From NCBI RefSeq assembly GCF_012843435.1, contig NZ_JABAFC010000013.1, positions 1 to 64,000 of the forward strand: DNA of 64,000 nucleotides, given 5' to 3'. Positions 1 through 64,000 of this stretch are shown here, one piece after another. Position 1 is the first letter of the stretch. Every line of letters begins with the position of its first letter. This DNA is from Psychrobacillus sp. BL-248-WT-3. Its GTDB lineage: Bacteria; Bacillota; Bacilli; Bacillales_A; Planococcaceae. Under the pieces are notes generated by a model. The model saw only the letters and a list, made by a program, of their open reading frames with translations. It did not search any database and was not told the DNA's origin. The translations under genes were made by a program, and so were the position numbers.

Positions 1-96
1 TCCCCTTAACGGATAAAGTAAGTATGTGTTTAGAATAAAGATAGTAATACATTTACACAAAATATTTTACATTCCCCAACTCTTTGCCACATTACT

Positions 97-470
97 GCAA
101 CACTTCTCTCCATTCGCGCAACACTTGCCCTATTTCCCGCAACTCTTTTATTTCCCGCAATACTTCCTCCCGTTCACGCAACACTTTGCCCCATTTCCGC
201 AACACTTCACTCCATTGGCGCAACACTTACCTCATTTCCCGCAACGCTTTTATTTCCCGCAATACTTCTCCTCATTCGCGCAACACTTTGCCCCGTTTCT
301 GTAACACTTCACCCCTTTGGCGCAACACTTACCCTATTTCCCGCAACACTTTTATTTCCCGCAATACTTCTTCTCGTTAGTGCAACACTTTGCCCCATTA
401 CTGCAACACTTCACTCATTTGGCGCAACACTTACCACATTTCCCGCAACTCTTTTATTCCCGCAACACCC
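97..470. repeat. Higher-order tandem array of GCAACACTT boxes (array 1)
   Basis: Nineteen boxes related to GCAACACTT start at 97, 118, 139, 157, 178, 199, 220, 241, 259, 280, 301, 322, 343, 361, 382, 403, 424, 445 and 462. Steps are 21 nt except every fifth, which is 18 nt (the last is 17), so the array is a 102-bp superunit repeated about three and a half times. Each box in the superunit has its own following sequence (for example TTTGCCCCATT or ACTTACC), conserved between superunits. All steps but the last are multiples of three, so all forward frames give low-complexity open frames; I do not regard them as genes. The array lies just beyond the eno terminator. A related array is at 27636. 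Function unknown. Confidence 0.9.
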
Positions 471-494
471 ACGTTTCTTGCAAGCTTCTCACCA

Positions 495-533
495 CAAAAA
501 AACTCCTCAACACAAATGTGTTAAGGAGTTTTC
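495..533 (-). terminator. Terminator of the glycolytic operon
   Basis: Read on the minus strand, AAAACTCCTTAACACA pairs with TGTGTTGAGGAGTTTT across a very short loop and is followed by a run of T. It lies just after the eno stop codon and closes the cggR-to-eno operon. Confidence 0.85.
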
Positions 534-541
534 ACTAATCA

Positions 542-3370
<2,829 letters not shown>

Positions 3371-3378
<8 letters not shown>

Positions 3379-4132
3379 TTGCACCAGCCTCCAGTAATTT
3401 CACAAACGAATCTACCTGTAGGCTTGCCCCGCCAACTAGTGCACCATCGATATCTTCCTTAGAAAGCAGCTCCACGATATTTTCAGGCTTCACGCTGCCG
3501 CCGTATTGGATACGCACTGCACTTGATACTTCTTCTCCAAAACCATCTAAAATAGTCTCACGGATGGCACGACATACATCGTTTGCATCGTCAGCTGTAG
3601 CTGTCTTCCCAGTTCCGATAGCCCAGATTGGCTCGTAGGCGATGATCGTGTTTTTCACTTGTTCCTCTGTTAGGCCTTCTAGAGCTGCGGTTGTTTGAGC
3701 GGAAACAATGCTTTCTGTTTCGTTGCTCTCGCGCTGCTCCAATGACTCTCCAACACAAATGATTGGTGTCAAATTATATTCGAAGGCTGCCTTCGCTTTT
3801 TTATTGACGGATTCATCGGTTTCATTGAAATATTGACGTCTTTCCGAGTGCCCAATCACGACATAGCTTACACCGATATCTTGTAATTGGTGGCCGCTCA
3901 CCTCACCAGTGAACGCGCCCTCTTTTTCCTCATGCATGTTTTGTGCACCGATGGAAATGAAGGACCCCTTCGTCTCATTCACTAAAGACTCTAGAAATAA
4001 AGACGGAGCGCAGATGACGGCTTCTACATTCGTAGTGTCGATCTGTTTTTCTTTTAATTTGTTAGCAAATTGCTTTGCCTCTGAAAGTGATTTGTACATT
4101 TTCCAGTTTCCTGCGATTACTTGTTTACGCAT
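3371..4132 (-). CDS. tpiA: Triosephosphate isomerase
   Basis: Interconverts dihydroxyacetone phosphate and glyceraldehyde 3-phosphate. The 253-residue TIM barrel shows the active-site lysine in AGNWKMYKS near residue 12, the catalytic histidine in VIGHSERR near residue 95 and the catalytic glutamate in [11 protein letters not shown] near residue 167, plus the phosphate-binding YGGSVKPEN and GALVGGASL segments near the C-terminus. SD GGAGGAG precedes the ATG. It sits 17 bp after pgk and overlaps gpmI. Confidence 0.98.
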
Positions 4133-4149
4133 AATAAAATCTCCTCCAA

Positions 4150-5334
4150 TTACTTATCGTTTAGTGCCGATACGCCTGGTAAGTCCTTACCTTCCATAAA
4201 CTCTAAGGAAGCTCCTCCACCAGTTGAGATATGGTCCATTTTATCTGCTACATCAAATTTTTCTACTGCAGCGGCTGAGTCTCCTCCGCCAATGATCGTA
4301 TAGCCAGCAGTTTCTGCCATTGCAGTCGCAACACCCTTCGTTCCGTTTGCAAAAGCATCCATTTCAAACACACCCATCGGTCCGTTCCAAATGATCAGCT
4401 TACTGTCTTTAATGACCTGATCGTACAGCTTTACTGTTTCTGGTCCGATGTCTAAGCCCATCCAGTCAGATGGAATTTGGTCGACTGGGACAACCTTCGT
4501 GTTGGCATCCTTTGAAAACTCATCCGCAACAACTACATCGATCGGTAAATAGAAGTTCACGCCTTTTTCCTTCGCCTTTTCAAGGAAGGACTTCGCTAGG
4601 TCAATTTTGTCTTCCTCTAAAAGAGAGGTTCCAATTTCATGGCCTTGCGCCTTCGTGAACGTATACGACAAACCACCACCGATTAGGATATTGTCTACCT
4701 TGTCCAATAAATGATCGATGACACCGATTTTATCCTTTACTTTCGCTCCACCAATGATCGCCGTGAAAGGACGCTCAGGTGTGGATAAAGCCTTTCCTAG
4801 TACATCTAATTCCTTTGACATCAACAATCCAGATACTGCAGGTAAAAGCTTCGCAATACCTTCTGTTGTTGCATGCGCACGGTGAGCTGCACCGAATGCG
4901 TCATTGACATACACATCTGCTAACGCTGCAAACGCTTTTGCTAGCTCTGGATCATTTTTCTCTTCTCCAGCGTGGAATCGTACATTTTCTAATAAAACAA
5001 TATCTCCCTCATTCATTGCTGAGATCGCTTGTTCTACTTGTTCTCCAATTGATTCATCTAATTTAGTTACAGGCTTATTCAATAGCTTAGCTAAATGCTC
5101 GCCAACCTTTGTCAAACGTAGCTCTTCCTTTACTTCCCCTTTTGGGCGACCCATATGGCTTGCAAGAATCACTTTCGCTCCTTGCTCGATTAAATATTGG
5201 ATCGTAGGTAGTGCTGCACGAATACGAGTATCATCTGTAATGGCACCGTCTTCTACTGGTACATTGAAGTCTACACGACAAAAGACGCGTTTCCCCTTTA
5301 ACGTTACATCGCTCATTGTTTGTTTTTCCTTCAT
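4150..5334 (-). CDS. pgk: Phosphoglycerate kinase
   Basis: Makes ATP and 3-phosphoglycerate from 1,3-bisphosphoglycerate. The 394-residue protein has the N-lobe substrate loop CRVDFNVP, the SHMGRPKG segment, and the nucleotide-binding C-lobe ending with [12 protein letters not shown] and [13 protein letters not shown] 5334 has a strong SD (AAGGAGG, 8 nt) and is preferred over a second in-frame ATG seven codons later. A strong hairpin terminator lies only about 30 nt upstream, between gapA and pgk, so pgk must be transcribed by readthrough, from processed RNA, or from a promoter inside gapA. Confidence 0.98.
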
Positions 5335-5369
5335 GAAATAAGCCTCCTTATGTAATTGAATTGCCTACT

Positions 5370-5408
5370 AAAAAAAGAAGGAGCAAAAGGGGTAACCTTT
5401 GCTCCTTT
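5370..5408 (-). terminator. Hairpin with T-run between gapA and pgk
   Basis: On the minus strand AAGGAGCAAAGG pairs with CCTTTTGCTCCTT around a short loop and is followed by CTTTTTTTAG. This is a textbook intrinsic terminator, but it sits inside an operon. It probably reduces pgk-to-eno mRNA relative to gapA mRNA, or protects the 3' end of a gapA transcript. A weaker inverted repeat CCTCT/AGAGG lies at about 5411-5428. Confidence 0.75.
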
Positions 5409-5483
5409 ACCCTCTTTTATTATAGAGGTTATTATACTTAAACGCTATCCAAACACTAATGTTTCTCGGTACCTAGCGAGAAA

Positions 5484-6491
5484 TTATAACCCTTTTTTTG
5501 CCATTAATAATGCAAGGTCGATACAACGTGCAGAGTATCCTGATTCGTTGTCATACCAAGCTAATACTTTAACAAGGTTATCTCCTAATACCATTGTAGA
5601 TTGACCATCTACTGTAGAAGAAGCAGTGTTGCCGTTATAGTCGATTGATACTAATGGAAGCTCGTTATATTCAAGAATTCCTTTTAGTTCATTTTCAGCA
5701 GCTTTACGAAGCACGCCGTTTAACTCTTCTACTGTTACTTCTTTGTCTAGCTCTGCTACAAAGTCAACTAGAGATACGTTTGGTGTTGGTACACGAACAG
5801 CCATACCATCTAATTTACCTTTTAGCTCAGGAAGAACCTTCGCCACTGCAGCTGCTGCTCCAGTTGTTGTAGGAATCATAGATTCAGATGCTGCACGAGC
5901 ACGACGGTAGTCGCTATGTGGCAAGTCTAAGATACGTTGGTCATTTGTGAATGAGTGAATTGTTGTCATCATTCCGCGTTTAATACCGAAGTTATCTTGC
6001 AATACTTTTGCTACTGGTGCCAAGCAGTTTGTTGTACAAGAAGCATTTGATACAACGTGATCTGTTTCTGGGTTGTATTTTTCTTCGTTTACACCCATAA
6101 CGAATGTTGGCATATTGTCTTTTGCCGGAGCAGAAAGAATAACCTTTTTAGCTCCTGCTTCGATATGCTTGCCAGCTTTTTCAACTGTGCTGAATACGCC
6201 AGTAGATTCGATTACGATGTCTACTCCAAGGTCTTTCCAAGGAAGTACAGAAGGATCCTTTTCTGCAAATACTTGAATGTTTTTCCCGTTTACTACTAGG
6301 TATTCACCCTCTGAAGTGATGTCAGCATTTGAGATTCCGTGTACAGAATCATATTTTAATAAATGAGCAAGCATCGCTGCATCTGTTAAGTCATTGATTG
6401 CTACTACTTCTAAATCCTTTTGCTCTAATGCCTCTCTGAAAACTTTACGTCCGATACGTCCAAATCCGTTAATAGCTAATTTTACTGTCAT
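5484..6491 (-). CDS. gapA: Glyceraldehyde-3-phosphate dehydrogenase (glycolytic)
   Basis: Oxidises and phosphorylates glyceraldehyde 3-phosphate with NAD. The 335-residue protein has the NAD-binding INGFGRIGRKVFREAL at the N-terminus, the active-site cysteine in SNASCTTNCLAP near residue 152, and the C-terminal WYDNESGYSARC. An NAD-type specificity is suggested by the aspartate in INDLTD. It directly follows the regulator cggR by 13 bp, with SD AGGAGG, which matches the B. subtilis glycolytic GapA rather than the gluconeogenic GapB. A terminator hairpin follows it. Confidence 0.97.
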   Translation of the reverse strand: MTVKLAINGFGRIGRKVFREALEQKDLEVVAINDLTDAAMLAHLLKYDSVHGISNADITSEGEYLVVNGKNIQVFAEKDPSVLPWKDLGVDIVIESTGVFSTVEKAGKHIEAGAKKVILSAPAKDNMPTFVMGVNEEKYNPETDHVVSNASCTTNCLAPVAKVLQDNFGIKRGMMTTIHSFTNDQRILDLPHSDYRRARAASESMIPTTTGAAAAVAKVLPELKGKLDGMAVRVPTPNVSLVDFVAELDKEVTVEELNGVLRKAAENELKGILEYNELPLVSIDYNGNTASSTVDGQSTMVLGDNLVKVLAWYDNESGYSARCIDLALLMAKKGL

Positions 6492-6504
6492 AATAAAATT
6501 CCTC

Positions 6505-7542
6505 CTAAATGTTTTTTGGAATTACTTTCATCATTTCATTGGCCGCACCTTCATCTGTTACGAGAACAGTTTGCAATGGTGCCTGCTTGAAATAAGAAAT
6601 AAGCGCGTTGGCTTTTTTTGCCCCGCCTGCGACTGCAAGCAGATGCTCTATATGCTGAAGCTGATTTAATTGAACACCGATTGTGCGAATATGGTGAACA
6701 GCTTCACCGTGATTGTTGAAATAATAGCCAAACGACTCACTGACTGCACCTCTACTTGTTAGAAGCTCAATCTCCTCGTCACTCGAATTTCTTCTCTTGG
6801 CCATCTCTAATGCATCGCCTATTCCATGAATAATGATGTTTGTCCTTTCATAAAGGTCCATCATTTCTTGGATAAAAGGCTCCTTCTTCATCGTCATATA
6901 TGCCTCTTCGCTTAAGCGATCCGGTATATATAACGTCCGGTAGGTTCCATTCATCTTGCTAGCAAACAAAGACGCAATGGTATTTGCTTGTAGCCTGACA
7001 TCCTTCCCTACCCCTCCTCTTGCTGCGATAAACAACAAATCCTTCCATCTGGACGATTCGGTCATGGCATGGGAGATGGATGCAATCGTTGATCCACCAG
7101 TAACTGCAACGATGTATTCATCCAGTAAAATACTCTCTAAATACTTTGCTGCCTCCTGGGATAAAAGCATAGATGTGTTAGTATCAGTATCTACATTTCC
7201 CGGAACAATAATCACATCTTTTATATTTAAATATTTCTTTAACATTAGCTCCATTTGTGATCGACCAGACCACATACGGACTACTTCTTTTAAATCTATC
7301 AAAACCTCATTGCCCTCTGCTGTAATAGCCGCTCCCTCACGAGAAACCTCTATCAAGCCTTGAGTCCTTAGAGCATCCAATTCCTTACGAGTTTCACGCT
7401 CCGTTAAGTCTAGCTGTTCTCCAAGAACCCGACGGCCAATACCTCTGGTCAGCTGGATAGTTTGGAGAATACGATACCTCTTCTGAAGCAGCTCACTCAT
7501 CTCTGGCATTAGCTTTAGCTGTGCACTTAGAAAAGAATCCAT
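6505..7542 (-). CDS. cggR: Central glycolytic genes regulator CggR
   Basis: SorC/DeoR-type repressor of the gapA operon; in B. subtilis it blocks transcription elongation from an operator between promoter and gene, and fructose-1,6-bisphosphate relieves this. The 345-residue protein has an N-terminal winged helix (about residues 20-85, containing RYRILQTI and GRRVLGEQLDLTERETRKEL) and a sugar-phosphate-binding domain with AVTGGSTIASISH and AARGGVGKD. The ATG at 7542 has only a weak GGGA Shine-Dalgarno site, but the N-terminus lines up with B. subtilis CggR. First gene of the operon; a promoter and candidate operator lie upstream. Confidence 0.95.
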   Translation of the reverse strand: MDSFLSAQLKLMPEMSELLQKRYRILQTIQLTRGIGRRVLGEQLDLTERETRKELDALRTQGLIEVSREGAAITAEGNEVLIDLKEVVRMWSGRSQMELMLKKYLNIKDVIIVPGNVDTDTNTSMLLSQEAAKYLESILLDEYIVAVTGGSTIASISHAMTESSRWKDLLFIAARGGVGKDVRLQANTIASLFASKMNGTYRTLYIPDRLSEEAYMTMKKEPFIQEMMDLYERTNIIIHGIGDALEMAKRRNSSDEEIELLTSRGAVSESFGYYFNNHGEAVHHIRTIGVQLNQLQHIEHLLAVAGGAKKANALISYFKQAPLQTVLVTDEGAANEMMKVIPKNI

Positions 7543-7543
7543 T

Positions 7544-7600
7544 TGTCACATCCCACGCTAGTGGTGACATATTTGTCCCACATGTATTAAAAATGTCCCA
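7544..7600 (-). promoter_or_regulatory. Candidate CggR operator
   Basis: On the minus strand, between the promoter and the cggR start, there are three boxes, TGGGAC (7595-7600), TGGGAC (7575-7580) and TGGGA (7551-7555). The second is followed 5 nt later by TGTC and the third by TGTGACA. This resembles the B. subtilis operator CGGGAC-N6-TGTC repeated twice, but the spacing between half-operators is different. The downstream position fits the road-block mode of CggR. Assignment is inference from position and resemblance. Confidence 0.6.
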
Positions 7601-7631
7601 TCTACTCAAAAAAAATTTAATTTCTATAATC

Positions 7632-7660
7632 ATAATACTTTAATATATTCCAAATAGCAA
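7632..7660 (-). promoter_or_regulatory. SigA-type promoter of cggR-gapA
   Basis: On the minus strand TTGCTA (7660-7655) is separated by 17 nt from TATTAT (7637-7632). The predicted start site near 7625 lies just upstream of the candidate CggR operator. Confidence 0.6.
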
Positions 7661-7678
7661 TATATGTGTTTGGAAGCA

Positions 7679-7912
7679 TTATTTTTCTAATGCTTCCAGC
7701 AGTGTCACATAGTCGAGATTCCCGTACTGAATGATTTCCCCTTGATATTCCACAACCGGAATCATGAGCATAAATTTTTCGTGTAGCTGATCATCTTCTT
7801 CTATATTATGCTCCACTATTTGAAATGGCACGTCCTCCTGTACCAGCTTCAGCATCATTCTTCCGTCATCACATAAATGACAACCTGGTCTTGTATAAAA
7901 ATGGACAATCAT
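7679..7912 (-). CDS. Glutaredoxin-like protein
   Basis: A 77-residue thioredoxin-fold protein. The N-terminus gives beta-strand IVHFYTRPGC followed by the redox pair CHLC, and IPVVEY has the cis-proline before the third strand, as in the glutaredoxin-like DUF836 group. I chose ATG 7912 because the fold starts there and a run of seven G lies about 8 nt upstream; an in-frame ATG at 7930 would add six residues without a good ribosome site. Encoded upstream of the cggR promoter on the same strand. Likely a thiol oxidoreductase; substrate unknown. Confidence 0.8.
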   Translation of the reverse strand: MIVHFYTRPGCHLCDDGRMMLKLVQEDVPFQIVEHNIEEDDQLHEKFMLMIPVVEYQGEIIQYGNLDYVTLLEALEK

Positions 7913-8088
7913 TTTCTGTGTCCCCCCCATCGTTTAGCTTCTCTCATTATAAACTTTTAACCTATTAAAAGCGTGTCGAATGTGTTGCATACAAAATATT
8001 CCTTAAAAGGTAAAATAGAAGAGCATGTATTTCATAATAAAATACGAACAAATAATTGAGAACAATGAAGTTTAAATGCCGTTTTATG

Positions 8089-8260
8089 AGAATGTAGAAT
8101 TGATTTCCGCTCTGGCGAACGCTTTCCGCGGGGTGCGCGATAAGCCATCACCCATTGCGCTGGAGTCGTCGCCTGCCGCTTCAATCAATAGAAAGAAAAT
8201 GTTCGTGTTTGATTGGTGAAGGGCTATTCCACTAGGACTTTATTGGATAATTCACATTCT
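8089..8260. mobile_element. MITE-like intergenic repeat element
   Basis: A 172-bp non-coding block bounded by near-perfect terminal inverted repeats: AGAATGTAGAATTGAT at the left and its reverse complement ATAATTCACATTCT at the right. The inside starts TTTCCGCTCTGGCGAACGC and contains GCTTTCCGCGGGG, GGAGTCGTCGCC and CCGCTTCAATCAA, a pattern I recall from short dispersed repeats scattered in many Bacillaceae genomes. GC-richer than its flanks. No clear target-site duplication was seen. It lies between the glutaredoxin-like gene and the ECF sigma promoter. Confidence 0.6.
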
Positions 8261-8273
8261 ATTTAATAAAAGC

Positions 8274-8300
8274 GATACTTTTCATTTATTCGTTCGTCTA
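8274..8300 (+). promoter_or_regulatory. Candidate ECF-type autoregulatory promoter
   Basis: GATAC (8274-8278), 16 nt, then CGTCTA (8295-8300) resembles ECF promoters of the GAAAC...CGTC type recognised by SigM/SigX-like factors. It lies 22 nt before the sigma gene, as expected for autoregulation. One mismatch in the -35. Confidence 0.4.
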
Positions 8301-8321
8301 TTGCACTAAGGGGGTCAGGAG

Positions 8322-8843
8322 ATGGAAATGGAACAGCTATATAGAGATCACAGCGACCGGGTTTACAGCTATATTTACTTACTTGTCCGTCATAAAGAAA
8401 GTGCTGAGGACCTTACACAGGAAACCTTTTACAAAGCATTTAAAGGATTTAAAACGTTTGATAAGCAAGCATCGACTGCTACGTGGATCCTAAAAATTGC
8501 TCGCAATGTTACCTATGATTATTTCAGAAGAAAACGAGTGGTTCAATTTTTTTCATTTGAAAAGAATCATGATATAGAAACAAAGGGGCTTTCCCCAGAA
8601 AGTCACGTCGAACAAAAAGAAAAGCTGACACGGATGTATGATTCCTTGCGCCTGCTAAAGAAGGATTATCAAGAGGTAATCATCCTGCGAAAAATCCAGG
8701 AATGCTCCATCCAGGAAACTGCCTACATTCTCGGATGGACCGAGGCAAAGGTCAAGATGAAAATGATGCGTGCACTCGAGGCGCTAAAAAAGGAATTTCA
8801 TCAAAAAGGGGGTTATGTAAATGGAACCGTCAAAGGAATTTGA
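8322..8843 (+). CDS. ECF RNA polymerase sigma factor (SigX-like)
   Basis: A 173-residue extracytoplasmic-function sigma factor. Region 2 is visible as MEQLYRDHSDRVYSYIYLLVR, then SAEDLTQETFYKAFKGF and the -10 recognition helix STATWILKIARNVTYDYFRRKR; region 4 contains LKKDYQEVIILRKIQECSIQETAYILGWTEAKVKMKMMRALEALK-type helix-turn-helix. No region 3, as usual for ECF factors. It resembles B. subtilis SigX most, by eye. An alternative ATG at 8328 has AGGAG 6 nt upstream and may be the true start. The next gene overlaps by 23 bp and is the likely anti-sigma factor. Confidence 0.9.
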   Translation: MEMEQLYRDHSDRVYSYIYLLVRHKESAEDLTQETFYKAFKGFKTFDKQASTATWILKIARNVTYDYFRRKRVVQFFSFEKNHDIETKGLSPESHVEQKEKLTRMYDSLRLLKKDYQEVIILRKIQECSIQETAYILGWTEAKVKMKMMRALEALKKEFHQKGGYVNGTVKGI

Positions 8844-9951
8844 TGAGCTTTTTGAGGAAATGAAGCATGTTGAACGTTCTAATGAAGCAAGACGAAATAC
8901 ATGGCTAGCGATAAAGGAACGAATGGAAAAGAAAAAAAGTAGAATATTTCCCGCCATCCTTGCATTAGCAGCAATTGCCATCGCCTCCTTTTTCCTGTTC
9001 ACAAATATGATTCCAGCAGAAACTGAGCAAACAGCACAACCTCTTACGAATGAGGAAGTGATTATGGCCGTCATTGAAAAAGAATATAATGGGCCGGATA
9101 TGGAACTTGAAAGGTTACTAAGGGCATGGTTTGAACTGCAAAGTAAAACCCCTACAAAGAACCAGGATGAGTACAATAAGCTGCTACAATCGAAGGAAAG
9201 TACAGATTATACTAATTATTTTTACAAAAGCTTTGGTGATTATTTCACAAAAGATATGATGGAACAGGCTATTAGCACTGTAATGGTGTTCAAATATAAT
9301 TCCCAATTAATAGACAGCAATTTAGACATGCAATTAGAGAAGGTCCAGATAACACAGGATAAGGATCATCCAACTATTTATCGAGCTACCGTGGAGGTTT
9401 CCTTGACAAACGATAAAGACCAGAAAATCTTTCACACGTTAAAAGAAGAATATATCTTTTCTAAAACAGAGCCTGGAAAAATAGGGAGATATAACTTAAT
9501 GTTAGCTACAGATGGCAAACATCTATATGATATCATCCCAAATTTTGATGCCTATTTTAATAACAGGAAGCCAGTTATCGACGTTTCGTTCGATTCCATT
9601 TGCTTCAATGGAAGAACTGGCTCCAATCAAATAAACGGCTGTACAACTGACACAGTTCAAATAAATGAAATAATGGAATCCATTAACGATTTACCTATTC
9701 AAGAGGTTACCGAGGAGGAAAGCAGCTGGAGAGCTGAATTGTTGTCTCAAAGGAACAGCTATCAAATCTATTTAACAAACGAAGCAAATCAAGAAAAGAC
9801 ATTATACACGGTGACTCTATACGATGATGGCAAGCTAGTGTACGCTCCTGGCTTGGACATGGGGATTACTGGCGATATCACGATAGGCTCTCATCGAGAT
9901 GTCTACAAGAAGGTTATTCAGATGCTTCAAACATTTAAAGAAGTAGACTAG
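8821..9951 (+). CDS. Putative membrane-bound anti-sigma factor
   Basis: A 376-residue single-pass membrane protein. Residues 1-40 are charged and helical (FDELFEEMKHVERSNEARRNT), one membrane span lies at about 42-62, and about 310 residues lie outside. The extracellular part contains two cysteines about 14 residues apart (SICFNGRTG ... NGCTTD) that could form a disulfide. The start codon lies inside the sigma gene with GGGGG 8 nt upstream, so translation is coupled. Position and topology suggest it holds the ECF sigma at the membrane, as RsiX-like proteins do; no sequence motif proves this. A lipoprotein-like or sensor role is the alternative. Confidence 0.7.
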   Translation: MEPSKEFDELFEEMKHVERSNEARRNTWLAIKERMEKKKSRIFPAILALAAIAIASFFLFTNMIPAETEQTAQPLTNEEVIMAVIEKEYNGPDMELERLLRAWFELQSKTPTKNQDEYNKLLQSKESTDYTNYFYKSFGDYFTKDMMEQAISTVMVFKYNSQLIDSNLDMQLEKVQITQDKDHPTIYRATVEVSLTNDKDQKIFHTLKEEYIFSKTEPGKIGRYNLMLATDGKHLYDIIPNFDAYFNNRKPVIDVSFDSICFNGRTGSNQINGCTTDTVQINEIMESINDLPIQEVTEEESSWRAELLSQRNSYQIYLTNEANQEKTLYTVTLYDDGKLVYAPGLDMGITGDITIGSHRDVYKKVIQMLQTFKEVD

Positions 9952-9973
9952 CAGAGAAAATGATTCCTGATTG

Positions 9974-10003
9974 AAACGAGCTGGTTATGACTAGCTCGTT
10001 TTA
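9974..10003 (+). terminator. Terminator after the sigma/anti-sigma operon
   Basis: AAACGAGCT pairs with AGCTCGTTTT around a 10-nt loop, followed by TATCTTTG. It may work in both directions with the facing small gene. Confidence 0.6.
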
Positions 10004-10194
10004 TCTTTGTTTTTCTTCCGATAAAAATAACGCCAAGTATAAAAAATCACCCAAAATGCTAAAAGAACAACAAACTGATAGTTTGTATCACTATAATTAA
10101 CCATAAGGATTATTATAATAAATGTTGGTATAGCTAAATAACACCACATTCTTACTTCCTTGTTTTTAAAACTTAATTCAAACCGTTCACTCAT
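9991..10194 (-). CDS. Small two-span membrane protein, unknown
   Basis: A 67-residue protein I do not recognise. Two hydrophobic stretches (MWCYLAIPTFIIIILMV and FVVLLAFWVIFYTWRYF) are separated by a short polar loop, and the C-terminus is strongly basic (RKKNKDKTS), which predicts cytoplasmic ends. ATG 10194 is used; GGGG lies very close upstream and AAAGG about 10 nt upstream. Converges with the anti-sigma gene and shares its terminator hairpin. Confidence 0.6.
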   Translation of the reverse strand: MSERFELSFKNKEVRMWCYLAIPTFIIIILMVNYSDTNYQFVVLLAFWVIFYTWRYFYRKKNKDKTS

Positions 10195-10328
10195 AGACCC
10201 CAACCCTTTTGCCGCCTACCTTCACCAGCTGGCTAGTCTACCTGAGATTCCTAGCGTTTTAATTTACGACAATCACAGCGTAGTTTACTACAATACCTCA
10301 TAACGAAAGATAATAGCCTTTATCTTCA

Positions 10329-10373
10329 CAAAAAAAAATGAAAAAAACGATTCGTTTTCTTCATTTGTTTTTT
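10329..10373 (-). terminator. Terminator downstream of the cupin gene
   Basis: On the minus strand AAATGAAGAAAACGA pairs with TCGTTTTTTTCATTT and is followed by a T-run. The plus strand also ends in T, so it may be bidirectional. Confidence 0.6.
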
Positions 10374-10393
10374 ATTTGATTGCCTCTTAGGCT

Positions 10394-11179
10394 CTACATT
10401 TTTTTGCTTTGCTGGAGAATTTGTGATTCTCCTGTACGTTCCCATTCTTCTACTGTTTCATATGCTTTTTCAGGAGAATATCCCTTTCCAACAAGAACTC
10501 CCATTAAAATAAACTCTTGAAGGATATGTGTCATATTAATTCCTCGTTCAACGTCTTCCATGCCTTCTTTAACCAGAAATTCTGTGTGCTTAACCCACTC
10601 ATCTGGAGTCTTCCCATAATATTTTTTATTTCCATTTCCATGTTCCATCTCCATTGCATCCGCTTTAGTTTTATGAACTGTACCAAATGGATGGTTTGGC
10701 GGGGCATATATGGAATATAGTTTCAAAGGAACATTTCCGGTATTTGTGAGATTATGCCACGTTCCAGCTGGTATTACAACTGCTGTATCATCGAATACAC
10801 TCCATTGCAAATTTAGATTATCTTTACTATTACCCATTTGAACTATTCCTTGACCTTGTTCAATACGTAGGAATTGATCCACTTCAGGGTGTATTTCCAA
10901 ACCAATATCTTCCCCTACATTAAGGCTCATTAAAGTGACTTGCAAACGATTTCCTGTCCATAGTGCAGTACGAAACGTCTGATTTACTTTGGTTGCCTCA
11001 TTAATATTAATAACAAAAGGGTTTGCTCCATAGTCTTTTAACACGTTCTCATAATAAGAATGGTGTGAACCAAATGCCACCTCATTCGGAACTGCCCAAT
11101 AACCATGAGTGTTTCCGTAGATATACTGTGGAGAATTTGCATAATAAGGATATTGATACATATAAGGTGCATAATACAT
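10394..11179 (-). CDS. Cupin-domain protein with Tyr/Pro-rich N-terminus
   Basis: A 261-residue protein. Residues 1-30 are rich in tyrosine, proline and methionine (MYYAPYMYQYPYYANSPQY), as in many spore-coat proteins. Residues about 75-165 form one cupin domain: motif 1 is LEIHPEVDQFLRIEQGQG and motif 2 is PAGTWHNLTNTG. Motif 1 has one histidine where classical metal cupins have HxH, so metal binding may differ. The C-terminal 80 residues are helical (GKTPDEWVKHTEFLVKEGM). ATG 11179 follows AAGGGA at 9 nt. Function unknown; a spore-coat or sugar-isomerase-like role is possible but unproven. Confidence 0.7.
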   Translation of the reverse strand: MYYAPYMYQYPYYANSPQYIYGNTHGYWAVPNEVAFGSHHSYYENVLKDYGANPFVININEATKVNQTFRTALWTGNRLQVTLMSLNVGEDIGLEIHPEVDQFLRIEQGQGIVQMGNSKDNLNLQWSVFDDTAVVIPAGTWHNLTNTGNVPLKLYSIYAPPNHPFGTVHKTKADAMEMEHGNGNKKYYGKTPDEWVKHTEFLVKEGMEDVERGINMTHILQEFILMGVLVGKGYSPEKAYETVEEWERTGESQILQQSKKM

Positions 11180-11197
11180 TTTTATCAATCCCTTCAC

Positions 11198-11637
11198 TTC
11201 ATTTTATTAATAATCCATCTTATGTGTGGTGTCAGCAGGGTATACTAAATGTTGTCATAAGAGAACAATTTGAGATTAAAAACGACGACAATTACTCCAC
11301 GTTTTCCTACAATCAACGTTTCTTACTCCCCCTACCACTACCCCCAAAAGAGCAGCGTGTTCTAACGGATTCGTTTGATGAGAAGAAGACACGAGAACGT
11401 AATCAACGAGTAATAAACCAGAATGATCACAAACATGAGAAAAGAAAGTCATTCTTGCTGATGAAATGCTCTTGATTAGAAAACGTCAAAAATTTATTGA
11501 AGCTAGCTCTTCCATAAAGGTTAAAAACGGGATGCCGTTGAATATAATAATTTATCGTTTAACGATAGCTTTATTGCATTTTGAAACTCATACATTCCTT
11601 ATTAAAATTTTCTGGTTGCTGTGAAACACAAGCTTAG
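11198..11637. other. Intergenic stretch without recognisable gene
   Basis: About 440 bp between two divergent genes. A plus-strand frame that begins inside the cupin gene stays open to 11475, but it has no ribosome site or recognisable domain. I see no RNA or repeat structure here. Confidence 0.5.
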
Positions 11638-12042
11638 ATGAAAAGGGGAAAAAAATGGCTTTTGATTAGTAGTGCTGTAGTTATGGGTTTGTTGGGGTTG
11701 GCAGGAACCTTTATTCCCGAAGAAATTTCAAATGTATTAGGGATTGACCCTTCGCCCATTACTCTGATTCTTCTGCAAATCATCGGAGGACTATATTTAG
11801 GTTTTGCAATGTTGAACTGGTTTACACGTTCCGCCCTAATCGGCGGCATCTATAACAAACCTGTCGTATTGGGAAATCTGATACATTGCGTCGTTGTCTT
11901 TTTTGCCTTACTCCGGCAGTTGATGGAGCAGTTTCATTTTATAATTGTTATTATGACATTAGTTTATCTTGGTTTTGCCATCTGGTTTATGTTAGTGATG
12001 CGCTCGAATCCATTAAGAAATCAATCAAAAATATCCGTCTAA
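11638..12042 (+). CDS. Four-span membrane protein, unknown
   Basis: A 134-residue protein with four predicted spans: WLLISSAVVMGLLGLAGTF, ITLILLQIIGGLYLGFAML, VVLGNLIHCVVVFFALL and FIIVIMTLVYLGFAIWFML. The N-terminus MKRGKKW is basic. A conserved-looking GGLYLGFAMLNWFTR segment follows span 2. The ribosome site is poor (no clear GGAGG before 11638). I do not recognise the family with certainty; the span pattern resembles small DoxX/DUF4345-like proteins. Stands alone with its own terminator. Confidence 0.65.
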   Translation: MKRGKKWLLISSAVVMGLLGLAGTFIPEEISNVLGIDPSPITLILLQIIGGLYLGFAMLNWFTRSALIGGIYNKPVVLGNLIHCVVVFFALLRQLMEQFHFIIVIMTLVYLGFAIWFMLVMRSNPLRNQSKISV

Positions 12043-12136
12043 CATATATTAAAGGGGAATTTATATAGGTTGTCTAACTTTTTAAGTTCACCATGCGGAA
12101 CGAGTTTTTTAAGCAATACAAAATATATTAAAACAA

Positions 12137-12177
12137 TAAAAATTCCTACTTTATAAAAGAAGGAATTTTTCTTTTTA
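12137..12177 (+). terminator. Terminator
   Basis: AAAAATTCCT pairs with AGGAATTTTT around a 13-nt loop, followed by CTTTTTATT. It ends the four-span membrane protein gene. The rest of 12043-12408 shows no gene. Confidence 0.7.
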
Positions 12178-12408
12178 TTCTATTATGAGAACCTAAGTGG
12201 AAGATTACTCGATATTTATGGGTCAAATTTTTTAAAATTGAGAAGGGTTATGAATTTTGTTCCGGTGATTTCAAAACAATTTTCTTCCTCCAATTAACAA
12301 AATTATTAGCAGTGCAATTAGATGAATTGTATCCCCATTTGCTTTGCTTTTTTACATGTTCTCCCCGTGTACAGAGCCAGTTAATCTATTTCTCCCACCT
12401 TAATTTCT

Positions 12409-12855
12409 CTAAACCTTTAACACAAACTCTGCTTCGCCTTCATTGATGTTGCCCGTTTTCTGGAAGCCAAGGCTTTCATAGAGCTTGATGGCTATTTCGT
12501 TTTCTGGCTCCGTTGATAAATAGATGGAATTGCAGCCGTCCAATTGTTTCATTTCATCCAGCACTAGCTCTACTGCTTTTCTGCCGTAGCCTTTTCCTTG
12601 GCTTTTATGATCGATCATAAAGCGGCAGATCCAGTAGTTGGCAGTTTCTTCATCAAATCCGTACATGGCAAAGCCAATGAGCTTCTTCTCTGCTTCGATA
12701 CCTTTTATAATCCATCCAGTTTCATAGACTGATTGGGTGATGGATAATGCGTTGGAGGCAACAAATTTTTCTACTACGGTTCCTTTGCCATCCTCGTTAG
12801 TTGTTAGAAGGACTACTTTAAGCCAGTTATCCTTATTTATTTCTACTAGTTTCAT
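12409..12855 (-). CDS. GNAT family N-acetyltransferase
   Basis: A 148-residue acetyl-CoA-dependent acetyltransferase. Motif A is clear: RFMIDHKSQGKGYGRKAVELVLDEM carries the pyrophosphate loop Q/RxxGxG/A as QGKGYG near residue 92. The C-terminal ENEIAIKLYESLGFQKTG is the usual motif B. The arrangement resembles the spermine/spermidine acetyltransferases of the BltD/PaiA group, but substrate cannot be told from sequence. SD GGGG precedes the ATG. It starts 21 bp after the TPM-domain gene and may be cotranscribed with it. Confidence 0.85.
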   Translation of the reverse strand: MKLVEINKDNWLKVVLLTTNEDGKGTVVEKFVASNALSITQSVYETGWIIKGIEAEKKLIGFAMYGFDEETANYWICRFMIDHKSQGKGYGRKAVELVLDEMKQLDGCNSIYLSTEPENEIAIKLYESLGFQKTGNINEGEAEFVLKV

Positions 12856-12876
12856 TCCATTTCCCCGTTTCTTTTG

Positions 12877-13566
12877 TTAATCTCTCTGCTTTTTTCTTTT
12901 ACCATTTACCATTCTAGATAGGAGGAAGATGACTAAAAGGATAATGATTATGGTTGGGATAGAGATACTGTCCTGTAGGCTGTTACTTGTATAGGGCTGT
13001 GGCTTCGTTAGCCCCTCCGAAATACCGTAATGCTTGGAAACCTCATTGGACAAAGCCTGATAGGTTGAGATTACAGCCTCATCGATTAGACCTTGGTTTA
13101 AATAAGGCATCGTATACCGTTCGATTATCTGGTCTATTTTGGCATCTGAAAGTGCTTTTTCCAAGTCACGGTCCACTGTAATCTCTACTGCCGGACCTCC
13201 CCCGTTAACCGGATCCGTCTCGATTAAAAATAGTAAGCCATTCTTATTTCTTACACTTCCTATTTGGTTCTCTCGTATGATATCCATGTTAAATTCACTT
13301 GCCGACTGGTCTCCTACATGCTCGATAATCATCACAACCAGCTGAGCGGTCGTTCCTTTTTTTAATTTATCTCCCAGTATTTTTACTTCCTGCTTCGTTT
13401 CTTCTGTTAAAAAGTTCTCTTCATCTACTAAATAGGTATCCTTTGATATATCTCCAGCAGCCCCTGTACTTAAAGGAGAGAACAACAAAATAAGGAAGGT
13501 TATAACTAGCAGATGTATTGTTTTATTCAACAGTGCCATTCCCCTTTCAGCCTGCAGTCTCATCAT
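12877..13566 (-). CDS. Secreted/membrane TPM-domain protein (YgcG-like)
   Basis: A protein of up to 229 residues with a signal peptide (LLVITFLILLFSPLSTGAAG), a TPM domain at about residues 40-180 (VDEENFLTEETKQEVKIL, AQLVVMIIEHVG, NKNGLLFLIETD, a VEITVDRDLEKALSD segment) and one C-terminal span (IPTIIIILLVIFLLSRM) followed by basic residues. Family members have been linked to photosystem repair and membrane protein quality control; the role in Bacillales is not established. The start is uncertain: ATG 13566 has no clear ribosome site, while ATG 13539 starts the better signal peptide but has AAGGGG almost touching it. Confidence 0.75.
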   Translation of the reverse strand: MMRLQAERGMALLNKTIHLLVITFLILLFSPLSTGAAGDISKDTYLVDEENFLTEETKQEVKILGDKLKKGTTAQLVVMIIEHVGDQSASEFNMDIIRENQIGSVRNKNGLLFLIETDPVNGGGPAVEITVDRDLEKALSDAKIDQIIERYTMPYLNQGLIDEAVISTYQALSNEVSKHYGISEGLTKPQPYTSNSLQDSISIPTIIIILLVIFLLSRMVNGKRKKQRD

Positions 13567-13696
13567 TTTTATTTTATTCTGATAAGTTAATTATATTATA
13601 CATGAATTATGACTATTAGAAGTCCCTTTTACGAGTTTAATATAGGAAAAGAGTGGTAATGATATAGATTAGACAGTAAATAAAGGAGGTAAACAA

Positions 13697-14638
13697 ATGG
13701 ACCAAGTACATAACGAGGATTTAACACCAAAAGAAGCCATTGATGCACTGGAGCAGATTCAAGGAAAATTCCCTGGAGCGAGGCGCGCACACGCTAAGGG
13801 GGATATGTATGAGGCAACATTTCTTCCGAATGGGAATGCTGTACCCTATACGGTTGCACCCCATCTTCATAGAGAAGCAATTCCTGCTACTGCTCGTTTT
13901 TCCAATAGCCCCCCTAACCCTGCTTCCGTCGATTATCTTGTTCCTGCCAAAGGGCTCGCCGTTCAATTTGAGCTACCCGATGGAAGCTTCACCAATTTAG
14001 TGAGCTCTACTGTACCGATGTTCGTCACAAGCAGTCCTAGAGAGTTTATCGATATGATTGAAATATTTACGGATAAAAAAACTGGGATTAAAACAATTGA
14101 CCGGGCCATTAATATGGTGGAGCTAGTTTCTAAAAAATATCCACATAGCAAAGAGGTCATTCAAATCATTAAGGAGCAGGCAAAGCAGCCACCAACGAGC
14201 TACGCTGAGCTTCACTACTATCCTATCCACGCCTTCTATTTCGTCAATAAAGACGGCGAACGCCAAGCAATCAAATACGAATGGGTCCCTGTCGATGAAA
14301 CAAAGGATCCTGCTCTAACAAGCAAATCGATTTCAGCCAACTATTTGACGGAGGAGCTCGACGACCGATTAAAACGCGGGCCAGTCCAGTTTGATCTGTT
14401 CATCCGCTTAGCAGAGGAAGGGGATAACCCAAACGATGCAACGGATATGTGGCCAGAAGATAGAAGAAAAGTGAATATAGGTCGTTTGGAAATTAGAAAT
14501 AAAATACATCCTAAGGAAGACATTGTTTTCGACCCAACGATTGTTCCAAAGGGAATCGAGCTAACGGACGATCCCATACTACACTTTCGAAGTGGAGCAT
14601 ATGCTGAATCATATGAGAGGAGAAGTAAGAATGAATAA
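13697..14638 (+). CDS. Catalase-family heme peroxidase (mini-catalase)
   Basis: A 313-residue member of the small catalase-related peroxidases (SrpA-like). The distal histidine lies in ARRAHAKGDMYEATF near residue 32, the conserved PATARFSNSPPNP follows near residue 60, and the C-terminal DDPILHFRSGAYAESYERR holds the likely proximal heme tyrosine. It lacks the long C-terminal parts of full catalases. No signal peptide, so it should act in the cytoplasm on hydrogen or organic peroxides. The ribosome site AAAGGAGGT is excellent. Monocistronic; followed by the tRNA-Arg terminator region. Confidence 0.88.
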   Translation: MDQVHNEDLTPKEAIDALEQIQGKFPGARRAHAKGDMYEATFLPNGNAVPYTVAPHLHREAIPATARFSNSPPNPASVDYLVPAKGLAVQFELPDGSFTNLVSSTVPMFVTSSPREFIDMIEIFTDKKTGIKTIDRAINMVELVSKKYPHSKEVIQIIKEQAKQPPTSYAELHYYPIHAFYFVNKDGERQAIKYEWVPVDETKDPALTSKSISANYLTEELDDRLKRGPVQFDLFIRLAEEGDNPNDATDMWPEDRRKVNIGRLEIRNKIHPKEDIVFDPTIVPKGIELTDDPILHFRSGAYAESYERRSKNE

Positions 14639-14667
14639 GAAAGTCTCAAACACATAGTAAATGAGCA

Positions 14668-14700
14668 TAAAAAAAACACTCGAACGAATTCGAGTGTTTC
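14668..14700 (-). terminator. Terminator of tRNA-Arg
   Basis: AACACTCGAA pairs with TTCGAGTGTT around a 4-nt loop. The minus strand ends in eight T. It could also stop plus-strand transcripts from the mini-catalase gene. Confidence 0.8.
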
Positions 14701-14713
14701 TAACTGTTATGGA

Positions 14714-14785
14714 CGCCCCTGGAGGGAATCGAACCCCCATCTCAAGAACCGGAATCTTACGTCATATCCATTAAACTACAGGGGC
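14714..14785 (-). tRNA. tRNA-Arg (anticodon CCG)
   Basis: Cloverleaf on the minus strand: acceptor GCCCCTG/CAGGGGC, anticodon arm with loop TTCCGGT (anticodon CCG, reads CGG), and T arm with GGTTCGATTCC. Length is 72 nt; CCA is not encoded. A promoter lies just upstream and a terminator downstream. Confidence 0.93.
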
Positions 14786-14798
14786 AAGCGACCTTTCT

Positions 14799-14827
14799 AT
14801 TATACAAATGGATGAGGAATAATTCAA
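14799..14827 (-). promoter_or_regulatory. Promoter of tRNA-Arg
   Basis: On the minus strand TTGAAT (14827-14822), a 17-nt spacer and TATAAT (14804-14799). It lies 13 nt before the mature tRNA. Confidence 0.75.
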
Positions 14828-14849
14828 GTCAACATTTCAAAGCTTAATA

Positions 14850-14880
14850 TTTGACCTTCCTTGACCATTCCATGTATGAT
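14850..14880 (+). promoter_or_regulatory. CtsR operator and promoter of clpP
   Basis: TTTGACCTTCCTTGACC (14850-14866) is, on the other strand, GGTCAAGGAAGGTCAAA, a good match to the CtsR tandem heptamer (A/G)GTCAAANAN(A/G)GTCAAA. It overlaps the -35 TTGACC (14851-14856), followed by an 18-nt spacer and -10 TATGAT (14875-14880). CtsR binding here would block RNA polymerase until heat or protein stress. Confidence 0.85.
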
Positions 14881-14957
14881 AAAGTTACAACTGAGGCAGA
14901 ATTTCTCAGTACACACTAAAAAAACACTAACAATTACCTTGAAGGAGGCAATCCAGG

Positions 14958-15560
14958 ATGAATTTAATCCCTACAGTTATTGAACAAACAAATCGCGGCG
15001 AGCGTGCGTATGACATTTATTCTAGATTATTAAAAGACCGCATCATCATGCTTGGTAGCGCGATTGATGACAACGTATCAAACTCGATCGTTGCCCAGCT
15101 TTTATTCCTAGAAGCAGAAGATCCAGAAAAAGATATCTCTATCTATATCAATAGCCCAGGCGGAAGTATTACAGCAGGTATGGCTATCTACGATACAATG
15201 CAATTCATTAAACCAGACGTACAAACTATTTGTATCGGTATGGCAGCATCAATGGGTGCTTTCTTACTTACAGCTGGAACAAAAGGCAAACGCTATGCAC
15301 TTCCAAATGCTGAGGTTATGATTCACCAACCACTTGGTGGAGCTCAAGGGCAAGCAACGGAAATTGAGATTGCAGCAAAACGTATCTTATATCTACGCGA
15401 CAAGCTAAACCAAATTATGGCCGAACGTACTGGTCAACCGATTGAAGTCGTTTCAAAAGACACAGATCGCGATAACTTCATGCCAGCAGAGCGTGCATTA
15501 GAATACGGTCTAATCGACCATATCATCTCACGTAGCGACATGAAAAAAGATGTAAAATAA
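14958..15560 (+). CDS. clpP: ATP-dependent Clp protease proteolytic subunit
   Basis: Serine peptidase core that forms a double heptameric ring and works with ClpX, ClpC or ClpE. The 200-residue protein starts [23 protein letters not shown]. The catalytic serine lies in [12 protein letters not shown] near residue 98, the histidine in [14 protein letters not shown] near residue 123 and the aspartate in [18 protein letters not shown] near residue 172. Start ATG has GAAGGAGG upstream. A CtsR operator overlaps its promoter and a perfect terminator follows, so it is a single-gene stress operon. Confidence 0.98.
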
Positions 15561-15570
15561 TATAATATAA

Positions 15571-15606
15571 ATCCAAGGCGGTGATTCTCTGCCTTGGATT
15601 TTTTTA
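15571..15606 (+). terminator. Terminator of clpP
   Basis: ATCCAAGGC and GCCTTGGAT form a perfect 9-bp stem around an 11-nt loop, followed by a run of T. Confidence 0.92.
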
Positions 15607-15623
15607 TAAAAAGATGAAAGGTT

Positions 15624-15890
15624 GTGTTCCATTTGCTATATACAATAAGTTCTCTGTTAATCATATTGTCCTTAGTCATTTACATCGTAAGTCTACAAAG
15701 CAAAATAAAAAAATTAGAATCACAACAGGCCCTTCCGTTTAAAGGAGACAAAGCCTTAGAAAAACAAATCGTAGAGATGAATAATAATGACAGCAGCCAG
15801 GTTGAAATGGTCAAGCTTGTTCGGAATGAAACAGGCTTAGGACTAGTACCAGCAAAGAAATATGTAGATAAAGTGCTTAACCATATTTAA
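15624..15890 (+). CDS. Membrane-anchored protein with L7/L12 C-terminal-like domain
   Basis: An 88-residue protein. Residues about 5-25 form one membrane span (LYTISSLLIILSLVIYIVSL), residues 25-35 a charged linker (KIKKLESQQ), and the C-terminal part (VEMVKLVRNETGLGLVPAKKYVDKVL) matches the ribosomal L7/L12 C-terminal helix-loop-helix pattern VIKVVREITGLGLKEAK. Such proteins exist in several Bacillales; function unknown. The start is uncertain: GTG 15624 or TTG 15633, both served by AAAGG with imperfect spacing. It lies between clpP and the converging crh operon. Confidence 0.7.
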   Translation: MFHLLYTISSLLIILSLVIYIVSLQSKIKKLESQQALPFKGDKALEKQIVEMNNNDSSQVEMVKLVRNETGLGLVPAKKYVDKVLNHI

Positions 15891-15902
15891 TGTCACTTCT
15901 AC

Positions 15903-15950
15903 GAAAAAAAAGCTGTTATCTAATCCAAGCGGACTAGATAACAGCTCTCT
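15903..15950 (-). terminator. Terminator of the yvcI-crh operon (bidirectional)
   Basis: AGCTGTTATCTA pairs with TAGATAACAGCT around a 12-nt loop. The minus strand ends in eight T; the plus strand ends CTCTTTATTT. Confidence 0.88.
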
Positions 15951-15954
15951 TTAT

Positions 15955-16212
15955 TTATTCAGCATTAGAAATGAACTTAACTAATGATTCCACAGCTTCC
16001 TCTTCATCAGAGCCTTCAGCACTCAAAGTAACAGTAGCGCCCTTGCCAATCGCAAGGCTCATGATTCCCATGATACTTTTAGCGTTTACCTTTTTGTCAT
16101 CTTTTTCAAGAAACACATCTGCTATAAAACGATTCGCTGCTTGTACAAATAAAGCTGCTTGTCTCGCTTGTAGTCCTGATTGTAATTTTACTTCGACCTG
16201 TTGTTCCGCCAT
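15955..16212 (-). CDS. crh: Catabolite repression HPr-like protein Crh
   Basis: HPr paralogue that, when phosphorylated by HPrK on Ser46, acts as a CcpA corepressor but cannot carry sugar phosphate. In this 85-residue protein the residue at position 15, histidine in HPr, is glutamine (SGLQARQAA), and Ser46 is present in AKSIMGIMSL; these two facts separate Crh from HPr. Start ATG 16212 sets this numbering exactly and has GGGG 9 nt upstream. Last gene of the yvcI-rapZ-yvcK-whiA-crh operon. Its kinase hprK is at 32.7 kb in this window. Confidence 0.95.
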   Translation of the reverse strand: MAEQQVEVKLQSGLQARQAALFVQAANRFIADVFLEKDDKKVNAKSIMGIMSLAIGKGATVTLSAEGSDEEEAVESLVKFISNAE

Positions 16213-16231
16213 AATCCTTAGCCCCATTTCT

Positions 16232-17173
16232 TTAAATTGATTCGCCTCTTCTTAAAGCATCTGCTATTTCATCCAGCTTACGCAAGCGATGGTTAACACC
16301 TGATTTACTTACAGTTCCAGTGGATACCATGTCGCCTAGCTCCTTTAGGGTTACATCCTGATACTCGACACGAAGACGGGCAATTTCTCGAAGCTTCTCA
16401 GGCAATTGATCCAGCCCGATTGCATTATCGATAAAACGGATGTTATCCACTTGTCGGATAGCTGCACTGATGGTTTTGTTCAGATTGGCCGTTTCACAGT
16501 TGACCAAGCGATTGACACTGTTCCGCATGTCTCGGATAATTCGCACATCCTCAAATTTTAAGAGGGCACGATGTGCTCCAGCGATGCTTAAAAAGTCAGA
16601 AATTTTTTCTGCTTCCTTTAAATATGCCACAAAACCTTTTTTACGTTCAATGGTTTTTGCATTTAATTCATAAAAGTTCATTAAATCGACTAATGCGTCG
16701 CTATGTGTTTTATATAAGGAGTAAATTTCTAAGTGATAAGAGGAAGTTTCTGGATTATTGACAGAGCCTCCTGCTAAGAAAGCTCCACGTAGGTAAGCTC
16801 TTTTACAGCAGTTTTTTTTGACAAGCTCCTGTGAAATCGAATACTCAAATTCAAAGCCTTCCTTCAAAATCATTAAATCCTCTAGTAGCCTCTTGGAGCC
16901 TTCTCTTACTCGGCAAATATAGACATTATTCTTTTTAAGACGCATCTTTTTACGAACAAGTACTTCCACGTTCAGCTGATACAATGATTTGATCAACGTG
17001 TACAGCCTTCGGGCAATCGCCGCATTTTCGGTTTGGACATCCAAGCTAAGCATTTTGTTGCTAAAAGAAAGAGAACCATTCATACGGATGAGCGCTGAAA
17101 GCTCTGCCTTCGAACAGCAAGGCTCAGCCTCCTCCTGTGTCATCTCTTTTTTTGTTTCAGAAGCAAACGACAT
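16232..17173 (-). CDS. whiA: DNA-binding protein WhiA
   Basis: WhiA combines a LAGLIDADG homing-endonuclease-like N-terminal region with a C-terminal helix-turn-helix. In Streptomyces it controls sporulation; in B. subtilis it affects cell division and chromosome segregation. The 313-residue protein begins [20 protein letters not shown] as in B. subtilis, has [19 protein letters not shown], and ends with the HTH segment [30 protein letters not shown] 17173 has GGGGG 9 nt upstream; upstream in-frame codons are not part of the protein. Confidence 0.95.
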
Positions 17174-17204
17174 ATAACGTTTCCCCCTTTCTTGCAGAGC
17201 CTCT

Positions 17205-18182
17205 CTATTGTTTGAATCCTTTTTGGCCTGCATATTCGTAAAGCCATTCCGCTACTTTTATCGCATCATGACGGACAGCGCCATTATATACGATGGAAAT
17301 GTCCTTCTTAACGATTTCTATGTCTAGTGTTTCTAATTTCTCTATATCAATTTTAACGGGAGAAGCCTTCTCCTGCTTGTATAAATACTGAACATTTTCA
17401 GGAATTTCCTCATTACTTATCAACAAAGAGTCTATAAAGTTCTCGCCTACATGGTCGATCAATGCTTCTACATGATCATACGCAGTATAGTTATTCGTTT
17501 CTCCAGCTTGTGTCATAAGATTGCAAATGTACACTTTTTTAGCCTTCGAACGGATGACTGCCTTACGAATATCTTCGACTAAGAGATTAGGCAAAATACT
17601 AGTATAAAGGCTACCTGGTCCAATTGCTATAATATCCGCTTGGCGGATTAGGTTAATTGCCTCTGGCAGTGGCTTTACATCGTCAGGAGTAATAAATACC
17701 TTTTCTATCTTTTTCCCATAGTCCGGTATTTTAGATTCCCCTGTAACAATAGTTTTATCCTCAAATTGTGCATGGAGTGTGACTAGCTGATTGGCAGCAG
17801 GAAGCACTTTTCCATGAATATTTAAAACACGGCTCATTTCCGTGATTGCATGTGCGAAATCTCCTGTAATCGAGGTTAAAGCAGTAATCATTAGATTGCC
17901 TAAGGAATGTCCCTCGAGTTCGCTGGAATTAGTGAAGCGAAACTGAAACATTTCTTCTACGAGCGGCTCTACCTCTGATAAGGCTGCTAAGACGTTTCGG
18001 ATATCACCAGGTGGTGGAATATCATAATCATCTCTTAATCTACCGGAGCTTCCTCCGTCATCCGCAACTGTAACAATGGCAGTAATATCTAATGGAAGTT
18101 TTTTAAGTCCTCGAAGCAAGGTAGATAAGCCAGTACCACCACCAATGATGACTATTTTTTTACGGTGTTTTGTACGACCCAT
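17205..18182 (-). CDS. yvcK: YvcK family gluconeogenesis/cell-wall factor
   Basis: Cytoplasmic protein of the CofD/UPF0052 family. B. subtilis YvcK (GlmR) binds UDP-GlcNAc and is needed for growth and shape on gluconeogenic carbon sources. The 325-residue protein has the nucleotide-binding N-terminus [19 protein letters not shown], the [14 protein letters not shown] motif, [14 protein letters not shown] and [20 protein letters not shown] 18182 has AGGAAGGA 8 nt upstream. It begins 4 nt after the rapZ stop. Confidence 0.95.
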
Positions 18183-18186
18183 TAAG

Positions 18187-19071
18187 TCATTCCTTCCTGA
18201 TAGTAACATCTCTATGAGTTATTACTGTTTCATCGTCTTCCTTAAAAACCTTACCGAAATATTCTGCTAGTGTGACAGAACGGTGTTGACCGCCCGTACA
18301 GCCAAAGGCAATAACAAGCTGCGTCTTGCCTTCTCGCTTGTATTGCGGAATCATAAAGGCAAACAAGTCTTTTAGTTTTTCGATAAGCGTCTTCGTATCT
18401 GCCCATTTTAAAACGTAGCTAGAAACCTCTTCATTTAGTCCTGATTTTAAACGGAGCTCCTCGATATAATACGGATTTGGAAGAAAACGAACGTCAAAAA
18501 CCAAATCTGCATCAATAGGAATTCCATGCTTAAAACCGAAGGACATAACGTTCACCGTAAAGACCTGGCTTCCATTTGTCGAAAATTCCTCTTGAATTTT
18601 TTCTCGAAGCTCGCGTGGCTTCATCTTGGATGTATTATAAATAAATTGTGCTCTGCCTTTTAAGTCAGAAAGAAGCTCTCTTTCCTTTTTTATACCTTCT
18701 AATGGCAATCCTGCATTTGCTAACGGATGGGAGCGTCTTGTTTCCTTATATCTTCGGACAAGAACCTCATCCTGTGCATCCAAAAACAACACCTTTGGAG
18801 TTACAGAGGTTGCTTCTTGAAGCTGGTTAACGGAGTCAACGAGTGAATGAAACATTTTCCCTCCACGCAAATCCATTACCGCTGCTATATTTCGCGGTTG
18901 CTGATTTGACTCAATCATTAGCTTGATAAAAGTGCTTAGGAGCTCAGGAGGAAGATTGTCTATGCAATAATAGCCTAGGTCTTCAAAGCTTTGGATAGCT
19001 ACTGTTTTTCCTGCTCCTGACATTCCAGTAATGATGACTACTTCTGTTTCTGGCTTCTGCTGAGTTTCCAC
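18187..19071 (-). CDS. rapZ: RNase adapter protein RapZ (YvcJ), nucleotide-binding
   Basis: A 294-residue P-loop protein. The Walker A site is [20 protein letters not shown] near the N-terminus, Walker B-like [11 protein letters not shown] follows, and the C-terminal conserved block contains [18 protein letters not shown]. In E. coli RapZ controls GlcN6P synthase RNA turnover; in B. subtilis YvcJ binds and hydrolyses GTP and affects competence. Start is GTG 19071 with GGAGG 11 nt upstream. Third in a compact operon with yvcI and yvcK. Confidence 0.95.
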
Positions 19072-19074
19072 TAT

Positions 19075-19545
19075 CTATTTATCCTCCCATGAATGTTGAA
19101 TAGTTTCACTGATTAATGCGAAATCTGGAGTATATACAAAAGTACCGTATTGCATACCCTTTTCCTTTACAGCAAACAATAGATTTGTTCGATCTCCCTC
19201 TGCCATCGGTAGATGTGCTAAATCTTCAACCGGGTGCCATTCGAGCACACCTTCTTTAGTTTCTTTATATGGAGTTCCTTCTATATCTGTTCCGATAAAG
19301 GTAAATAACATCCATTCATCTAGACGTTTCCCATCCTCTTCAATGAGCATTGTATAGATTCCCTTTAAATGTGGATTGATCGGTACAGTGTTTGTCTCTT
19401 CCGTAAACTCACGAACAGCAGAAATAAGAATAGATTCTCCTTCTTCCATTTTTCCGCCTGGTGCAACATACCAGTTTCTACGTGGTTTCTTTAATAACAA
19501 AACTTTGTCGTCTTTACAAATAAGTAAATTAGCGATTCTTTGCAC
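19075..19545 (-). CDS. yvcI: NUDIX hydrolase
   Basis: A 156-residue pyrophosphohydrolase that likely acts on a nucleoside diphosphate derivative. The Nudix box GGKMEEGESILISAVREF-TEET fits GX5EX7REUXEEXGU, with the family's final G replaced by N. GTG 19545 is used with GGAG 9 nt upstream. It leads the rapZ operon, as yvcI does in B. subtilis. Substrate unknown. Confidence 0.9.
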   Translation of the reverse strand: MQRIANLLICKDDKVLLLKKPRRNWYVAPGGKMEEGESILISAVREFTEETNTVPINPHLKGIYTMLIEEDGKRLDEWMLFTFIGTDIEGTPYKETKEGVLEWHPVEDLAHLPMAEGDRTNLLFAVKEKGMQYGTFVYTPDFALISETIQHSWEDK

Positions 19546-19597
19546 GTATGGTCACTCCATCTGTCTGTAGTTACCTTATATTATACATGAATTTGCA

Positions 19598-19639
19598 CAA
19601 AAAGAGGCTGCTTCACGATTTAAATCGCAAAACAGCCTG
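19598..19639 (-). terminator. Probable terminator of trxB
   Basis: On the minus strand an imperfect inverted repeat AGGCTGTTTTGCGATTT/AAATCGTGAAGCAGCCT is followed by CTTTTTGTG. It lies about 100 nt after the trxB stop. Confidence 0.6.
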
Positions 19640-19738
19640 TTCAAATCTTGCATATATAAAAAGGGGGTCAATTTATATACTTTACTATACACTTAATATG
19701 TTTCAGAACAGTTACAGTTAAATTAAGATAAAATTAAA

Positions 19739-20701
<963 letters not shown>

Positions 20702-20720
20702 CTACGTACTACATACCAAC

Positions 20721-20749
20721 AATCTAACTAATTTTGTACCCTTCATCAA
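20721..20749 (-). promoter_or_regulatory. Candidate promoter of trxB
   Basis: On the minus strand TTGATG (20749-20744), 17 nt, TAGATT (20726-20721). Lies between the end of yvcD and trxB. Confidence 0.45.
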
Positions 20750-20758
20750 CTAATATGC

Positions 20759-22288
20759 TTAGGAGTCAGAAAAAGGTAAGAATTGGATTAGCTCGTTGAC
20801 ATATTTCGTGAGCGTTGCTGTAGTGATTCCGTATTGCTCCGCATATTGTTTTTTCGTCACGTTTTTCATTCGTGAGGATACGAACATATACTCAGTCGCT
20901 GCTGCCAAAGCACGCGGATTTTTAAAGCCATACCCTTTTTCTAGCGCACGCTCTACTAGCACAAACCACATTTGTAATAACAGTGTCTCTGACTGCTCCA
21001 GTGACTTGTTGTTGTCATAAAGTAAATCCGTAGCTGCAATGGCTCTCAAAAATGCTTTTTCTGCCGGAGATTTCTCATCGAATTTATGCCCAAGAGAATT
21101 AGCTAAAAACAATTTCTCCATTGTAGTCAGTTCCTCCACTACAATCCACTTAGGGTGTGCGATAATTTCCTGGCGATGACGAGACTTCCCTAACAGATAG
21201 AAGCCAAAAATACGTTCACTAATATTTTTGTTTTCTAGCTTTTCTAAGATTAAGTTCTTTTGTTCCTCGTTATTTGGCTCTACTAGCTCCTTCATTTGTG
21301 GGAGCCACGGCTCGAAGCCTGCTTTTTCTGGATCCAGCTTTAAAAGCGCTTTCCACGCATTACGCGCCACTTCCTCATGCCCTGCAAAATAAGCAGAATG
21401 CGAAAGCCAAAAATAGAAGCCTGGATCTGCTTCAAATCCTTTTCGTTGAATGCTTCTCAACCATTTGAAGGCTTGTTCATATTTCCCTATTAACGCAAAA
21501 GTTGCCCCTAATTTATAGCGATGCTCGATAAAATAAGGATTTATTTTAGATAAAAGAGCTGTGATTTCCTCAAGCTCCTCGTTATTTCTTTCATAGTAGT
21601 GAATAACAGCCAAGTTACATAATGCATGGATATTCCCTTGGTTCTCTCGTAATACCTGATGCAGTAATGCTTTAGCCTGTTCTTCCTCTCCTAAATAAAA
21701 ATAAGCAAGCGCTAGGTTATTGAACGCTGCCCAAAAATCAGGATGGTCTGCAATGATCGATTCCAGCAGCTCAACTGCTTCTACAAATTTACCCTGCTCC
21801 ATAAAGCGTCGGGCTTTTTCTTGAAGGAAAAGCGCCTCACTAGAGGGGGTATCCAGCTGAAGGTTTACGATATCCTCCTGCTCGGTGAAATCAATGATTT
21901 CCATTGCTTCCTCCATATATTCTCCGTTAACTTCCTTTTCTAAATAGATTTTGGCAAAGCGATTTGCCTCTATAAAGTTTCCCAAATGAGCGTTTACCTC
22001 AGCTAAAAAGAAAATGATATCTCCTTCGTTCGGATCTAGTGAATACGCGCTTCTCAATAGCTCATGAGCGTAATCATAGTTATCGAACTCCATTTGGAGG
22101 ATCCCATATTGCAGTAAGATCATTGGTTCGTCTGGACTTAAATCAGTTGCTCGCTTTAAATATTTTTGTGCTTTTTGTAACTCATCTTTTTGAAGCTCAT
22201 CTAATGCTTTTTTATAGTAATATTCGCCAGTCGGCAAAAATGAAATTATATTTTCTTTGTCTAGTTTCTTACTTCTTTTTTTATTCAA
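20759..22288 (-). CDS. yvcD: Tetratricopeptide-repeat protein YvcD
   Basis: A 509-residue cytoplasmic TPR protein. TPR-like helices run from about residue 25 to 330, for example AQKYLKRATDLSPDEPMILLQYGILQ and WAAFNNLALAYFYLGEEEQAKALL. The C-terminal 70 residues contain a helix-turn-helix-like segment (TKKQYAEQYGITTATLTKYVNEL), hinting at DNA binding. The TTG start has GGAGG 6 nt upstream. In B. subtilis yvcD also lies between hisI and trxB. No function is established; an assembly or regulatory scaffold is likely. Confidence 0.85.
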   Translation of the reverse strand: MNKKRSKKLDKENIISFLPTGEYYYKKALDELQKDELQKAQKYLKRATDLSPDEPMILLQYGILQMEFDNYDYAHELLRSAYSLDPNEGDIIFFLAEVNAHLGNFIEANRFAKIYLEKEVNGEYMEEAMEIIDFTEQEDIVNLQLDTPSSEALFLQEKARRFMEQGKFVEAVELLESIIADHPDFWAAFNNLALAYFYLGEEEQAKALLHQVLRENQGNIHALCNLAVIHYYERNNEELEEITALLSKINPYFIEHRYKLGATFALIGKYEQAFKWLRSIQRKGFEADPGFYFWLSHSAYFAGHEEVARNAWKALLKLDPEKAGFEPWLPQMKELVEPNNEEQKNLILEKLENKNISERIFGFYLLGKSRHRQEIIAHPKWIVVEELTTMEKLFLANSLGHKFDEKSPAEKAFLRAIAATDLLYDNNKSLEQSETLLLQMWFVLVERALEKGYGFKNPRALAAATEYMFVSSRMKNVTKKQYAEQYGITTATLTKYVNELIQFLPFSDS

Positions 22289-22298
22289 GATACTCCTC

Positions 22299-22338
22299 CG
22301 AAAAATAATAAGGAACGTTACGGAAACGCTCCTTATTA
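22299..22338 (-). terminator. Terminator of the histidine operon
   Basis: On the minus strand AATAAGGAGCGTT pairs with AACGTTCCTTATT around a short loop and is followed by ATTTTT. It lies just after hisI and overlaps the space before yvcD. Confidence 0.75.
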
Positions 22339-22364
22339 GTATATTTTCAGTATATCATAAAGTA

Positions 22365-22991
22365 TTATTTTTTATCTGCTTTCGCTTCATGTCTTTTTTG
22401 TAACACCTGTAATAAATCATAGTAGCTGACTTTTTGGTTTTGCAATAAAACAAGTAAGTGATAAATGAGATCTGCCGCTTCCCATTTCAGTTCCTCTGCA
22501 TCATTATTTTTGGAGGCAATGATCACCTCTGATGCTTCCTCTCCGACCTTCTTGCAAATTTTGTCTACACCTTTTTCAAACAAGTAAGTAGTATAGGCAC
22601 CTTCTGGCATCGTTTGCTGACGTTCTTCAATCGTTTTTATCAAATTAGTAAGGACATTATAGCCAGATGCCTCCTCGAATTTTTCTAGGCTCTTATGGAA
22701 GCATGTCTCTTCTCCCGTGTGACAAGCAGGTCCACTAGGCAGCACCTCTAGTACGAGTGCATCGGAGTCACAGTCCGTTTGAATGGATACGACCTTCTGA
22801 GTATTTCCGGACGTTTCTCCCTTATGCCACAGCTCTTGTCTGCTACGACTGAAGAACCATGCCTCTCTCGTCTCCACTGTTTTTTCATATGCCTCTTCAT
22901 TCATATATGCAAGCGTTAAAACCTCTCTTGTAACGGCATGCTGTACAATTACTGGGATTAGTCCTTTATCGTCAAATGTTAATGTAGCCAT
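22365..22991 (-). CDS. hisI: Bifunctional phosphoribosyl-AMP cyclohydrolase / phosphoribosyl-ATP pyrophosphatase
   Basis: Catalyses the second and third steps of histidine synthesis. The 208-residue protein fuses HisI (about 1-105: [34 protein letters not shown], with the zinc/metal segment [11 protein letters not shown] and [13 protein letters not shown]) to HisE (about 115-205: [22 protein letters not shown] and [13 protein letters not shown]). ATG 22991 has AAGGGGAG 7 nt upstream. It directly follows hisA; hisF, which separates them in B. subtilis, is absent. Confidence 0.96.
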
Positions 22992-23016
22992 ATTCTTACT
23001 CCCCTTCAAGGCTTGC

Positions 23017-23757
23017 TCAATTACTTATTGTTTGTAGCGCCTCTTTTAATGTAAAACGATTGTTGTATAACGCTTTTCCTGTGATTACTCCGCTAACGCT
23101 GGAGATTGTAGATAGCTCCGCTACTGCCTCGATGTCCTCTAAGGAGCTGATTCCTCCTGATACAATAATCGACAGTCCGGTCGCTTCTGCTAGCTCTTTG
23201 TTCGCTTTTAAGTTGGGACCTTGCAATGTTCCATCAGTCGCAATGTCTGTAAAAATAACGTGTTTCGCACCTTTAGAGGCAAAATATTGTCCTACTTCGA
23301 TTGCGGATTGGCTAGAAGTTTCCAGCCAGCCATGTGTTGCTACCATGCCATCCTTCGCATCTAACCCAATGACGATTCGATCACCGCCATACTCTTGAAT
23401 CAGATTGGCAACAAGCTCTGGCTGTGAAATGGCAAGACTACCTATAATGACACGATTGACCCCGTGATCAAGATAGTAGCTCACATCCTCGCTAGATCGT
23501 ATTCCTCCGCCTATTTGAACGTTAACCGGTAGCTCTTTCGCAATACGGATAACCTCCTTGGCATGAATCTTTTCGCCATCCTTTGCCCCGTCTAGATCAA
23601 CCAAATGAATCCAGGTTGCCCCTTCATCGACAAACTTTTTTGCCATATCAAATGGAGAGTCTCCATATATAGTTTCTTGTTCATAATCCCCTTGATACAG
23701 GCGTACACATTTACCGCCCTTCATATCGATTGCGGGATATACTTGTATTGAGCTCAT
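23017..23757 (-). CDS. hisA: ProFAR isomerase (HisA)
   Basis: Opens the ribose of ProFAR to PRFAR, the fourth step of histidine synthesis. The 246-residue TIM barrel starts [20 protein letters not shown], has the phosphate-binding [12 protein letters not shown] and [13 protein letters not shown] loops, and catalytic aspartates near residues 10 and 131 (GLDAKDG). The glutamate/arginine pattern and its [10 protein letters not shown] start mark HisA and not HisF. hisH should precede it by comparison with B. subtilis but does not. Confidence 0.95.
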
Positions 23758-23768
23758 GAAATTCCTCC

Positions 23769-24365
23769 TTATGTAAGTAGACCCTTTGTAGAAGGAACAC
23801 CCTTCACTCGATCATCTATTGTAATGGCATCGTCGATTGCTCGAGCAAGTGCCTTGAAAATCGCTTCGATCATATGGTGGGTATTTGCTCCGTAGTGAAC
23901 GATGACATGGACGTTCATACGAGCCTCTAAAGCAAATTTCCATAGGAATTCGTGAACCAGCTCTGTATCAAAGTTCCCTACCTTTTGTGTCGGAAACTGT
24001 GCCCTGAACTCTAAATGAGGTCTGTTTGAAATGTCAATTACAACCTGGGCTAATGCATCATCCATTGGAACAAACGCATTTCCATAGCGTTTGATACTCT
24101 TTTTGTCTCCTAGTGCCTCTTTTACTGCTTGCCCTAATACAATACCGATATCTTCTGTTGTGTGGTGGTCGTCTATATGTGTATCGCCATTTGCTTTAAT
24201 TGTGGCATCGAACAGGCCATGCTTCGTAAACAGGTCCAGCATATGATCCATAAAAGGAACGCCAGTCTCAATTTCCGCCTTACCCTCTCCATCCAGATTA
24301 ATATCTACATAAACCTTTGTTTCATTTGTCATTCTATCTATTTTAGCAATTCGATTTGGTTTCAT
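23769..24365 (-). CDS. hisB: Imidazoleglycerol-phosphate dehydratase
   Basis: Dehydrates IGP to imidazole-acetol phosphate, using Mn. The 198-residue monofunctional enzyme has the metal-binding FMDHMLDLFTKHG, HIDDHHTTEDIGIVLG and HVIVHYGANTHHMIEAIFKALARA motifs with their histidine clusters. ATG 24365 overlaps the hisD stop by 4 bp. Its substrate must come from HisH-HisF, which is not encoded in this operon. Confidence 0.96.
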   Translation of the reverse strand: MKPNRIAKIDRMTNETKVYVDINLDGEGKAEIETGVPFMDHMLDLFTKHGLFDATIKANGDTHIDDHHTTEDIGIVLGQAVKEALGDKKSIKRYGNAFVPMDDALAQVVIDISNRPHLEFRAQFPTQKVGNFDTELVHEFLWKFALEARMNVHVIVHYGANTHHMIEAIFKALARAIDDAITIDDRVKGVPSTKGLLT

Positions 24366-25648
24366 TTTGCATTCCCCTTCTCCCAGCTTCTTGATTCGAC
24401 AGATCGAGCGTGTCCCTCTAATTGCTCGAGTCTAGCCAAACGAGCGATTTTAGGATATTGCTCCTGCCACATTTCCTCCGAATAATACACGACACTCGTT
24501 TTCTTTACAAAATCGTCTACATTTAAGCCACTTGAAAAACGAGCCGTACTGTTCGTTGGAAGCACATGGTTCGTACCGGCAAAATAATCACCAACCGGCT
24601 CACTACTATATCGACCGATGAATATAGCTCCAGCGTGCTTGATCTGCTCACTCAGCTCTATTGCATTTTCCGTAATAATTTCTAAATGCTCAGGGGCAAG
24701 CTCATTTGTTGCCTTGACTGCCTCTTGAAGCGATTGTGCCAAATAGATACGACCGTAGTTTTCTATAGAGGCCCGTGCAATTTCTTCACGAGGAAGCTGC
24801 TTTAGCTGTCTCTCTACTTCTATGGAAACCTGCTTGGCTAAAGGCTCACTAGTGGTAATTAAAACCGAACTCGCAAAGGCATCATGCTCCGCCTGTGCCA
24901 ATAAATCAGCTGCTACCTCATCTGCGTAGGCGGTATCATCGGCAATAATCGCTATCTCACTTGGCCCAGCAATCATATCGATTGCCACCTTGCCAAACAC
25001 TTCACGTTTCGCAAGTGCCACATAGCTGTTACCTGGTCCAGTTATTTTATCCACAGGTTGAATGGATTCTGTTCCGTAAGCCAGCGCCGCAATCGCTTGT
25101 GCGCCACCTACCTTATAGATTTCTGTTATTCCAGCTATTTTTGCTGCGACTAGAACCGAAGCAGGAAGCCTGCCATCCTTAGAAGGTGGCGATACGATAA
25201 CTACTCGAGTTACACCTGCGACAATGGCTGGAATCGCATTCATGAGTACGGATGATGGATATGCCGCTGTCCCACCTGGCACATATAAGCCGACTGCATC
25301 TAATGGTGAGATTCTATATTGAATATATGAGTTTTTCTCTAGAGCCAATTCAATATTTTGTCTCGCCTGCTTCTCATGAAATGTACGAATATTATTCGCT
25401 GCTTCCTTCAAATCCTCTATCAGCTGAGGATCAAAGCCGATGAACGCTTCTTCGATCTCCTCTGGGGAAACTCTTAGGCTTGAAAGCTTAACTCCATCCC
25501 ATTTTTCTGTATAGGCGAGTAACGCTTGGTCTCCATTTGCTTGTACCTCTGAAATAACCTCTCGAACGGTTGTGAGGTGAGTCATATTAGCCTGCTCCAC
25601 AGAGCGCTGTAATGTGATGCTCTCTGTAAGCTTCTCTATTTTCATCAT
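24362..25648 (-). CDS. hisD: Histidinol dehydrogenase
   Basis: Zinc- and NAD-dependent enzyme for the last two oxidations, histidinol to histidine. The 428-residue length is standard. Signatures include IDMIAGPSEIAIIADDTA, the catalytic block NELAPEHLEIITENA with Glu-His, and GTNHVLPTNSTARFSSGL. The start is ATG 25648 followed by a second ATG. It begins 8 bp after the hisG stop. Confidence 0.97.
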   Translation of the reverse strand: MMKIEKLTESITLQRSVEQANMTHLTTVREVISEVQANGDQALLAYTEKWDGVKLSSLRVSPEEIEEAFIGFDPQLIEDLKEAANNIRTFHEKQARQNIELALEKNSYIQYRISPLDAVGLYVPGGTAAYPSSVLMNAIPAIVAGVTRVVIVSPPSKDGRLPASVLVAAKIAGITEIYKVGGAQAIAALAYGTESIQPVDKITGPGNSYVALAKREVFGKVAIDMIAGPSEIAIIADDTAYADEVAADLLAQAEHDAFASSVLITTSEPLAKQVSIEVERQLKQLPREEIARASIENYGRIYLAQSLQEAVKATNELAPEHLEIITENAIELSEQIKHAGAIFIGRYSSEPVGDYFAGTNHVLPTNSTARFSSGLNVDDFVKKTSVVYYSEEMWQEQYPKIARLARLEQLEGHARSVESRSWEKGNAK

Positions 25649-25656
25649 GGTATTCC

Positions 25657-26286
25657 CTACCTTTTTTGAAGTTCTTTATTTAGCTTGGCAACGAACTCTC
25701 GAATCCGCTCACTTTTTACACGATAGCTTACAGGATTCACGATTAGTCGAGAGGATATATCCACAATCCTTTCATATTCCACTAAGCCGTTTTCTTTTAG
25801 CGTTTGTCCTGTCGACACGATATCGACGATACGGTCGGCTAGGCCTATCATTGGAGCCAGCTCTATCGAACCGTTCAGCTCAATGATTTCCACCTGCTCC
25901 CCTTTTTCCTTGTAGAAATTAGTAGCTATTGTTGGATATTTAGTTGCAACACGAGGGGCGATCTCATTCATCACCGTATTCGGCAGCCCTGCTGTTGCAA
26001 TATAGCAATTACTAATATGTAAATCTAATAATTCATGCACATCTCGATGCTGCTCCAGTAAAACGTCCTTGCCAGCTATTCCAATATCAGCGACCCCATG
26101 CTCGACGTAAACCGGGACATCCATTGGCTTCGCTAAGATGAACTGTATTCGCTCATCCGGCGCTTCTACGATCAGCTTGCGAGAATCGCTAATTTCAGCT
26201 GGTAAATTAAACCCTGCTTCGACAAATAGTTGATAGGCTTCCTCAAAAATGCGCCCTTTCGGCATCGCAATCGTTAATTCATTCAC
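25657..26286 (-). CDS. hisG: ATP phosphoribosyltransferase, short form
   Basis: First committed enzyme of histidine synthesis. The 209-residue short form lacks the C-terminal regulatory domain and depends on HisZ, encoded just upstream. [14 protein letters not shown] is the family start, and [28 protein letters not shown] is the PRPP-binding signature. I chose GTG 26286 because AAGGTGG lies 8 nt upstream; it overlaps the hisZ stop. Longer forms from GTG 26298 or TTG 26292 are less well placed. Confidence 0.95.
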
Positions 26287-27457
26287 CTGCAAAACCACCT
26301 TCTACTACCTTAATTATCTCCTGAAAACTATATTGATAGGCCTCTAAGTCATGGACACTGCCCTCATATTGAAGCGTTACGCGCTCCCCAATACTACGTC
26401 TTGCCTCTGCTAGAACATTAGCTTTTAGGAAGGAGCCTTTATCAAATAAAATAAGTGTATGTTTTTCATTTTTCTCTTTTTTAGGGAGAACCTCTAGCAG
26501 CCGATCTACTCTTAATCCAAAGCCGGTTGCTCCAACATTTTGTTCAAATTGCTTAAATAGCTCGTCATACCTTCCACCATTTCCAAGAGGAAAGCCACTG
26601 CCAGCAGCATGAATCTCAAACAGCATACCTGTGTAATAGCTCATATGGCTTGCTAATGAAAAGTCGAAGGAATAAATAGAGGGATCACTCAGCTGAAGCT
26701 CTAATAGCTGCTGGAGCTGTATAATCTGATCCACTAAATATTGCTGCTCGTTTGTCAAAAGCTGTCTAAAATCTTCCACGGACTTCGATGCCATCGTATG
26801 ATCCACCAGCATAGTCAAGTTTTCTTGTTGAATAGCTGATAGCTCTAAGTCAGCCAGCATTTTCATGAATCCTACAAAATTCTTTTCTACTAGGAGCATT
26901 CTTAGCGTTTCTACCTGCTCCGGCTTGTTTGTATTATTGGAAAGAATAGCTGTCAAAAGCCCAGCGTGCCCAATCGTGATTTGAAAATGTTCCACGCCTA
27001 ACGCTTTAATGAGCTCTACAGCCGTATAAATAATCTCGCTGTCTCCGTAAGGACTAAAATCACCAATCAGCTCTAAGCCCAGCTGCTCAAATTCCGCTGG
27101 CCTTCCACCCTCCCGTTGTTGCGCACGAAATACATTTGCATAATACGCAAGGCGAAGCGGATTCTTTTCTTTTAATAGCTTGGATGCTGCTATTCTAGCG
27201 ATAGGAGTCGTCATATCAGGTCGTAAAACGAGCATCTCTCCTTGGTTATCCACCAATTTAAATAATGAGGACTCATCAATTGCCGACGCCTTCCCAATCG
27301 TCTCAAAATACTCGACCGATGGTGTTTTTATAAAATCATATCCTTTGGTGCGAATAAACTCTCTCGCGACGGATCTTATGTATTCTTTTTGCTCATTAAC
27401 CTCTGGGAACGAATCTCGCATACCAAGCGGCTTCTCAAACATTTGAATTTTACTCAT
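26279..27457 (-). CDS. hisZ: ATP phosphoribosyltransferase regulatory subunit
   Basis: HisRS-like protein without tRNA ligase activity that forms an octamer with short HisG and binds histidine. The 392-residue protein has class II synthetase-like motifs ([67 protein letters not shown]). First gene of the operon, with a promoter at 27515-27543. Its start region GGGGTGGGACA is a ribosome site, not a T-box. Confidence 0.95.
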
Positions 27458-27514
27458 TGTCCCACCCCTAATTCACTTCACTGTAGTAGAGTGCTAATAT
27501 AATAAATTAAATAA

Positions 27515-27543
27515 ATTTTATACTATTTCAGACTATTCGTCAA
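27515..27543 (-). promoter_or_regulatory. Promoter of the histidine operon
   Basis: On the minus strand TTGACG (27543-27538), 17-nt spacer, TAAAAT (27520-27515). It lies between hisZ and the second repeat array. The short leader has no T-box or attenuator that I can see. Confidence 0.6.
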
Positions 27544-27635
27544 CTTCATAAGCTTATAGATTTAAGAGCCCTTTTAATTCCCCTCAACCACTCCCCAGCA
27601 GGTTCATCGTTTGGAGCACAGTTAGCGGGTTATCT

Positions 27636-27926
27636 GCAACACTTTTAAATTTGGCGCAACACTTCTACCCGTTTCCGCAACACTTTAATTTCGTGCAACA
27701 CTTAACTCGTTTTCCGCAACACTTTTGTATTTGGCGCAACACTTAACTCGTTTTCCGCAACACTTTTGTATTTCGCGCAACACTTCTACCCGTTTCTGCA
27801 ACACTTTAATTTCGTGCAACACTTAACTCGATTTCCGCAACACTTTGGATTTTAGTGCAACACTTAATCCGTTTTCCGCAATACTTTTGAATTTGGCGCA
27901 ACACTTTCTATTTTGACGCAACACTT
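27636..27926. repeat. Array of GCAACACTT boxes (array 2)
   Basis: Fifteen boxes of GCAACACTT or close variants start at 27636, 27656, 27677, 27695, 27716, 27736, 27757, 27777, 27798, 27816, 27837, 27857, 27878, 27898 and 27918. Steps are 20 or 21 nt with an 18-nt step twice (27677-27695 and 27798-27816), giving a superunit of about 121 bp. Box type and linker words (TTTCCGCAACACTT, TTGGCGCAACACTT) match array 1. Because steps are not multiples of three, no protein can explain the array. It lies upstream of the hisZ promoter. Confidence 0.9.
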
Positions 27927-28110
27927 TTCCTCGTCCCGGACATTTTCACCGCATTCCTCCAAATACTTTTACTTATCCCCAGGGTTTCATTCATTTTAAA
28001 TGTAAAATTCATCTAAATTCGGAACCTGCACTATTCTCAACCGTATTAAAGTAAAACCACAGTTTAGTTTGGGTGATCTATATTCTTTAATTGTCCGGGG
28101 GGAAAACAAA

Positions 28111-28410
28111 ATGATAGGCGAAATCTTCATCTTAATAGTCTTTATGATACCGCTTTATGCTTTCTTCATTTGGACATATAACTACCCTGAAGAAAGCTTT
28201 TTATGGGGAAAACGCTGGATGTACGAAGAAGAACCTGAAGTTTCTCCAAAAGTTATCAGCTATATGAAGTTTGTTTCCATTTTGGCTATGATTGGCACAC
28301 CTATTGTTTTTATTAGGTATTTTTCAAATCAGTCAGTTTTTAGTCTTTTACTAATAATTTTAATGGGTGTTTTTTTAGCTGGTGCAATCATAATTTTCAC
28401 AAGAGATTAG
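28111..28410 (+). CDS. Small membrane protein, unknown
   Basis: A 99-residue protein with three predicted spans (IFILIVFMIPLYAFFIWTY; FVSILAMIGTPIVFIRYF; FSLLLIILMGVFLAGAIIIF) and an acidic loop (YEEEPEVSP) between spans 1 and 2. ATG 28111 is preferred since GGGGGG lies 8 nt upstream; a longer frame from 28069 has no ribosome site. Function unknown. It stands alone between the repeat array and a strong terminator. Confidence 0.7.
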   Translation: MIGEIFILIVFMIPLYAFFIWTYNYPEESFLWGKRWMYEEEPEVSPKVISYMKFVSILAMIGTPIVFIRYFSNQSVFSLLLIILMGVFLAGAIIIFTRD

Positions 28411-28421
28411 CTTAAAACTAC

Positions 28422-28469
28422 AAAAAAACAGTTCCAATCTTACAATAAGTAAAATTGGAACTGTTTTTT
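28422..28469. terminator. Bidirectional terminator
   Basis: AAAACAGTTCCAAT pairs with ATTGGAACTGTTTT around a 15-nt loop with T-runs on both strands. It separates the small membrane protein gene from the converging nitroreductase gene. Confidence 0.85.
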
Positions 28470-28504
28470 ATTATGCGGCCGGCTTTGCGCTGCCCTCTTT
28501 TTGT

Positions 28505-29131
28505 TTAAATATATCTTACTATTTGTTCAAGAGGAAGACGTGATGATCCGTAAGCCGGGGCTGCTGCTTCACCAATTGCAATAAGTAAAATAGGGATTTC
28601 ATTTTGAGGTAAATTAAATTTCTCCGCAAATTTCACTTTGTCAAATCCGCCCATTGGAACTGTGTCATAGCCCATGTCCTTCGCTAATAGCATGATTTGC
28701 ATGGATATAAGTCCCGCATCAAAGTGAACAATATTTTTCATGACTTCTTCAGGAAGATTACCGTATAAAGAAAGTGAGCTTTCTATCATGAAATTAGCTA
28801 TTTCTCTACTCATATAGCCCTTTTCAAAATTTGTATTATAAATTTTTTCTGTATTCTTGTACATTTCTAGGTCACCGAGTACAGCGATAATAGCCGATGA
28901 TGTCTCTACTTGTTCTTGATTATTAGCGATTGGGCGCAATTCCTTTTTAACCTGCTGGTCCTCAATAACGATAAAGCGCCATGGCTGCATATTACTTGAG
29001 GAAGGTGCAGTAATTGCTTTTTGTAACAAAGTTTGTAGATCCTCATGTGGAATAACGACATTTTCTTTATATTTACGAACTGATTTTCTTTCATGAATCA
29101 ATTGGTCGATTGTTGTATGTGTTTTTTGCAT
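28505..29131 (-). CDS. Nitroreductase-family FMN oxidoreductase
   Basis: A 208-residue flavin enzyme of the NfsB/YdgI type. The FMN-binding start HERKSVRKYKENVVIP and the TAPSSSNMQPWRFIVI loop are typical, and GYDTVPMGGFDKVKFAEKF and IPILLIAIGEAA complete the fold. It likely reduces nitro compounds or quinones with NAD(P)H. It follows a MarR-type regulator gene by 34 bp on the same strand, so the regulator probably controls it. Confidence 0.9.
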   Translation of the reverse strand: MQKTHTTIDQLIHERKSVRKYKENVVIPHEDLQTLLQKAITAPSSSNMQPWRFIVIEDQQVKKELRPIANNQEQVETSSAIIAVLGDLEMYKNTEKIYNTNFEKGYMSREIANFMIESSLSLYGNLPEEVMKNIVHFDAGLISMQIMLLAKDMGYDTVPMGGFDKVKFAEKFNLPQNEIPILLIAIGEAAAPAYGSSRLPLEQIVRYI

Positions 29132-29165
29132 ATAAAAAACCCCTTTTCAAATTTTAATGATTTTT

Positions 29166-29588
29166 TTAGTTCGTGTTATCAATCAATTTCTTGACTAGTG
29201 TTTGAAGCTGTTGAATCTCTTGATCGGTAAATCCATTAAATAATTCGTCTATGAATTCATTTTTACCTAAATCACAGTCTTCCAAAGTAGCGATACCAGT
29301 TTCCGTGATTTGGACAATGACTTCTCTATTATTTTGCTTATTACGATTGCGAACGACAAAGTTTTTCTCTTCAAGTATTTTTAAATGTCTTGTGATTGCC
29401 CCTTGATCTATTTTCAACGTTTGCTGTAGCTCTATTTGGGAAAGCTGTGCACGTTCAAATATGGTGTTCAGCATTTCATATCTAGTTAGGCTAATACCTG
29501 TCTTCTTTTCAAAGTTTTGAGCTATGCGCCTATCCAAACTTTTAAGCATAAGTAATGTTTGTTTTATTTCTTTAAAGGACTTAGCCAT
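29166..29588 (-). CDS. MarR-family transcriptional regulator
   Basis: A 140-residue winged-helix regulator: LSQIELQQTLKIDQGAITRHLKILEEKNFVVRNRNKQNNREVIVQITETG-like segment holds the recognition helix and wing. C-terminal helices (DQEIQQLQTLVKKLID) form the dimer interface. Probably represses the nitroreductase operon and itself in response to a small aromatic or oxidising compound; the plus-strand sequence TGACCAGTCAATTGTTGATTCGTCA just upstream (29615-29640) contains inverted TTGAC-like motifs that could be its operator. Confidence 0.88.
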   Translation of the reverse strand: MAKSFKEIKQTLLMLKSLDRRIAQNFEKKTGISLTRYEMLNTIFERAQLSQIELQQTLKIDQGAITRHLKILEEKNFVVRNRNKQNNREVIVQITETGIATLEDCDLGKNEFIDELFNGFTDQEIQQLQTLVKKLIDNTN

Positions 29589-29683
29589 CTTTCCACTCCT
29601 AACAGACTGAACTCTTGACCAGTCAATTGTTGATTCGTCAATTATAATTTATTAAAATAATTAATCAAGTATTTTGATTCGCA

Positions 29684-29737
29684 CAAAAAAACTGACGACC
29701 ATGTTAGTTAGTAGCTAACAAATAGTCGTACAGTTTT
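29684..29737 (-). terminator. Terminator of the hprK-yvoF operon
   Basis: On the minus strand a long imperfect stem AAAACTGTACGAC...GTCGTCAGTTTT with an inner GTTAGC/TAAC pairing is followed by seven T. Confidence 0.8.
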
Positions 29738-29746
29738 AGTTCATAC

Positions 29747-30256
29747 TTATTTTGCATTGCGCTCTAGCATTTCTTCCTTTGTATAGATAATGCGCATCGG
29801 ATTGCCTCCAACAAAGCAGCCCTCTGGTACGTCCGCATTTACTAATGTTGCCGCAGAAATAATGGCATCGTTACCGATTGTTACTCCAGGCAAAATCGTA
29901 GAATTCGCACCTATTAAAACACGATCTCCGATAATAACATCACCAATTCGGTATTCATCGATTAAATATTCATGTGCTAAAATCGTTGTGTTATAGCCGA
30001 TAATCGTATTGTTCCCCACTTTAATCCTTTCAGGGAACATCACATCGACCATGACCATTAAAGCAAAGGAGGTTTCTTTGCCGACCTCCATACGTAGAAA
30101 GGTACGGTAAAAAAAGTTTTTCCAGCTTAAGAAAGGAGAATATCTCGCAGCTTGAATAAAAATAAAGTTTTTAATGACCTTCCAAAACGGAACGGTATCG
30201 TATACATGCCAAAGTGAATTCGCACCTTTTACAGGAAATCTCTCTGTTTTCCTCAT
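29747..30256 (-). CDS. yvoF: Left-handed beta-helix acyltransferase YvoF
   Basis: A 169-residue hexapeptide-repeat transferase. Repeats of the [LIV]-G-x4 type are visible: IKVGNNTIIGYNTTIL, YRIGDVIIGDRVLIGANSTILPGVTIGNDAIISAATLVN, ending with GCFVGGNPMRII as in CysE/LacA relatives. It probably forms a trimer and transfers an acetyl group from acetyl-CoA; the acceptor is unknown. ATG 30256 overlaps the ppaX stop by 4 bp. Same position as in B. subtilis, last in the hprK operon. Confidence 0.88.
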   Translation of the reverse strand: MRKTERFPVKGANSLWHVYDTVPFWKVIKNFIFIQAARYSPFLSWKNFFYRTFLRMEVGKETSFALMVMVDVMFPERIKVGNNTIIGYNTTILAHEYLIDEYRIGDVIIGDRVLIGANSTILPGVTIGNDAIISAATLVNADVPEGCFVGGNPMRIIYTKEEMLERNAK

Positions 30257-30909
30257 AGCAGCTGTCCTTTTTTAATAGAAAGTAAGTCATTTATATGATA
30301 GAGCATGTACGTTGGATTGTATGTGGACAAGAAGCCCTCGCCTTTTATAGACCAAGCGACCCCGGCAGTGTCCACTCCAGCATTTTGTCCGCCCACTATA
30401 TCATGAAAATTATCTCCTATCATAAGGGCATCCTCTTTTGAGACATTCAAATGCTCTAAAGCAAGTAATATTGGTTCTGGATCTGGCTTTGTACGAGAAA
30501 CATCTTCCAATCCAACAATCGTGTCAAATAATGACTGACACCCCATCAGCTGAAGTCCTCTATCAATCATTTCTCTTCTTTTAGTCGAAACGATTGCTAG
30601 CTTATAGCCGTCATTCTTTAATTTATGAAGCGTTTCGACAACTCCATCGAATGGTGCAACCATTTGGTCATGATGCTCCAAGTTCCATTCTCTGTATGAC
30701 AAAATGAGCGAATCAGTTTGCGTAGGATCAATCGCTTCACAGGTTTCCTGAAGGGACGGTCCTAAGAAAGGAATGACTGAGTCTCGATCATATTTCCCAG
30801 GAAATTTATCTCCTAAAATATGTAAATAACTTTCAATAATGAGCTCATTGGTATCTAATAACGTGCCATCAAAATCAAAAAGCAAAGCCTTGTATGTTAC
30901 TTCGTTCAT
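30253..30909 (-). CDS. ppaX: Pyrophosphatase PpaX
   Basis: HAD-family hydrolase that in B. subtilis splits the pyrophosphate released when HPrK dephosphorylates P-Ser-HPr by phosphorolysis. The 218-residue protein has HAD motif I LLFDFDGTLLDTNEL, motif II IVSTKRREM and motifs III/IV KPDPEPILLALEHL with MIGDNFHDIVGGQNAG. It overlaps yvoD and yvoF by 4 bp each. Its presence in one operon with hprK supports this specific role over a general phosphatase. Confidence 0.93.
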   Translation of the reverse strand: MNEVTYKALLFDFDGTLLDTNELIIESYLHILGDKFPGKYDRDSVIPFLGPSLQETCEAIDPTQTDSLILSYREWNLEHHDQMVAPFDGVVETLHKLKNDGYKLAIVSTKRREMIDRGLQLMGCQSLFDTIVGLEDVSRTKPDPEPILLALEHLNVSKEDALMIGDNFHDIVGGQNAGVDTAGVAWSIKGEGFLSTYNPTYMLYHINDLLSIKKGQLL

Positions 30910-31862
30910 GTCGTAAGCACTTCCTTGGTTTTTTTCTGTTCTGATTTACGCCAAATATAAGCGACAATAATCGTCAAGACAAAAGCCGTGATTAGTCGAA
31001 TGAGCAAGAGCGGTAAAATTGGAATACCTAATGGAACAAAGATTAACGTATCCTCCACGACGGCATGACAGGCTACTAGGAAGATAAAGGCTAATGTCGC
31101 ATCCTTCTTACTAACACCGTCCTCCTGAACTGCCTGAATCATTACTCCGGCACCATAAGCCAGACCAATAACTAGACCAGCCACTAGAGTCATAGATGCA
31201 TTTGGCTGCACCCCAATTACTTTTGTGAATGGTGCAAGCTTCTCTGAAAACTTTTGTAAATAGTTTCGATCTTTTAAGAATTGAATAATCACCATTAGTG
31301 GGATGACGATTAGCGCAAGCTGCAACACACCAAAGGTAGCCTTTTGAAGACCAAGTAATATGATCTCAAGCCAGCCATCTGGTACACTTTGCGTAGCTGT
31401 AACTACTCCATACTTAGCCACTTCGCCTCCGCCCTGCCACACTAGGTTAATAATAACTGCCGAAACTATTGCAAGCCCAAAACGGACGAGTAATACGACC
31501 CACAGCTTCACTCCAACCTTTAGTGCCACTCCTGTTTCAATGAAAATATTGTGGGAGAACGATAACATGGTTGCTAATATAAATACTTCTTTTACAGTTA
31601 ACTCTAATGACAAAATTCCTGCTATACCTGCATACAGATTTAAGGCATTACCTAAAACAAGAGGAATAGCCGCTTCCCCTCGCAAGCCAATCAAGCCCAT
31701 AAATGGTTCTATAAATTGTATAATCCACGGCAAAACAGGCGTATATTGCAAAATAACTACGATTAATGTAATTGGAAAGATAACCTTGCTTAATGTCCAT
31801 GTTGTCTTTAGACCAGCGGACAATCCCCTTTTAAGAGTTCCCATTTCCATACTCGATCCCAT
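30906..31862 (-). CDS. yvoD: Gate-domain (nucleoside recognition) membrane protein YvoD
   Basis: A 318-residue integral membrane protein with about eight spans. Two nucleoside-recognition/Gate domains are suggested by PWIIQFIEPFMGLIGLRGEAAIPLVLGNAL and GLAYGAGVMIQAVQEDGVSKKDA, which also resemble spore maturation proteins SpmA/B. Role unknown; conserved in this operon between lgt and ppaX. ATG 31862 has a weak ribosome site; an internal ATG at 31850 with GGGA upstream is an alternative start. Confidence 0.85.
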   Translation of the reverse strand: MGSSMEMGTLKRGLSAGLKTTWTLSKVIFPITLIVVILQYTPVLPWIIQFIEPFMGLIGLRGEAAIPLVLGNALNLYAGIAGILSLELTVKEVFILATMLSFSHNIFIETGVALKVGVKLWVVLLVRFGLAIVSAVIINLVWQGGGEVAKYGVVTATQSVPDGWLEIILLGLQKATFGVLQLALIVIPLMVIIQFLKDRNYLQKFSEKLAPFTKVIGVQPNASMTLVAGLVIGLAYGAGVMIQAVQEDGVSKKDATLAFIFLVACHAVVEDTLIFVPLGIPILPLLLIRLITAFVLTIIVAYIWRKSEQKKTKEVLTT

Positions 31863-31867
31863 CTTTC

Positions 31868-32677
31868 TTACTTATCTTGATAACGCACCACTGGCTTAAC
31901 CATTTTTCTTCTATAAATAAATATGATAACTGCGACTGCAATCGTCACTAGTGACACTACTTGTGCAGTACGCAGATCTCCTATTAAATAAAGACTATCC
32001 GTACGCATTCCCTCAATAAAGAAACGTCCCACCGAATACCACGTTAAATAGAAGAGGAACATCTCTCCACGGCGAAGGTTTACCTTACGAAGCAGCAATA
32101 GAATAATAACACCAATCAGGTTCCAAACAGACTCATAAAGGAACGTTGGGTGATAATACTTTCCGTCGATATACATTTGCTCTATGATCCAATTAGGAAG
32201 GAATAGATTTTCTAAGAAGGTTCTTGTTACCTCTCCTCCATGTGCCTCCTGGTTCATAAAGTTACCCCAACGACCGACTAGCTGACCAATAAGAATACTT
32301 GGAGCTAATACGTCCGTAACCTTCCAAAATGAGCTCTTTCTTTTTTTCGTAAAGAAGTAAGCGGTTAAAAACGATCCAATTAAGGCGCCGTGAATCGCTA
32401 TTCCACCCTCCCATATTTTAATAATATTCTCCGGGTGCTGACTATAGATATCCCATTTAAAAATTACATAGTAAATACGCGCACTAATAATAGCGATTGG
32501 AACGGCCCAAATTAGTAAATCAGTTAAATAATCAGGGTGAAACCCTCTTTTCACCATTTCACGCTGCCCGACTATAAAAGCAAGCACAATTCCAAACGCA
32601 ATAATTATTCCGTACCATCTTACTTCTAGCGGCCCTAAGGAAAAAGCGACCGGGTCAATTGCTTGTAGAATATTCAT
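31868..32677 (-). CDS. lgt: Prolipoprotein diacylglyceryl transferase
   Basis: Transfers diacylglycerol from phosphatidylglycerol to the lipobox cysteine of prolipoproteins at the membrane. The 269-residue protein has seven predicted spans, the Lgt signature [14 protein letters not shown] near residue 135, and [24 protein letters not shown] precedes ATG 32677. Lies between hprK and yvoD. A probable substrate, a small lipoprotein, is encoded at 34.5 kb. Confidence 0.96.
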
Positions 32678-32705
32678 AAAAACTCCTTTCCACTATGTAC
32701 ATCAT

Positions 32706-33635
32706 TTAAAATTCTCCATTTTGGCTTATTACATCATCTAGCCGCTTTGCAAAATCCTCCGCTGCATTTACACCCATTCTTTTCAATCGGTGATTCATAG
32801 CTGCAACCTCGATGATAACTGCCAAGTTTCGCCCAGGACGGACTGGCACTGTGAGTTTAGTCACTGCGGTGTTGATAATCTCCATCTTCTCTTCCTCGAG
32901 ACCTAGTCTGTCATAGCTTTTCTTTTCATCCCAGATTTCTAGCTCAATCACAAGCGTAATTCGCTTATAGCTGCGAATGGCACTAGCGCCAAACAACGTC
33001 ATAATATCTATTATACCTAATCCACGAATTTCCAAAAGATGCTCTATTAATTTTGGAGCACTTCCTACTAAAGTGTCCTCGCCCTCCTGCCTAATTTCCA
33101 CGCAATCATCGGCTACTAATCGGTGGCCCCTCTTCACTAGTTCAAGTGCCGTTTCACTCTTACCTACACCACTTTTTCCTGTGATCAGTACACCTACTCC
33201 GTAAATATCAACCAATACTCCATGAACGGCAGTAGTCGGAGCTAGCATACTCTCCAAATAATTTGTCAGCAAGCTTGAGAATCTAGTGGTCGGCATACTA
33301 GTAGTAAGAACAGGGACTGATTTCTCATTAGATGCTATAATTAGCTCATTAGGAACTTCCATGCCATGGGCAACAATAATAACTGGTGTGTCCTGTGCAC
33401 AAAGCTTCGTCATCCGATCTGTTCTCTCTTTCGGCTTTAGTAATTCAAAAAAAGAAACCTCTGTTTTCCCCAATAGCTGAATTCGATCGGAAGGATAGTG
33501 CATAAAGTAACCAGCCATTTCGATACCAGGTCTTGAAATATCACTGATAGAAATGTGTCGTCCAATACCCTCTTGTCCGCTAACTAAGGACAAATTAAAT
33601 TTCTCTTGTATATCTTTACTCGTCACATGAGACAC
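32706..33635 (-). CDS. hprK: HPr kinase/phosphorylase
   Basis: Phosphorylates HPr and Crh on Ser46 when ATP and fructose-1,6-bisphosphate are high and removes the phosphate by phosphorolysis. The 309-residue protein has the N-terminal domain (residues 1-130) and the kinase domain with Walker [21 protein letters not shown], the catalytic VADDCVEI, and the family signature [21 protein letters not shown] 33635 has AGGAG 8 nt upstream and gives the B. subtilis-like length; GTG 33644 lies on top of that site. First gene of the operon. Confidence 0.95.
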
Positions 33636-33752
33636 ATTTCCCACTCCTTTAACCTCTGATAAACTTAGTTCTTATTTTAGCATGAATAAACATTTAATTA
33701 GTATCCATTTATCTTTTCTCTACCTATTTATTAATTAAAAGGAGGAAGTTTA

Positions 33753-34316
33753 ATGAAGATTATTTTAGATGCAGGTCATGGCCCTAACACCGCAGGAAAA
33801 AGAACGCCAGATGGAAAGATGAAGGAATATGAGTTTAACAGCACAGTCACGAGATTAATAAAGAAGGAGCTAGATCGCTTCGGAATAATAGTAATTTTTA
33901 GTCATTCTGACGAAAAAGATGTGCCTTTACGCGAACGAACCACCCTTGCCAACAAATTAAAAGTGCAAGCCTTTATCTCCATCCATGCTAATGCTTATGG
34001 TTCAAACTGGAACGATGTTAATGGTATAGAAACCTTCACTTACACAAAGCCTTCTTCCGATTCTGTCATACTTGCCAAGCATATTCAGGAATCTCTCTGC
34101 ACCGCTGTTGAAAGGAAAGATCGAGGGGTTAAAAAGAAGGATCTAGCTGTTTTACGAGATACGAACATGCCAGCTGTTCTAGTGGAATGCGGATTCATGA
34201 CTAACCAAGAGGAAGCAAGGCTACTACAAACGGATGATTACCGTTTAAAATGTGCTACTGGAATTGCAACAGGCATAAAACTTTGGGTTAAAAAGTTTCA
34301 ATTAGAAGAGGTATAG
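33753..34316 (+). CDS. N-acetylmuramoyl-L-alanine amidase (Amidase_3)
   Basis: A 187-residue zinc amidase that cuts the bond between MurNAc and the stem peptide. Zinc ligands are His in ILDAGHGPNTAG, Glu in MKEYEFNSTV and His in FISIHANAY; the catalytic Glu lies in LVECGFMTNQEEARLL. It has no signal peptide and no cell-wall-binding repeats, so it resembles mother-cell/phage-type or CwlC-like enzymes released by lysis. No phage genes surround it. SD AAAGGAGG precedes the ATG. Monocistronic. Confidence 0.9.
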   Translation: MKIILDAGHGPNTAGKRTPDGKMKEYEFNSTVTRLIKKELDRFGIIVIFSHSDEKDVPLRERTTLANKLKVQAFISIHANAYGSNWNDVNGIETFTYTKPSSDSVILAKHIQESLCTAVERKDRGVKKKDLAVLRDTNMPAVLVECGFMTNQEEARLLQTDDYRLKCATGIATGIKLWVKKFQLEEV

Positions 34317-34341
34317 GGGGTGCTCCCTATACCTCTTTTTT
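34306..34341 (+). terminator. Terminator of the amidase gene
   Basis: AGAGGTATAGGG pairs with CCCTATACCTCT around a 7-nt loop and is followed by T6. The left arm overlaps the stop codon. Confidence 0.9.
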
Positions 34342-34506
34342 GTTCAGCCTAAGTGCAACTCAGTAATGCTTTTTAAAATTTCTACTTATTGTTAATTGGT
34401 TTCTAACAATAGAGATTAGCAATTGAGCATATGGAAAATTTATCTATACATGGAACCTATATTTACTTAGGTCGTATATAATTAAAAGACAGAGGGAGTG
34501 AAAGGT

Positions 34507-34875
34507 TTGAAGAAACTATTTGTATTAGGAATTTTAGCCAGTTTGGTTTTAGCTGCTTGTAGTTCATCCAAATTGAACTTTAGTGAAATTGAGCGTGTTC
34601 CGAGTCATGTGCAAGACTTAGTCGACTCCAGCTTAACCCTTCAATCCATCACCAATGATGCAGAGGGTAAATATATTATTTTTCATTCAAGCGGAAATGT
34701 TAAGTCAGACTTAGAAACAAAGGGAGATACTGTCACTATAAAGTTCAATGTAACTAATCTGGATGATGTTGTTAAGCAGCATACCTATTATTTTACATCA
34801 GACCCGAAGCATGATGTGTTAGATGTTACATTGAATGGTGAATCAATACCTTTTGATAATGCAACAATTGACTAA
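34507..34875 (+). CDS. Small predicted lipoprotein
   Basis: A 122-residue exported lipoprotein: MKKLFVLGILASLVLAACSSS has a classical lipobox LAAC, processed by Lgt and Lsp. The mature part (about 100 residues) alternates beta-like strands (KYIIFHSSGNVKSDL, DTVTIKFNVTNLDDVV) and contains no motif I recognise. TTG 34507 is the likely start with GGGAG 8 nt upstream; the GTG at 34498 lies on the ribosome site. Confidence 0.75.
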   Translation: MKKLFVLGILASLVLAACSSSKLNFSEIERVPSHVQDLVDSSLTLQSITNDAEGKYIIFHSSGNVKSDLETKGDTVTIKFNVTNLDDVVKQHTYYFTSDPKHDVLDVTLNGESIPFDNATID

Positions 34876-34986
34876 ATCGAATATTTATTTTAGTTTATCC
34901 ATGCCATTTAGGGTGTTCAGCTATTAATCCCTGTATTTTGAATTCCTATTATAGTAATCATTCTTAACAAAGGGGGGTTAGATAAG

Positions 34987-35199
34987 TTGAATCATGTAAT
35001 AGCAAAGATTATCTATTTTGTATTTACCATATTTATTTTCACCACACTTTGGAGACTTATGGGCTTATTTTGGAATGCTTTTGTGCCTTGGAATGTTCAA
35101 ACCGATCTATTAACCATCTTTGTTGTAACTCCGGTGCTAATAGTTGTGTCGTTTATATTATCGAGCCTGTCCTTTAAGGTTATAAGAAGCACTAAATAA
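34987..35199 (+). CDS. Small two-span membrane protein, unknown
   Basis: A 70-residue protein with two long hydrophobic stretches, IIYFVFTIFIFTTLWRLMGLF and LLTIFVVTPVLIVVSFILSSL, and a basic tail (KVIRSTK). The TTG start has GGGGGG 9 nt upstream. No family recognised. Lies between the lipoprotein and cat leader region. Confidence 0.55.
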   Translation: MNHVIAKIIYFVFTIFIFTTLWRLMGLFWNAFVPWNVQTDLLTIFVVTPVLIVVSFILSSLSFKVIRSTK

Positions 35200-35373
35200 T
35201 ATTGCGGTTCCTAAAGTTATTATTGGACTAATGTTACTTGATATAGAGCTTCCCAGTAGAAAATCTGTGCTTTGAAAGTTGTCTCATATATTCGTGACTT
35301 TAACCCTAAAAGGATTAATTTCCTGTAGTTTAGTGAAAGAATATCTTTAGTTAATTTTCCTTAAGAGGTGAGG

Positions 35374-35433
35374 GTGTTGGCGAAGGCAGACCAATTAACC
35401 TTCTAAAAAACACACATTGTATAGGAGGTTAAT
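35374..35433 (+). promoter_or_regulatory. Translation attenuator with leader peptide upstream of cat
   Basis: A short leader frame starts at TTG 35377 (or GTG 35374) behind AGAGG and reads M-A-K-A-D-Q-L-T-F-stop, ending at 35406. Its 3' half, ATTAACCTTCTA (35394-35405), is the inverse of TATAGGAGGTTAAT (35420-35433), which holds the cat ribosome site. A ribosome stalled by chloramphenicol on the leader would open the stem and expose the site. This is the arrangement of the cat-86 and pC194 attenuators; the leader start even resembles the M-V-K-T-D of cat-86. Confidence 0.85.
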
Positions 35434-35436
35434 CAA

Positions 35437-36087
35437 ATGAAATTTAATATAATTGATAGAGAGAATTGGGAGAGAAAAGAATACTTTGATCATTTTATTA
35501 GTCAACAATGTACTTTTAGCATAACAACAAATATTAACATCACAGCATTGCTAACACAGCTTCAGAATAAGGGATTTAAATTATATCCCGCATTTATTTA
35601 CATGGTCACCCGTACAGTAAATTCGCATAAAGAATTTAGATTTAGCTTTAATGAGGAGGGAATCTTGGGATACTGGAATGAAATGATTCCAAGTTATACA
35701 ATTTTCCATCAGGATAGCAAGACATTCTCAAGCATATGGACTGTGTTTTCTAATGAATTTAGTGCCTTTTATAAGAGCTGCCAAGAGGATATACAGCAAT
35801 ATACGAATGTTAAGAAACTGGAATCAAAAGATAATGTACCAACAAACAATTTTAATATATCAAGTATTCCATGGGTTTCTTTTACTGGTTTTAACCTTAA
35901 TATGAATAATGACAACGACTATTTATTACCTATAATTACAGGTGGAAAATATTTTCACCAGAACGGTCAAACATTGTTGCCTATTACCCTACAAATTCAT
36001 CATGCAGTTTGTGATGGATACCACGCAAGTCTATTTTTTGAGGAGTTACAGAAATTAGCTAATAATTGTCATGATTGGCTGCCTTAA
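35437..36087 (+). CDS. cat: Type A chloramphenicol O-acetyltransferase
   Basis: Trimeric enzyme that inactivates chloramphenicol by acetyl-CoA-dependent 3-O-acetylation. The 216-residue length is typical. The start MKFNIIDRENWERKEYFDHF matches classical CATs, and the catalytic histidine lies in QIHHAVCDGYHASLFFEEL near residue 190, with the conserved aspartate three residues on. AGGAGG lies 7 nt before the ATG and is sequestered in the attenuator stem. No transposase or plasmid genes lie nearby, so it may be a resident chromosomal gene, although its flanks are AT-rich. Confidence 0.92.
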   Translation: MKFNIIDRENWERKEYFDHFISQQCTFSITTNINITALLTQLQNKGFKLYPAFIYMVTRTVNSHKEFRFSFNEEGILGYWNEMIPSYTIFHQDSKTFSSIWTVFSNEFSAFYKSCQEDIQQYTNVKKLESKDNVPTNNFNISSIPWVSFTGFNLNMNNDNDYLLPIITGGKYFHQNGQTLLPITLQIHHAVCDGYHASLFFEELQKLANNCHDWLP

Positions 36088-36113
36088 AGATTAATAGTAA
36101 AAATGAATCCATT

Positions 36114-36153
36114 AAAAAAGACCAAATCCTAATCGATTTGGTCTTTCTTTTTT
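36114..36153. terminator. Bidirectional terminator between cat and yvlB
   Basis: AAAGACCAAATC pairs with GATTTGGTCTTT around a 6-nt loop; CTTTTTT follows on the plus strand and AAAAAAG precedes it, giving T on the minus strand. Confidence 0.88.
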
Positions 36154-37273
36154 ATGCTTCTGTTGTATATCTTACTACTACGGATCCTGTTTTAGCGTCT
36201 CCATATATTCTTAACGGCTCTTTTTCAGAGTCAACAACCTTTGTGAAAGCAACACGTTTATTGAGCACTTGCTCTGACTGGTTTATTTGAGTTACATCTG
36301 TAAGCTGTACATCGATACGACCTAGCTGAGTAGTAGTCTCACCTTTTAAGGAAATATCTTTAGGCACATAGATTTCTACCGTGCCAGCTACAGCTGTCCC
36401 TTCAATTTTACGAGCCTCTTTGTCTTTCGTTGTTAAAATAACATGTCCACTAACGGATGAACCTTCAATTTCCTTCAGTTTACCATCTACATAAATGCGG
36501 CCATTCATTGTTTCTACTTCTACAGTATCACCTTCGACATGTTGAAGCTGAACAGAGCCATTTACTGTTTCTATATCTGCACGATGGAACTTACTGTTTT
36601 CTAATTCAACCTTACCATTTGTTGTTTTAATCTTGAATGTATTAGCCTCTAGATTTTGTGCTACAAAATCACCGTTAAACAAACGAGCAGAAATATGGTT
36701 ATACTCTTTTTCTGGAACAAACAAAGCTACTTGTACGGAAATAGTTTTCATATCGCTATAAACGCGTAGCTTGTTTCCTTCAGTAGTAAATATAAACTCT
36801 TCTTGGAATCTCTTTCTTGCCTCTTCCTCTGTAGAGTTCTTAAAGGATTTGACTTTCACCGTAGCATGAGCAAATGGCTCCTCCGATGGAAAGATGTTCA
36901 CTTTACCATTTGTAAGGTTAATCGAGATATCGTCAAATTGCACATCTTGTTTTACAAACTTCTCTTCAAAAGTAACAGGATCATTGAATTTCATTTCAAA
37001 CTCGAAATCCTTCATTTTGTCTACAGTCCCTTGCATGAACTGCATAAAACGATCTCCTACCATTGTAAAATCACGTTTTAAGTCCTCGATAAAATCTGCG
37101 CTACCTTGTTTGACTTGCTCTGTTTTTTTCTCTTCTTCAAACTTTTGAGTATTTACTTGGGGAGTTACAATTGTTGCTTGCTTACCTAGCTCTTCTAAAA
37201 GTGCCAGTGCTTCCTGTGCAGTAATCGTGCCGTTTTCAACCATATCCAAAATACGTTTACGCTCTTCTTGCAT
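36152..37273 (-). CDS. yvlB: DUF4097 beta-strand repeat protein YvlB
   Basis: A 373-residue protein. Residues 1-30 form a short SHOCT-like helical segment (QEERKRILDMVENGTITAQEALALLEELG). Residues about 95-350 form repeating beta strands of the DUF4097 adhesin-like solenoid, for example NTFKIKTTNGKVELENSKFHRADIETVNGSVQL. Homologues belong to the LiaG/YvlB group linked to envelope stress. ATG 37273 has GAGGAGG 9 nt upstream. No signal peptide. Lies just after uvrA as in other Bacillales. Confidence 0.85.
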   Translation of the reverse strand: MQEERKRILDMVENGTITAQEALALLEELGKQATIVTPQVNTQKFEEEKKTEQVKQGSADFIEDLKRDFTMVGDRFMQFMQGTVDKMKDFEFEMKFNDPVTFEEKFVKQDVQFDDISINLTNGKVNIFPSEEPFAHATVKVKSFKNSTEEEARKRFQEEFIFTTEGNKLRVYSDMKTISVQVALFVPEKEYNHISARLFNGDFVAQNLEANTFKIKTTNGKVELENSKFHRADIETVNGSVQLQHVEGDTVEVETMNGRIYVDGKLKEIEGSSVSGHVILTTKDKEARKIEGTAVAGTVEIYVPKDISLKGETTTQLGRIDVQLTDVTQINQSEQVLNKRVAFTKVVDSEKEPLRIYGDAKTGSVVVRYTTEA

Positions 37274-37374
37274 AGTTAAAGGCCTCCTCATAAATTTAAA
37301 AGTATATTACAAATATCTTCCTACTAGTTATACGTTCTGTGAGCCAAAAGGTTTCACTTACGTTTCTTTAGGCT

Positions 37375-40245
37375 TTAACTTTTTGTTGTTGCTTTATTAA
37401 TGCCTTCTTCCATTCTTTTACGATCTCGCTCTAAAATAGGCTTTAAATAGTTTCCAGTATAAGACCCTTTTGCTTCTGCAATTTTCTCGGGTGTCCCTGT
37501 TGCTAAAATGGTTCCGCCCTTGTCTCCACCCTCAGGCCCCAAATCGATTAAGTGATCTGCCGTCTTAATCACATCTAGGTTATGCTCAATCACTAAAACT
37601 GTGTCTCCATTTTCAACTAAGCGCTGTAACACGCCAAGCAGTCTCGCTATATCATCTACATGTAATCCAGTAGTTGGTTCGTCTAGAATATAAAATGACT
37701 TACCATTAGAACGCTTATGCAGCTCTGATGCTAGCTTCACTCGTTGTGCTTCTCCACCTGAAAGAGTAGTAGCTGGTTGTCCCAGCTCCATGTATCCCAA
37801 ACCTACATCAAAGATCGTTTGGATCTTGCGACTTATTTTTGGATGGTTTTCAAAGAATGCTAAAGCATCCTCAACCGTCATCTTCAAAATGTCTGCAATA
37901 CTTTTTCCTTTATACAATACTTCAAGTGTTTCCCGGTTGTATCGTTTTCCATGACAAACCTCACAAGGCACGTAGACATCTGGTAAAAAGTGCATCTCTA
38001 TTTTGATAATACCGTCTCCGCGACAGGCTTCACAACGTCCGCCTTTTATATTGAAGCTAAAGCGCCCCTTTTTATATCCTCGAATTTTCGCCTCGTTTGT
38101 TGAGGCAAAGAGATCTCTTATATCGTCAAATACCCCTGTATAAGTTGCAGGATTAGAACGAGGAGTGCGTCCAATAGGAGACTGATCGATTTCAATTACC
38201 TTATCAAGCATTTCAATTCCTTCTATTGTTTTATGTGCACCTGGCTTCGTTCTAGCTCGATTAATTTGATGTGCCAATGATTTATAAAGAATCTCATTCA
38301 CCAGTGTACTTTTTCCTGATCCGGATACCCCTGTGACTGCTGTAAATACTCCTAACGGGATATCGACACTCACATTCTTCAGGTTATTTTCCGTAGCACC
38401 TTTAATCTTGATATAACGACCATCTGGCTTTCTTCGTTCAATAGGTAGCGGAATATACTTTTTACCACTTAAGTATTGACCAGTTAGTGAATTACTATCT
38501 TTCATTACTTCCTCTGGAGTTCCAGCTGCAACAATTTCTCCACCGTGGACACCAGCACCTGGTCCCACATCGATTAAATAGTCTGCAGCCATCATCGTGT
38601 CCTCATCGTGCTCAACTACGATTAACGTATTTCCTATATCTCTCATATCCTTGAGTGTTGCAACTAAGCGATCATTGTCCCTTTGGTGGAGACCAATAGA
38701 AGGCTCATCCAGAATATAAAGTACACCCGTAAGCCTTGAGCCTATTTGAGTTGCTAATCGAATGCGTTGAGCCTCACCCCCAGATAATGTTCCAGATGCG
38801 CGATTAAGCGTCAGGTAATTTAACCCTACATTATCAAGGAAGCTCAGACGTTCATCAATTTCTCTTAAAACTAGTCGAGCTATTTGCATATCCTTCTCTG
38901 ATAGCTTTAATTCCTTAAAGAACTTATATGCTTCTTCGATGGAAAACTCAGATACTTGCCCGATATGCATAGAATCCACTTTTACGGCCATTGTTTCTTC
39001 TTTTAAACGATACCCCTTACAAGTAGGACAGTCATGCTCTGCCATATACTTTTCCATTTGTTCACGCGTGTAGTTGGAAGATGTATCTCTATAACGTCTT
39101 TCTATATTTGCAAGCACGCCTTCAAATTGAATTAGATTATCTCTCATTTGGCCGTATTCGTTTTGGTAACGGAAACGAATTTTGTCCTTACCCGAACCGT
39201 ACATAATTTTGTTCCATTGATCAATTGGTAACTTTTCGACTGGTACATTCATTTTTATTTTGTAATGCTTGCACACTGCCTCTAGTAGCTTCGGATAATA
39301 TTGAGAGCTAGTTGGCTGCCATGCGACAATGGCGCCTTCTTCTAAAGTTAAGCTTTTATCTGGAACGACTATATCCGGGTCAACCTCTAATTTGACACCT
39401 AATCCATCACAATCGTTACATGCCCCAAACGGACTGTTGAATGAAAACATTCTTGGCTCTAGCTCACCAATCGAAAAACCACAAATTGGACATGCATGAT
39501 GCTCGCTAAACAGCAGCTCCTCTTGCTCCATTACATCTATTAAAACTCGTCCATCTCCAAGTCTCAATGCGGATTCTAAGGAATCGCTTATTCGTGCAGC
39601 TATCCCTTCTTTTATTACAATTCGATCGATAACTACTTCAATATTATGCTTCTTATTTTTGTCTAAAGTTATATCGTCATCTAAGTCTATTAAATCCCCA
39701 TTAATGCGAACACGTACGTATCCTTGCTTTTTCATGTCCTCAAGCAATTTCACATGTGTCCCTTTGCGTCCAGAAACAATCGGGGCAAGAATTTGCATTT
39801 TTGTTCTTTCCGGATATTCAATGAGTCTATCAACCATTTGCTCGATTGTTTGGGAGGAAATCTCTATCCCATGTTTTGGACAAATCGGCTTACCGACACG
39901 AGCATATAGTAATCGCATATAATCGTAAATTTCCGTAACTGTTGCGACAGTAGATCTTGGATTCTTACTTGTTGTTTTTTGATCGATTGAAATAGCAGGA
40001 GACAGACCCTCTATAGAATCCACATCTGGCTTATCCATTTGGCCAAGAAATTGTCTTGCATAGGCTGATAAGGATTCGACATAACGTCTTTGCCCTTCCG
40101 CATAGATCGTATCAAAAGCTAATGATGACTTACCAGAACCAGATAAACCTGTCATGACGACAAGCTTATCTCTTGGTATTTTAATACTTATATCTTTTAA
40201 ATTATTTGTTCGAGCACCTTGAATATTAATTTCTTGGTTTTTCAC
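37375..40245 (-). CDS. uvrA: Excinuclease ABC subunit A
   Basis: Damage-sensing ATPase of nucleotide excision repair. The 956-residue protein has two ABC modules: Walker [15 protein letters not shown] and [14 protein letters not shown], signatures [16 protein letters not shown] and [15 protein letters not shown], and zinc modules [10 protein letters not shown]...CNDCDG and [16 protein letters not shown]...[12 protein letters not shown] 40245 (AAGGA 9 nt upstream) is preferred to TTG 40248. It overlaps the end of uvrB closely and is cotranscribed with it. Confidence 0.96.
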
Positions 40246-40251
40246 CAATCA

Positions 40252-42234
40252 TCATCCTTCCAGCTTGAGCTCTAGAATTGCGTCACGTAATTCAGCAGCT
40301 CGTTCAAAGTTAAGCGCTTTTGCAGCATCTTTCATCTCTTTTTCGAGTTTGTCTAATAGTTTACCCTTTTCTTCCTTGGTTAAGACTTTTCCGCTAGTTA
40401 ATTGCTGTACATAGCTTTCTTCGTCTTCTGCCACTTGAGAGGCTCGTATTACTTCTCTAATTTTCTTCTCAATCGTTTTAGGTGTGATGCCATGCTTTTC
40501 GTTATATTCCATTTGAATGGTACGACGACGCTGCGTTTCACTAATGGCCTTTGTCATAGAGTCTGTCATTTTATCGGCATACATAATAACTTCACCGTTA
40601 GAGTTTCGGGCAGCTCGCCCAATAGTTTGTATTAATGAACGCTCTGAACGCAGGAAGCCTTCTTTATCCGCATCCAAAATAGCGACCAGTGAAACCTCTG
40701 GTAAGTCTAATCCTTCTCGCAATAGGTTAATTCCTATCAGGACATCATACGTTCCTAAACGAAGCTCTCGAATAATCTCAATTCGCTCTAATGTTTTTAT
40801 CTCTGAGTGCAGATATTGTACTTTTATACCTATTTCCTTTAAGTAATCCGTTAAATCCTCGGACATTTTCTTTGTTAAGGTTGTTATTAAGACTCGTTCA
40901 TTCTTAGCAGATCGTTCATATATTTCATTTATTAAATCATCTATTTGTCCTTCAATCGGCTTCACTGTAATAATAGGATCTAATAATCCCGTAGGTCGGA
41001 TAATCTGCTCGACCATTTCTGGTGTATGCTCTAATTCGTATGGTCCCGGAGTTGCGGATACATAAATAGCCTGGTTCACATGCCCCTCAAATTCCTGGAA
41101 AGTGAGCGGACGGTTATCTAATGCAGAAGGTAACCGGAAACCATGATTTACTAGCACAGATTTCCGCGCCTGGTCTCCATTAAACATTCCTCTAACCTGT
41201 GGTAATGAAACGTGGCTTTCATCTACTACCAGTAAGAAATCCTTCGGAAAATAATCTAATAATGTATAAGGGGTTGCTCCCGCTTCTCTTAACGTCAAGT
41301 GGCGCGAGTAGTTTTCGATCCCTGAACAGAAGCCCATTTCCTCCATCATTTCTAAATCATAATTCGTTCGCTGCTCGAGTCTTTGAGCTTCTAACAATTT
41401 ATCCTCACTTCGAAGAATAGTAAGCTGCTCCTCTAGTTCCTGACGGATATTGTTTATCGCAATTTTCATCTTTTCTTCTCGTGTTACGAAGTGGGATGCT
41501 GGGAAAATAGCTACATGATCTCGTTCACCCAATATTTCTCCTGTTAACGCATCCACTTCTCGAATTCGATCTATTTCATCACCAAAAAATTCTACCCTTA
41601 GACATCTCTCATCACGAGAGGCAGGGAAAATTTCCACTACATCTCCACGAACTCGAAATGTTCCACGAGTAAAATTAATATCGTTTCGTTCATATTGCAC
41701 ATCCACTAGCTTTCTTAACAGTTGGTTTCGATCGATTTCCATGCCAACTCTTAGTGACACGACCATTTCTTTATATTCCTCTGGATTTCCGAGTCCATAA
41801 ATACAGGAAACAGAAGCGATAATAATGACATCCTTACGTTCAAATAATGAAGAAGTAGCAGAATGTCGTAATTTATCAATTTCTTCATTAATGCTAGAAT
41901 CTTTTTCTATATACGTATCCGTTTGTGGCACATATGCCTCTGGTTGAAAGTAGTCATAATAGCTGACAAAGTATTCTACTGCATTGTTAGGAAAGAATTC
42001 CTTGAACTCACTATATAGCTGCCCTGCAAGTGTCTTGTTATGGGCCATGACAAGGGTTGGTTTATTGATTTGTTGGATTACGTTTGAAATAGTAAAGGTT
42101 TTACCAGTACCTGTGGCCCCTAGTAATGTTTGATGCTTTTTGCCCTCATTTACTCCTTTTACTAGCTCTTTTATTGCTTCTATTTGATCCCCTGCTGGCT
42201 CATACGGAGATTGTAAATCAAAAATTTGTTCCAT
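40252..42234 (-). CDS. uvrB: Excinuclease ABC subunit B
   Basis: Helicase-like subunit that loads on damaged DNA and recruits UvrC. The 660-residue protein has Walker [13 protein letters not shown], the beta-hairpin [15 protein letters not shown], helicase motifs [12 protein letters not shown] and [13 protein letters not shown], and the C-terminal UVR domain ([27 protein letters not shown]) that contacts UvrC. SD GGGAGG precedes ATG 42234. A LexA box lies 66 bp upstream, so uvrBA should be SOS-induced. Confidence 0.97.
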
Positions 42235-42299
42235 ATGTATGCCTCCCGTATTCTTATTAAATTTAGTTTAACATAATCATTTTTCTAACACTATTAAAA

Positions 42300-42313
42300 C
42301 GAACATACGTTTT
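42300..42313. promoter_or_regulatory. LexA (DinR) box upstream of uvrBA
   Basis: CGAACATACGTTTT matches the B. subtilis DinR consensus CGAACRNRYGTTYC at every position except the last. Position 66 bp before uvrB fits repression of the SOS-regulated repair operon. Confidence 0.85.
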
Positions 42314-42484
42314 TAAAATAAATTTTCAGAGTAGGTTCAACCTTTGTCGTATCAACGATTTAGTGGTAAAAATCTCTTCCTATCTATTACTACCCTCTTT
42401 TACAGAAAAAGCTACATTTTATCTTGCAAAAATATAAGAATGTTAGTTTTTTAACATTAAAAGAATAGACTTTTTATCAAAACT

Positions 42485-42536
42485 AAAAGCAGTTCAAATT
42501 TCAATCATTGTAAAATTTGAACTGCTTTATTTTTAT
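42485..42536. terminator. Terminator hairpin 1 of the uvrB upstream region
   Basis: AAAGCAGTTCAAATTT pairs with AAATTTGAACTGCTTT around an 11-nt loop, followed by ATTTTTATATTT on the plus strand. No plus-strand gene precedes it within the region, so its source transcript is unclear. Confidence 0.7.
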
Positions 42537-42622
42537 ATTTTCTTCATAGCCGTTGTTTTTACTAAGTTCGCCGCCTTAGCTCCGAACTACTGTTTTGAAA
42601 GACATTTACCCAAATTAAATGC

Positions 42623-42657
42623 AAAAAGTGAGATTGCATATCGCAATCTCACTTTTT
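42623..42657 (-). terminator. Terminator hairpin 2, after the IDEAL-protein gene
   Basis: AAAAAGTGAGATTGC and GCAATCTCACTTTTT form a perfect 15-bp stem around a 5-nt loop, usable on both strands. It lies 84 bp after the IDEAL-protein stop. Between it and hairpin 1 there is a smaller inverted repeat AGTTCG/CGAACT (about 42568-42592). I see no gene in 42314-42740. Confidence 0.75.
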
Positions 42658-42740
42658 GAGGGCATGATTAGTTTATCTCAGCCCCATCCTCAACATATAT
42701 TAACTATTAATTCCTCACGAATTCCCGGCCCATTAGCAAC

Positions 42741-42971
42741 TTAATTTTTCAGATGAAGTAACACGTTCGTGTACTCGTTAAATGCTTCTTTATCCTTGCG
42801 ATCCAATGCCTCGTCAATTAAACCCATTAGCCGAAAACTTCTCTGCTCCCGGTGGACAACATTTAAAAACATATCAAGATAAATCTCGTTTAACAACTTT
42901 TCTGCAGAGCTTTCTTTCCCTGTTTGTCCCATTGCTTTCATAAAATCTGTATATGAATATTGTTTGTCCAT
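42741..42971 (-). CDS. IDEAL-domain protein
   Basis: A 76-residue cytoplasmic protein. The name-giving motif is present as RLMGLIDEALDRKDKEAFNEY near the middle-to-C-terminal part. The domain is a short helical hairpin found in small Firmicutes proteins and in ComK-adapter-like contexts; biochemical function is not established for this group. ATG 42971 has GGGG 8 nt upstream; GTG 42980 is less likely. It is divergent from comK, whose promoter lies in the shared intergenic region. Confidence 0.8.
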   Translation of the reverse strand: MDKQYSYTDFMKAMGQTGKESSAEKLLNEIYLDMFLNVVHREQRSFRLMGLIDEALDRKDKEAFNEYTNVLLHLKN

Positions 42972-43091
42972 TTCAATCACCCCGATGCCTTTTTTATATT
43001 ATATAAAAGCTTAAGGCTAGTTGCAATCATTTTGAGAAAATTTAGATTATACAGTAAATAGAAGTATTTTTTAATTTTTAGATACATTAGC

Positions 43092-43119
43092 TTGATTTAT
43101 TTCCAAAATTAACTATAAT
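43092..43119 (+). promoter_or_regulatory. Promoter of comK
   Basis: TTGATT (43092-43097), 16-nt spacer, TATAAT (43114-43119). The region is very AT-rich, which would suit ComK autobinding, but I do not see a clean AAAA-N5-TTTT pair. Confidence 0.5.
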
Positions 43120-43151
43120 TTAAATTATAATATACTAAGGAGTGAAATTTT

Positions 43152-43694
43152 CTGACTAATAAAATTGAAAATAAATCCCATCTTATCTCCTTCGAGACCG
43201 CGTTACTTCAACCTTCTGTAGTAAATAACAAAGTTTACACGAAAGTTACTAATTTTTCTGGTGAAACCTCCATGGTAAGTAAAAAGCCATACGAAATCGT
43301 TCGTTATTCCTGCTCCTTCTACGGTTCTTCCTTTCAACACGCAGTAAACCTTTCCCGAGAAACGATTGGCAACTATTTTAAGCTACCAATCATACTAGCT
43401 CATGACTTTGGATCACCTTGTATATGGATTCCTGTTCTTTCTCCAAAATCAGATTTAAATATATGGTTTTCCTATCAGGCCATCGAAACTTTTTACCCAA
43501 ATAAAAAGGGATCTACCGTTGTTCTTTCTAATGGGGATACCATTGATGTTCCTGTTTCGCCTAACACTATGAATCGTCAAGTGGCGTATGCCAACATATT
43601 AAGCACCCAATTCCTGAAACGAATGAGCCATCTTTTAAACAACGGATATGCCACCTCTAGACAAGCATCTATGCGTAAAAACATTCGCAACTGA
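43152..43694 (+). CDS. comK: Competence transcription factor ComK, probable CTG start
   Basis: Master activator of DNA-uptake genes. The 180-residue protein matches ComK by YEIVRYSCSFYGSSFQHAV (B. subtilis LQIVDRSCRFFGSSYAGRK), GSPCIWIPVLSP and the VVLSNGDTIDVPVS block. The frame is open from 43146 and no ATG, GTG or TTG occurs before ATG 43272, which would remove 40 residues of the conserved N-terminus. CTG 43152 lies 9 nt after AAGGAG; ATT 43164 is the other choice. The C-terminus is slightly shorter than in B. subtilis. Tail-to-tail with the next gene. Confidence 0.85.
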   Translation: MTNKIENKSHLISFETALLQPSVVNNKVYTKVTNFSGETSMVSKKPYEIVRYSCSFYGSSFQHAVNLSRETIGNYFKLPIILAHDFGSPCIWIPVLSPKSDLNIWFSYQAIETFYPNKKGSTVVLSNGDTIDVPVSPNTMNRQVAYANILSTQFLKRMSHLLNNGYATSRQASMRKNIRN

Positions 43695-44048
43695 TTAGGT
43701 AATGGTTAAGTACATAGAAAGCAGTTCTTCTACGCGGTTACGAAGACGGACGTTCAGATAACGACGGTGCTCCTCGTACCCTCCATGAAAAAACACGTAC
43801 TCTGTGAACATATCATCTCCTTCTCCTCTAATCACTTTCATACTATGCCTTCTCATGTAGACATGTGTGTCTTTTAGCTCTTTTTGAACTTGCTTTGCTG
43901 CTCCTTCTACGAGAGTCAAATAAGGTCTGTTTAATTTGAATGGGGCTTTTTCAATAATGGTTCGATCCTTTTCCAAGATGGTAAATACCATGGGAAGATA
44001 AATCATTTTTTCGAAATATGGAATTGCCTCTTCTGGTATTAAGGGCAT
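43695..44048 (-). CDS. Hypothetical protein
   Basis: A 117-residue soluble protein that I do not recognise. It is rich in charged residues with a basic patch (YMRRHSMKVIRGEGDD) and a C-terminal helix (RRYLNVRLRNRVEELLSMYL). No membrane segment. ATG 44048 is preferred, with AAAGGTG 7 nt upstream, over ATG 44054. It abuts the comK stop on the opposite strand and lies 120 bp downstream of the EAL-HDOD gene, which is on the same strand but has its own terminator. Confidence 0.7.
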   Translation of the reverse strand: MPLIPEEAIPYFEKMIYLPMVFTILEKDRTIIEKAPFKLNRPYLTLVEGAAKQVQKELKDTHVYMRRHSMKVIRGEGDDMFTEYVFFHGGYEEHRRYLNVRLRNRVEELLSMYLTIT

Positions 44049-44136
44049 CTTCATTCACCTTTCTTTTAAAAGAACATTTGTTCTTATATTTTACAACTTT
44101 TAAAAGAAAATGCAATGGAAAGAAAAGAACTTCAAT

Positions 44137-44167
44137 CAAAAAACTGCCAATCCGAAGAATGGCAGTT
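44137..44167 (-). terminator. Terminator of the EAL-HDOD gene
   Basis: On the minus strand AACTGCCA pairs with TGGCAGTT around a 10-nt loop, followed by TTTTGATT. Confidence 0.75.
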
Positions 44168-44170
44168 ACA

Positions 44171-45403
44171 TTATTGAGACACTATGTCAGTTGCCCACTT
44201 ACGAGCTTCCTTATAAAAATTATTAAGACTTGGAAAATCAATTTCTAGATTATTAGCTCCTTCGAGCATATCGTTCCAACGAACCTCATCATAGGCAATG
44301 GTTAAATCTAAGAAAGGCTTCATCTCTGTGCTGGACCCAACCAAAGTAGCCGCTACATCATCAGAAAGAGGTAACTCTTTAACTAGCTGATCCATCTTCT
44401 TATGTAAGATGGTGTCCATTAGAGAGAACATGCCTACTAATAAATATTCAGAGGAATTTGTCAGGTTTTTCTGTTTAGCAAGTAGCTCACAAAATTTAGC
44501 TCTAAATAAGGATGCTTCTACAATAGCTAGTCCATCCCCTTTGTAGTTTTGATGTACCTCTCGCAGTAACAAGACATGAAGCCAATGATTAATCTCCTCC
44601 AGCCCTAACATTAAAACACCCTGTTTAATCGAGCGAACCTTGGAACGTGGTCGAGCAACTGGAGAATTGACCATTTTTAACACTTTAAAGGTCAAGGAAA
44701 CGTCTCTCTCTATTTCTAACGCAATTTCATCCATAGAAGCTTCTTCCTTGCGTAAAAGATTGATCAGTCTAATGTATTGCACTACGTTAGCAGGTATATC
44801 AGTGGCCTTGATAATTTCAGGCTTAGCAAAGAAGTAGCCTTGGAACAATTTATAGCCAGCAGATTTAGCTTCGTAAAAATCTTCTCGTGTTTCAACCTTT
44901 TCAGCTAGCAGTACAATGTTGGGATAGTTGGTTTGGACAATTTTCTCGACCGATTTTCTCTCTTCCACTGTAGTGGCAAGAAAATCTATCTTAATAAAGC
45001 TAACTAAGCTAAACAGTTCATCATAATAGTCAACATTTTGTTTTAAAACAAAATCATCCAATGCAAGAAGAAAGCCCATTGCTTTTATTTGTCTAATTTG
45101 TTTAATAAGACGGGGAGTTATCGTAATATTTTCTAGTATCTCTACTACTATCCTGTTAGATGGGAACTTTCTTAGTACCGCTTTATCCAGAAGGTTTTCA
45201 GTGAAATTAATAAAGCATAGCTTATCGCCTGCAATTTCATTTATTCCTATGGTCAGAAATGAATGTGTCAGCACATCAATCGTTGCCATATCCGCATCCA
45301 CGTCAGGGAAAGAATTGTCTTCATTATTCCTATAAAGCAATTCATATCCATATAATGACTCGTTCATATTAAAAATTGGCTGCCTTGCAATAAAAATCTC
45401 CAT
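44171..45403 (-). CDS. EAL-HDOD signalling protein (YuxH-like)
   Basis: A 410-residue protein. Residues about 1-205 form an EAL domain: IARQPIFNMNESLYGYELLYR (the E-x-L motif is ELL), FINFTENLL, VVEILENI, LALDDF, IKIDFL, LAEKVET and QGYFFAKP. Residues about 210-400 form an HDOD domain (LEIERDVSLTFKVLKMVNSPVARPRSKVRSIKQGVLMLG). The EAL catalytic set is partly changed, so c-di-GMP hydrolysis is doubtful; a regulatory role is more likely. B. subtilis YuxH has the same layout. Monocistronic. Confidence 0.88.
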   Translation of the reverse strand: MEIFIARQPIFNMNESLYGYELLYRNNEDNSFPDVDADMATIDVLTHSFLTIGINEIAGDKLCFINFTENLLDKAVLRKFPSNRIVVEILENITITPRLIKQIRQIKAMGFLLALDDFVLKQNVDYYDELFSLVSFIKIDFLATTVEERKSVEKIVQTNYPNIVLLAEKVETREDFYEAKSAGYKLFQGYFFAKPEIIKATDIPANVVQYIRLINLLRKEEASMDEIALEIERDVSLTFKVLKMVNSPVARPRSKVRSIKQGVLMLGLEEINHWLHVLLLREVHQNYKGDGLAIVEASLFRAKFCELLAKQKNLTNSSEYLLVGMFSLMDTILHKKMDQLVKELPLSDDVAATLVGSSTEMKPFLDLTIAYDEVRWNDMLEGANNLEIDFPSLNNFYKEARKWATDIVSQ

Positions 45404-45553
45404 TTAATTTCCTCATGTTCTTAAGAAATGTAATTGATACTATTGTATCAAAGATAAGGATGAAAAACGACCTATTTTTTCCTTTGATGACAGGATTATC
45501 ATAAAATGATATGTTTAATAGTGAAGAATTTTAGCGTATTAGGGGGAGATGTA

Positions 45554-46330
45554 ATGGAAACTATTACTTATGAACAACAGGGGAATATTGGAATTGTCAC
45601 ATTAAACCGACCTACAGCTTTGAACGCTTTCAACTATGAAATGTTATGTGAATTAGGAGAAATTGCAGAATCGATCCGTATCAATCCGGACATTAGAGTA
45701 GTAATCTTTACTGGATCTGGTGAAAAATCGTTTAGTGTTGGAGCAGATTTGAAAGAACGCCGAACGTTAACTGAACAAAGAGTTAAACGTAATATATATA
45801 AAATAGGTGAAGTATTCTCTTTAGTCGAAAGCTTACCTCAGCCAACGATTGCCATGTTAAATGGTTATGCGTTTGGCGGAGGGACAGAGCTAGCGCTTGC
45901 ATGTGATTTCCGTATTGCAGCAGACGATATACAATTGGGACTAACTGAAACAAGCCTCGCAATTATCCCGGGCGCAGGAGGTACACAACGTTTACCTCGC
46001 CTCATTGGGGAATCCAAAGCTTTAGAGTTAATCTTAACTGCTAAACGATTGACGGCTCATGAAGCCTTTACGTATGGACTTTTAACTAAAATTGCGAGTC
46101 GAGAAACATTAAAGCAAGAAACGGAAAGCTTCGCAGCACGTATGTTAGCGAACGGACCAATTGCACTTCAACAAGCCAAGTTTGCTGTCAAACAAGGGAT
46201 GAATGTGGACTTGCAAACTGGATTGCAAATTGAACGTAAGGCGTATGAAATTACGATTCCGACAGAGGATCGAGTAGAAGCCTTGAATGCATTTAGTGAA
46301 AAAAGAAAACCTGTTTTTAAGGGGAAATAA
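45554..46330 (+). CDS. Enoyl-CoA hydratase/isomerase family protein
   Basis: A 258-residue crotonase. The oxyanion-hole segments are FSVGADLKERR and YAFGGGTELALACDFRIA, and the catalytic glutamate pair region is LGLTETSLAIIPGAGGTQRLPRLIG. The set is typical of 3-hydroxyacyl-CoA dehydratases such as YngF or AUH-like methylglutaconyl-CoA hydratases; substrate not determined. ATG 45554 has AGGGGGAG upstream; an in-frame longer frame from 45506 has no site. No beta-oxidation partners lie beside it. Confidence 0.88.
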   Translation: METITYEQQGNIGIVTLNRPTALNAFNYEMLCELGEIAESIRINPDIRVVIFTGSGEKSFSVGADLKERRTLTEQRVKRNIYKIGEVFSLVESLPQPTIAMLNGYAFGGGTELALACDFRIAADDIQLGLTETSLAIIPGAGGTQRLPRLIGESKALELILTAKRLTAHEAFTYGLLTKIASRETLKQETESFAARMLANGPIALQQAKFAVKQGMNVDLQTGLQIERKAYEITIPTEDRVEALNAFSEKRKPVFKGK

Positions 46331-46334
46331 TTTC

Positions 46335-46377
46335 AAAAGGAGGATGTTGTGAATAGTTCACGACCATCCTCCTTTTT
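46335..46377 (+). terminator. Terminator of the crotonase gene
   Basis: AAAAGGAGGATGTTGTGAA pairs with TTCACGACCATCCTCCTTTT (one G-U) around a 3-nt loop and runs into T. Confidence 0.85.
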
Positions 46378-46383
46378 AACCTT

Positions 46384-46455
46384 AGCTATGTTAATGCTAA
46401 AGGTGACTTATAATACACATAAACATGAGCTAGGATATTTTCTCCTCGCTCATTT
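46384..46455. repeat. Direct repeat copy 1, terminator-like
   Basis: Starts AGCTATGTTAATGCTAAAGG and continues TGACTTATAATACACATAAACATGAGCTAGGATATTTTC. It is nearly identical over about 60 nt to the copy at 47694. The end (ATGAGCTAGGA...TCCTCGCTCAT) folds into an imperfect hairpin followed by T. The remainder of 46456-46542 holds a small inverted repeat GAGCG/CGCTC and no gene. Confidence 0.7.
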
Positions 46456-46542
46456 TACTTTGATATTATTTTTGGCTTACGTACCTCGTTCGTGTACTCA
46501 TTCCGCAATCGAGCGCTATTACCGAACGCTCATTAAATAGTT

Positions 46543-46983
46543 TTACTTGAAATGATGAAAGATTGCATTCTTTGGCATAAAATTTTTAAACATTATAATT
46601 TCTTTTTCAGAAGGATTTTCTATATTAATTTCAGAGCCCCAATGTGATGATTCAAAGAAACAATTACCATTATATTTCAAAAAAAGTGAAAACCATTTTA
46701 TTTCTCCATTCTGACTTAAACTCTCTTGTAAAATGAAATTAATTATTTTTTTGTTTATATCCCCTTGAAAACAGACCATTTTCATAGGGTGCAAATCAAT
46801 TTTTTCAAGATTAGTTTTCAAACTTAATTCTTCAATTGTTTCAACTTCTTCATTCCACACATGGAATTCTATAAAATTTGCAGATGTTATGAAATAATCA
46901 ATTAAAGAAAACCAGTAATTATAACTTTGGAAATCAACATTACTTTCTGTTAAATTAATGTTGATAAATAAATTATTCTTCAT
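46543..46983 (-). CDS. Hypothetical protein
   Basis: A 146-residue, AT-rich gene product I do not recognise. It is acidic and rich in Asn, Phe and Ile; no signal peptide or membrane span (FININLTESNVDF; SLIDYFITSANFIEFHVWNEEVE). Size and composition resemble orphan immunity proteins of polymorphic toxin systems, but no motif proves it. ATG 46983 has GGGGTGG 6 nt upstream. It follows plsY on the same strand, between two direct repeats. Confidence 0.6.
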   Translation of the reverse strand: MKNNLFININLTESNVDFQSYNYWFSLIDYFITSANFIEFHVWNEEVETIEELSLKTNLEKIDLHPMKMVCFQGDINKKIINFILQESLSQNGEIKWFSLFLKYNGNCFFESSHWGSEINIENPSEKEIIMFKNFMPKNAIFHHFK

Positions 46984-47031
46984 CCAATCCCACCCCATTT
47001 ACTAATGTCTACATAAGTAAAACATCTTTCT

Positions 47032-47619
47032 TCAACTATCCTGTGGCGCTACTATCCTGTTTTCTGATCCATCTAGAATTCTTTTTATATTTTGTCGATG
47101 AAGAATGATGATCGATACGCTTATTAATAGAGAAAGTCCTATGATAACTTTATCTTCAAATATTAGACTGTAAACAAATAAAGCTATACAAGCTAACATT
47201 GAACTTAGTGATACATACTTTGTTAATACCAAAGTTAGCACAAACACAAGAAAACCAACAAAAACACCTAAAGGGGTCAAAAATAAAAAAACTCCAGTTG
47301 CTGTCGCAACAGCTTTTCCACCTTTAAAACTAGCAAACACAGAAAATACGTGACCTAATATAGCTAATAAGCCACATACAATTGGATTAATAGTAGAACT
47401 TAGTATTAGGGGAAGAAAACAAGCAAGTGTGCCTTTTAATATATCAGCAATTGCAACAATTACTCCTGCTTTAATGCCTAAAACTCTGTAAGCATTAGTT
47501 GCACCAAGATTACCACTACCATAATCACGAATATCTTTCTTATATAATATTTTACCGACGATTAAAGCAAATGAAATGGAACCGATTAAATAACTTAAAA
47601 TCAGAGTTAAAATGTTCAA
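47032..47619 (-). CDS. plsY: Glycerol-3-phosphate acyltransferase PlsY
   Basis: Membrane enzyme that acylates glycerol-3-phosphate with acyl-phosphate. The 195-residue protein has five predicted spans and the PlsY motifs YGSGNLGATNAYRVLG (motif 1), FASFKGGKAVATATGVF (motif 2) and a C-terminal LHRQNIKRILDGSENRI. The TTG start has GGGGAG 11 nt upstream, a weak arrangement. In other Bacillales the housekeeping plsY lies beside parE, so this may be an extra copy; its surroundings and flanking repeats suggest an accessory location. Confidence 0.88.
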   Translation of the reverse strand: MNILTLILSYLIGSISFALIVGKILYKKDIRDYGSGNLGATNAYRVLGIKAGVIVAIADILKGTLACFLPLILSSTINPIVCGLLAILGHVFSVFASFKGGKAVATATGVFLFLTPLGVFVGFLVFVLTLVLTKYVSLSSMLACIALFVYSLIFEDKVIIGLSLLISVSIIILHRQNIKRILDGSENRIVAPQDS

Positions 47620-47693
47620 AGTAATGTTATCTCCCCACTCAGTTTGTTATTTAAGTATTTCTCTTTGTTGTATACTTTTTCCTTCAAACCTTT

Positions 47694-47767
47694 CGGCTAT
47701 GTTAATGCTAAAGGTGGACTTAAAATACATATAAAATGAGCTGGATATTTTCCAAGTTCATTTTTAT
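47694..47767. repeat. Direct repeat copy 2, terminator-like
   Basis: GGCTATGTTAATGCTAAAGG then TGGACTTAAAATACATATAAAATGAGCTGGATATTTTCC, matching copy 1 (46384-46455) with few changes and one or two small gaps. It ends in a weak ATGAGCT/AGTTCAT pairing and TTTTTATT. Both copies are in the same orientation and enclose plsY and the hypothetical gene. Confidence 0.7.
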
Positions 47768-47853
47768 TTGGTTCTTTTATCTTACTAAAGTCCATATTAC
47801 GGAATATAGATAATTGGAAACAAATTAACTATTTTATGCCATTTGAAATATGT

Positions 47854-48603
47854 TCAGTTAATAATTTCCCCCTTGTTCTTGGCTAAATTTTTGCGCCATT
47901 CACTTAGCTCCGTTGTTGTCAGTTTCGCCCACTCAGTTTCTTCGCCAATAATTCTTAAAGGTTCTTGAGAACGATAAGATCGTGTTAAGTTACCCGGGAA
48001 CTTTTTGTCAGTAACATTTGGGTCGTTTTCAAATTGACCTGTTGGTTCTATTTTATAAACCCGTTCTCTTCCTTCTCCTTTTGCTAATGCTGCTGCAAGT
48101 CCTGCACCATTGGCATTAGCAGTGAAATAAATGTGGTTCATTTTAAGCCCAGGTTTGTAATTTGAATCTCCACCCGCTATCAGCAAATCACCAACCTGTA
48201 AATCTGCCTTTGTCCCATGATAAAATGGTCCTTCATCAGAAGGTGTACCGTTAGATGAGTTTGACAATTCATAATTTCTTTTTGCATTATCAAAATCACA
48301 CAACTCCTCATAGCATTTGGCAATGTTTAAATATAACGTTGAATATGCACTCTTAACATTATCATCATTTATATTTAGTGCACACTGTAAAGAGGTTTCC
48401 ATCCATTTCAATTTCCCTGTAATACTCTTTTGTTTACGAGCCAAATGATATGCTGCAATAAACCTTTCATAGTCGTCATTTGCTTCGTGCCATGCTTGAT
48501 GAAACATGGTGATTGCACCTTCAACATTTCCCCCATCTTCCATGTTCATTCCATTCATACAGAGTTTAATAACGACGTTATTTTGATCAAATTTTATACT
48601 CAT
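47854..48603 (-). CDS. arr: NAD+-rifampin ADP-ribosyltransferase with N-terminal helical domain
   Basis: The C-terminal half (about residues 125-249) is a complete Arr domain: GPFYHGTKADLQVGDLLIAGG, the KMNHIYFTANANGAGLAAALAKGEG block and KKFPGNLTRSYRSQEPLRIIGE. Arr ADP-ribosylates the C23 hydroxyl of rifamycins and so gives resistance. Usual Arr proteins have about 140 residues; here 120 extra residues lie in front, with TPR-like helices (GAITMFHQAWHEANDDYERFIAAYHLAR; LYLNIAKCYEELCDFDNAKRNYEL). An intact fused gene; SD GGGAGG precedes ATG 48603. Confidence 0.9.
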   Translation of the reverse strand: MSIKFDQNNVVIKLCMNGMNMEDGGNVEGAITMFHQAWHEANDDYERFIAAYHLARKQKSITGKLKWMETSLQCALNINDDNVKSAYSTLYLNIAKCYEELCDFDNAKRNYELSNSSNGTPSDEGPFYHGTKADLQVGDLLIAGGDSNYKPGLKMNHIYFTANANGAGLAAALAKGEGRERVYKIEPTGQFENDPNVTDKKFPGNLTRSYRSQEPLRIIGEETEWAKLTTTELSEWRKNLAKNKGEIIN

Positions 48604-48661
48604 CTAATCTTACCTCCCAATTAATGAAATAACATTTTTGAAATACATTTCTCCAAAACTC

Positions 48662-48872
48662 TTATTTAAACGACCATATCTTCTTATTAAAAAACAACTT
48701 AATTTCCTTTGAACCTGTGTCTTGATTCGTCGCTGTTCTTAGACTTATTTCTATTTCATTTTTACTGTAATTAACCAATATATTTTGAAATTCAGAATCG
48801 TGTAAGTGAGTGTCTTTTAATTTTCCGTAATTATTTATTGAAATAAATAGCCACTTTAAATCCCTTTCTTAT
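48662..48872 (-). pseudogene. Short reading frame or gene remnant
   Basis: On the minus strand a 69-codon frame with protein-like composition runs from just after a TAA near 48873 to a TAA at 48662. It reads ...GDLKW-like start (RDLKWLFISINNYGK), then HLHDSEFQNILVNYSKNEI and SKEIKLFFNKKIWSFK. There is no ATG, GTG or TTG start in a good position, so it is more likely the C-terminal remnant of a lost gene. The LHDSEF...N(I)xVNYS pattern recalls small immunity-like proteins. No assignment. Confidence 0.4.
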
Positions 48873-48968
48873 AACATTCTCATATAAAAATATAGTACTT
48901 TTACCAAATTTTCTTATTCAACTAAACTAAACCGTTAGTTCAATAAGAAAAAAGGGTACCTATTACTT

Positions 48969-49103
48969 TTAAATTGTCTCAAACCATTCTATTGCATAAC
49001 CAATACGATCTTCAACGAATTTATTTGTAACAAAATCAGCACCATTTTTCATTTTTTTGTTTGCGTCCCCCCTCGTTTTACCGATTACTACTAGCAACTT
49101 GAT
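48969..49103 (-). pseudogene. C-terminal remnant of a Cof-type HAD hydrolase
   Basis: A minus-strand frame of about 44 codons ends at a TAA at 48969 and reads VVIGKTRGDANKKMKNGADF followed by VTNKFVEDRIGYAIEWFETI. This matches the end of Cof-like HAD phosphatases (VAMGNA..xVK..ADFVT..xxEDGIxxAL). A TAA lies directly upstream and none of the catalytic HAD motifs is present. I regard it as a decayed fragment. Confidence 0.5.
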
Positions 49104-49128
49104 TTAAACAGACATAAAGTTCTCTCAA

Positions 49129-49147
49129 TCTTACAACAACTGTAAGA
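49129..49147 (+). promoter_or_regulatory. Candidate response-regulator operator of the bce-like operon
   Basis: TCTTACA-ACAAC-TGTAAGA is a perfect 7-bp inverted repeat. It resembles the TNACA-N4-TGTAA sites of BceR-type regulators, with one extra spacer base. It lies directly upstream of a weak promoter (TTGCAG at 49153, TATTGC near 49175), the place expected for an activator. Confidence 0.55.
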
Positions 49148-49207
49148 GTAATTTGCAGTTTTTTTGTAGTAAGGTATTGCTAGGAATGAAAATGGGAGGC
49201 TATACAG

Positions 49208-49990
49208 ATGAATGCTTCGAATAAATTACTTGAAGTGAAAGCAATACGAAAAGTTTTTGGTGAGGGGCAAAATGAAACAATGGCATTAAAAGGCGTAACT
49301 TTTGATGTTTTACCAGGGGAATTTCTTGGCATTATGGGTGCGAGCGGTTCAGGCAAGACGACGCTACTAAATGTAATCGCCACAATGCAAAAGCCAACAT
49401 CAGGGCAAATATTGCTAGACGGGCAAAATATTTCGTCGTTCAAAGGATCACAACTCGCAGCATATAGAGGCAATCAAATCGGATATTTATTTCAGCAATT
49501 TGAACTGATTGATAATTTAACGGCGAAAGAAAATATCATGTTGCCGTTAGCAATTCATGGAATTAATATAAAGGCACAAGAACAAGAGTTGCTGCAATTA
49601 GCAAAAATATTCGATATAGAAGAACTGCTAAATAAATTTCCGTCACAATTATCTGGAGGGCAAGTGCAACGGATTGCAGCAGCGAGAGCGCTAATTTCAA
49701 ATCCTAGCATTGTGTTAGCGGATGAGCCGACTGGTGCGTTAGATACTAAAAACGCCAAGATTTTAATGAAGAAGCTGTCTGATCATAATCAAAAACAGGC
49801 ATCTACTATTTTAATGGTGACGCATGATGCGAATGCGGCTAGCTACTGCTCAAGAATTTTGTTCATCCAAGACGGTGTCATTTTCCATGAACTACGTAGA
49901 AATGTACCGGGAGAATCTCAGGAGACATTTTATGAGCGAATCGTTATGGTGATGGCGCAACTTGCTGGAGGTAGTAGTAATGTTCTTTGA
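49208..49990 (+). CDS. Bacitracin-type ABC transporter ATP-binding protein (BceA-like)
   Basis: A 260-residue ATPase of the MacB/BceA group. Walker A is GASGSGKTTLLNVIAT, Q-loop IGYLFQQFELID, signature LSGGQVQRIAAARAL and Walker B IVLADEPTGALD. It powers the permease encoded next, with which it overlaps by 11 bp. Such modules both sense and detoxify peptide antibiotics that bind undecaprenyl-linked cell-wall intermediates. SD GGGAGG lies upstream of the ATG. First gene of a four-gene ABC-RS operon. Confidence 0.92.
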   Translation: MNASNKLLEVKAIRKVFGEGQNETMALKGVTFDVLPGEFLGIMGASGSGKTTLLNVIATMQKPTSGQILLDGQNISSFKGSQLAAYRGNQIGYLFQQFELIDNLTAKENIMLPLAIHGINIKAQEQELLQLAKIFDIEELLNKFPSQLSGGQVQRIAAARALISNPSIVLADEPTGALDTKNAKILMKKLSDHNQKQASTILMVTHDANAASYCSRILFIQDGVIFHELRRNVPGESQETFYERIVMVMAQLAGGSSNVL

Positions 49991-52034
49991 ATTTGTGAAG
50001 CGTAATAGCCGCAAAATCCGGAAGGAAAACGGTGTGTATTTTGCATCGCTTGTCGTGTCAATTGTGGCGTTTTATGTGATTTTGTCACTAGGTGAGCAAG
50101 ATGTCATGTTATATTTGAAGACGATTGAAAGCGATGCAGTCGAGCGATTGTTGTTATTAATTCCAGTGCTTTATGCAGTTTCATTATTGTTCGTATTCTT
50201 CCTCGTGTATTTTGCAAATCGCTACCAGCTTCAGCGTCGCAGTCATGAGTTCGGTTTGTATTTAATGATGGGGATGAAGCAAAGTAAGCTGTTTCTCATG
50301 ATTACGGGCGAAACGATTTGGAACGGGATTGTGGCCCTGAGTATTGGTTTGCCGATTTCATTGTTTTTAACAGAGCTGATCAATTTAGCGACATCACGTT
50401 TAGTTGGCATGGGGATTATAGGTCATGCGTTCCGTATTTCATGGACAGGTATTGGCTTGACGATCTGTGGTTTCTTCCTTGTGCAACTGCTAGCGATGCT
50501 TATTTTAAGCTTTACAATGAGTCGAAAAGAGCCGATTGAATTACTTCATGAGGATAAGGAAAAGTCACAAACTACAATGACGCCTAAATGGGGAGCCGTG
50601 AGCTTACTATCTGGAGCGGCTTTATTATTCGGGACGATTTTTTTAAGCATCGCTTATGGTATGGCGATTTTATATTTACGAAATTTTGATTACCGCGTAT
50701 TTGCATTGATTTTGTTTGTTGGTGTGTGTGGGACATTTATTTTATTTCGTGGCTTAGGAAGTATGATTGGTGTTTATGTGAAGCGAAAAGGAAGTTCTTC
50801 GACAGGTTTATCGATATTTTCGGCGAGACAGCTACAAGAAAATGTATTGCATCAATGGAGTTCACTCGCTATATCATCCTTACTGATTCTAATGGCGATG
50901 GTCTGCTTCGCTTTTGGTACATCGACAGCGTTAATGAATAGCGCTGTAGCTAATCGAACTGTTGATTATACGTTTAATGGTAATGAAGATGAAATTAACC
51001 CTTTGATTAAATCCGATGAGCTAGCACCTTATGTTGATAGTTATTATGGGATGGAGTTACATAATTTCTACACACCTGCAGATGAATCAGTATTAAATTA
51101 TTATTTTGCATGGACGGGCTTAATAGAAACAGTATCGAGTCAAGCTGATTCAGAGCCAAAAGAGATTTTATTAAACAACTTATCGATGCAGCACACGCCG
51201 TATTTTATTTCATTATCGAGCTATAACACGATGCTTGAGACAGCTGGAAAGAATCCAATTCAGTTAGCTGATAATGAAGTGGCCATGTATACAAGTGACG
51301 ATACAGGAGCGCCATATGATATATTAAAAGACACATTGAAAAAAAATCCAACAGTCGAAATTGCGGAAAATGAATACACATTATTGCCGACGTTATTTTC
51401 GGATCAAATTGTGGCAGATCGAGCTATTACGTTAATGTATTCGTTGATTGTACCTGATGCATTATATGAGCAATATTTTGACGCTGAGGAAACTTGGCTT
51501 TGGAATATGACGTTAAAAGACGAGTTCATTGAAGAAAAAGGGCTTATGCAGGCGATGCTTGAAGTCGATCAAGTACTTAATTCGACAGGCTTGCAATATG
51601 AGAGCTATCTTGCGAGCATGGGTAGACAGTTATTTTATACGGTAGCAAGCAGTTATACAACGTTTTATTTAGGCGTGATGTTTTTAATTATTGCTAATAC
51701 TGTACTAGGTCTAAACTTTTTAATGCAGCAAATAAGCACGCGTAGTCGCTATCAAACATTAGCAATGCTCGGTGCAGATGTGGAATCAATTTGTAAATCT
51801 GCTCGCAAGCAAATTTGGTTATACTTCATCTTAGCTATTTCGGTCGCGTTGGTTAGTGGAATTTTTGGCATTTGGTCTTTATTAAAAGCAATGCCGGCTA
51901 CTATTTTCAGTCTTCAAAATGGAATTATTATTGGTTTAGTAGTGCTATTATTTATTGTAATTGAAGTTGGCTATATTCGAATGATTCAACGAAAAAGTGA
52001 TGAGGAAATCAGGAAGTTAAAAGAAATTGAGTAG
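49980..52034 (+). CDS. Bacitracin-type ABC transporter permease (BceB-like)
   Basis: A 684-residue FtsX-type permease. Ten spans are predicted; between spans 7 and 8 (about residues 325-545) lies the large extracellular domain typical of BceB, which senses the antibiotic. The FtsX core is seen in YQLQRRSHEFGLYLMMGMKQSKLFLMI near the N-terminus and TRSRYQTLAMLGADVESICKSA near the C-terminus. ATG 49980 has GGAGG 8 nt upstream. It works with the neighbouring ATPase and signals to the kinase encoded downstream. The drug cannot be predicted. Confidence 0.92.
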   Translation: MFFEFVKRNSRKIRKENGVYFASLVVSIVAFYVILSLGEQDVMLYLKTIESDAVERLLLLIPVLYAVSLLFVFFLVYFANRYQLQRRSHEFGLYLMMGMKQSKLFLMITGETIWNGIVALSIGLPISLFLTELINLATSRLVGMGIIGHAFRISWTGIGLTICGFFLVQLLAMLILSFTMSRKEPIELLHEDKEKSQTTMTPKWGAVSLLSGAALLFGTIFLSIAYGMAILYLRNFDYRVFALILFVGVCGTFILFRGLGSMIGVYVKRKGSSSTGLSIFSARQLQENVLHQWSSLAISSLLILMAMVCFAFGTSTALMNSAVANRTVDYTFNGNEDEINPLIKSDELAPYVDSYYGMELHNFYTPADESVLNYYFAWTGLIETVSSQADSEPKEILLNNLSMQHTPYFISLSSYNTMLETAGKNPIQLADNEVAMYTSDDTGAPYDILKDTLKKNPTVEIAENEYTLLPTLFSDQIVADRAITLMYSLIVPDALYEQYFDAEETWLWNMTLKDEFIEEKGLMQAMLEVDQVLNSTGLQYESYLASMGRQLFYTVASSYTTFYLGVMFLIIANTVLGLNFLMQQISTRSRYQTLAMLGADVESICKSARKQIWLYFILAISVALVSGIFGIWSLLKAMPATIFSLQNGIIIGLVVLLFIVIEVGYIRMIQRKSDEEIRKLKEIE

Positions 52035-52044
52035 AGGTGATGGT

Positions 52045-52728
52045 ATGGCGAATATTGTCATTGTAGAGGATGACATTTTCCTCCGCGAAGAATTACAAAA
52101 TATTTTACAAAAGGAGGGGTACTTTGTAGTAAGTATCTCTTCTTTTAATACACCTGTTGAAGATATCATCGCTGCCAAACCGGGGTTAGTATTGTTAGAT
52201 TTAAATTTACCTAACTTATCAGGTTTTCAAATTTGTCGTACTTTGAAAATGAAAGGAATTGGTCCGATTCTAATTTTAACTGCTCGCAATCAGATACGAG
52301 ATGAGTTGCATGCATTAGAGTTAGGAGCCGATGACTTTTTAACGAAGCCATGTCATCCGAAACGTCTCATTGCAAGAGTACAAAAGTTACAACAACTATA
52401 TGCCAAAATGCCGATGCTTTTAAATTGGGGGAAATTCCAATTAGATGTGAAAACGAATGAATTATATATTGGTCACAATTCACTTTCATTATCTGAAAAT
52501 GAAAGTGCCATTATGAAGCTTTTAATACAATATGCACCGGCTGTTGTGGAAAAGGAGCAACTTTTCCATGAATTGTGGGGAAGTAGTGAATTTGTGGACG
52601 AAAATATACTACAAGTAAACATGACCAGACTTCGTAAAACATTAGATAAAGTAGGCGTAGGCGTATCATCTCAGATTAAAACGGTCAGAGGCGTTGGCTA
52701 TCAATTGATAGAGGGTGAGTCCCCATGA
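52045..52728 (+). CDS. OmpR-family response regulator (BceR-like)
   Basis: A 227-residue regulator. The receiver domain has IVEDD near residue 8, the phosphorylated aspartate in LVLLDLNLPNLSG near residue 52 and the lysine in DDFLTKPCHPKRL near residue 101. The C-terminal winged helix contains LSLSENESAIMKLLIQYA and NILQVNMTRLRKTLDKVG. ATG 52045 has AGAGG 7 nt upstream. Probably binds the palindrome at 49129 to induce its own operon. Confidence 0.92.
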   Translation: MANIVIVEDDIFLREELQNILQKEGYFVVSISSFNTPVEDIIAAKPGLVLLDLNLPNLSGFQICRTLKMKGIGPILILTARNQIRDELHALELGADDFLTKPCHPKRLIARVQKLQQLYAKMPMLLNWGKFQLDVKTNELYIGHNSLSLSENESAIMKLLIQYAPAVVEKEQLFHELWGSSEFVDENILQVNMTRLRKTLDKVGVGVSSQIKTVRGVGYQLIEGESP

Positions 52729-53747
52729 GGCAACTAAATTGGCTCCCTAGTTTACATCAATCGCGGCAATGGATTTTGCTTCTATGTGTAAATAGCGGTT
52801 TTTTTATTTTTTTAGCATGGGTTGCATATCCAGAGTCATTTAAATTATTAATATTGACGATGCTCATTTTTACTTTTGTAACCATTTTGATTGGTGTGCT
52901 TTTTACATGGAAAAAACAACGAAAGCAAAGAAACACATTCTATAAATTTTTAAGAGAGCCTTCCGCTGAGCATGAGGCTAAGTTGCTACAAGTTTTAGGT
53001 GACATACATAAGGAACCACTGCATGATTTGGCTAATCAATTACGTCATCTATCTGATGACTTACAAGATGCAAAGTACCAGTCAAAAGAATATGAAACCT
53101 TTATCGAAAGCTGGGTGCATGAAATTAAAACACCACTTTCGTTACTTCTTTTTGTCTTACAAAATCGTCAAGATGAAATGTCCCCGTTGGTTTATCAACG
53201 GCTAAATCATGCAAATATAACGATTCATGATCACGTAGAACGCATATTATTTTATGCAAAGCTACAAGCTGCACATGTTGACTATAGCTTGAAAAAGGTC
53301 TCTATTGTGGAATGCTTTGAAGATGTATTACTAGAGCTACAATCGTTATTGGAAGAGCAGCATGTACTTGTTCATAGAGAGATAAAGGACATACCCGTTG
53401 TATCTGATGAAAGAGTGCTTCATTTTATTTTGATCCAATTACTTGTAAATGCAATTAAATATCGAAACGTAAATAGTGAAAGTTTCATTTGGATAGAAAC
53501 AGGTTTTGACCATACAAAAGACAGCTATTATGTTAAAGTAGCTGACAATGGACTAGGCGTCTTACAATCAGATTTACCATTTATATTTGATAAAGGTTTT
53601 ACAGGAGATGCTAGTAATCAAAAGCGGTCTACAGGGTTGGGATTGTTTTTAGTGAAAAAATTATGTGACAATCTGCAGATTGAAATTGAGGTTAAGTCAG
53701 AACACAAACGTGGTTTTACCATTCAGCTGCTTTTTCCGAAGGTTTAA
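52725..53747 (+). CDS. Intramembrane-sensing histidine kinase (BceS-like)
   Basis: A 340-residue kinase with two close N-terminal spans (WILLLCVNSGFFIFLAWVAY; LLILTMLIFTFVTILIGVLFTW) joined by only a few residues, so it has no sensory ectodomain; BceS-type kinases read the state of their transporter. The H-box is SWVHEIKTPLSLLLF, the N-box LVNAIKYRNV, and the G-boxes VADNGLGVLQSDLP and STGLGLFLVKKL. ATG overlaps the regulator stop by 4 bp. Confidence 0.92.
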   Translation: MRQLNWLPSLHQSRQWILLLCVNSGFFIFLAWVAYPESFKLLILTMLIFTFVTILIGVLFTWKKQRKQRNTFYKFLREPSAEHEAKLLQVLGDIHKEPLHDLANQLRHLSDDLQDAKYQSKEYETFIESWVHEIKTPLSLLLFVLQNRQDEMSPLVYQRLNHANITIHDHVERILFYAKLQAAHVDYSLKKVSIVECFEDVLLELQSLLEEQHVLVHREIKDIPVVSDERVLHFILIQLLVNAIKYRNVNSESFIWIETGFDHTKDSYYVKVADNGLGVLQSDLPFIFDKGFTGDASNQKRSTGLGLFLVKKLCDNLQIEIEVKSEHKRGFTIQLLFPKV

Positions 53748-53868
53748 AGGTTTTTCTGAAATCTTAATGAATGAGTAAGCAATGTCACCAAACCCTAGTT
53801 TAGAAATCTTTTATAAAAGTTCCCTTAACGCTACCTTAACTTTTAATACCTCACTTAATTAGCAATAA

Positions 53869-53904
53869 TAAAAACAACCAAGGAAACTCATTCCTTGGCT
53901 GTTT
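53869..53904 (-). terminator. Terminator of the 56-54 kb minus-strand operon
   Basis: On the minus strand AACAGCCAAGGAA pairs with TTCCTTGGTTGTT around a 5-nt loop, followed by T-rich sequence. The left arm overlaps the last codons of the GNAT pseudogene. It may also stop the bce-like operon from the other side. Confidence 0.75.
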
Positions 53905-54363
53905 CATAAAGCATTTTAACAAACTCATAGCTTCCACCATTAGTAGTCTGATTAAAAGTTTCTAGCTCTTTAAAGCCTAGCTGTTTATACAACGCTATAG
54001 CTCGTTTGTTAAAGGTAGCTACGGATAAAGTAATGGCTGCCGGTTTGAACATACTTTGAGCAAACTGTAAGCCTGCCTTCAAGAAATCGATTCCTTTACC
54101 CTTACCCGTTAAATTTGGCTGCATTCCCAGTCCAATATCCATTACACTTGAGGGGCTACGAAAGTAAAACTAAAGAAGCCTATCAGCTTCTCCCTCTCCA
54201 TAACGACGTAGTATTCGTCCTTACGACATACCGGGTCTAAAAATTCCTCCAGGTCCTCCTTGTCTGCCTCCATATTATAAAAGGAATAAGGCTCCTCATA
54301 GTGCCAGTTATAAGCAATGTCCTCTGCCTGCTCCTGAGTCATCGGTTGAAGTATATAGCTCAA
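53888..54363 (-). pseudogene. GNAT acetyltransferase split by a frameshift
   Basis: Two frames together make one GNAT. The N-terminal piece (54142-54363, 73 residues) ends ...LIGFFSFTFVAPQV-stop and the C-terminal piece (53888-54142, 84 residues) starts MDIGLGMQPNLTGKGKGIDFL, which holds the acetyl-CoA loop, and ends with FNKRAIALYKQLGFKEL. Stop and restart overlap as TAATG. A single indel explains it; coupled translation of two half-proteins is possible but less likely. The start overlaps the preceding gene. Confidence 0.75.
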
Positions 54364-54683
54364 GCGCTTCCTCTCCTTTTCTCCAGTCTAAAAGAGTAAA
54401 TAAGAAGATTTAATATACTCAACAGGGTAATAGCAAAAAACATATACAAAGAAGCTGGGTCGCCTGATAAATTAAGCTCATCTACAATAATTCCTTCCAA
54501 AAATAAAAGTTGAGCACAAACTACAATAGAAATAATAGAGACAATAGAAATGGTGAAGGCTGTTATCCATTTTGGAATTTTAAAGAGCACTACCGCTATA
54601 AGTAAAATTACAGCTAAAACTAGAAACGTTATAAAGACTGGTCTCATTAATGTGAACGTACTAAAAGCTTCAATACTGTACAT
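54360..54683 (-). CDS. Three-span membrane protein, unknown
   Basis: A 107-residue protein with spans at PVFITFLVLAVILLIAVVLF, WITAFTISIVSIISIVVCAQLLFL and LYMFFAITLLSILNLLIYSF and a basic C-terminus (RLEKRRGSA). I do not recognise it. It overlaps both neighbours, so it belongs to the serine-hydrolase/GNAT operon. Confidence 0.65.
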   Translation of the reverse strand: MYSIEAFSTFTLMRPVFITFLVLAVILLIAVVLFKIPKWITAFTISIVSIISIVVCAQLLFLEGIIVDELNLSGDPASLYMFFAITLLSILNLLIYSFRLEKRRGSA

Positions 54684-54855
54684 TTGATCCCTCCAATAGA
54701 AAAAAAGTAAGGAAAAATAATAGAATGAATAGAATTACTGCACCCAGTACTTTTTGATTGTGATAATTTTTACCATCTTTTAATTTTTGGAGCAGCGTAA
54801 TTATATTTAAAAATAACAGCACTCCAAGTGTGGGAATGATTAAAAGCCATATCAT
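54670..54855 (-). CDS. Small two-span membrane protein, unknown
   Basis: A 61-residue protein with two spans (WLLIIPTLGVLLFLNIITLL; VLGAVILFILLFFLTFFLL) around a short basic loop (KLKDGKNYHNQK). It overlaps the upstream GNAT gene by 4 bp and the downstream gene by 14 bp. Function unknown. Confidence 0.6.
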   Translation of the reverse strand: MIWLLIIPTLGVLLFLNIITLLQKLKDGKNYHNQKVLGAVILFILLFFLTFFLLEGSNVQY

Positions 54856-55409
54856 TTTTCTTTCCCCTCTTGTATTAACTTACTTACAAGCTCTTCCCTT
54901 CTCAAGTCCTTTCCCATAATGACATATGGTCCATCATTTGCAGAAGGAAAGAAATTTTCTTTTACCACTACCCATCCTGATTTTACATATAAAGCTTGAG
55001 CTGCTAAATTACTAGCCTTGGTTGTTAATACAGACGTCTTCATCGAGCAATTGTTCACTAATTTTTCTAATAATCTTTTACCTAATCCATTCCCACGATA
55101 AGAGGGGTGAACTAATAGCTCTACAAATTCAAAGCAATCTGTTAACCATTCGTTTGCTTCTTCCACGGTTAGTTCCTGCTCCAGAAGTCCTCGGTAATAC
55201 TGTCCATCCTCTGATTTATAACCATAGGCAAATCCAATGCATTCGTTGGTATCGGAATATGCTACAATTCCAAGAAAACCATCATAATTGGCATGCTTTT
55301 GTATTCTTTCGAAGAAGTCATCCTCTTCTTTTTGCCATACTGCTTGATAAAGCATAGCCATTTCTTCTGCTACATGGACGCTATGATCAAATTGCTTAAT
55401 AATAATCAT
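54852..55409 (-). CDS. GNAT family N-acetyltransferase
   Basis: A 185-residue acetyltransferase: GIVAYSDTNECIGFAYGYK is strand 4, and FVELLVHPSYRGNGLGKRLLEKLV carries the acetyl-CoA loop RGNGLG. AQALYVKSGWVVVKENFF is motif B. Substrate unknown. It starts 4 bp after the serine hydrolase stop and overlaps the next gene by 4 bp. Confidence 0.85.
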   Translation of the reverse strand: MIIIKQFDHSVHVAEEMAMLYQAVWQKEEDDFFERIQKHANYDGFLGIVAYSDTNECIGFAYGYKSEDGQYYRGLLEQELTVEEANEWLTDCFEFVELLVHPSYRGNGLGKRLLEKLVNNCSMKTSVLTTKASNLAAQALYVKSGWVVVKENFFPSANDGPYVIMGKDLRREELVSKLIQEGKEK

Positions 55410-55413
55410 TCAC

Positions 55414-56436
55414 TTACCCCTCCTGTAAACTTTTCATTACACTATCTCCAAAGGACCTTATGTCCGCAAGAAAATCATGGTTCTCTGGTGACCCATAGCT
55501 ATTGACCATCCGAACTGCCACGATTTCGTGTTCTGGTATGACTAGCACGGCAACACCTGTGAATCCTAAAATTTGATACGAGCCACGCGGAACTAATACC
55601 CCAAGCTCCGTTTTACTTGCCGGTAAATCCTTTACAAACCAAAGGAAACCATGCTGAGGCAAATCCTTATCAATTGTACTCGGACTTATAAGAGACGTAG
55701 ATAGCTGAATAACTTCTTTTGGTATTACCTGCTTGTTATCTATGTATCCCCGCTTTAAATGAAGGTAACCCCAATAGGCTAAATCTCTTGCAGAAGTGAA
55801 CATATTAATTTGATCACCCTTTGTACTGTTTGTTGGTATTTGTTTTGGTTGGCCGGACGGATCAATGACCTCTGCAAGCTTAGGTTGAATTTCTGTGTAC
55901 CAGTCACTCTCATTCAAGCTGAGTGGTCGAAATACTTTTTCTTTTAGTAACTCTGCTACTGTTTGGCCTGTTGTAACCTTTACTATTTGAGTAAGCAGGT
56001 TTATATTAACTTGTCTATAGGCCCAGCTCTCCCCTGGTAAAAACTCTCGAATAACTTTACCTTCTAGCTCCGTTAACCCATGCGTATGTGTCAATAAATG
56101 TCTAATTGTAGTTCCACGAAAAACTTCTTCCTCCAAATCCGCAATATATTTTGTCACTTCACCATCTATCGAATCGATATAACCATGATGCACCGCATAT
56201 GCGACTGCAAATCCTATATAGCTTTTGCGAACAGATGCCACGTGAAACTGGGTATCCTCCTGTACTTCTCTAGCTTCTGGTCTGCTAGATTGAGTGCCCC
56301 AATATCTTTCTGCCACAATCTCATCTTTATGAATGACTATAACTGCCGCTCCAGTTGCATAGACAGAGTTATATGTATTTTTTACATGATCAATTACTGG
56401 ATTAAATCTAGCCTGTATATTTTTATTCAGTTGCAT
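55414..56436 (-). CDS. Serine hydrolase of the beta-lactamase (class C)/PBP4* family
   Basis: A 340-residue penicillin-recognising enzyme fold. The SxxK nucleophile motif is HVASVRKSYIGFA near residue 70 (S-V-R-K), and YRQVNINLLTQI supplies the Y-x-N-like tyrosine. No signal peptide is visible, so it is probably a cytoplasmic esterase/peptidase and not a true beta-lactamase. Five overlapping minus-strand genes follow in the same operon. Physiological substrate unknown. Confidence 0.85.
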   Translation of the reverse strand: MQLNKNIQARFNPVIDHVKNTYNSVYATGAAVIVIHKDEIVAERYWGTQSSRPEAREVQEDTQFHVASVRKSYIGFAVAYAVHHGYIDSIDGEVTKYIADLEEEVFRGTTIRHLLTHTHGLTELEGKVIREFLPGESWAYRQVNINLLTQIVKVTTGQTVAELLKEKVFRPLSLNESDWYTEIQPKLAEVIDPSGQPKQIPTNSTKGDQINMFTSARDLAYWGYLHLKRGYIDNKQVIPKEVIQLSTSLISPSTIDKDLPQHGFLWFVKDLPASKTELGVLVPRGSYQILGFTGVAVLVIPEHEIVAVRMVNSYGSPENHDFLADIRSFGDSVMKSLQEG

Positions 56437-56537
56437 TTTTTCACCCTCATTTCTTGAGCCTATTTTTTCTCCTCCCTAATTTATTCTTTGTCACTTACAT
56501 AAAGTCCTTTATGGTAATCTTATAAGGAGGTGAGATA

Positions 56538-57440
56538 ATGAAAAATAAACCAATTTATGTAGAGACTAGTATCTCTAGCGATATGGAAAAGGTATGGGAG
56601 GCATCTCAAAATCCCCAGCTACATGAACAATGGGATTTACGTTTTTCTTCTATCACCTATTTACCCAAAAAAGAAGATGAAGCCCAGCTATTTGAATATA
56701 AAACGAATATAGGATTTGGATTTAGTATTGCAGGTTGGGGGAAAAGTGTCGGTACCTTTCATGCGAAGGACAACTCTAGAACATCCTCACTGCATTTCGG
56801 TACTGCCCAAAAGATTTCTCCTATAAAAGAAGGCAAGGGATATTGGAAGTATGAGCCTGAGCAAAATGGCGTTAAATTTTTTACGCAGTATGATTACGAT
56901 GTTCGTTTTGGAACACTTGGAAAAATGATAGATCGCGTCCTATTTCGCCCGATAATGGGATGGGCCACTGCTCTTAGCTTTGATGTATTTAAGAGGTGGC
57001 TTGAAAAGGGAGATACTCCCTCTAGTCAGTATGTACGATTCTTCAGTCACTGGCTTATTACCATTCTGTTCTTTTTTGTTTGGGTGTATCACGGCCTCGT
57101 TCCAAAATTACTATTGATGCATCCCGAGGAAGTATCAATGACCCAAGGCATGCTCCCCTTAACGGTGAACGAAGCTCAAAATATCGTATCAACAGCAGGC
57201 GTTATTGAAATAGTATTTGGTATTCTGTGGGTACTTTATAGTAATAAGCGAAGATTACTGAAAATCCAAGTCGTTGTTTTTCCATTACTTACACTCTCCA
57301 CTTTAATAGGAGACGCCACCGTATTTGGTGATCCATTTAACCCCCTTACATTTAACTTAACGCTGTTTGTTCTATCCGTTATCGGATTGCTGGTTAGTAA
57401 AGACATTCCAACTGCCAAAAGCTGTAAGCGTTCAAGATAA
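56538..57440 (+). CDS. yndG: SRPBCC domain fused to DoxX-like membrane domain (YndG-like)
   Basis: A 300-residue protein. Residues about 1-155 are an SRPBCC/START-like ligand-binding fold (IYVETSISSDMEKVWEASQNPQLHEQWD). Residues about 165-295 hold four spans of DoxX-like type (WLITILFFFVWVYHGLVPKL; TAGVIEIVFGILWVLYS; VVVFPLLTLSTLIGDATV; LFVLSVIGLLVSKDI). It leads the yndG-yndH-yndJ set as in B. subtilis. SD AAGGAGG precedes the ATG. Role unknown. Confidence 0.8.
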   Translation: MKNKPIYVETSISSDMEKVWEASQNPQLHEQWDLRFSSITYLPKKEDEAQLFEYKTNIGFGFSIAGWGKSVGTFHAKDNSRTSSLHFGTAQKISPIKEGKGYWKYEPEQNGVKFFTQYDYDVRFGTLGKMIDRVLFRPIMGWATALSFDVFKRWLEKGDTPSSQYVRFFSHWLITILFFFVWVYHGLVPKLLLMHPEEVSMTQGMLPLTVNEAQNIVSTAGVIEIVFGILWVLYSNKRRLLKIQVVVFPLLTLSTLIGDATVFGDPFNPLTFNLTLFVLSVIGLLVSKDIPTAKSCKRSR

Positions 57441-57452
57441 GGAGTTTTTCAT

Positions 57453-58064
57453 ATGTCTATTTATAAAGAAATGCTTGGAGAACAATTCGAGCGACTGCAG
57501 CCAAAGCTCAAGCGGCGGTATACTATTTCTTCTGAAAAGGCCTTCCAGGCAACAGGAGTCATGACAAAAATAACTAGTGGTCCGAAATGGTTGTCACCTT
57601 TCTTTCGTATAGCCACTCGTTGGAAGTTTTTATTTCCTGAGCAAGGAGAGAATGTACCATTTCAAATCGTAAACAAAGGGAAGCTTGGTCCAAATGGAGA
57701 GCAACAGGTCCACTGGGAGAGAACGTTCTTCTTCCCAAACCAAACAAGGCATTTCAATGCGCTGATGAGCTTAGAGAAGAGTAAGCGTGCAGTAAGGGAC
57801 TATCTTGGGGAGCCGAGCTTGTTCTATTCTGAGCTCGTATTCATTGTCACAGAGGAAGGACATCTTCAAATTGAATCTAGTAAACAGCGTCTTGTATTAG
57901 GCAAGCTGGAAATACCCTTACCAAGGCTTTTAAAAGGAAATGTTCTTGTTAAAGAGTGTTATGTAGAAAAGAAAGACGTATTTTCTATTCATGTGTTAAT
58001 TACTAATCCTTTACTTGGTACATTATTCGAGTATAAAGGGGTGTTTCAAACAGATGACCTATAA
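57453..58064 (+). CDS. yndH: DUF4166 protein (YndH-like)
   Basis: A 203-residue protein of the DUF4166 group: QFERLQPKLKRRYTISSEKAF near the N-terminus, HWERTFFFPNQTRHFNALM and a C-terminal KECYVEKKDVFSIHVLITNPLLGTLFEYKG segment. No signal peptide. It lies 12 bp after yndG and overlaps yndJ by 11 bp. Function not established; it may bind a lipid or cofactor. Confidence 0.82.
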   Translation: MSIYKEMLGEQFERLQPKLKRRYTISSEKAFQATGVMTKITSGPKWLSPFFRIATRWKFLFPEQGENVPFQIVNKGKLGPNGEQQVHWERTFFFPNQTRHFNALMSLEKSKRAVRDYLGEPSLFYSELVFIVTEEGHLQIESSKQRLVLGKLEIPLPRLLKGNVLVKECYVEKKDVFSIHVLITNPLLGTLFEYKGVFQTDDL

Positions 58065-59610
58065 AGGAATTGCAATCTCCCACACTATTTTATTTCTCAT
58101 AGTTGCTGCTTTTAGCGTAGAGCCCTGGTATTTTCTTATGCTATCCGTAGCTCAGATATTATTTGTTCCACTCGTCTTAAAATTAGTTTTGAAAGATGAT
58201 CATCTGATTTATTACTTTGTCATTCCAGCTGTGATAGCTGTTTCTATTTTACAGATTACCGAAGATTCAAGGATTGATTCCTTGCTCGCACTTATCTATC
58301 TACTTTTTACTTTTATCGTTGCCATGGTTGGATTTAAACGTTTTATTAACAGAGGCTTCACCAATATAGAAGAGTTTGCGATTGATATGGGGATGATGTA
58401 TTTATTCATCGGAGGACTTTGGTTTGTTGCTTCTGTTCTTGAAATAGATACAGGATTTACTCCTATTTTAACGTGGCTGACAGGAATTCACTTTCATTAT
58501 TCTTCCTTTTTATTGCCTGTTTTTATAGGTTTTTTAGGGCGAGTTTATAAACCTGCCAGCTACCCTTGGCTGACAGCTATCATTTTAATATCTCCTTTAG
58601 TCGTTGCAATCGGAATCACTTTTTCTACACTTTTAGAATTTATATCTGTTCTTTTATACATGATCGGCATATATGGCTTTATCGTTTTAGCTATTAAGGT
58701 AACCTATAAAAACGGCTATCAGAAAAGCCTGATTGTTACTTCCTTTGGAGCTCTAGGTGTAACGATCCTGTTCTCCCTTTTGTATGCAACAGGGAATGCG
58801 TTTGGTATTTTTGGCGTAACGATAGATTTCATGCTTAAGTTTCATGGATTCTTTAATTGCCTAATATTTGCGTTCGTCGGTATTGTCGGCTGGTCCATTT
58901 GGACACCACCGGCACGTTATAAAAAGTTGCAGTTTCCTATTAGCAAGATCACAGGTAAAGGAACTGTTGGTGAGAAAATTTTAGATGACTATCACATAAA
59001 TAAAACCTATATGGGCTTAGTCGATGATATGAGCATTTTTGTAGATAAAGAGTCACTCCCTCCTATGATTAGTAATTTTTATGAGCAAACAATGCATTAC
59101 CGGCTATTTTCTACTGTTCATTGGCATGCTTGGTTCAAGCCTTTTGCCGCTTTATATAGATTGTTTAGTTCCAGGCTGCAGCAGCTAAATCTACCATTTA
59201 CCTCTAGGGAGATGGAAATGACTGGAGATATAGTAGCTATCGAGGATGGACGTACCAATACAAGAGCTTGGATACGAAAAATTGAAACAAGCACCATCTT
59301 TATTGCACTATATTCCATACATACTCGAGACGAGAAAACCTTTATGAATATCTCCCTCCCTTTACCATGGTCGTCTATGGTTGGCATATTAGCATTACAA
59401 GAGCAAGATGGAAAGCTGCTCTTAACTAGCAAAAGTGCCTTAGCGTCTGATGCTGGAATTTACTTGGCCTTTAGAGGAACCATCTTTAAACTTCCTTTGG
59501 AGGAGCAATTTCTTTTAGAGGAAGAAAATAAAATTCTAACTGCCAAACATGAGATGCGTATTTTCTCCATTCCTTTTTTAACGATTAATTATAGGATTTT
59601 ATTAAAGTAG
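58054..59610 (+). CDS. yndJ: YndJ-like integral membrane protein
   Basis: A 518-residue protein. The first 300 residues hold about nine spans (ISHTILFLIVAAFSVEPWYFLML through LIFAFVGIVGWSIW). The C-terminal 215 residues are soluble (TREMEMTGDIVAIEDGRTNTRAW; MNISLPLPWSSMVGILALQE) and resemble a beta-rich ligand fold. ATG 58054 inside the end of yndH is preferred over the longer frame from 58015. Third gene of the yndGHJ operon; function unknown. Confidence 0.82.
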   Translation: MTYKGIAISHTILFLIVAAFSVEPWYFLMLSVAQILFVPLVLKLVLKDDHLIYYFVIPAVIAVSILQITEDSRIDSLLALIYLLFTFIVAMVGFKRFINRGFTNIEEFAIDMGMMYLFIGGLWFVASVLEIDTGFTPILTWLTGIHFHYSSFLLPVFIGFLGRVYKPASYPWLTAIILISPLVVAIGITFSTLLEFISVLLYMIGIYGFIVLAIKVTYKNGYQKSLIVTSFGALGVTILFSLLYATGNAFGIFGVTIDFMLKFHGFFNCLIFAFVGIVGWSIWTPPARYKKLQFPISKITGKGTVGEKILDDYHINKTYMGLVDDMSIFVDKESLPPMISNFYEQTMHYRLFSTVHWHAWFKPFAALYRLFSSRLQQLNLPFTSREMEMTGDIVAIEDGRTNTRAWIRKIETSTIFIALYSIHTRDEKTFMNISLPLPWSSMVGILALQEQDGKLLLTSKSALASDAGIYLAFRGTIFKLPLEEQFLLEEENKILTAKHEMRIFSIPFLTINYRILLK

Positions 59611-59618
59611 CTTAAAAA

Positions 59619-59655
59619 CAAAAAAGAATCCAGGAAGTCATGGGTTCTTTTTTAT
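59619..59655 (+). terminator. Terminator of the yndGHJ operon
   Basis: AAAAAAGAATCCA pairs with TGGGTTCTTTTTT around an 8-nt loop. It can serve both strands. Confidence 0.75.
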
Positions 59656-59716
59656 CTGTTAGGTGTTATTATAACGAAGATAAAAGTAAACTTTACACGG
59701 AGAAATGATCGTGTAA

Positions 59717-62224
59717 CTATACCTCTAACCATTCGGTTATAAACTCTTCATGTTCTTCTCCGAAATGTTCAATGAAATATTCAGCAAAATCTTTACTGCT
59801 TACATTTTTAAACCTATATTTTTCTATATAAAGGGATAAGAATTGTAACGCTTCCTCCCCGCCGCCATTTTTTTCAAAGAAGTCCCTAAGAAGCAAGGGG
59901 ACTCGACCATAGACTGTCGGTACGTATTCCCCTTTCTCAAATTGGTCCAAGGAGAGATTGACAATTTTACTGGTTGATTGTCTCTCTGCCATTCTAATAG
60001 GGTGTTCATATCCGTATTTCGGATCTCCATACTTCTCGGTCAAGTAAATCGAGGAAACAAAATTCGCAAGACCTTCGTCTAGCCATCCCTCATTAAAGGG
60101 ATCATTTTGAACTAGATAATAAAACCATTGGTGGGCAATCTCGTGGACAATGACATGTTCCATGGTGGATGAAACTTCAACCACATTTGGATATTCCATA
60201 TGCTTGTGATTGCCAATAACATCTAACTCCTTAAAAGGGTTGTCTCCCAGTTTTTCTTCGAAATAACGAAATGCATCCAATGATACTTGCAGAGTTTTAT
60301 CCATATTGTTAGATTCATTAACTGGCAAGAAGACTCTGATGGATGTATCATTTATTTTAGTAGTTTCAGATGTCCATTTATCCGGTTTGAGCAAGGCAAG
60401 ATAAAAATCTTTCACTTGTTTGGCATGGATTATACCTGATGACATGGACTCTACCTTTCCTTCTAGGCCTGAGCTTGCGATGAAGAAGTCTTGTGGGAGG
60501 TTAAATGCCACTTCATAGTCCCCGTAATCTGTATGATAGGATTCTCCTTCTGGATTAAAATCGTGGATGTTCCATCCTCCATCGTAATAGCCTAACATCG
60601 GGTACCATTGAGCTAAATAATAGCCTCCTTCGTCTTTCCTTAGCCGGACTCCTTCTTCTGAAACTTGAAGTGAATACTCAATCTTAATCTTTTTGGTTTC
60701 GCCAGGTTCCACTTTTTCTTTAAGTTTTAGCAGTAACTCATTGTCACGTAGCTCATAGGGTATATCTTCCCCATCACTGATAGATTTAATTTGTAAATTA
60801 GTTGCATCCGAAATGTATTCGGGCTTATTTTCTTCCGTCAAAGCGTTTGGTATAAAGTAGAACCCTACATCTTTCCAGCTTTCAGTGGAAAGATTCTGGA
60901 CATTTACTTCCGCGTTAATGTGGAAGGTATTTAATTCGTCTAACTTTAGGTCAATCTTGTATTTCCCTCTGGCACCTGAAGTTGCAGAGAGTTGTTTGGA
61001 AGGAACCAAAGATGATTCTTTTTCTGATTTTATATTCGATTTCTGCCTTAGCTTTTCAGTGGTGAAATCTCCTACTTGTTCACTTTCAATATTGACTGCC
61101 ACTATATAGAGTAGCGTAAGTGATACACCTATAGCTCCCATATATTTTAAAAGACGTTTTGGTGATAATCTTCTACGTGTATTCTTGTCTTTTATGGCTA
61201 AGGAGAGCGAACGATTGGTAACCACTAAAAGGAATACGAAAAAGTAGAGTAAAAAAACAGAGAAGATGCTGCCGAACAAGGATAAAGTCAATTGTAAGCC
61301 CAGCAAATATTGAACCATCAAGCTAATAACCAAACTTATTAGCAAGGTAGCTCCTGACCATTTACTGATCTCTTTTAATAGATGACTTAAGATCCTCTTC
61401 TTCGTCCATCCAATAATTTTGTACATAGAGAATTCCTCTCTACGGACAAAAAGCAGCGCCTGAAAACTTTCACTCAAACTGACAATAGATAATAGGATGG
61501 TCGCAATTATAGTGAACAATTGGAACATCAATGTTTCTTCTAATAAAAATTGACCAAGGAAAGTTTCTCTTGAAGATACAAAGACACTTGTAATACTGCT
61601 TAATTGTATTGACAACAATACTGTCGAAAGGATTAGGATGATAACTATAGGGTAAATGATAGACCAGTAGTATGAGGTCGATGTCATTCGTTTATGAGTT
61701 GTTCTTGCTTCCCTTATTGGAATACGATTTAAAACTAAATAAATAAGTAATACTCCAAATATTAAAATAGTAGTAGAGATGATGTATGCACTTTTTTCCA
61801 AAGAAAAAATCTCGATGACCGGAATACTTAAAAGATAGGCAATAAAGAGAAGAATATATTGTTCCACCCTGTTTCGAAATGTTATTTTGTTATCTTGCCA
61901 ACCTATAATTGTTAGCAGTTCATTTTCCTGTTCTAGCATATTTCTTTCAAAAACTAAACGAGTCATTAACCAAATCCCAGCAAAAGACAGGAATAGAACC
62001 GTGGTAACAAGGGTCATATAATCCCAATTATTCACCAAAGCCTGTGCCACCCCTAAAGTGGTCCAAGGGGATTGTACTAAGCCAATTCCCTCTACATCTA
62101 ATTCGACCATCTTAAGGGAAGAACCAGCAACTATATCCACTTCATATCCTTTTTGAAGCAACCGTGTTGCCACCTTCTCAATCTTTTCAACTGCTTCTTG
62201 GTTATATGTGGCTAAATTAGACAC
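59717..62224 (-). pseudogene. C-terminal part of FtsX permease fused to an M1 metallopeptidase
   Basis: An 835-residue open frame, itself still continuous back to about 62330. After about 70 extracellular residues come eight spans; LFVRREEFSMYKIIGWTKKRILSHLLKEIS is the FtsX core motif. Residues about 380-835 are outside the cell and form an M1 peptidase: MEYPNVVEV is the GAMEN-like exopeptidase motif, HEIAHQ (694-699) with Glu717 fits HEXXH-X18-E, and VYGRVPLLL may carry the catalytic tyrosine. It belongs with the N-terminal permease half upstream; one frameshift near 62290-62335 separates them. Confidence 0.85.
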
Positions 62225-62286
62225 TCGAACGCGGATGGCATCAATTGGTTTTGGACCTTTTATAAGCTCTGCAGATTCGACAGATA

Positions 62287-63615
62287 TTAATCCACCTGCT
62301 GGCTGGGCAATGAAACTACCTGGTACGTGGTGGGTAGAATTATCTTACCTTCCTTAGTCGTAACTTCGTTGGTTGAGTATATTCCTAATGGGCTAGAATT
62401 AAGTTTGTTATGGACAGCCTCTTTTGCCGAGTAACTTCCTATTTGATTCATAAAGTAAGGGAAGTCATGAGTTTCAAAAAGTGTGTGTCCCCGTGTCTCT
62501 ATTTCTTTATAAGAGGGAGGTTCTCCACCCTCAACCATTTTGACTGATAATCTCTCGCCAACCGATTGATATTTTAATTTTTCTGCTGTAAAGTACTGCA
62601 TTGTATAAATGTACCCGATAACTGGATTGATAGGGTCCGTCAACTGAAATTTCTCATCTATTCTAAGTGCAGTTCCATTGAATGGGTTAAGATAAGGATT
62701 CAAGTCAAATTCGTAAGTTTGTGTAGAAAGCGGTTCTTCTTTCGCTACTTCCCCAAGCACGGATTGTACTTTTTTCATTTCTGCTTGTAAAATCCATTCA
62801 TCATCTGTAGATAGCCCTAGTTTTTTCTGAACTTCATTAAAATCTAAGTCATGTTTTGCCACGTCCATTTTTAAGGATATTGGAATATTAATATCTTTTC
62901 TTTGAATTACTTTAATAATAGGGATGTCGCCATATAATGATTTAAGATGTTCAAGTTCTTCTTTATCAAAATTCTTATTTAAATCGGATAAATCAATACC
63001 GGTCATTTTTTGTTCGCTTTCAACGTCAATGGCGGCTACCATATAATAAGTAGGTGGCATCATTACTTCCATAGAAGCACTTGCCGCCGAACTTCCTGGA
63101 GATTCCATATCTACAAGGTACTGAACTAATCCTGGTTTTGATTCCTTAAAATACATAAGATTCTTTGGAGGTCCAAGTGAGTATTCCTTTAATCCATCCG
63201 ACGTGAAAAATTCCCACGTGAACTCTGTAGAATCTTTTAACTCAGGTAGTTCTACCGAAAAGTTCTTTCCAGTCAAGTAACCAATAGAAGCTACCGGAGC
63301 AGCGATCTCGATGTCTGCATCCTTTTGGATATCTTTCCAGTCAGCAATCGAGATTCCTCCTTTACTATCTCCTATATAGTTCTCTTCCACCATCCCTAGT
63401 TCTTTTTCTATTTGAGTTCGAGAAGAATTAGGGCGTACTAATATGTCGTACGATCCCCTTCCATGCTTCTCGATGGAATTATCAACGGCTAAGCTAGCAA
63501 TTTTAATATTTTGCAATCCAGCGGGAACCATGACGAAAATACAAATTAAAGCACTAATCAACACAATTGAGACAAACTTTCTACGCAATAGCCTTTTTAT
63601 TGCTAAATTAATCAT
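62287..63615 (-). pseudogene. N-terminal part of the same FtsX-type permease
   Basis: A 442-residue frame. INLAIKRLLRRKFVSIVLIS starts the first span as in MacB-type permeases, then about 400 residues form an extracellular domain (IEKHGRGSYDILVRPNSS; YLTGKNFSVELPEL; SYKEIETRGHTLFETHD). Near 62335 the frame reads ...IILPTTYQVVSLPSQQVD-stop, while the next frame reads PGSFIAQPAGGLISVESAEL, which is the natural continuation. ATG 63615 overlaps the ATPase stop by 4 bp. Sequencing error remains possible. Confidence 0.85.
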
Positions 63616-64000
63616 TGCGCTGCCTCTCTTTTTTCTAAATTACCGTTATGCAATCGATAGATTTCATCCCCGCAACTAGCGACTTCTTCATCATGGGTCA
63701 CCATTACGATGGTTAGACCAGCATCTTTCAACTCAGTTAAAATCTTTAGGATGTTGTCACGGTTGTCCATATCCAGATTCCCGGTCGGTTCATCTCCGAT
63801 TAAAACTTTTGGATTGGCAATTAAGGCCCTAGCAATTGCAACTCTTTGCTTTTCTCCACCTGATAACCTGTCCGGTAATCGGTTATAATAGCTCTTAGGA
63901 ATTCCTACCTTGTGTAAGAGTGCTTCCGCCCTTTTACATAGAGAGTCTTTGGGCTCATCATATAGCAAGGGCAACATGACATTATCTAGTATTGAATAAT
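63612..64000 (-). CDS. ABC transporter ATP-binding protein, partial at window end
   Basis: The C-terminal 129 residues of a MacB/LolD-type ATPase; its 5' end lies outside the window. YSILDNVMLPLL follows the Q-loop; signature LSGGEKQRVAIARALIANP, Walker B VLIGDEPTGNLD and the H-loop MVTHDEEVAS are complete. It directly precedes and overlaps the FtsX-M1 permease, with which it forms an ABC exporter-like complex. Frame is open to the edge. Confidence 0.92.
   Translation of the reverse strand, partial: YSILDNVMLPLLYDEPKDSLCKRAEALLHKVGIPKSYYNRLPDRLSGGEKQRVAIARALIANPKVLIGDEPTGNLDMDNRDNILKILTELKDAGLTIVMVTHDEEVASCGDEIYRLHNGNLEKREAAQ

What the first reader, a model, noticed from the sequence alone, without database searches (positions are those of the whole stretch)
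97..470. 102-bp higher-order DNA repeat built from 21-bp boxes
Nineteen GCAACACTT-type boxes lie 21 nt apart with an 18-nt step after every fifth box, giving a 102-bp superunit. A 21-bp step is two helical turns, so boxes face the same side of DNA. This suggests a protein-binding array, a nucleoid or partition site, or a repeat that grows by recombination. I know no named family with this layout.
Basis: partly seen in the sequence, partly recalled or inferred. Interest (0 to 1): 0.7.

Follow-up and report, generated by a model that had tools for sequence, protein, structure and literature searches.

The report
Lineage-specific 21-bp DNA box arrays
The repeat beside the enolase gene belongs to a large class of noncoding DNA arrays in Psychrobacillus and related genera, in which a short word of about 9 letters recurs every two turns of the helix, usually just past transcription terminators; the word differs between species while the layout stays the same, which points to an unidentified DNA-binding factor.

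Summary
The array is real: 20 GCAACACTT-like boxes at window 76-470, steps 21/18 bp, 102-bp superunit. A second array lies at 27636-27926. The draft genome holds at least 10, a closed genome of the same species 11. The organism is a Psychrobacillus.

It is not an ordinary minisatellite. Boxes are nearly invariant, spacers nearly random, and boxes diverge 3-5 times slower than spacers even when unit pairs are chosen for similar spacers. Other Psychrobacillus species carry genome-wide arrays with different boxes (TTAGTTGKAA, GCAAGTAA) at the same 21-bp step. So do three further genera with TAATAGMCA, and still other boxes sit behind eno. Arrays usually start 10-100 bp beyond an intrinsic terminator. 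They are not consistently coding, not RNA-structured, and not found in phage or plasmid collections.

Most likely each is a head-to-tail platform for an unidentified, lineage-specific DNA-binding protein, perhaps a post-terminator boundary or roadblock. Binding is inferred from selection; the protein and function are unknown. I found no named family or paper describing it.

The parts
76..470 (+). Array 1: 20 head-to-tail GCAACACTT-type boxes, steps 21/18 bp, three full 102-bp superunits, downstream of eno
157..258 (+). one 102-bp superunit (five boxes; steps 21,21,21,21,18)
494..530 (-). intrinsic terminator of eno (stem 501-514 / 517-530, T-tract at 494-500 read on the minus strand), between eno and array 1
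   Evidence: read from the sequence; terminator positions in general
542..1837 (-). eno (enolase), whose 3' end faces array 1
27636..27926 (+). Array 2: 15 boxes, 14 of them exact GCAACACTT, steps 18/20/21 bp, 121-bp superunit, in the divergent region between hisZ and a small ORF

Best explanation
Each array is a DNA-level, head-to-tail platform for a sequence-specific DNA-binding factor that has not been identified. In this genome the recognised unit is about 14 bp: a T five bases before the box, then YGCAACACTT. Units recur every 21 bp (two helical turns; less often 20 or 18), so bound subunits would mostly line up on one face and could assemble cooperatively. Arrays sit mainly in intergenic DNA just beyond intrinsic terminators of housekeeping genes, so the likeliest role is a chromosomal boundary: a bound block that stops read-through or antisense transcription, or holds a topological or nucleoid domain, at the ends of transcription units. 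The box word is specific to a lineage, as expected if the factor's specificity drifted and all sites followed. Shown: the arrays, their step, box-only conservation, slower box divergence, position beyond terminators, different boxes in different lineages. Inferred: protein binding and cooperativity. Guessed: the boundary role.
For: Unit profiles of three box families show 1.2-2 bits at every box position (1.5 or more at nearly all) and about 0-0.4 bits over most of the spacer; 21-bp steps are 174/242, 78/78 and 171/204 of all steps. The T at -5 is kept in 18-step spacers too. In orthologous arrays, boxes diverge 2.1% against 12.5% in spacers within the species and 5.3% against 27.9% between species, in unit pairs selected for at least 55% spacer identity; the gap stays significant at 75%. 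Between species boxes diverge 9.0% against 19.6% in flanks that include coding DNA. The same layout with other boxes occurs in the genus and in other genera. 52 of 77 gene ends facing an array have a terminator before the array, mostly within 10-100 bp of the first box. At eno, arrays occur in 10 of 19 Psychrobacillus and 7 of 29 other genomes.
Against: No partner protein was found and none of the neighbour genes is an obvious one. Steps of 18 bp do not keep the helical face. Some arrays, such as array 2, lie in divergent promoter regions. In 14 of 77 cases a terminator was found only beyond the array. The function of arrays at the ends of unrelated genes is untested.
Confidence: 0.5

Rival explanations
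1. A selfish or neutral interspersed satellite: arrays tolerated in safe DNA beyond terminators, grown by slippage and recombination, with the box kept because some trans-acting recombination or replication factor uses it, and no benefit to the cell.
For: Location beyond terminators is where insertions do least harm; box numbers at a locus vary (20 versus 14, 15 versus 19); large superunits occur in G130; arrays sit beside unrelated genes.
Against: Four of the five G126 arrays stand at loci that also hold arrays in G135, so positions are old. Boxes are under stronger constraint than flanks. Spacers at different loci share no register, so there is no sign of recent copying between loci. Recurrence behind eno in seven genera with different boxes is hard to explain by neutrality.
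Confidence: 0.2
2. An RNA element: boxes in read-through or independent transcripts bind an RNA-binding protein or small RNA (a sponge or 3'-end signal).
For: Asymmetric boxes, placement at gene ends, and moderate co-orientation with flanking genes in the TTAGTTGGAA and GCAAGTAA families.
Against: Mostly outside the terminated transcript; GCAACACTT boxes show no fixed orientation to genes; no structure on either strand (z +0.7 and +0.8); no Rfam match; a 21-bp pitch has no obvious meaning in RNA.
Confidence: 0.13
3. Iteron- or parS-like sites: chromosomal arrays bound by a replication or partition protein that couples them.
For: Direct repeats of about 21 bp, often four to six boxes per array, resemble plasmid iterons (general knowledge); depletion from the terminal quarter of the replichores, 3 of 43 arrays.
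Against: 10 to dozens of scattered loci, no rep or par gene next to arrays, none found near the origin in G135 (nearest 0.67 Mb), no plasmid match.
Confidence: 0.07
4. Protein-coding repeats: 21 nt as seven-residue repeats of a small coiled-coil protein.
For: Array 1 is open in one frame.
Against: Steps of 20 bp break the frame, 8 of 21 arrays have no open frame in any of six, other families have 20-bp steps too, and GCAAGTAA carries a stop codon in one frame.
Confidence: 0.02

Closest known systems
REP/BIME elements of enterobacteria and pseudomonads
   Same: Dispersed, intergenic, in regularly spaced sets, described as binding sites for host proteins (PMC2817692 abstract); placement at gene 3' ends is from general knowledge
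   Different: REPs are palindromes in alternating orientation; here boxes are asymmetric, strictly head to tail, 21 bp apart, with no hairpin potential
TAACTGA direct repeats of Beggiatoaceae, Cyanobacteria and Bacteroidetes (PMC4679880)
   Same: Short asymmetric word repeated in intergenic arrays at many loci, protein binding proposed, no confirmed function
   Different: Direct heptamer repeats, in Beggiatoaceae mostly just upstream of start codons; here 9-bp boxes with random 9-12 bp spacers beyond terminators, and the word changes with lineage
Plasmid iterons and incompatibility arrays
   Same: Direct repeats near 21 bp, several per array (general knowledge)
   Different: Iterons lie with a rep gene on one replicon; here there are tens of chromosomal loci and no initiator gene
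CRISPR arrays
   Same: Constant repeats with variable spacers
   Different: 9-bp repeats, 9-12 bp spacers, no cas genes noted beside arrays, no phage relation
Minisatellites/VNTRs
   Same: Tandem, copy number varies between genomes of one species
   Different: In a minisatellite the whole unit is conserved; here only the box is

Membership tests
REP/BIME | palindromic unit able to form a hairpin | tested here: not met
   boxes are asymmetric; folding of both strands no better than shuffles
REP/BIME | dispersed in intergenic regions, often at gene 3' ends | tested here: met
TAACTGA-type heptamer repeats | TAACTGA direct repeats, mostly just upstream of start codons in Beggiatoaceae | tested here: not met
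   different words, spacers of 9-12 bp, location mainly after terminators; definition from PMC4679880
CRISPR array | repeats of about 20-40 bp with spacers of similar length next to cas genes | tested here: not met
   9-bp boxes with 9-12 bp spacers; neighbours listed look like housekeeping genes, read by eye
Iteron replication origin | array beside a replication initiator gene on one replicon | tested here: not met
   10-11 or more scattered chromosomal loci, neighbours are other genes; no plasmid match
Minisatellite/VNTR | whole repeat unit conserved along the array | tested here: not met
   spacers near random between loci, box divergence 3-5 times lower than spacer divergence; superunits show partial whole-unit duplication
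Known RNA family | match to an Rfam model at gathering score | tested here: not met
   only a tRNA in the window
Protein-binding site array | a protein that binds the box | not testable with these tools
   inferred from conservation only

The most novel reading that the evidence does not exclude
A chromosome-wide boundary or organising system in this family of Bacilli, made of cooperative arrays on a fixed 21-bp pitch whose recognition word is rewritten as a whole, site by site, when the cognate protein changes specificity, so that related species use the same architecture with different 'alphabets' at some of the same loci (such as behind eno).
Probability: 0.3. Interest if true: 0.9.

Novelty: new variant of a known kind. 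Interest (0 to 1): 0.7.

Why it matters
If the arrays bind a host protein, a whole bacterial family has a chromosomal element with constant architecture and rapidly changing sequence, placed at the ends of transcription units. It would offer a natural series for asking how a DNA-binding protein and dozens of its sites change specificity together, and may reveal a boundary or topology system outside the enterobacterial models. At the least it may explain short repetitive hypothetical ORFs that such arrays can create.

Tried and rejected
Coding repeat: rejected, 8 of 21 arrays have no open frame. RNA structure: none. Rfam: nothing. Phage or plasmid origin: no blastn match; three-box or pair patterns in viral contigs gave no comparable array, only coding repeats, near-identical-unit repeats or isolated pairs. 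Scan of GTDB contigs with the exact box pair: mostly isolated pairs; the multi-copy cases inspected are whole-unit repeats (Photobacterium L063, L082, L057), and Bacillus horikoshii L100 is a lone pair. Polar replication signal for GCAACACTT: no bias, 5 of 11 arrays co-directional in G135 (origin). Common ancestral superunit anchored on the 18-bp step: spacers in register are no more alike between loci than out of register (0.396 versus 0.398, permutation p 0.81). Partner gene next to arrays: none recognised. Exact GCAACACTT pairs were found in only 3 of 261 family genomes, which first suggested a narrow family, until the eno loci showed other boxes. The eno region of G128 and G139 has no tandem array; their genomes were not scanned for unknown boxes.

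Full report
OBSERVATION. Twenty GCAACACTT-like boxes lie at window 76-470 with steps of 21 and 18 bp and a 102-bp superunit. The genome has 107 exact boxes against 13 for the reversed word, and 52 close pairs against 0. A second array, 27636-27926, was missed. The window starts at base 1 of contig C5, but the array is not an edge artefact: the closed chromosome of another genome of the same species, G135, has it behind eno too, with 14 boxes.

ORGANISM. Contig G126:C11 (969,009 bases) matches NZ_JACSQO010000001.1 of Psychrobacillus faecigallinarum in length and box position, and G126 is in the window's genus, so the window is a Psychrobacillus.

ARRAYS IN THIS SPECIES. The draft genome has at least ten arrays and G135 eleven. 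All boxes in an array point the same way. Between arrays the spacers differ while the box stays. In 159 distinct 21-bp units the box carries 1.5-2 bits per position. The preceding base is C or T, and a T five bases before the box is 94% conserved. That T keeps its distance to the following box in 18-bp steps too (17 of 18 spacers, by reading the list), so the recognised unit seems to be about 14 bp with an elastic gap in front of it. Steps of one box interval are 21 (174), 20 (26), 18 (25) and 19 (1).

CONSTRAINT. In orthologous arrays, boxes differ at 5.6% and spacers at 18.9% within the species, and at 9.0% and 31.8% between species, where flanks (partly coding) differ at 19.6%. Misaligned units could inflate the spacer figure, so I repeated the test with unit pairs selected for similar spacers, which works against a difference. 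Boxes still differ less: 2.1% versus 12.5% and 5.3% versus 27.9% at 55% spacer identity, 2.1% versus 6.7% (p 0.001) and 5.6% versus 17.5% (p 0.01) at 75%. Duplication alone cannot keep the box and lose the spacer, so the box is selected.

OTHER BOXES, SAME LAYOUT. The region behind eno in other species showed arrays with other words. Genome-wide, TTAGTTGKAA pairs occur in 11 of 19 Psychrobacillus genomes (up to 77 pairs) and GCAAGTAA pairs in 5 (up to 216), with 0 or 1 in reversed controls. Steps in the sampled arrays are 21 in 78 of 78 and 171 of 204 cases. A scan for periodic 7-mers behind eno, with 0 groups in shuffled sequence, found arrays in 10 of 19 Psychrobacillus genomes and 7 of 29 genomes of other genera (six genera), plus one behind a partial eno copy in an eighth genome; boxes include CGCAAATA, AAAGTGTCTAAT, TATTAGAC, GCAATATGG, TAATAGMCA and AAAGTGATC, with 20-21 bp steps. 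TAATAGMCA arrays are genome-wide in three other genera (G018, G059, G160).

POSITION. Arrays are intergenic. Of 77 gene ends facing an array, 52 have an intrinsic terminator before the array, 14 only beyond it, 11 none detected; from terminator stem to first box is typically 10-100 bp. Divergent placement is uncommon: 8 of 90 sampled arrays with both flanks known, not corrected for several arrays at one locus. Flanking genes are unrelated, mostly housekeeping genes. Four of five G126 array loci are shared with G135, so positions are old. Two loci, eno and the valS/yheCD-type locus, carry different box families in different species. Three of 43 arrays lie in the terminal quarter of the replichores (binomial p 0.002; a post hoc cut), which may only reflect where core genes lie.

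WHAT IT IS NOT. Not coding, not an RNA structure, not an Rfam family, no plasmid or phage match, not REP/BIME, CRISPR, iteron origin or simple minisatellite (membership table). The nearest published analogue found is the TAACTGA repeats of PMC4679880, which differ in word, spacing and position.

MECHANISM. Selection on a box of about 9-14 bp, constant two-turn spacing, strict head-to-tail order and placement outside transcripts fit a DNA-binding factor that assembles on arrays. Exact boxes outside arrays are not far above the control (my count, where the list is cut at 100), so arrays rather than single sites seem to matter. The boundary or roadblock role is a guess from position. The change of word between lineages would follow from drift in the factor's specificity, or from replacement of one array family by another; both TTAGTTGKAA and GCAAGTAA arrays exist in G125 and G131, and a second family follows the first behind eno in G135, so replacement is possible.

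NOVELTY. I found no name or description, but only open-access papers were searchable, and subscription papers were not. I label it a new variant of the broad kind 'dispersed intergenic repeat arrays', failing the defining features of every named family tested.

Noticed in passing
L188 (G135, eno downstream) 3190-3284: A second 21-bp array with a different box (AACCTTGC-type, five boxes) follows the GCAACACTT array; its genome-wide extent was not tested.
   Followed up: no
G133 and G136 chromosomes: TTAGTTGGAA and GCAAGTAA boxes run with the replication fork in 9 of 10 and 17 of 22 arrays by my count; confounded with gene direction and absent for GCAACACTT in G135.
   Followed up: partly
L341-L343 (G130): Very large arrays with higher-order repeats of roughly 160-230 bp containing five or six boxes each.
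   Followed up: no
L063 2390-2680 (Photobacterium piscicola): GCAACACTTGGTTGAGGC 18-bp repeat with the whole unit conserved, apparently a hexapeptide-type coding repeat; unrelated to this class.
   Followed up: partly
window 1-96: The contig of the draft assembly starts 75 bp before array 1; that flank looks unlike the corresponding region of G135.
   Followed up: no
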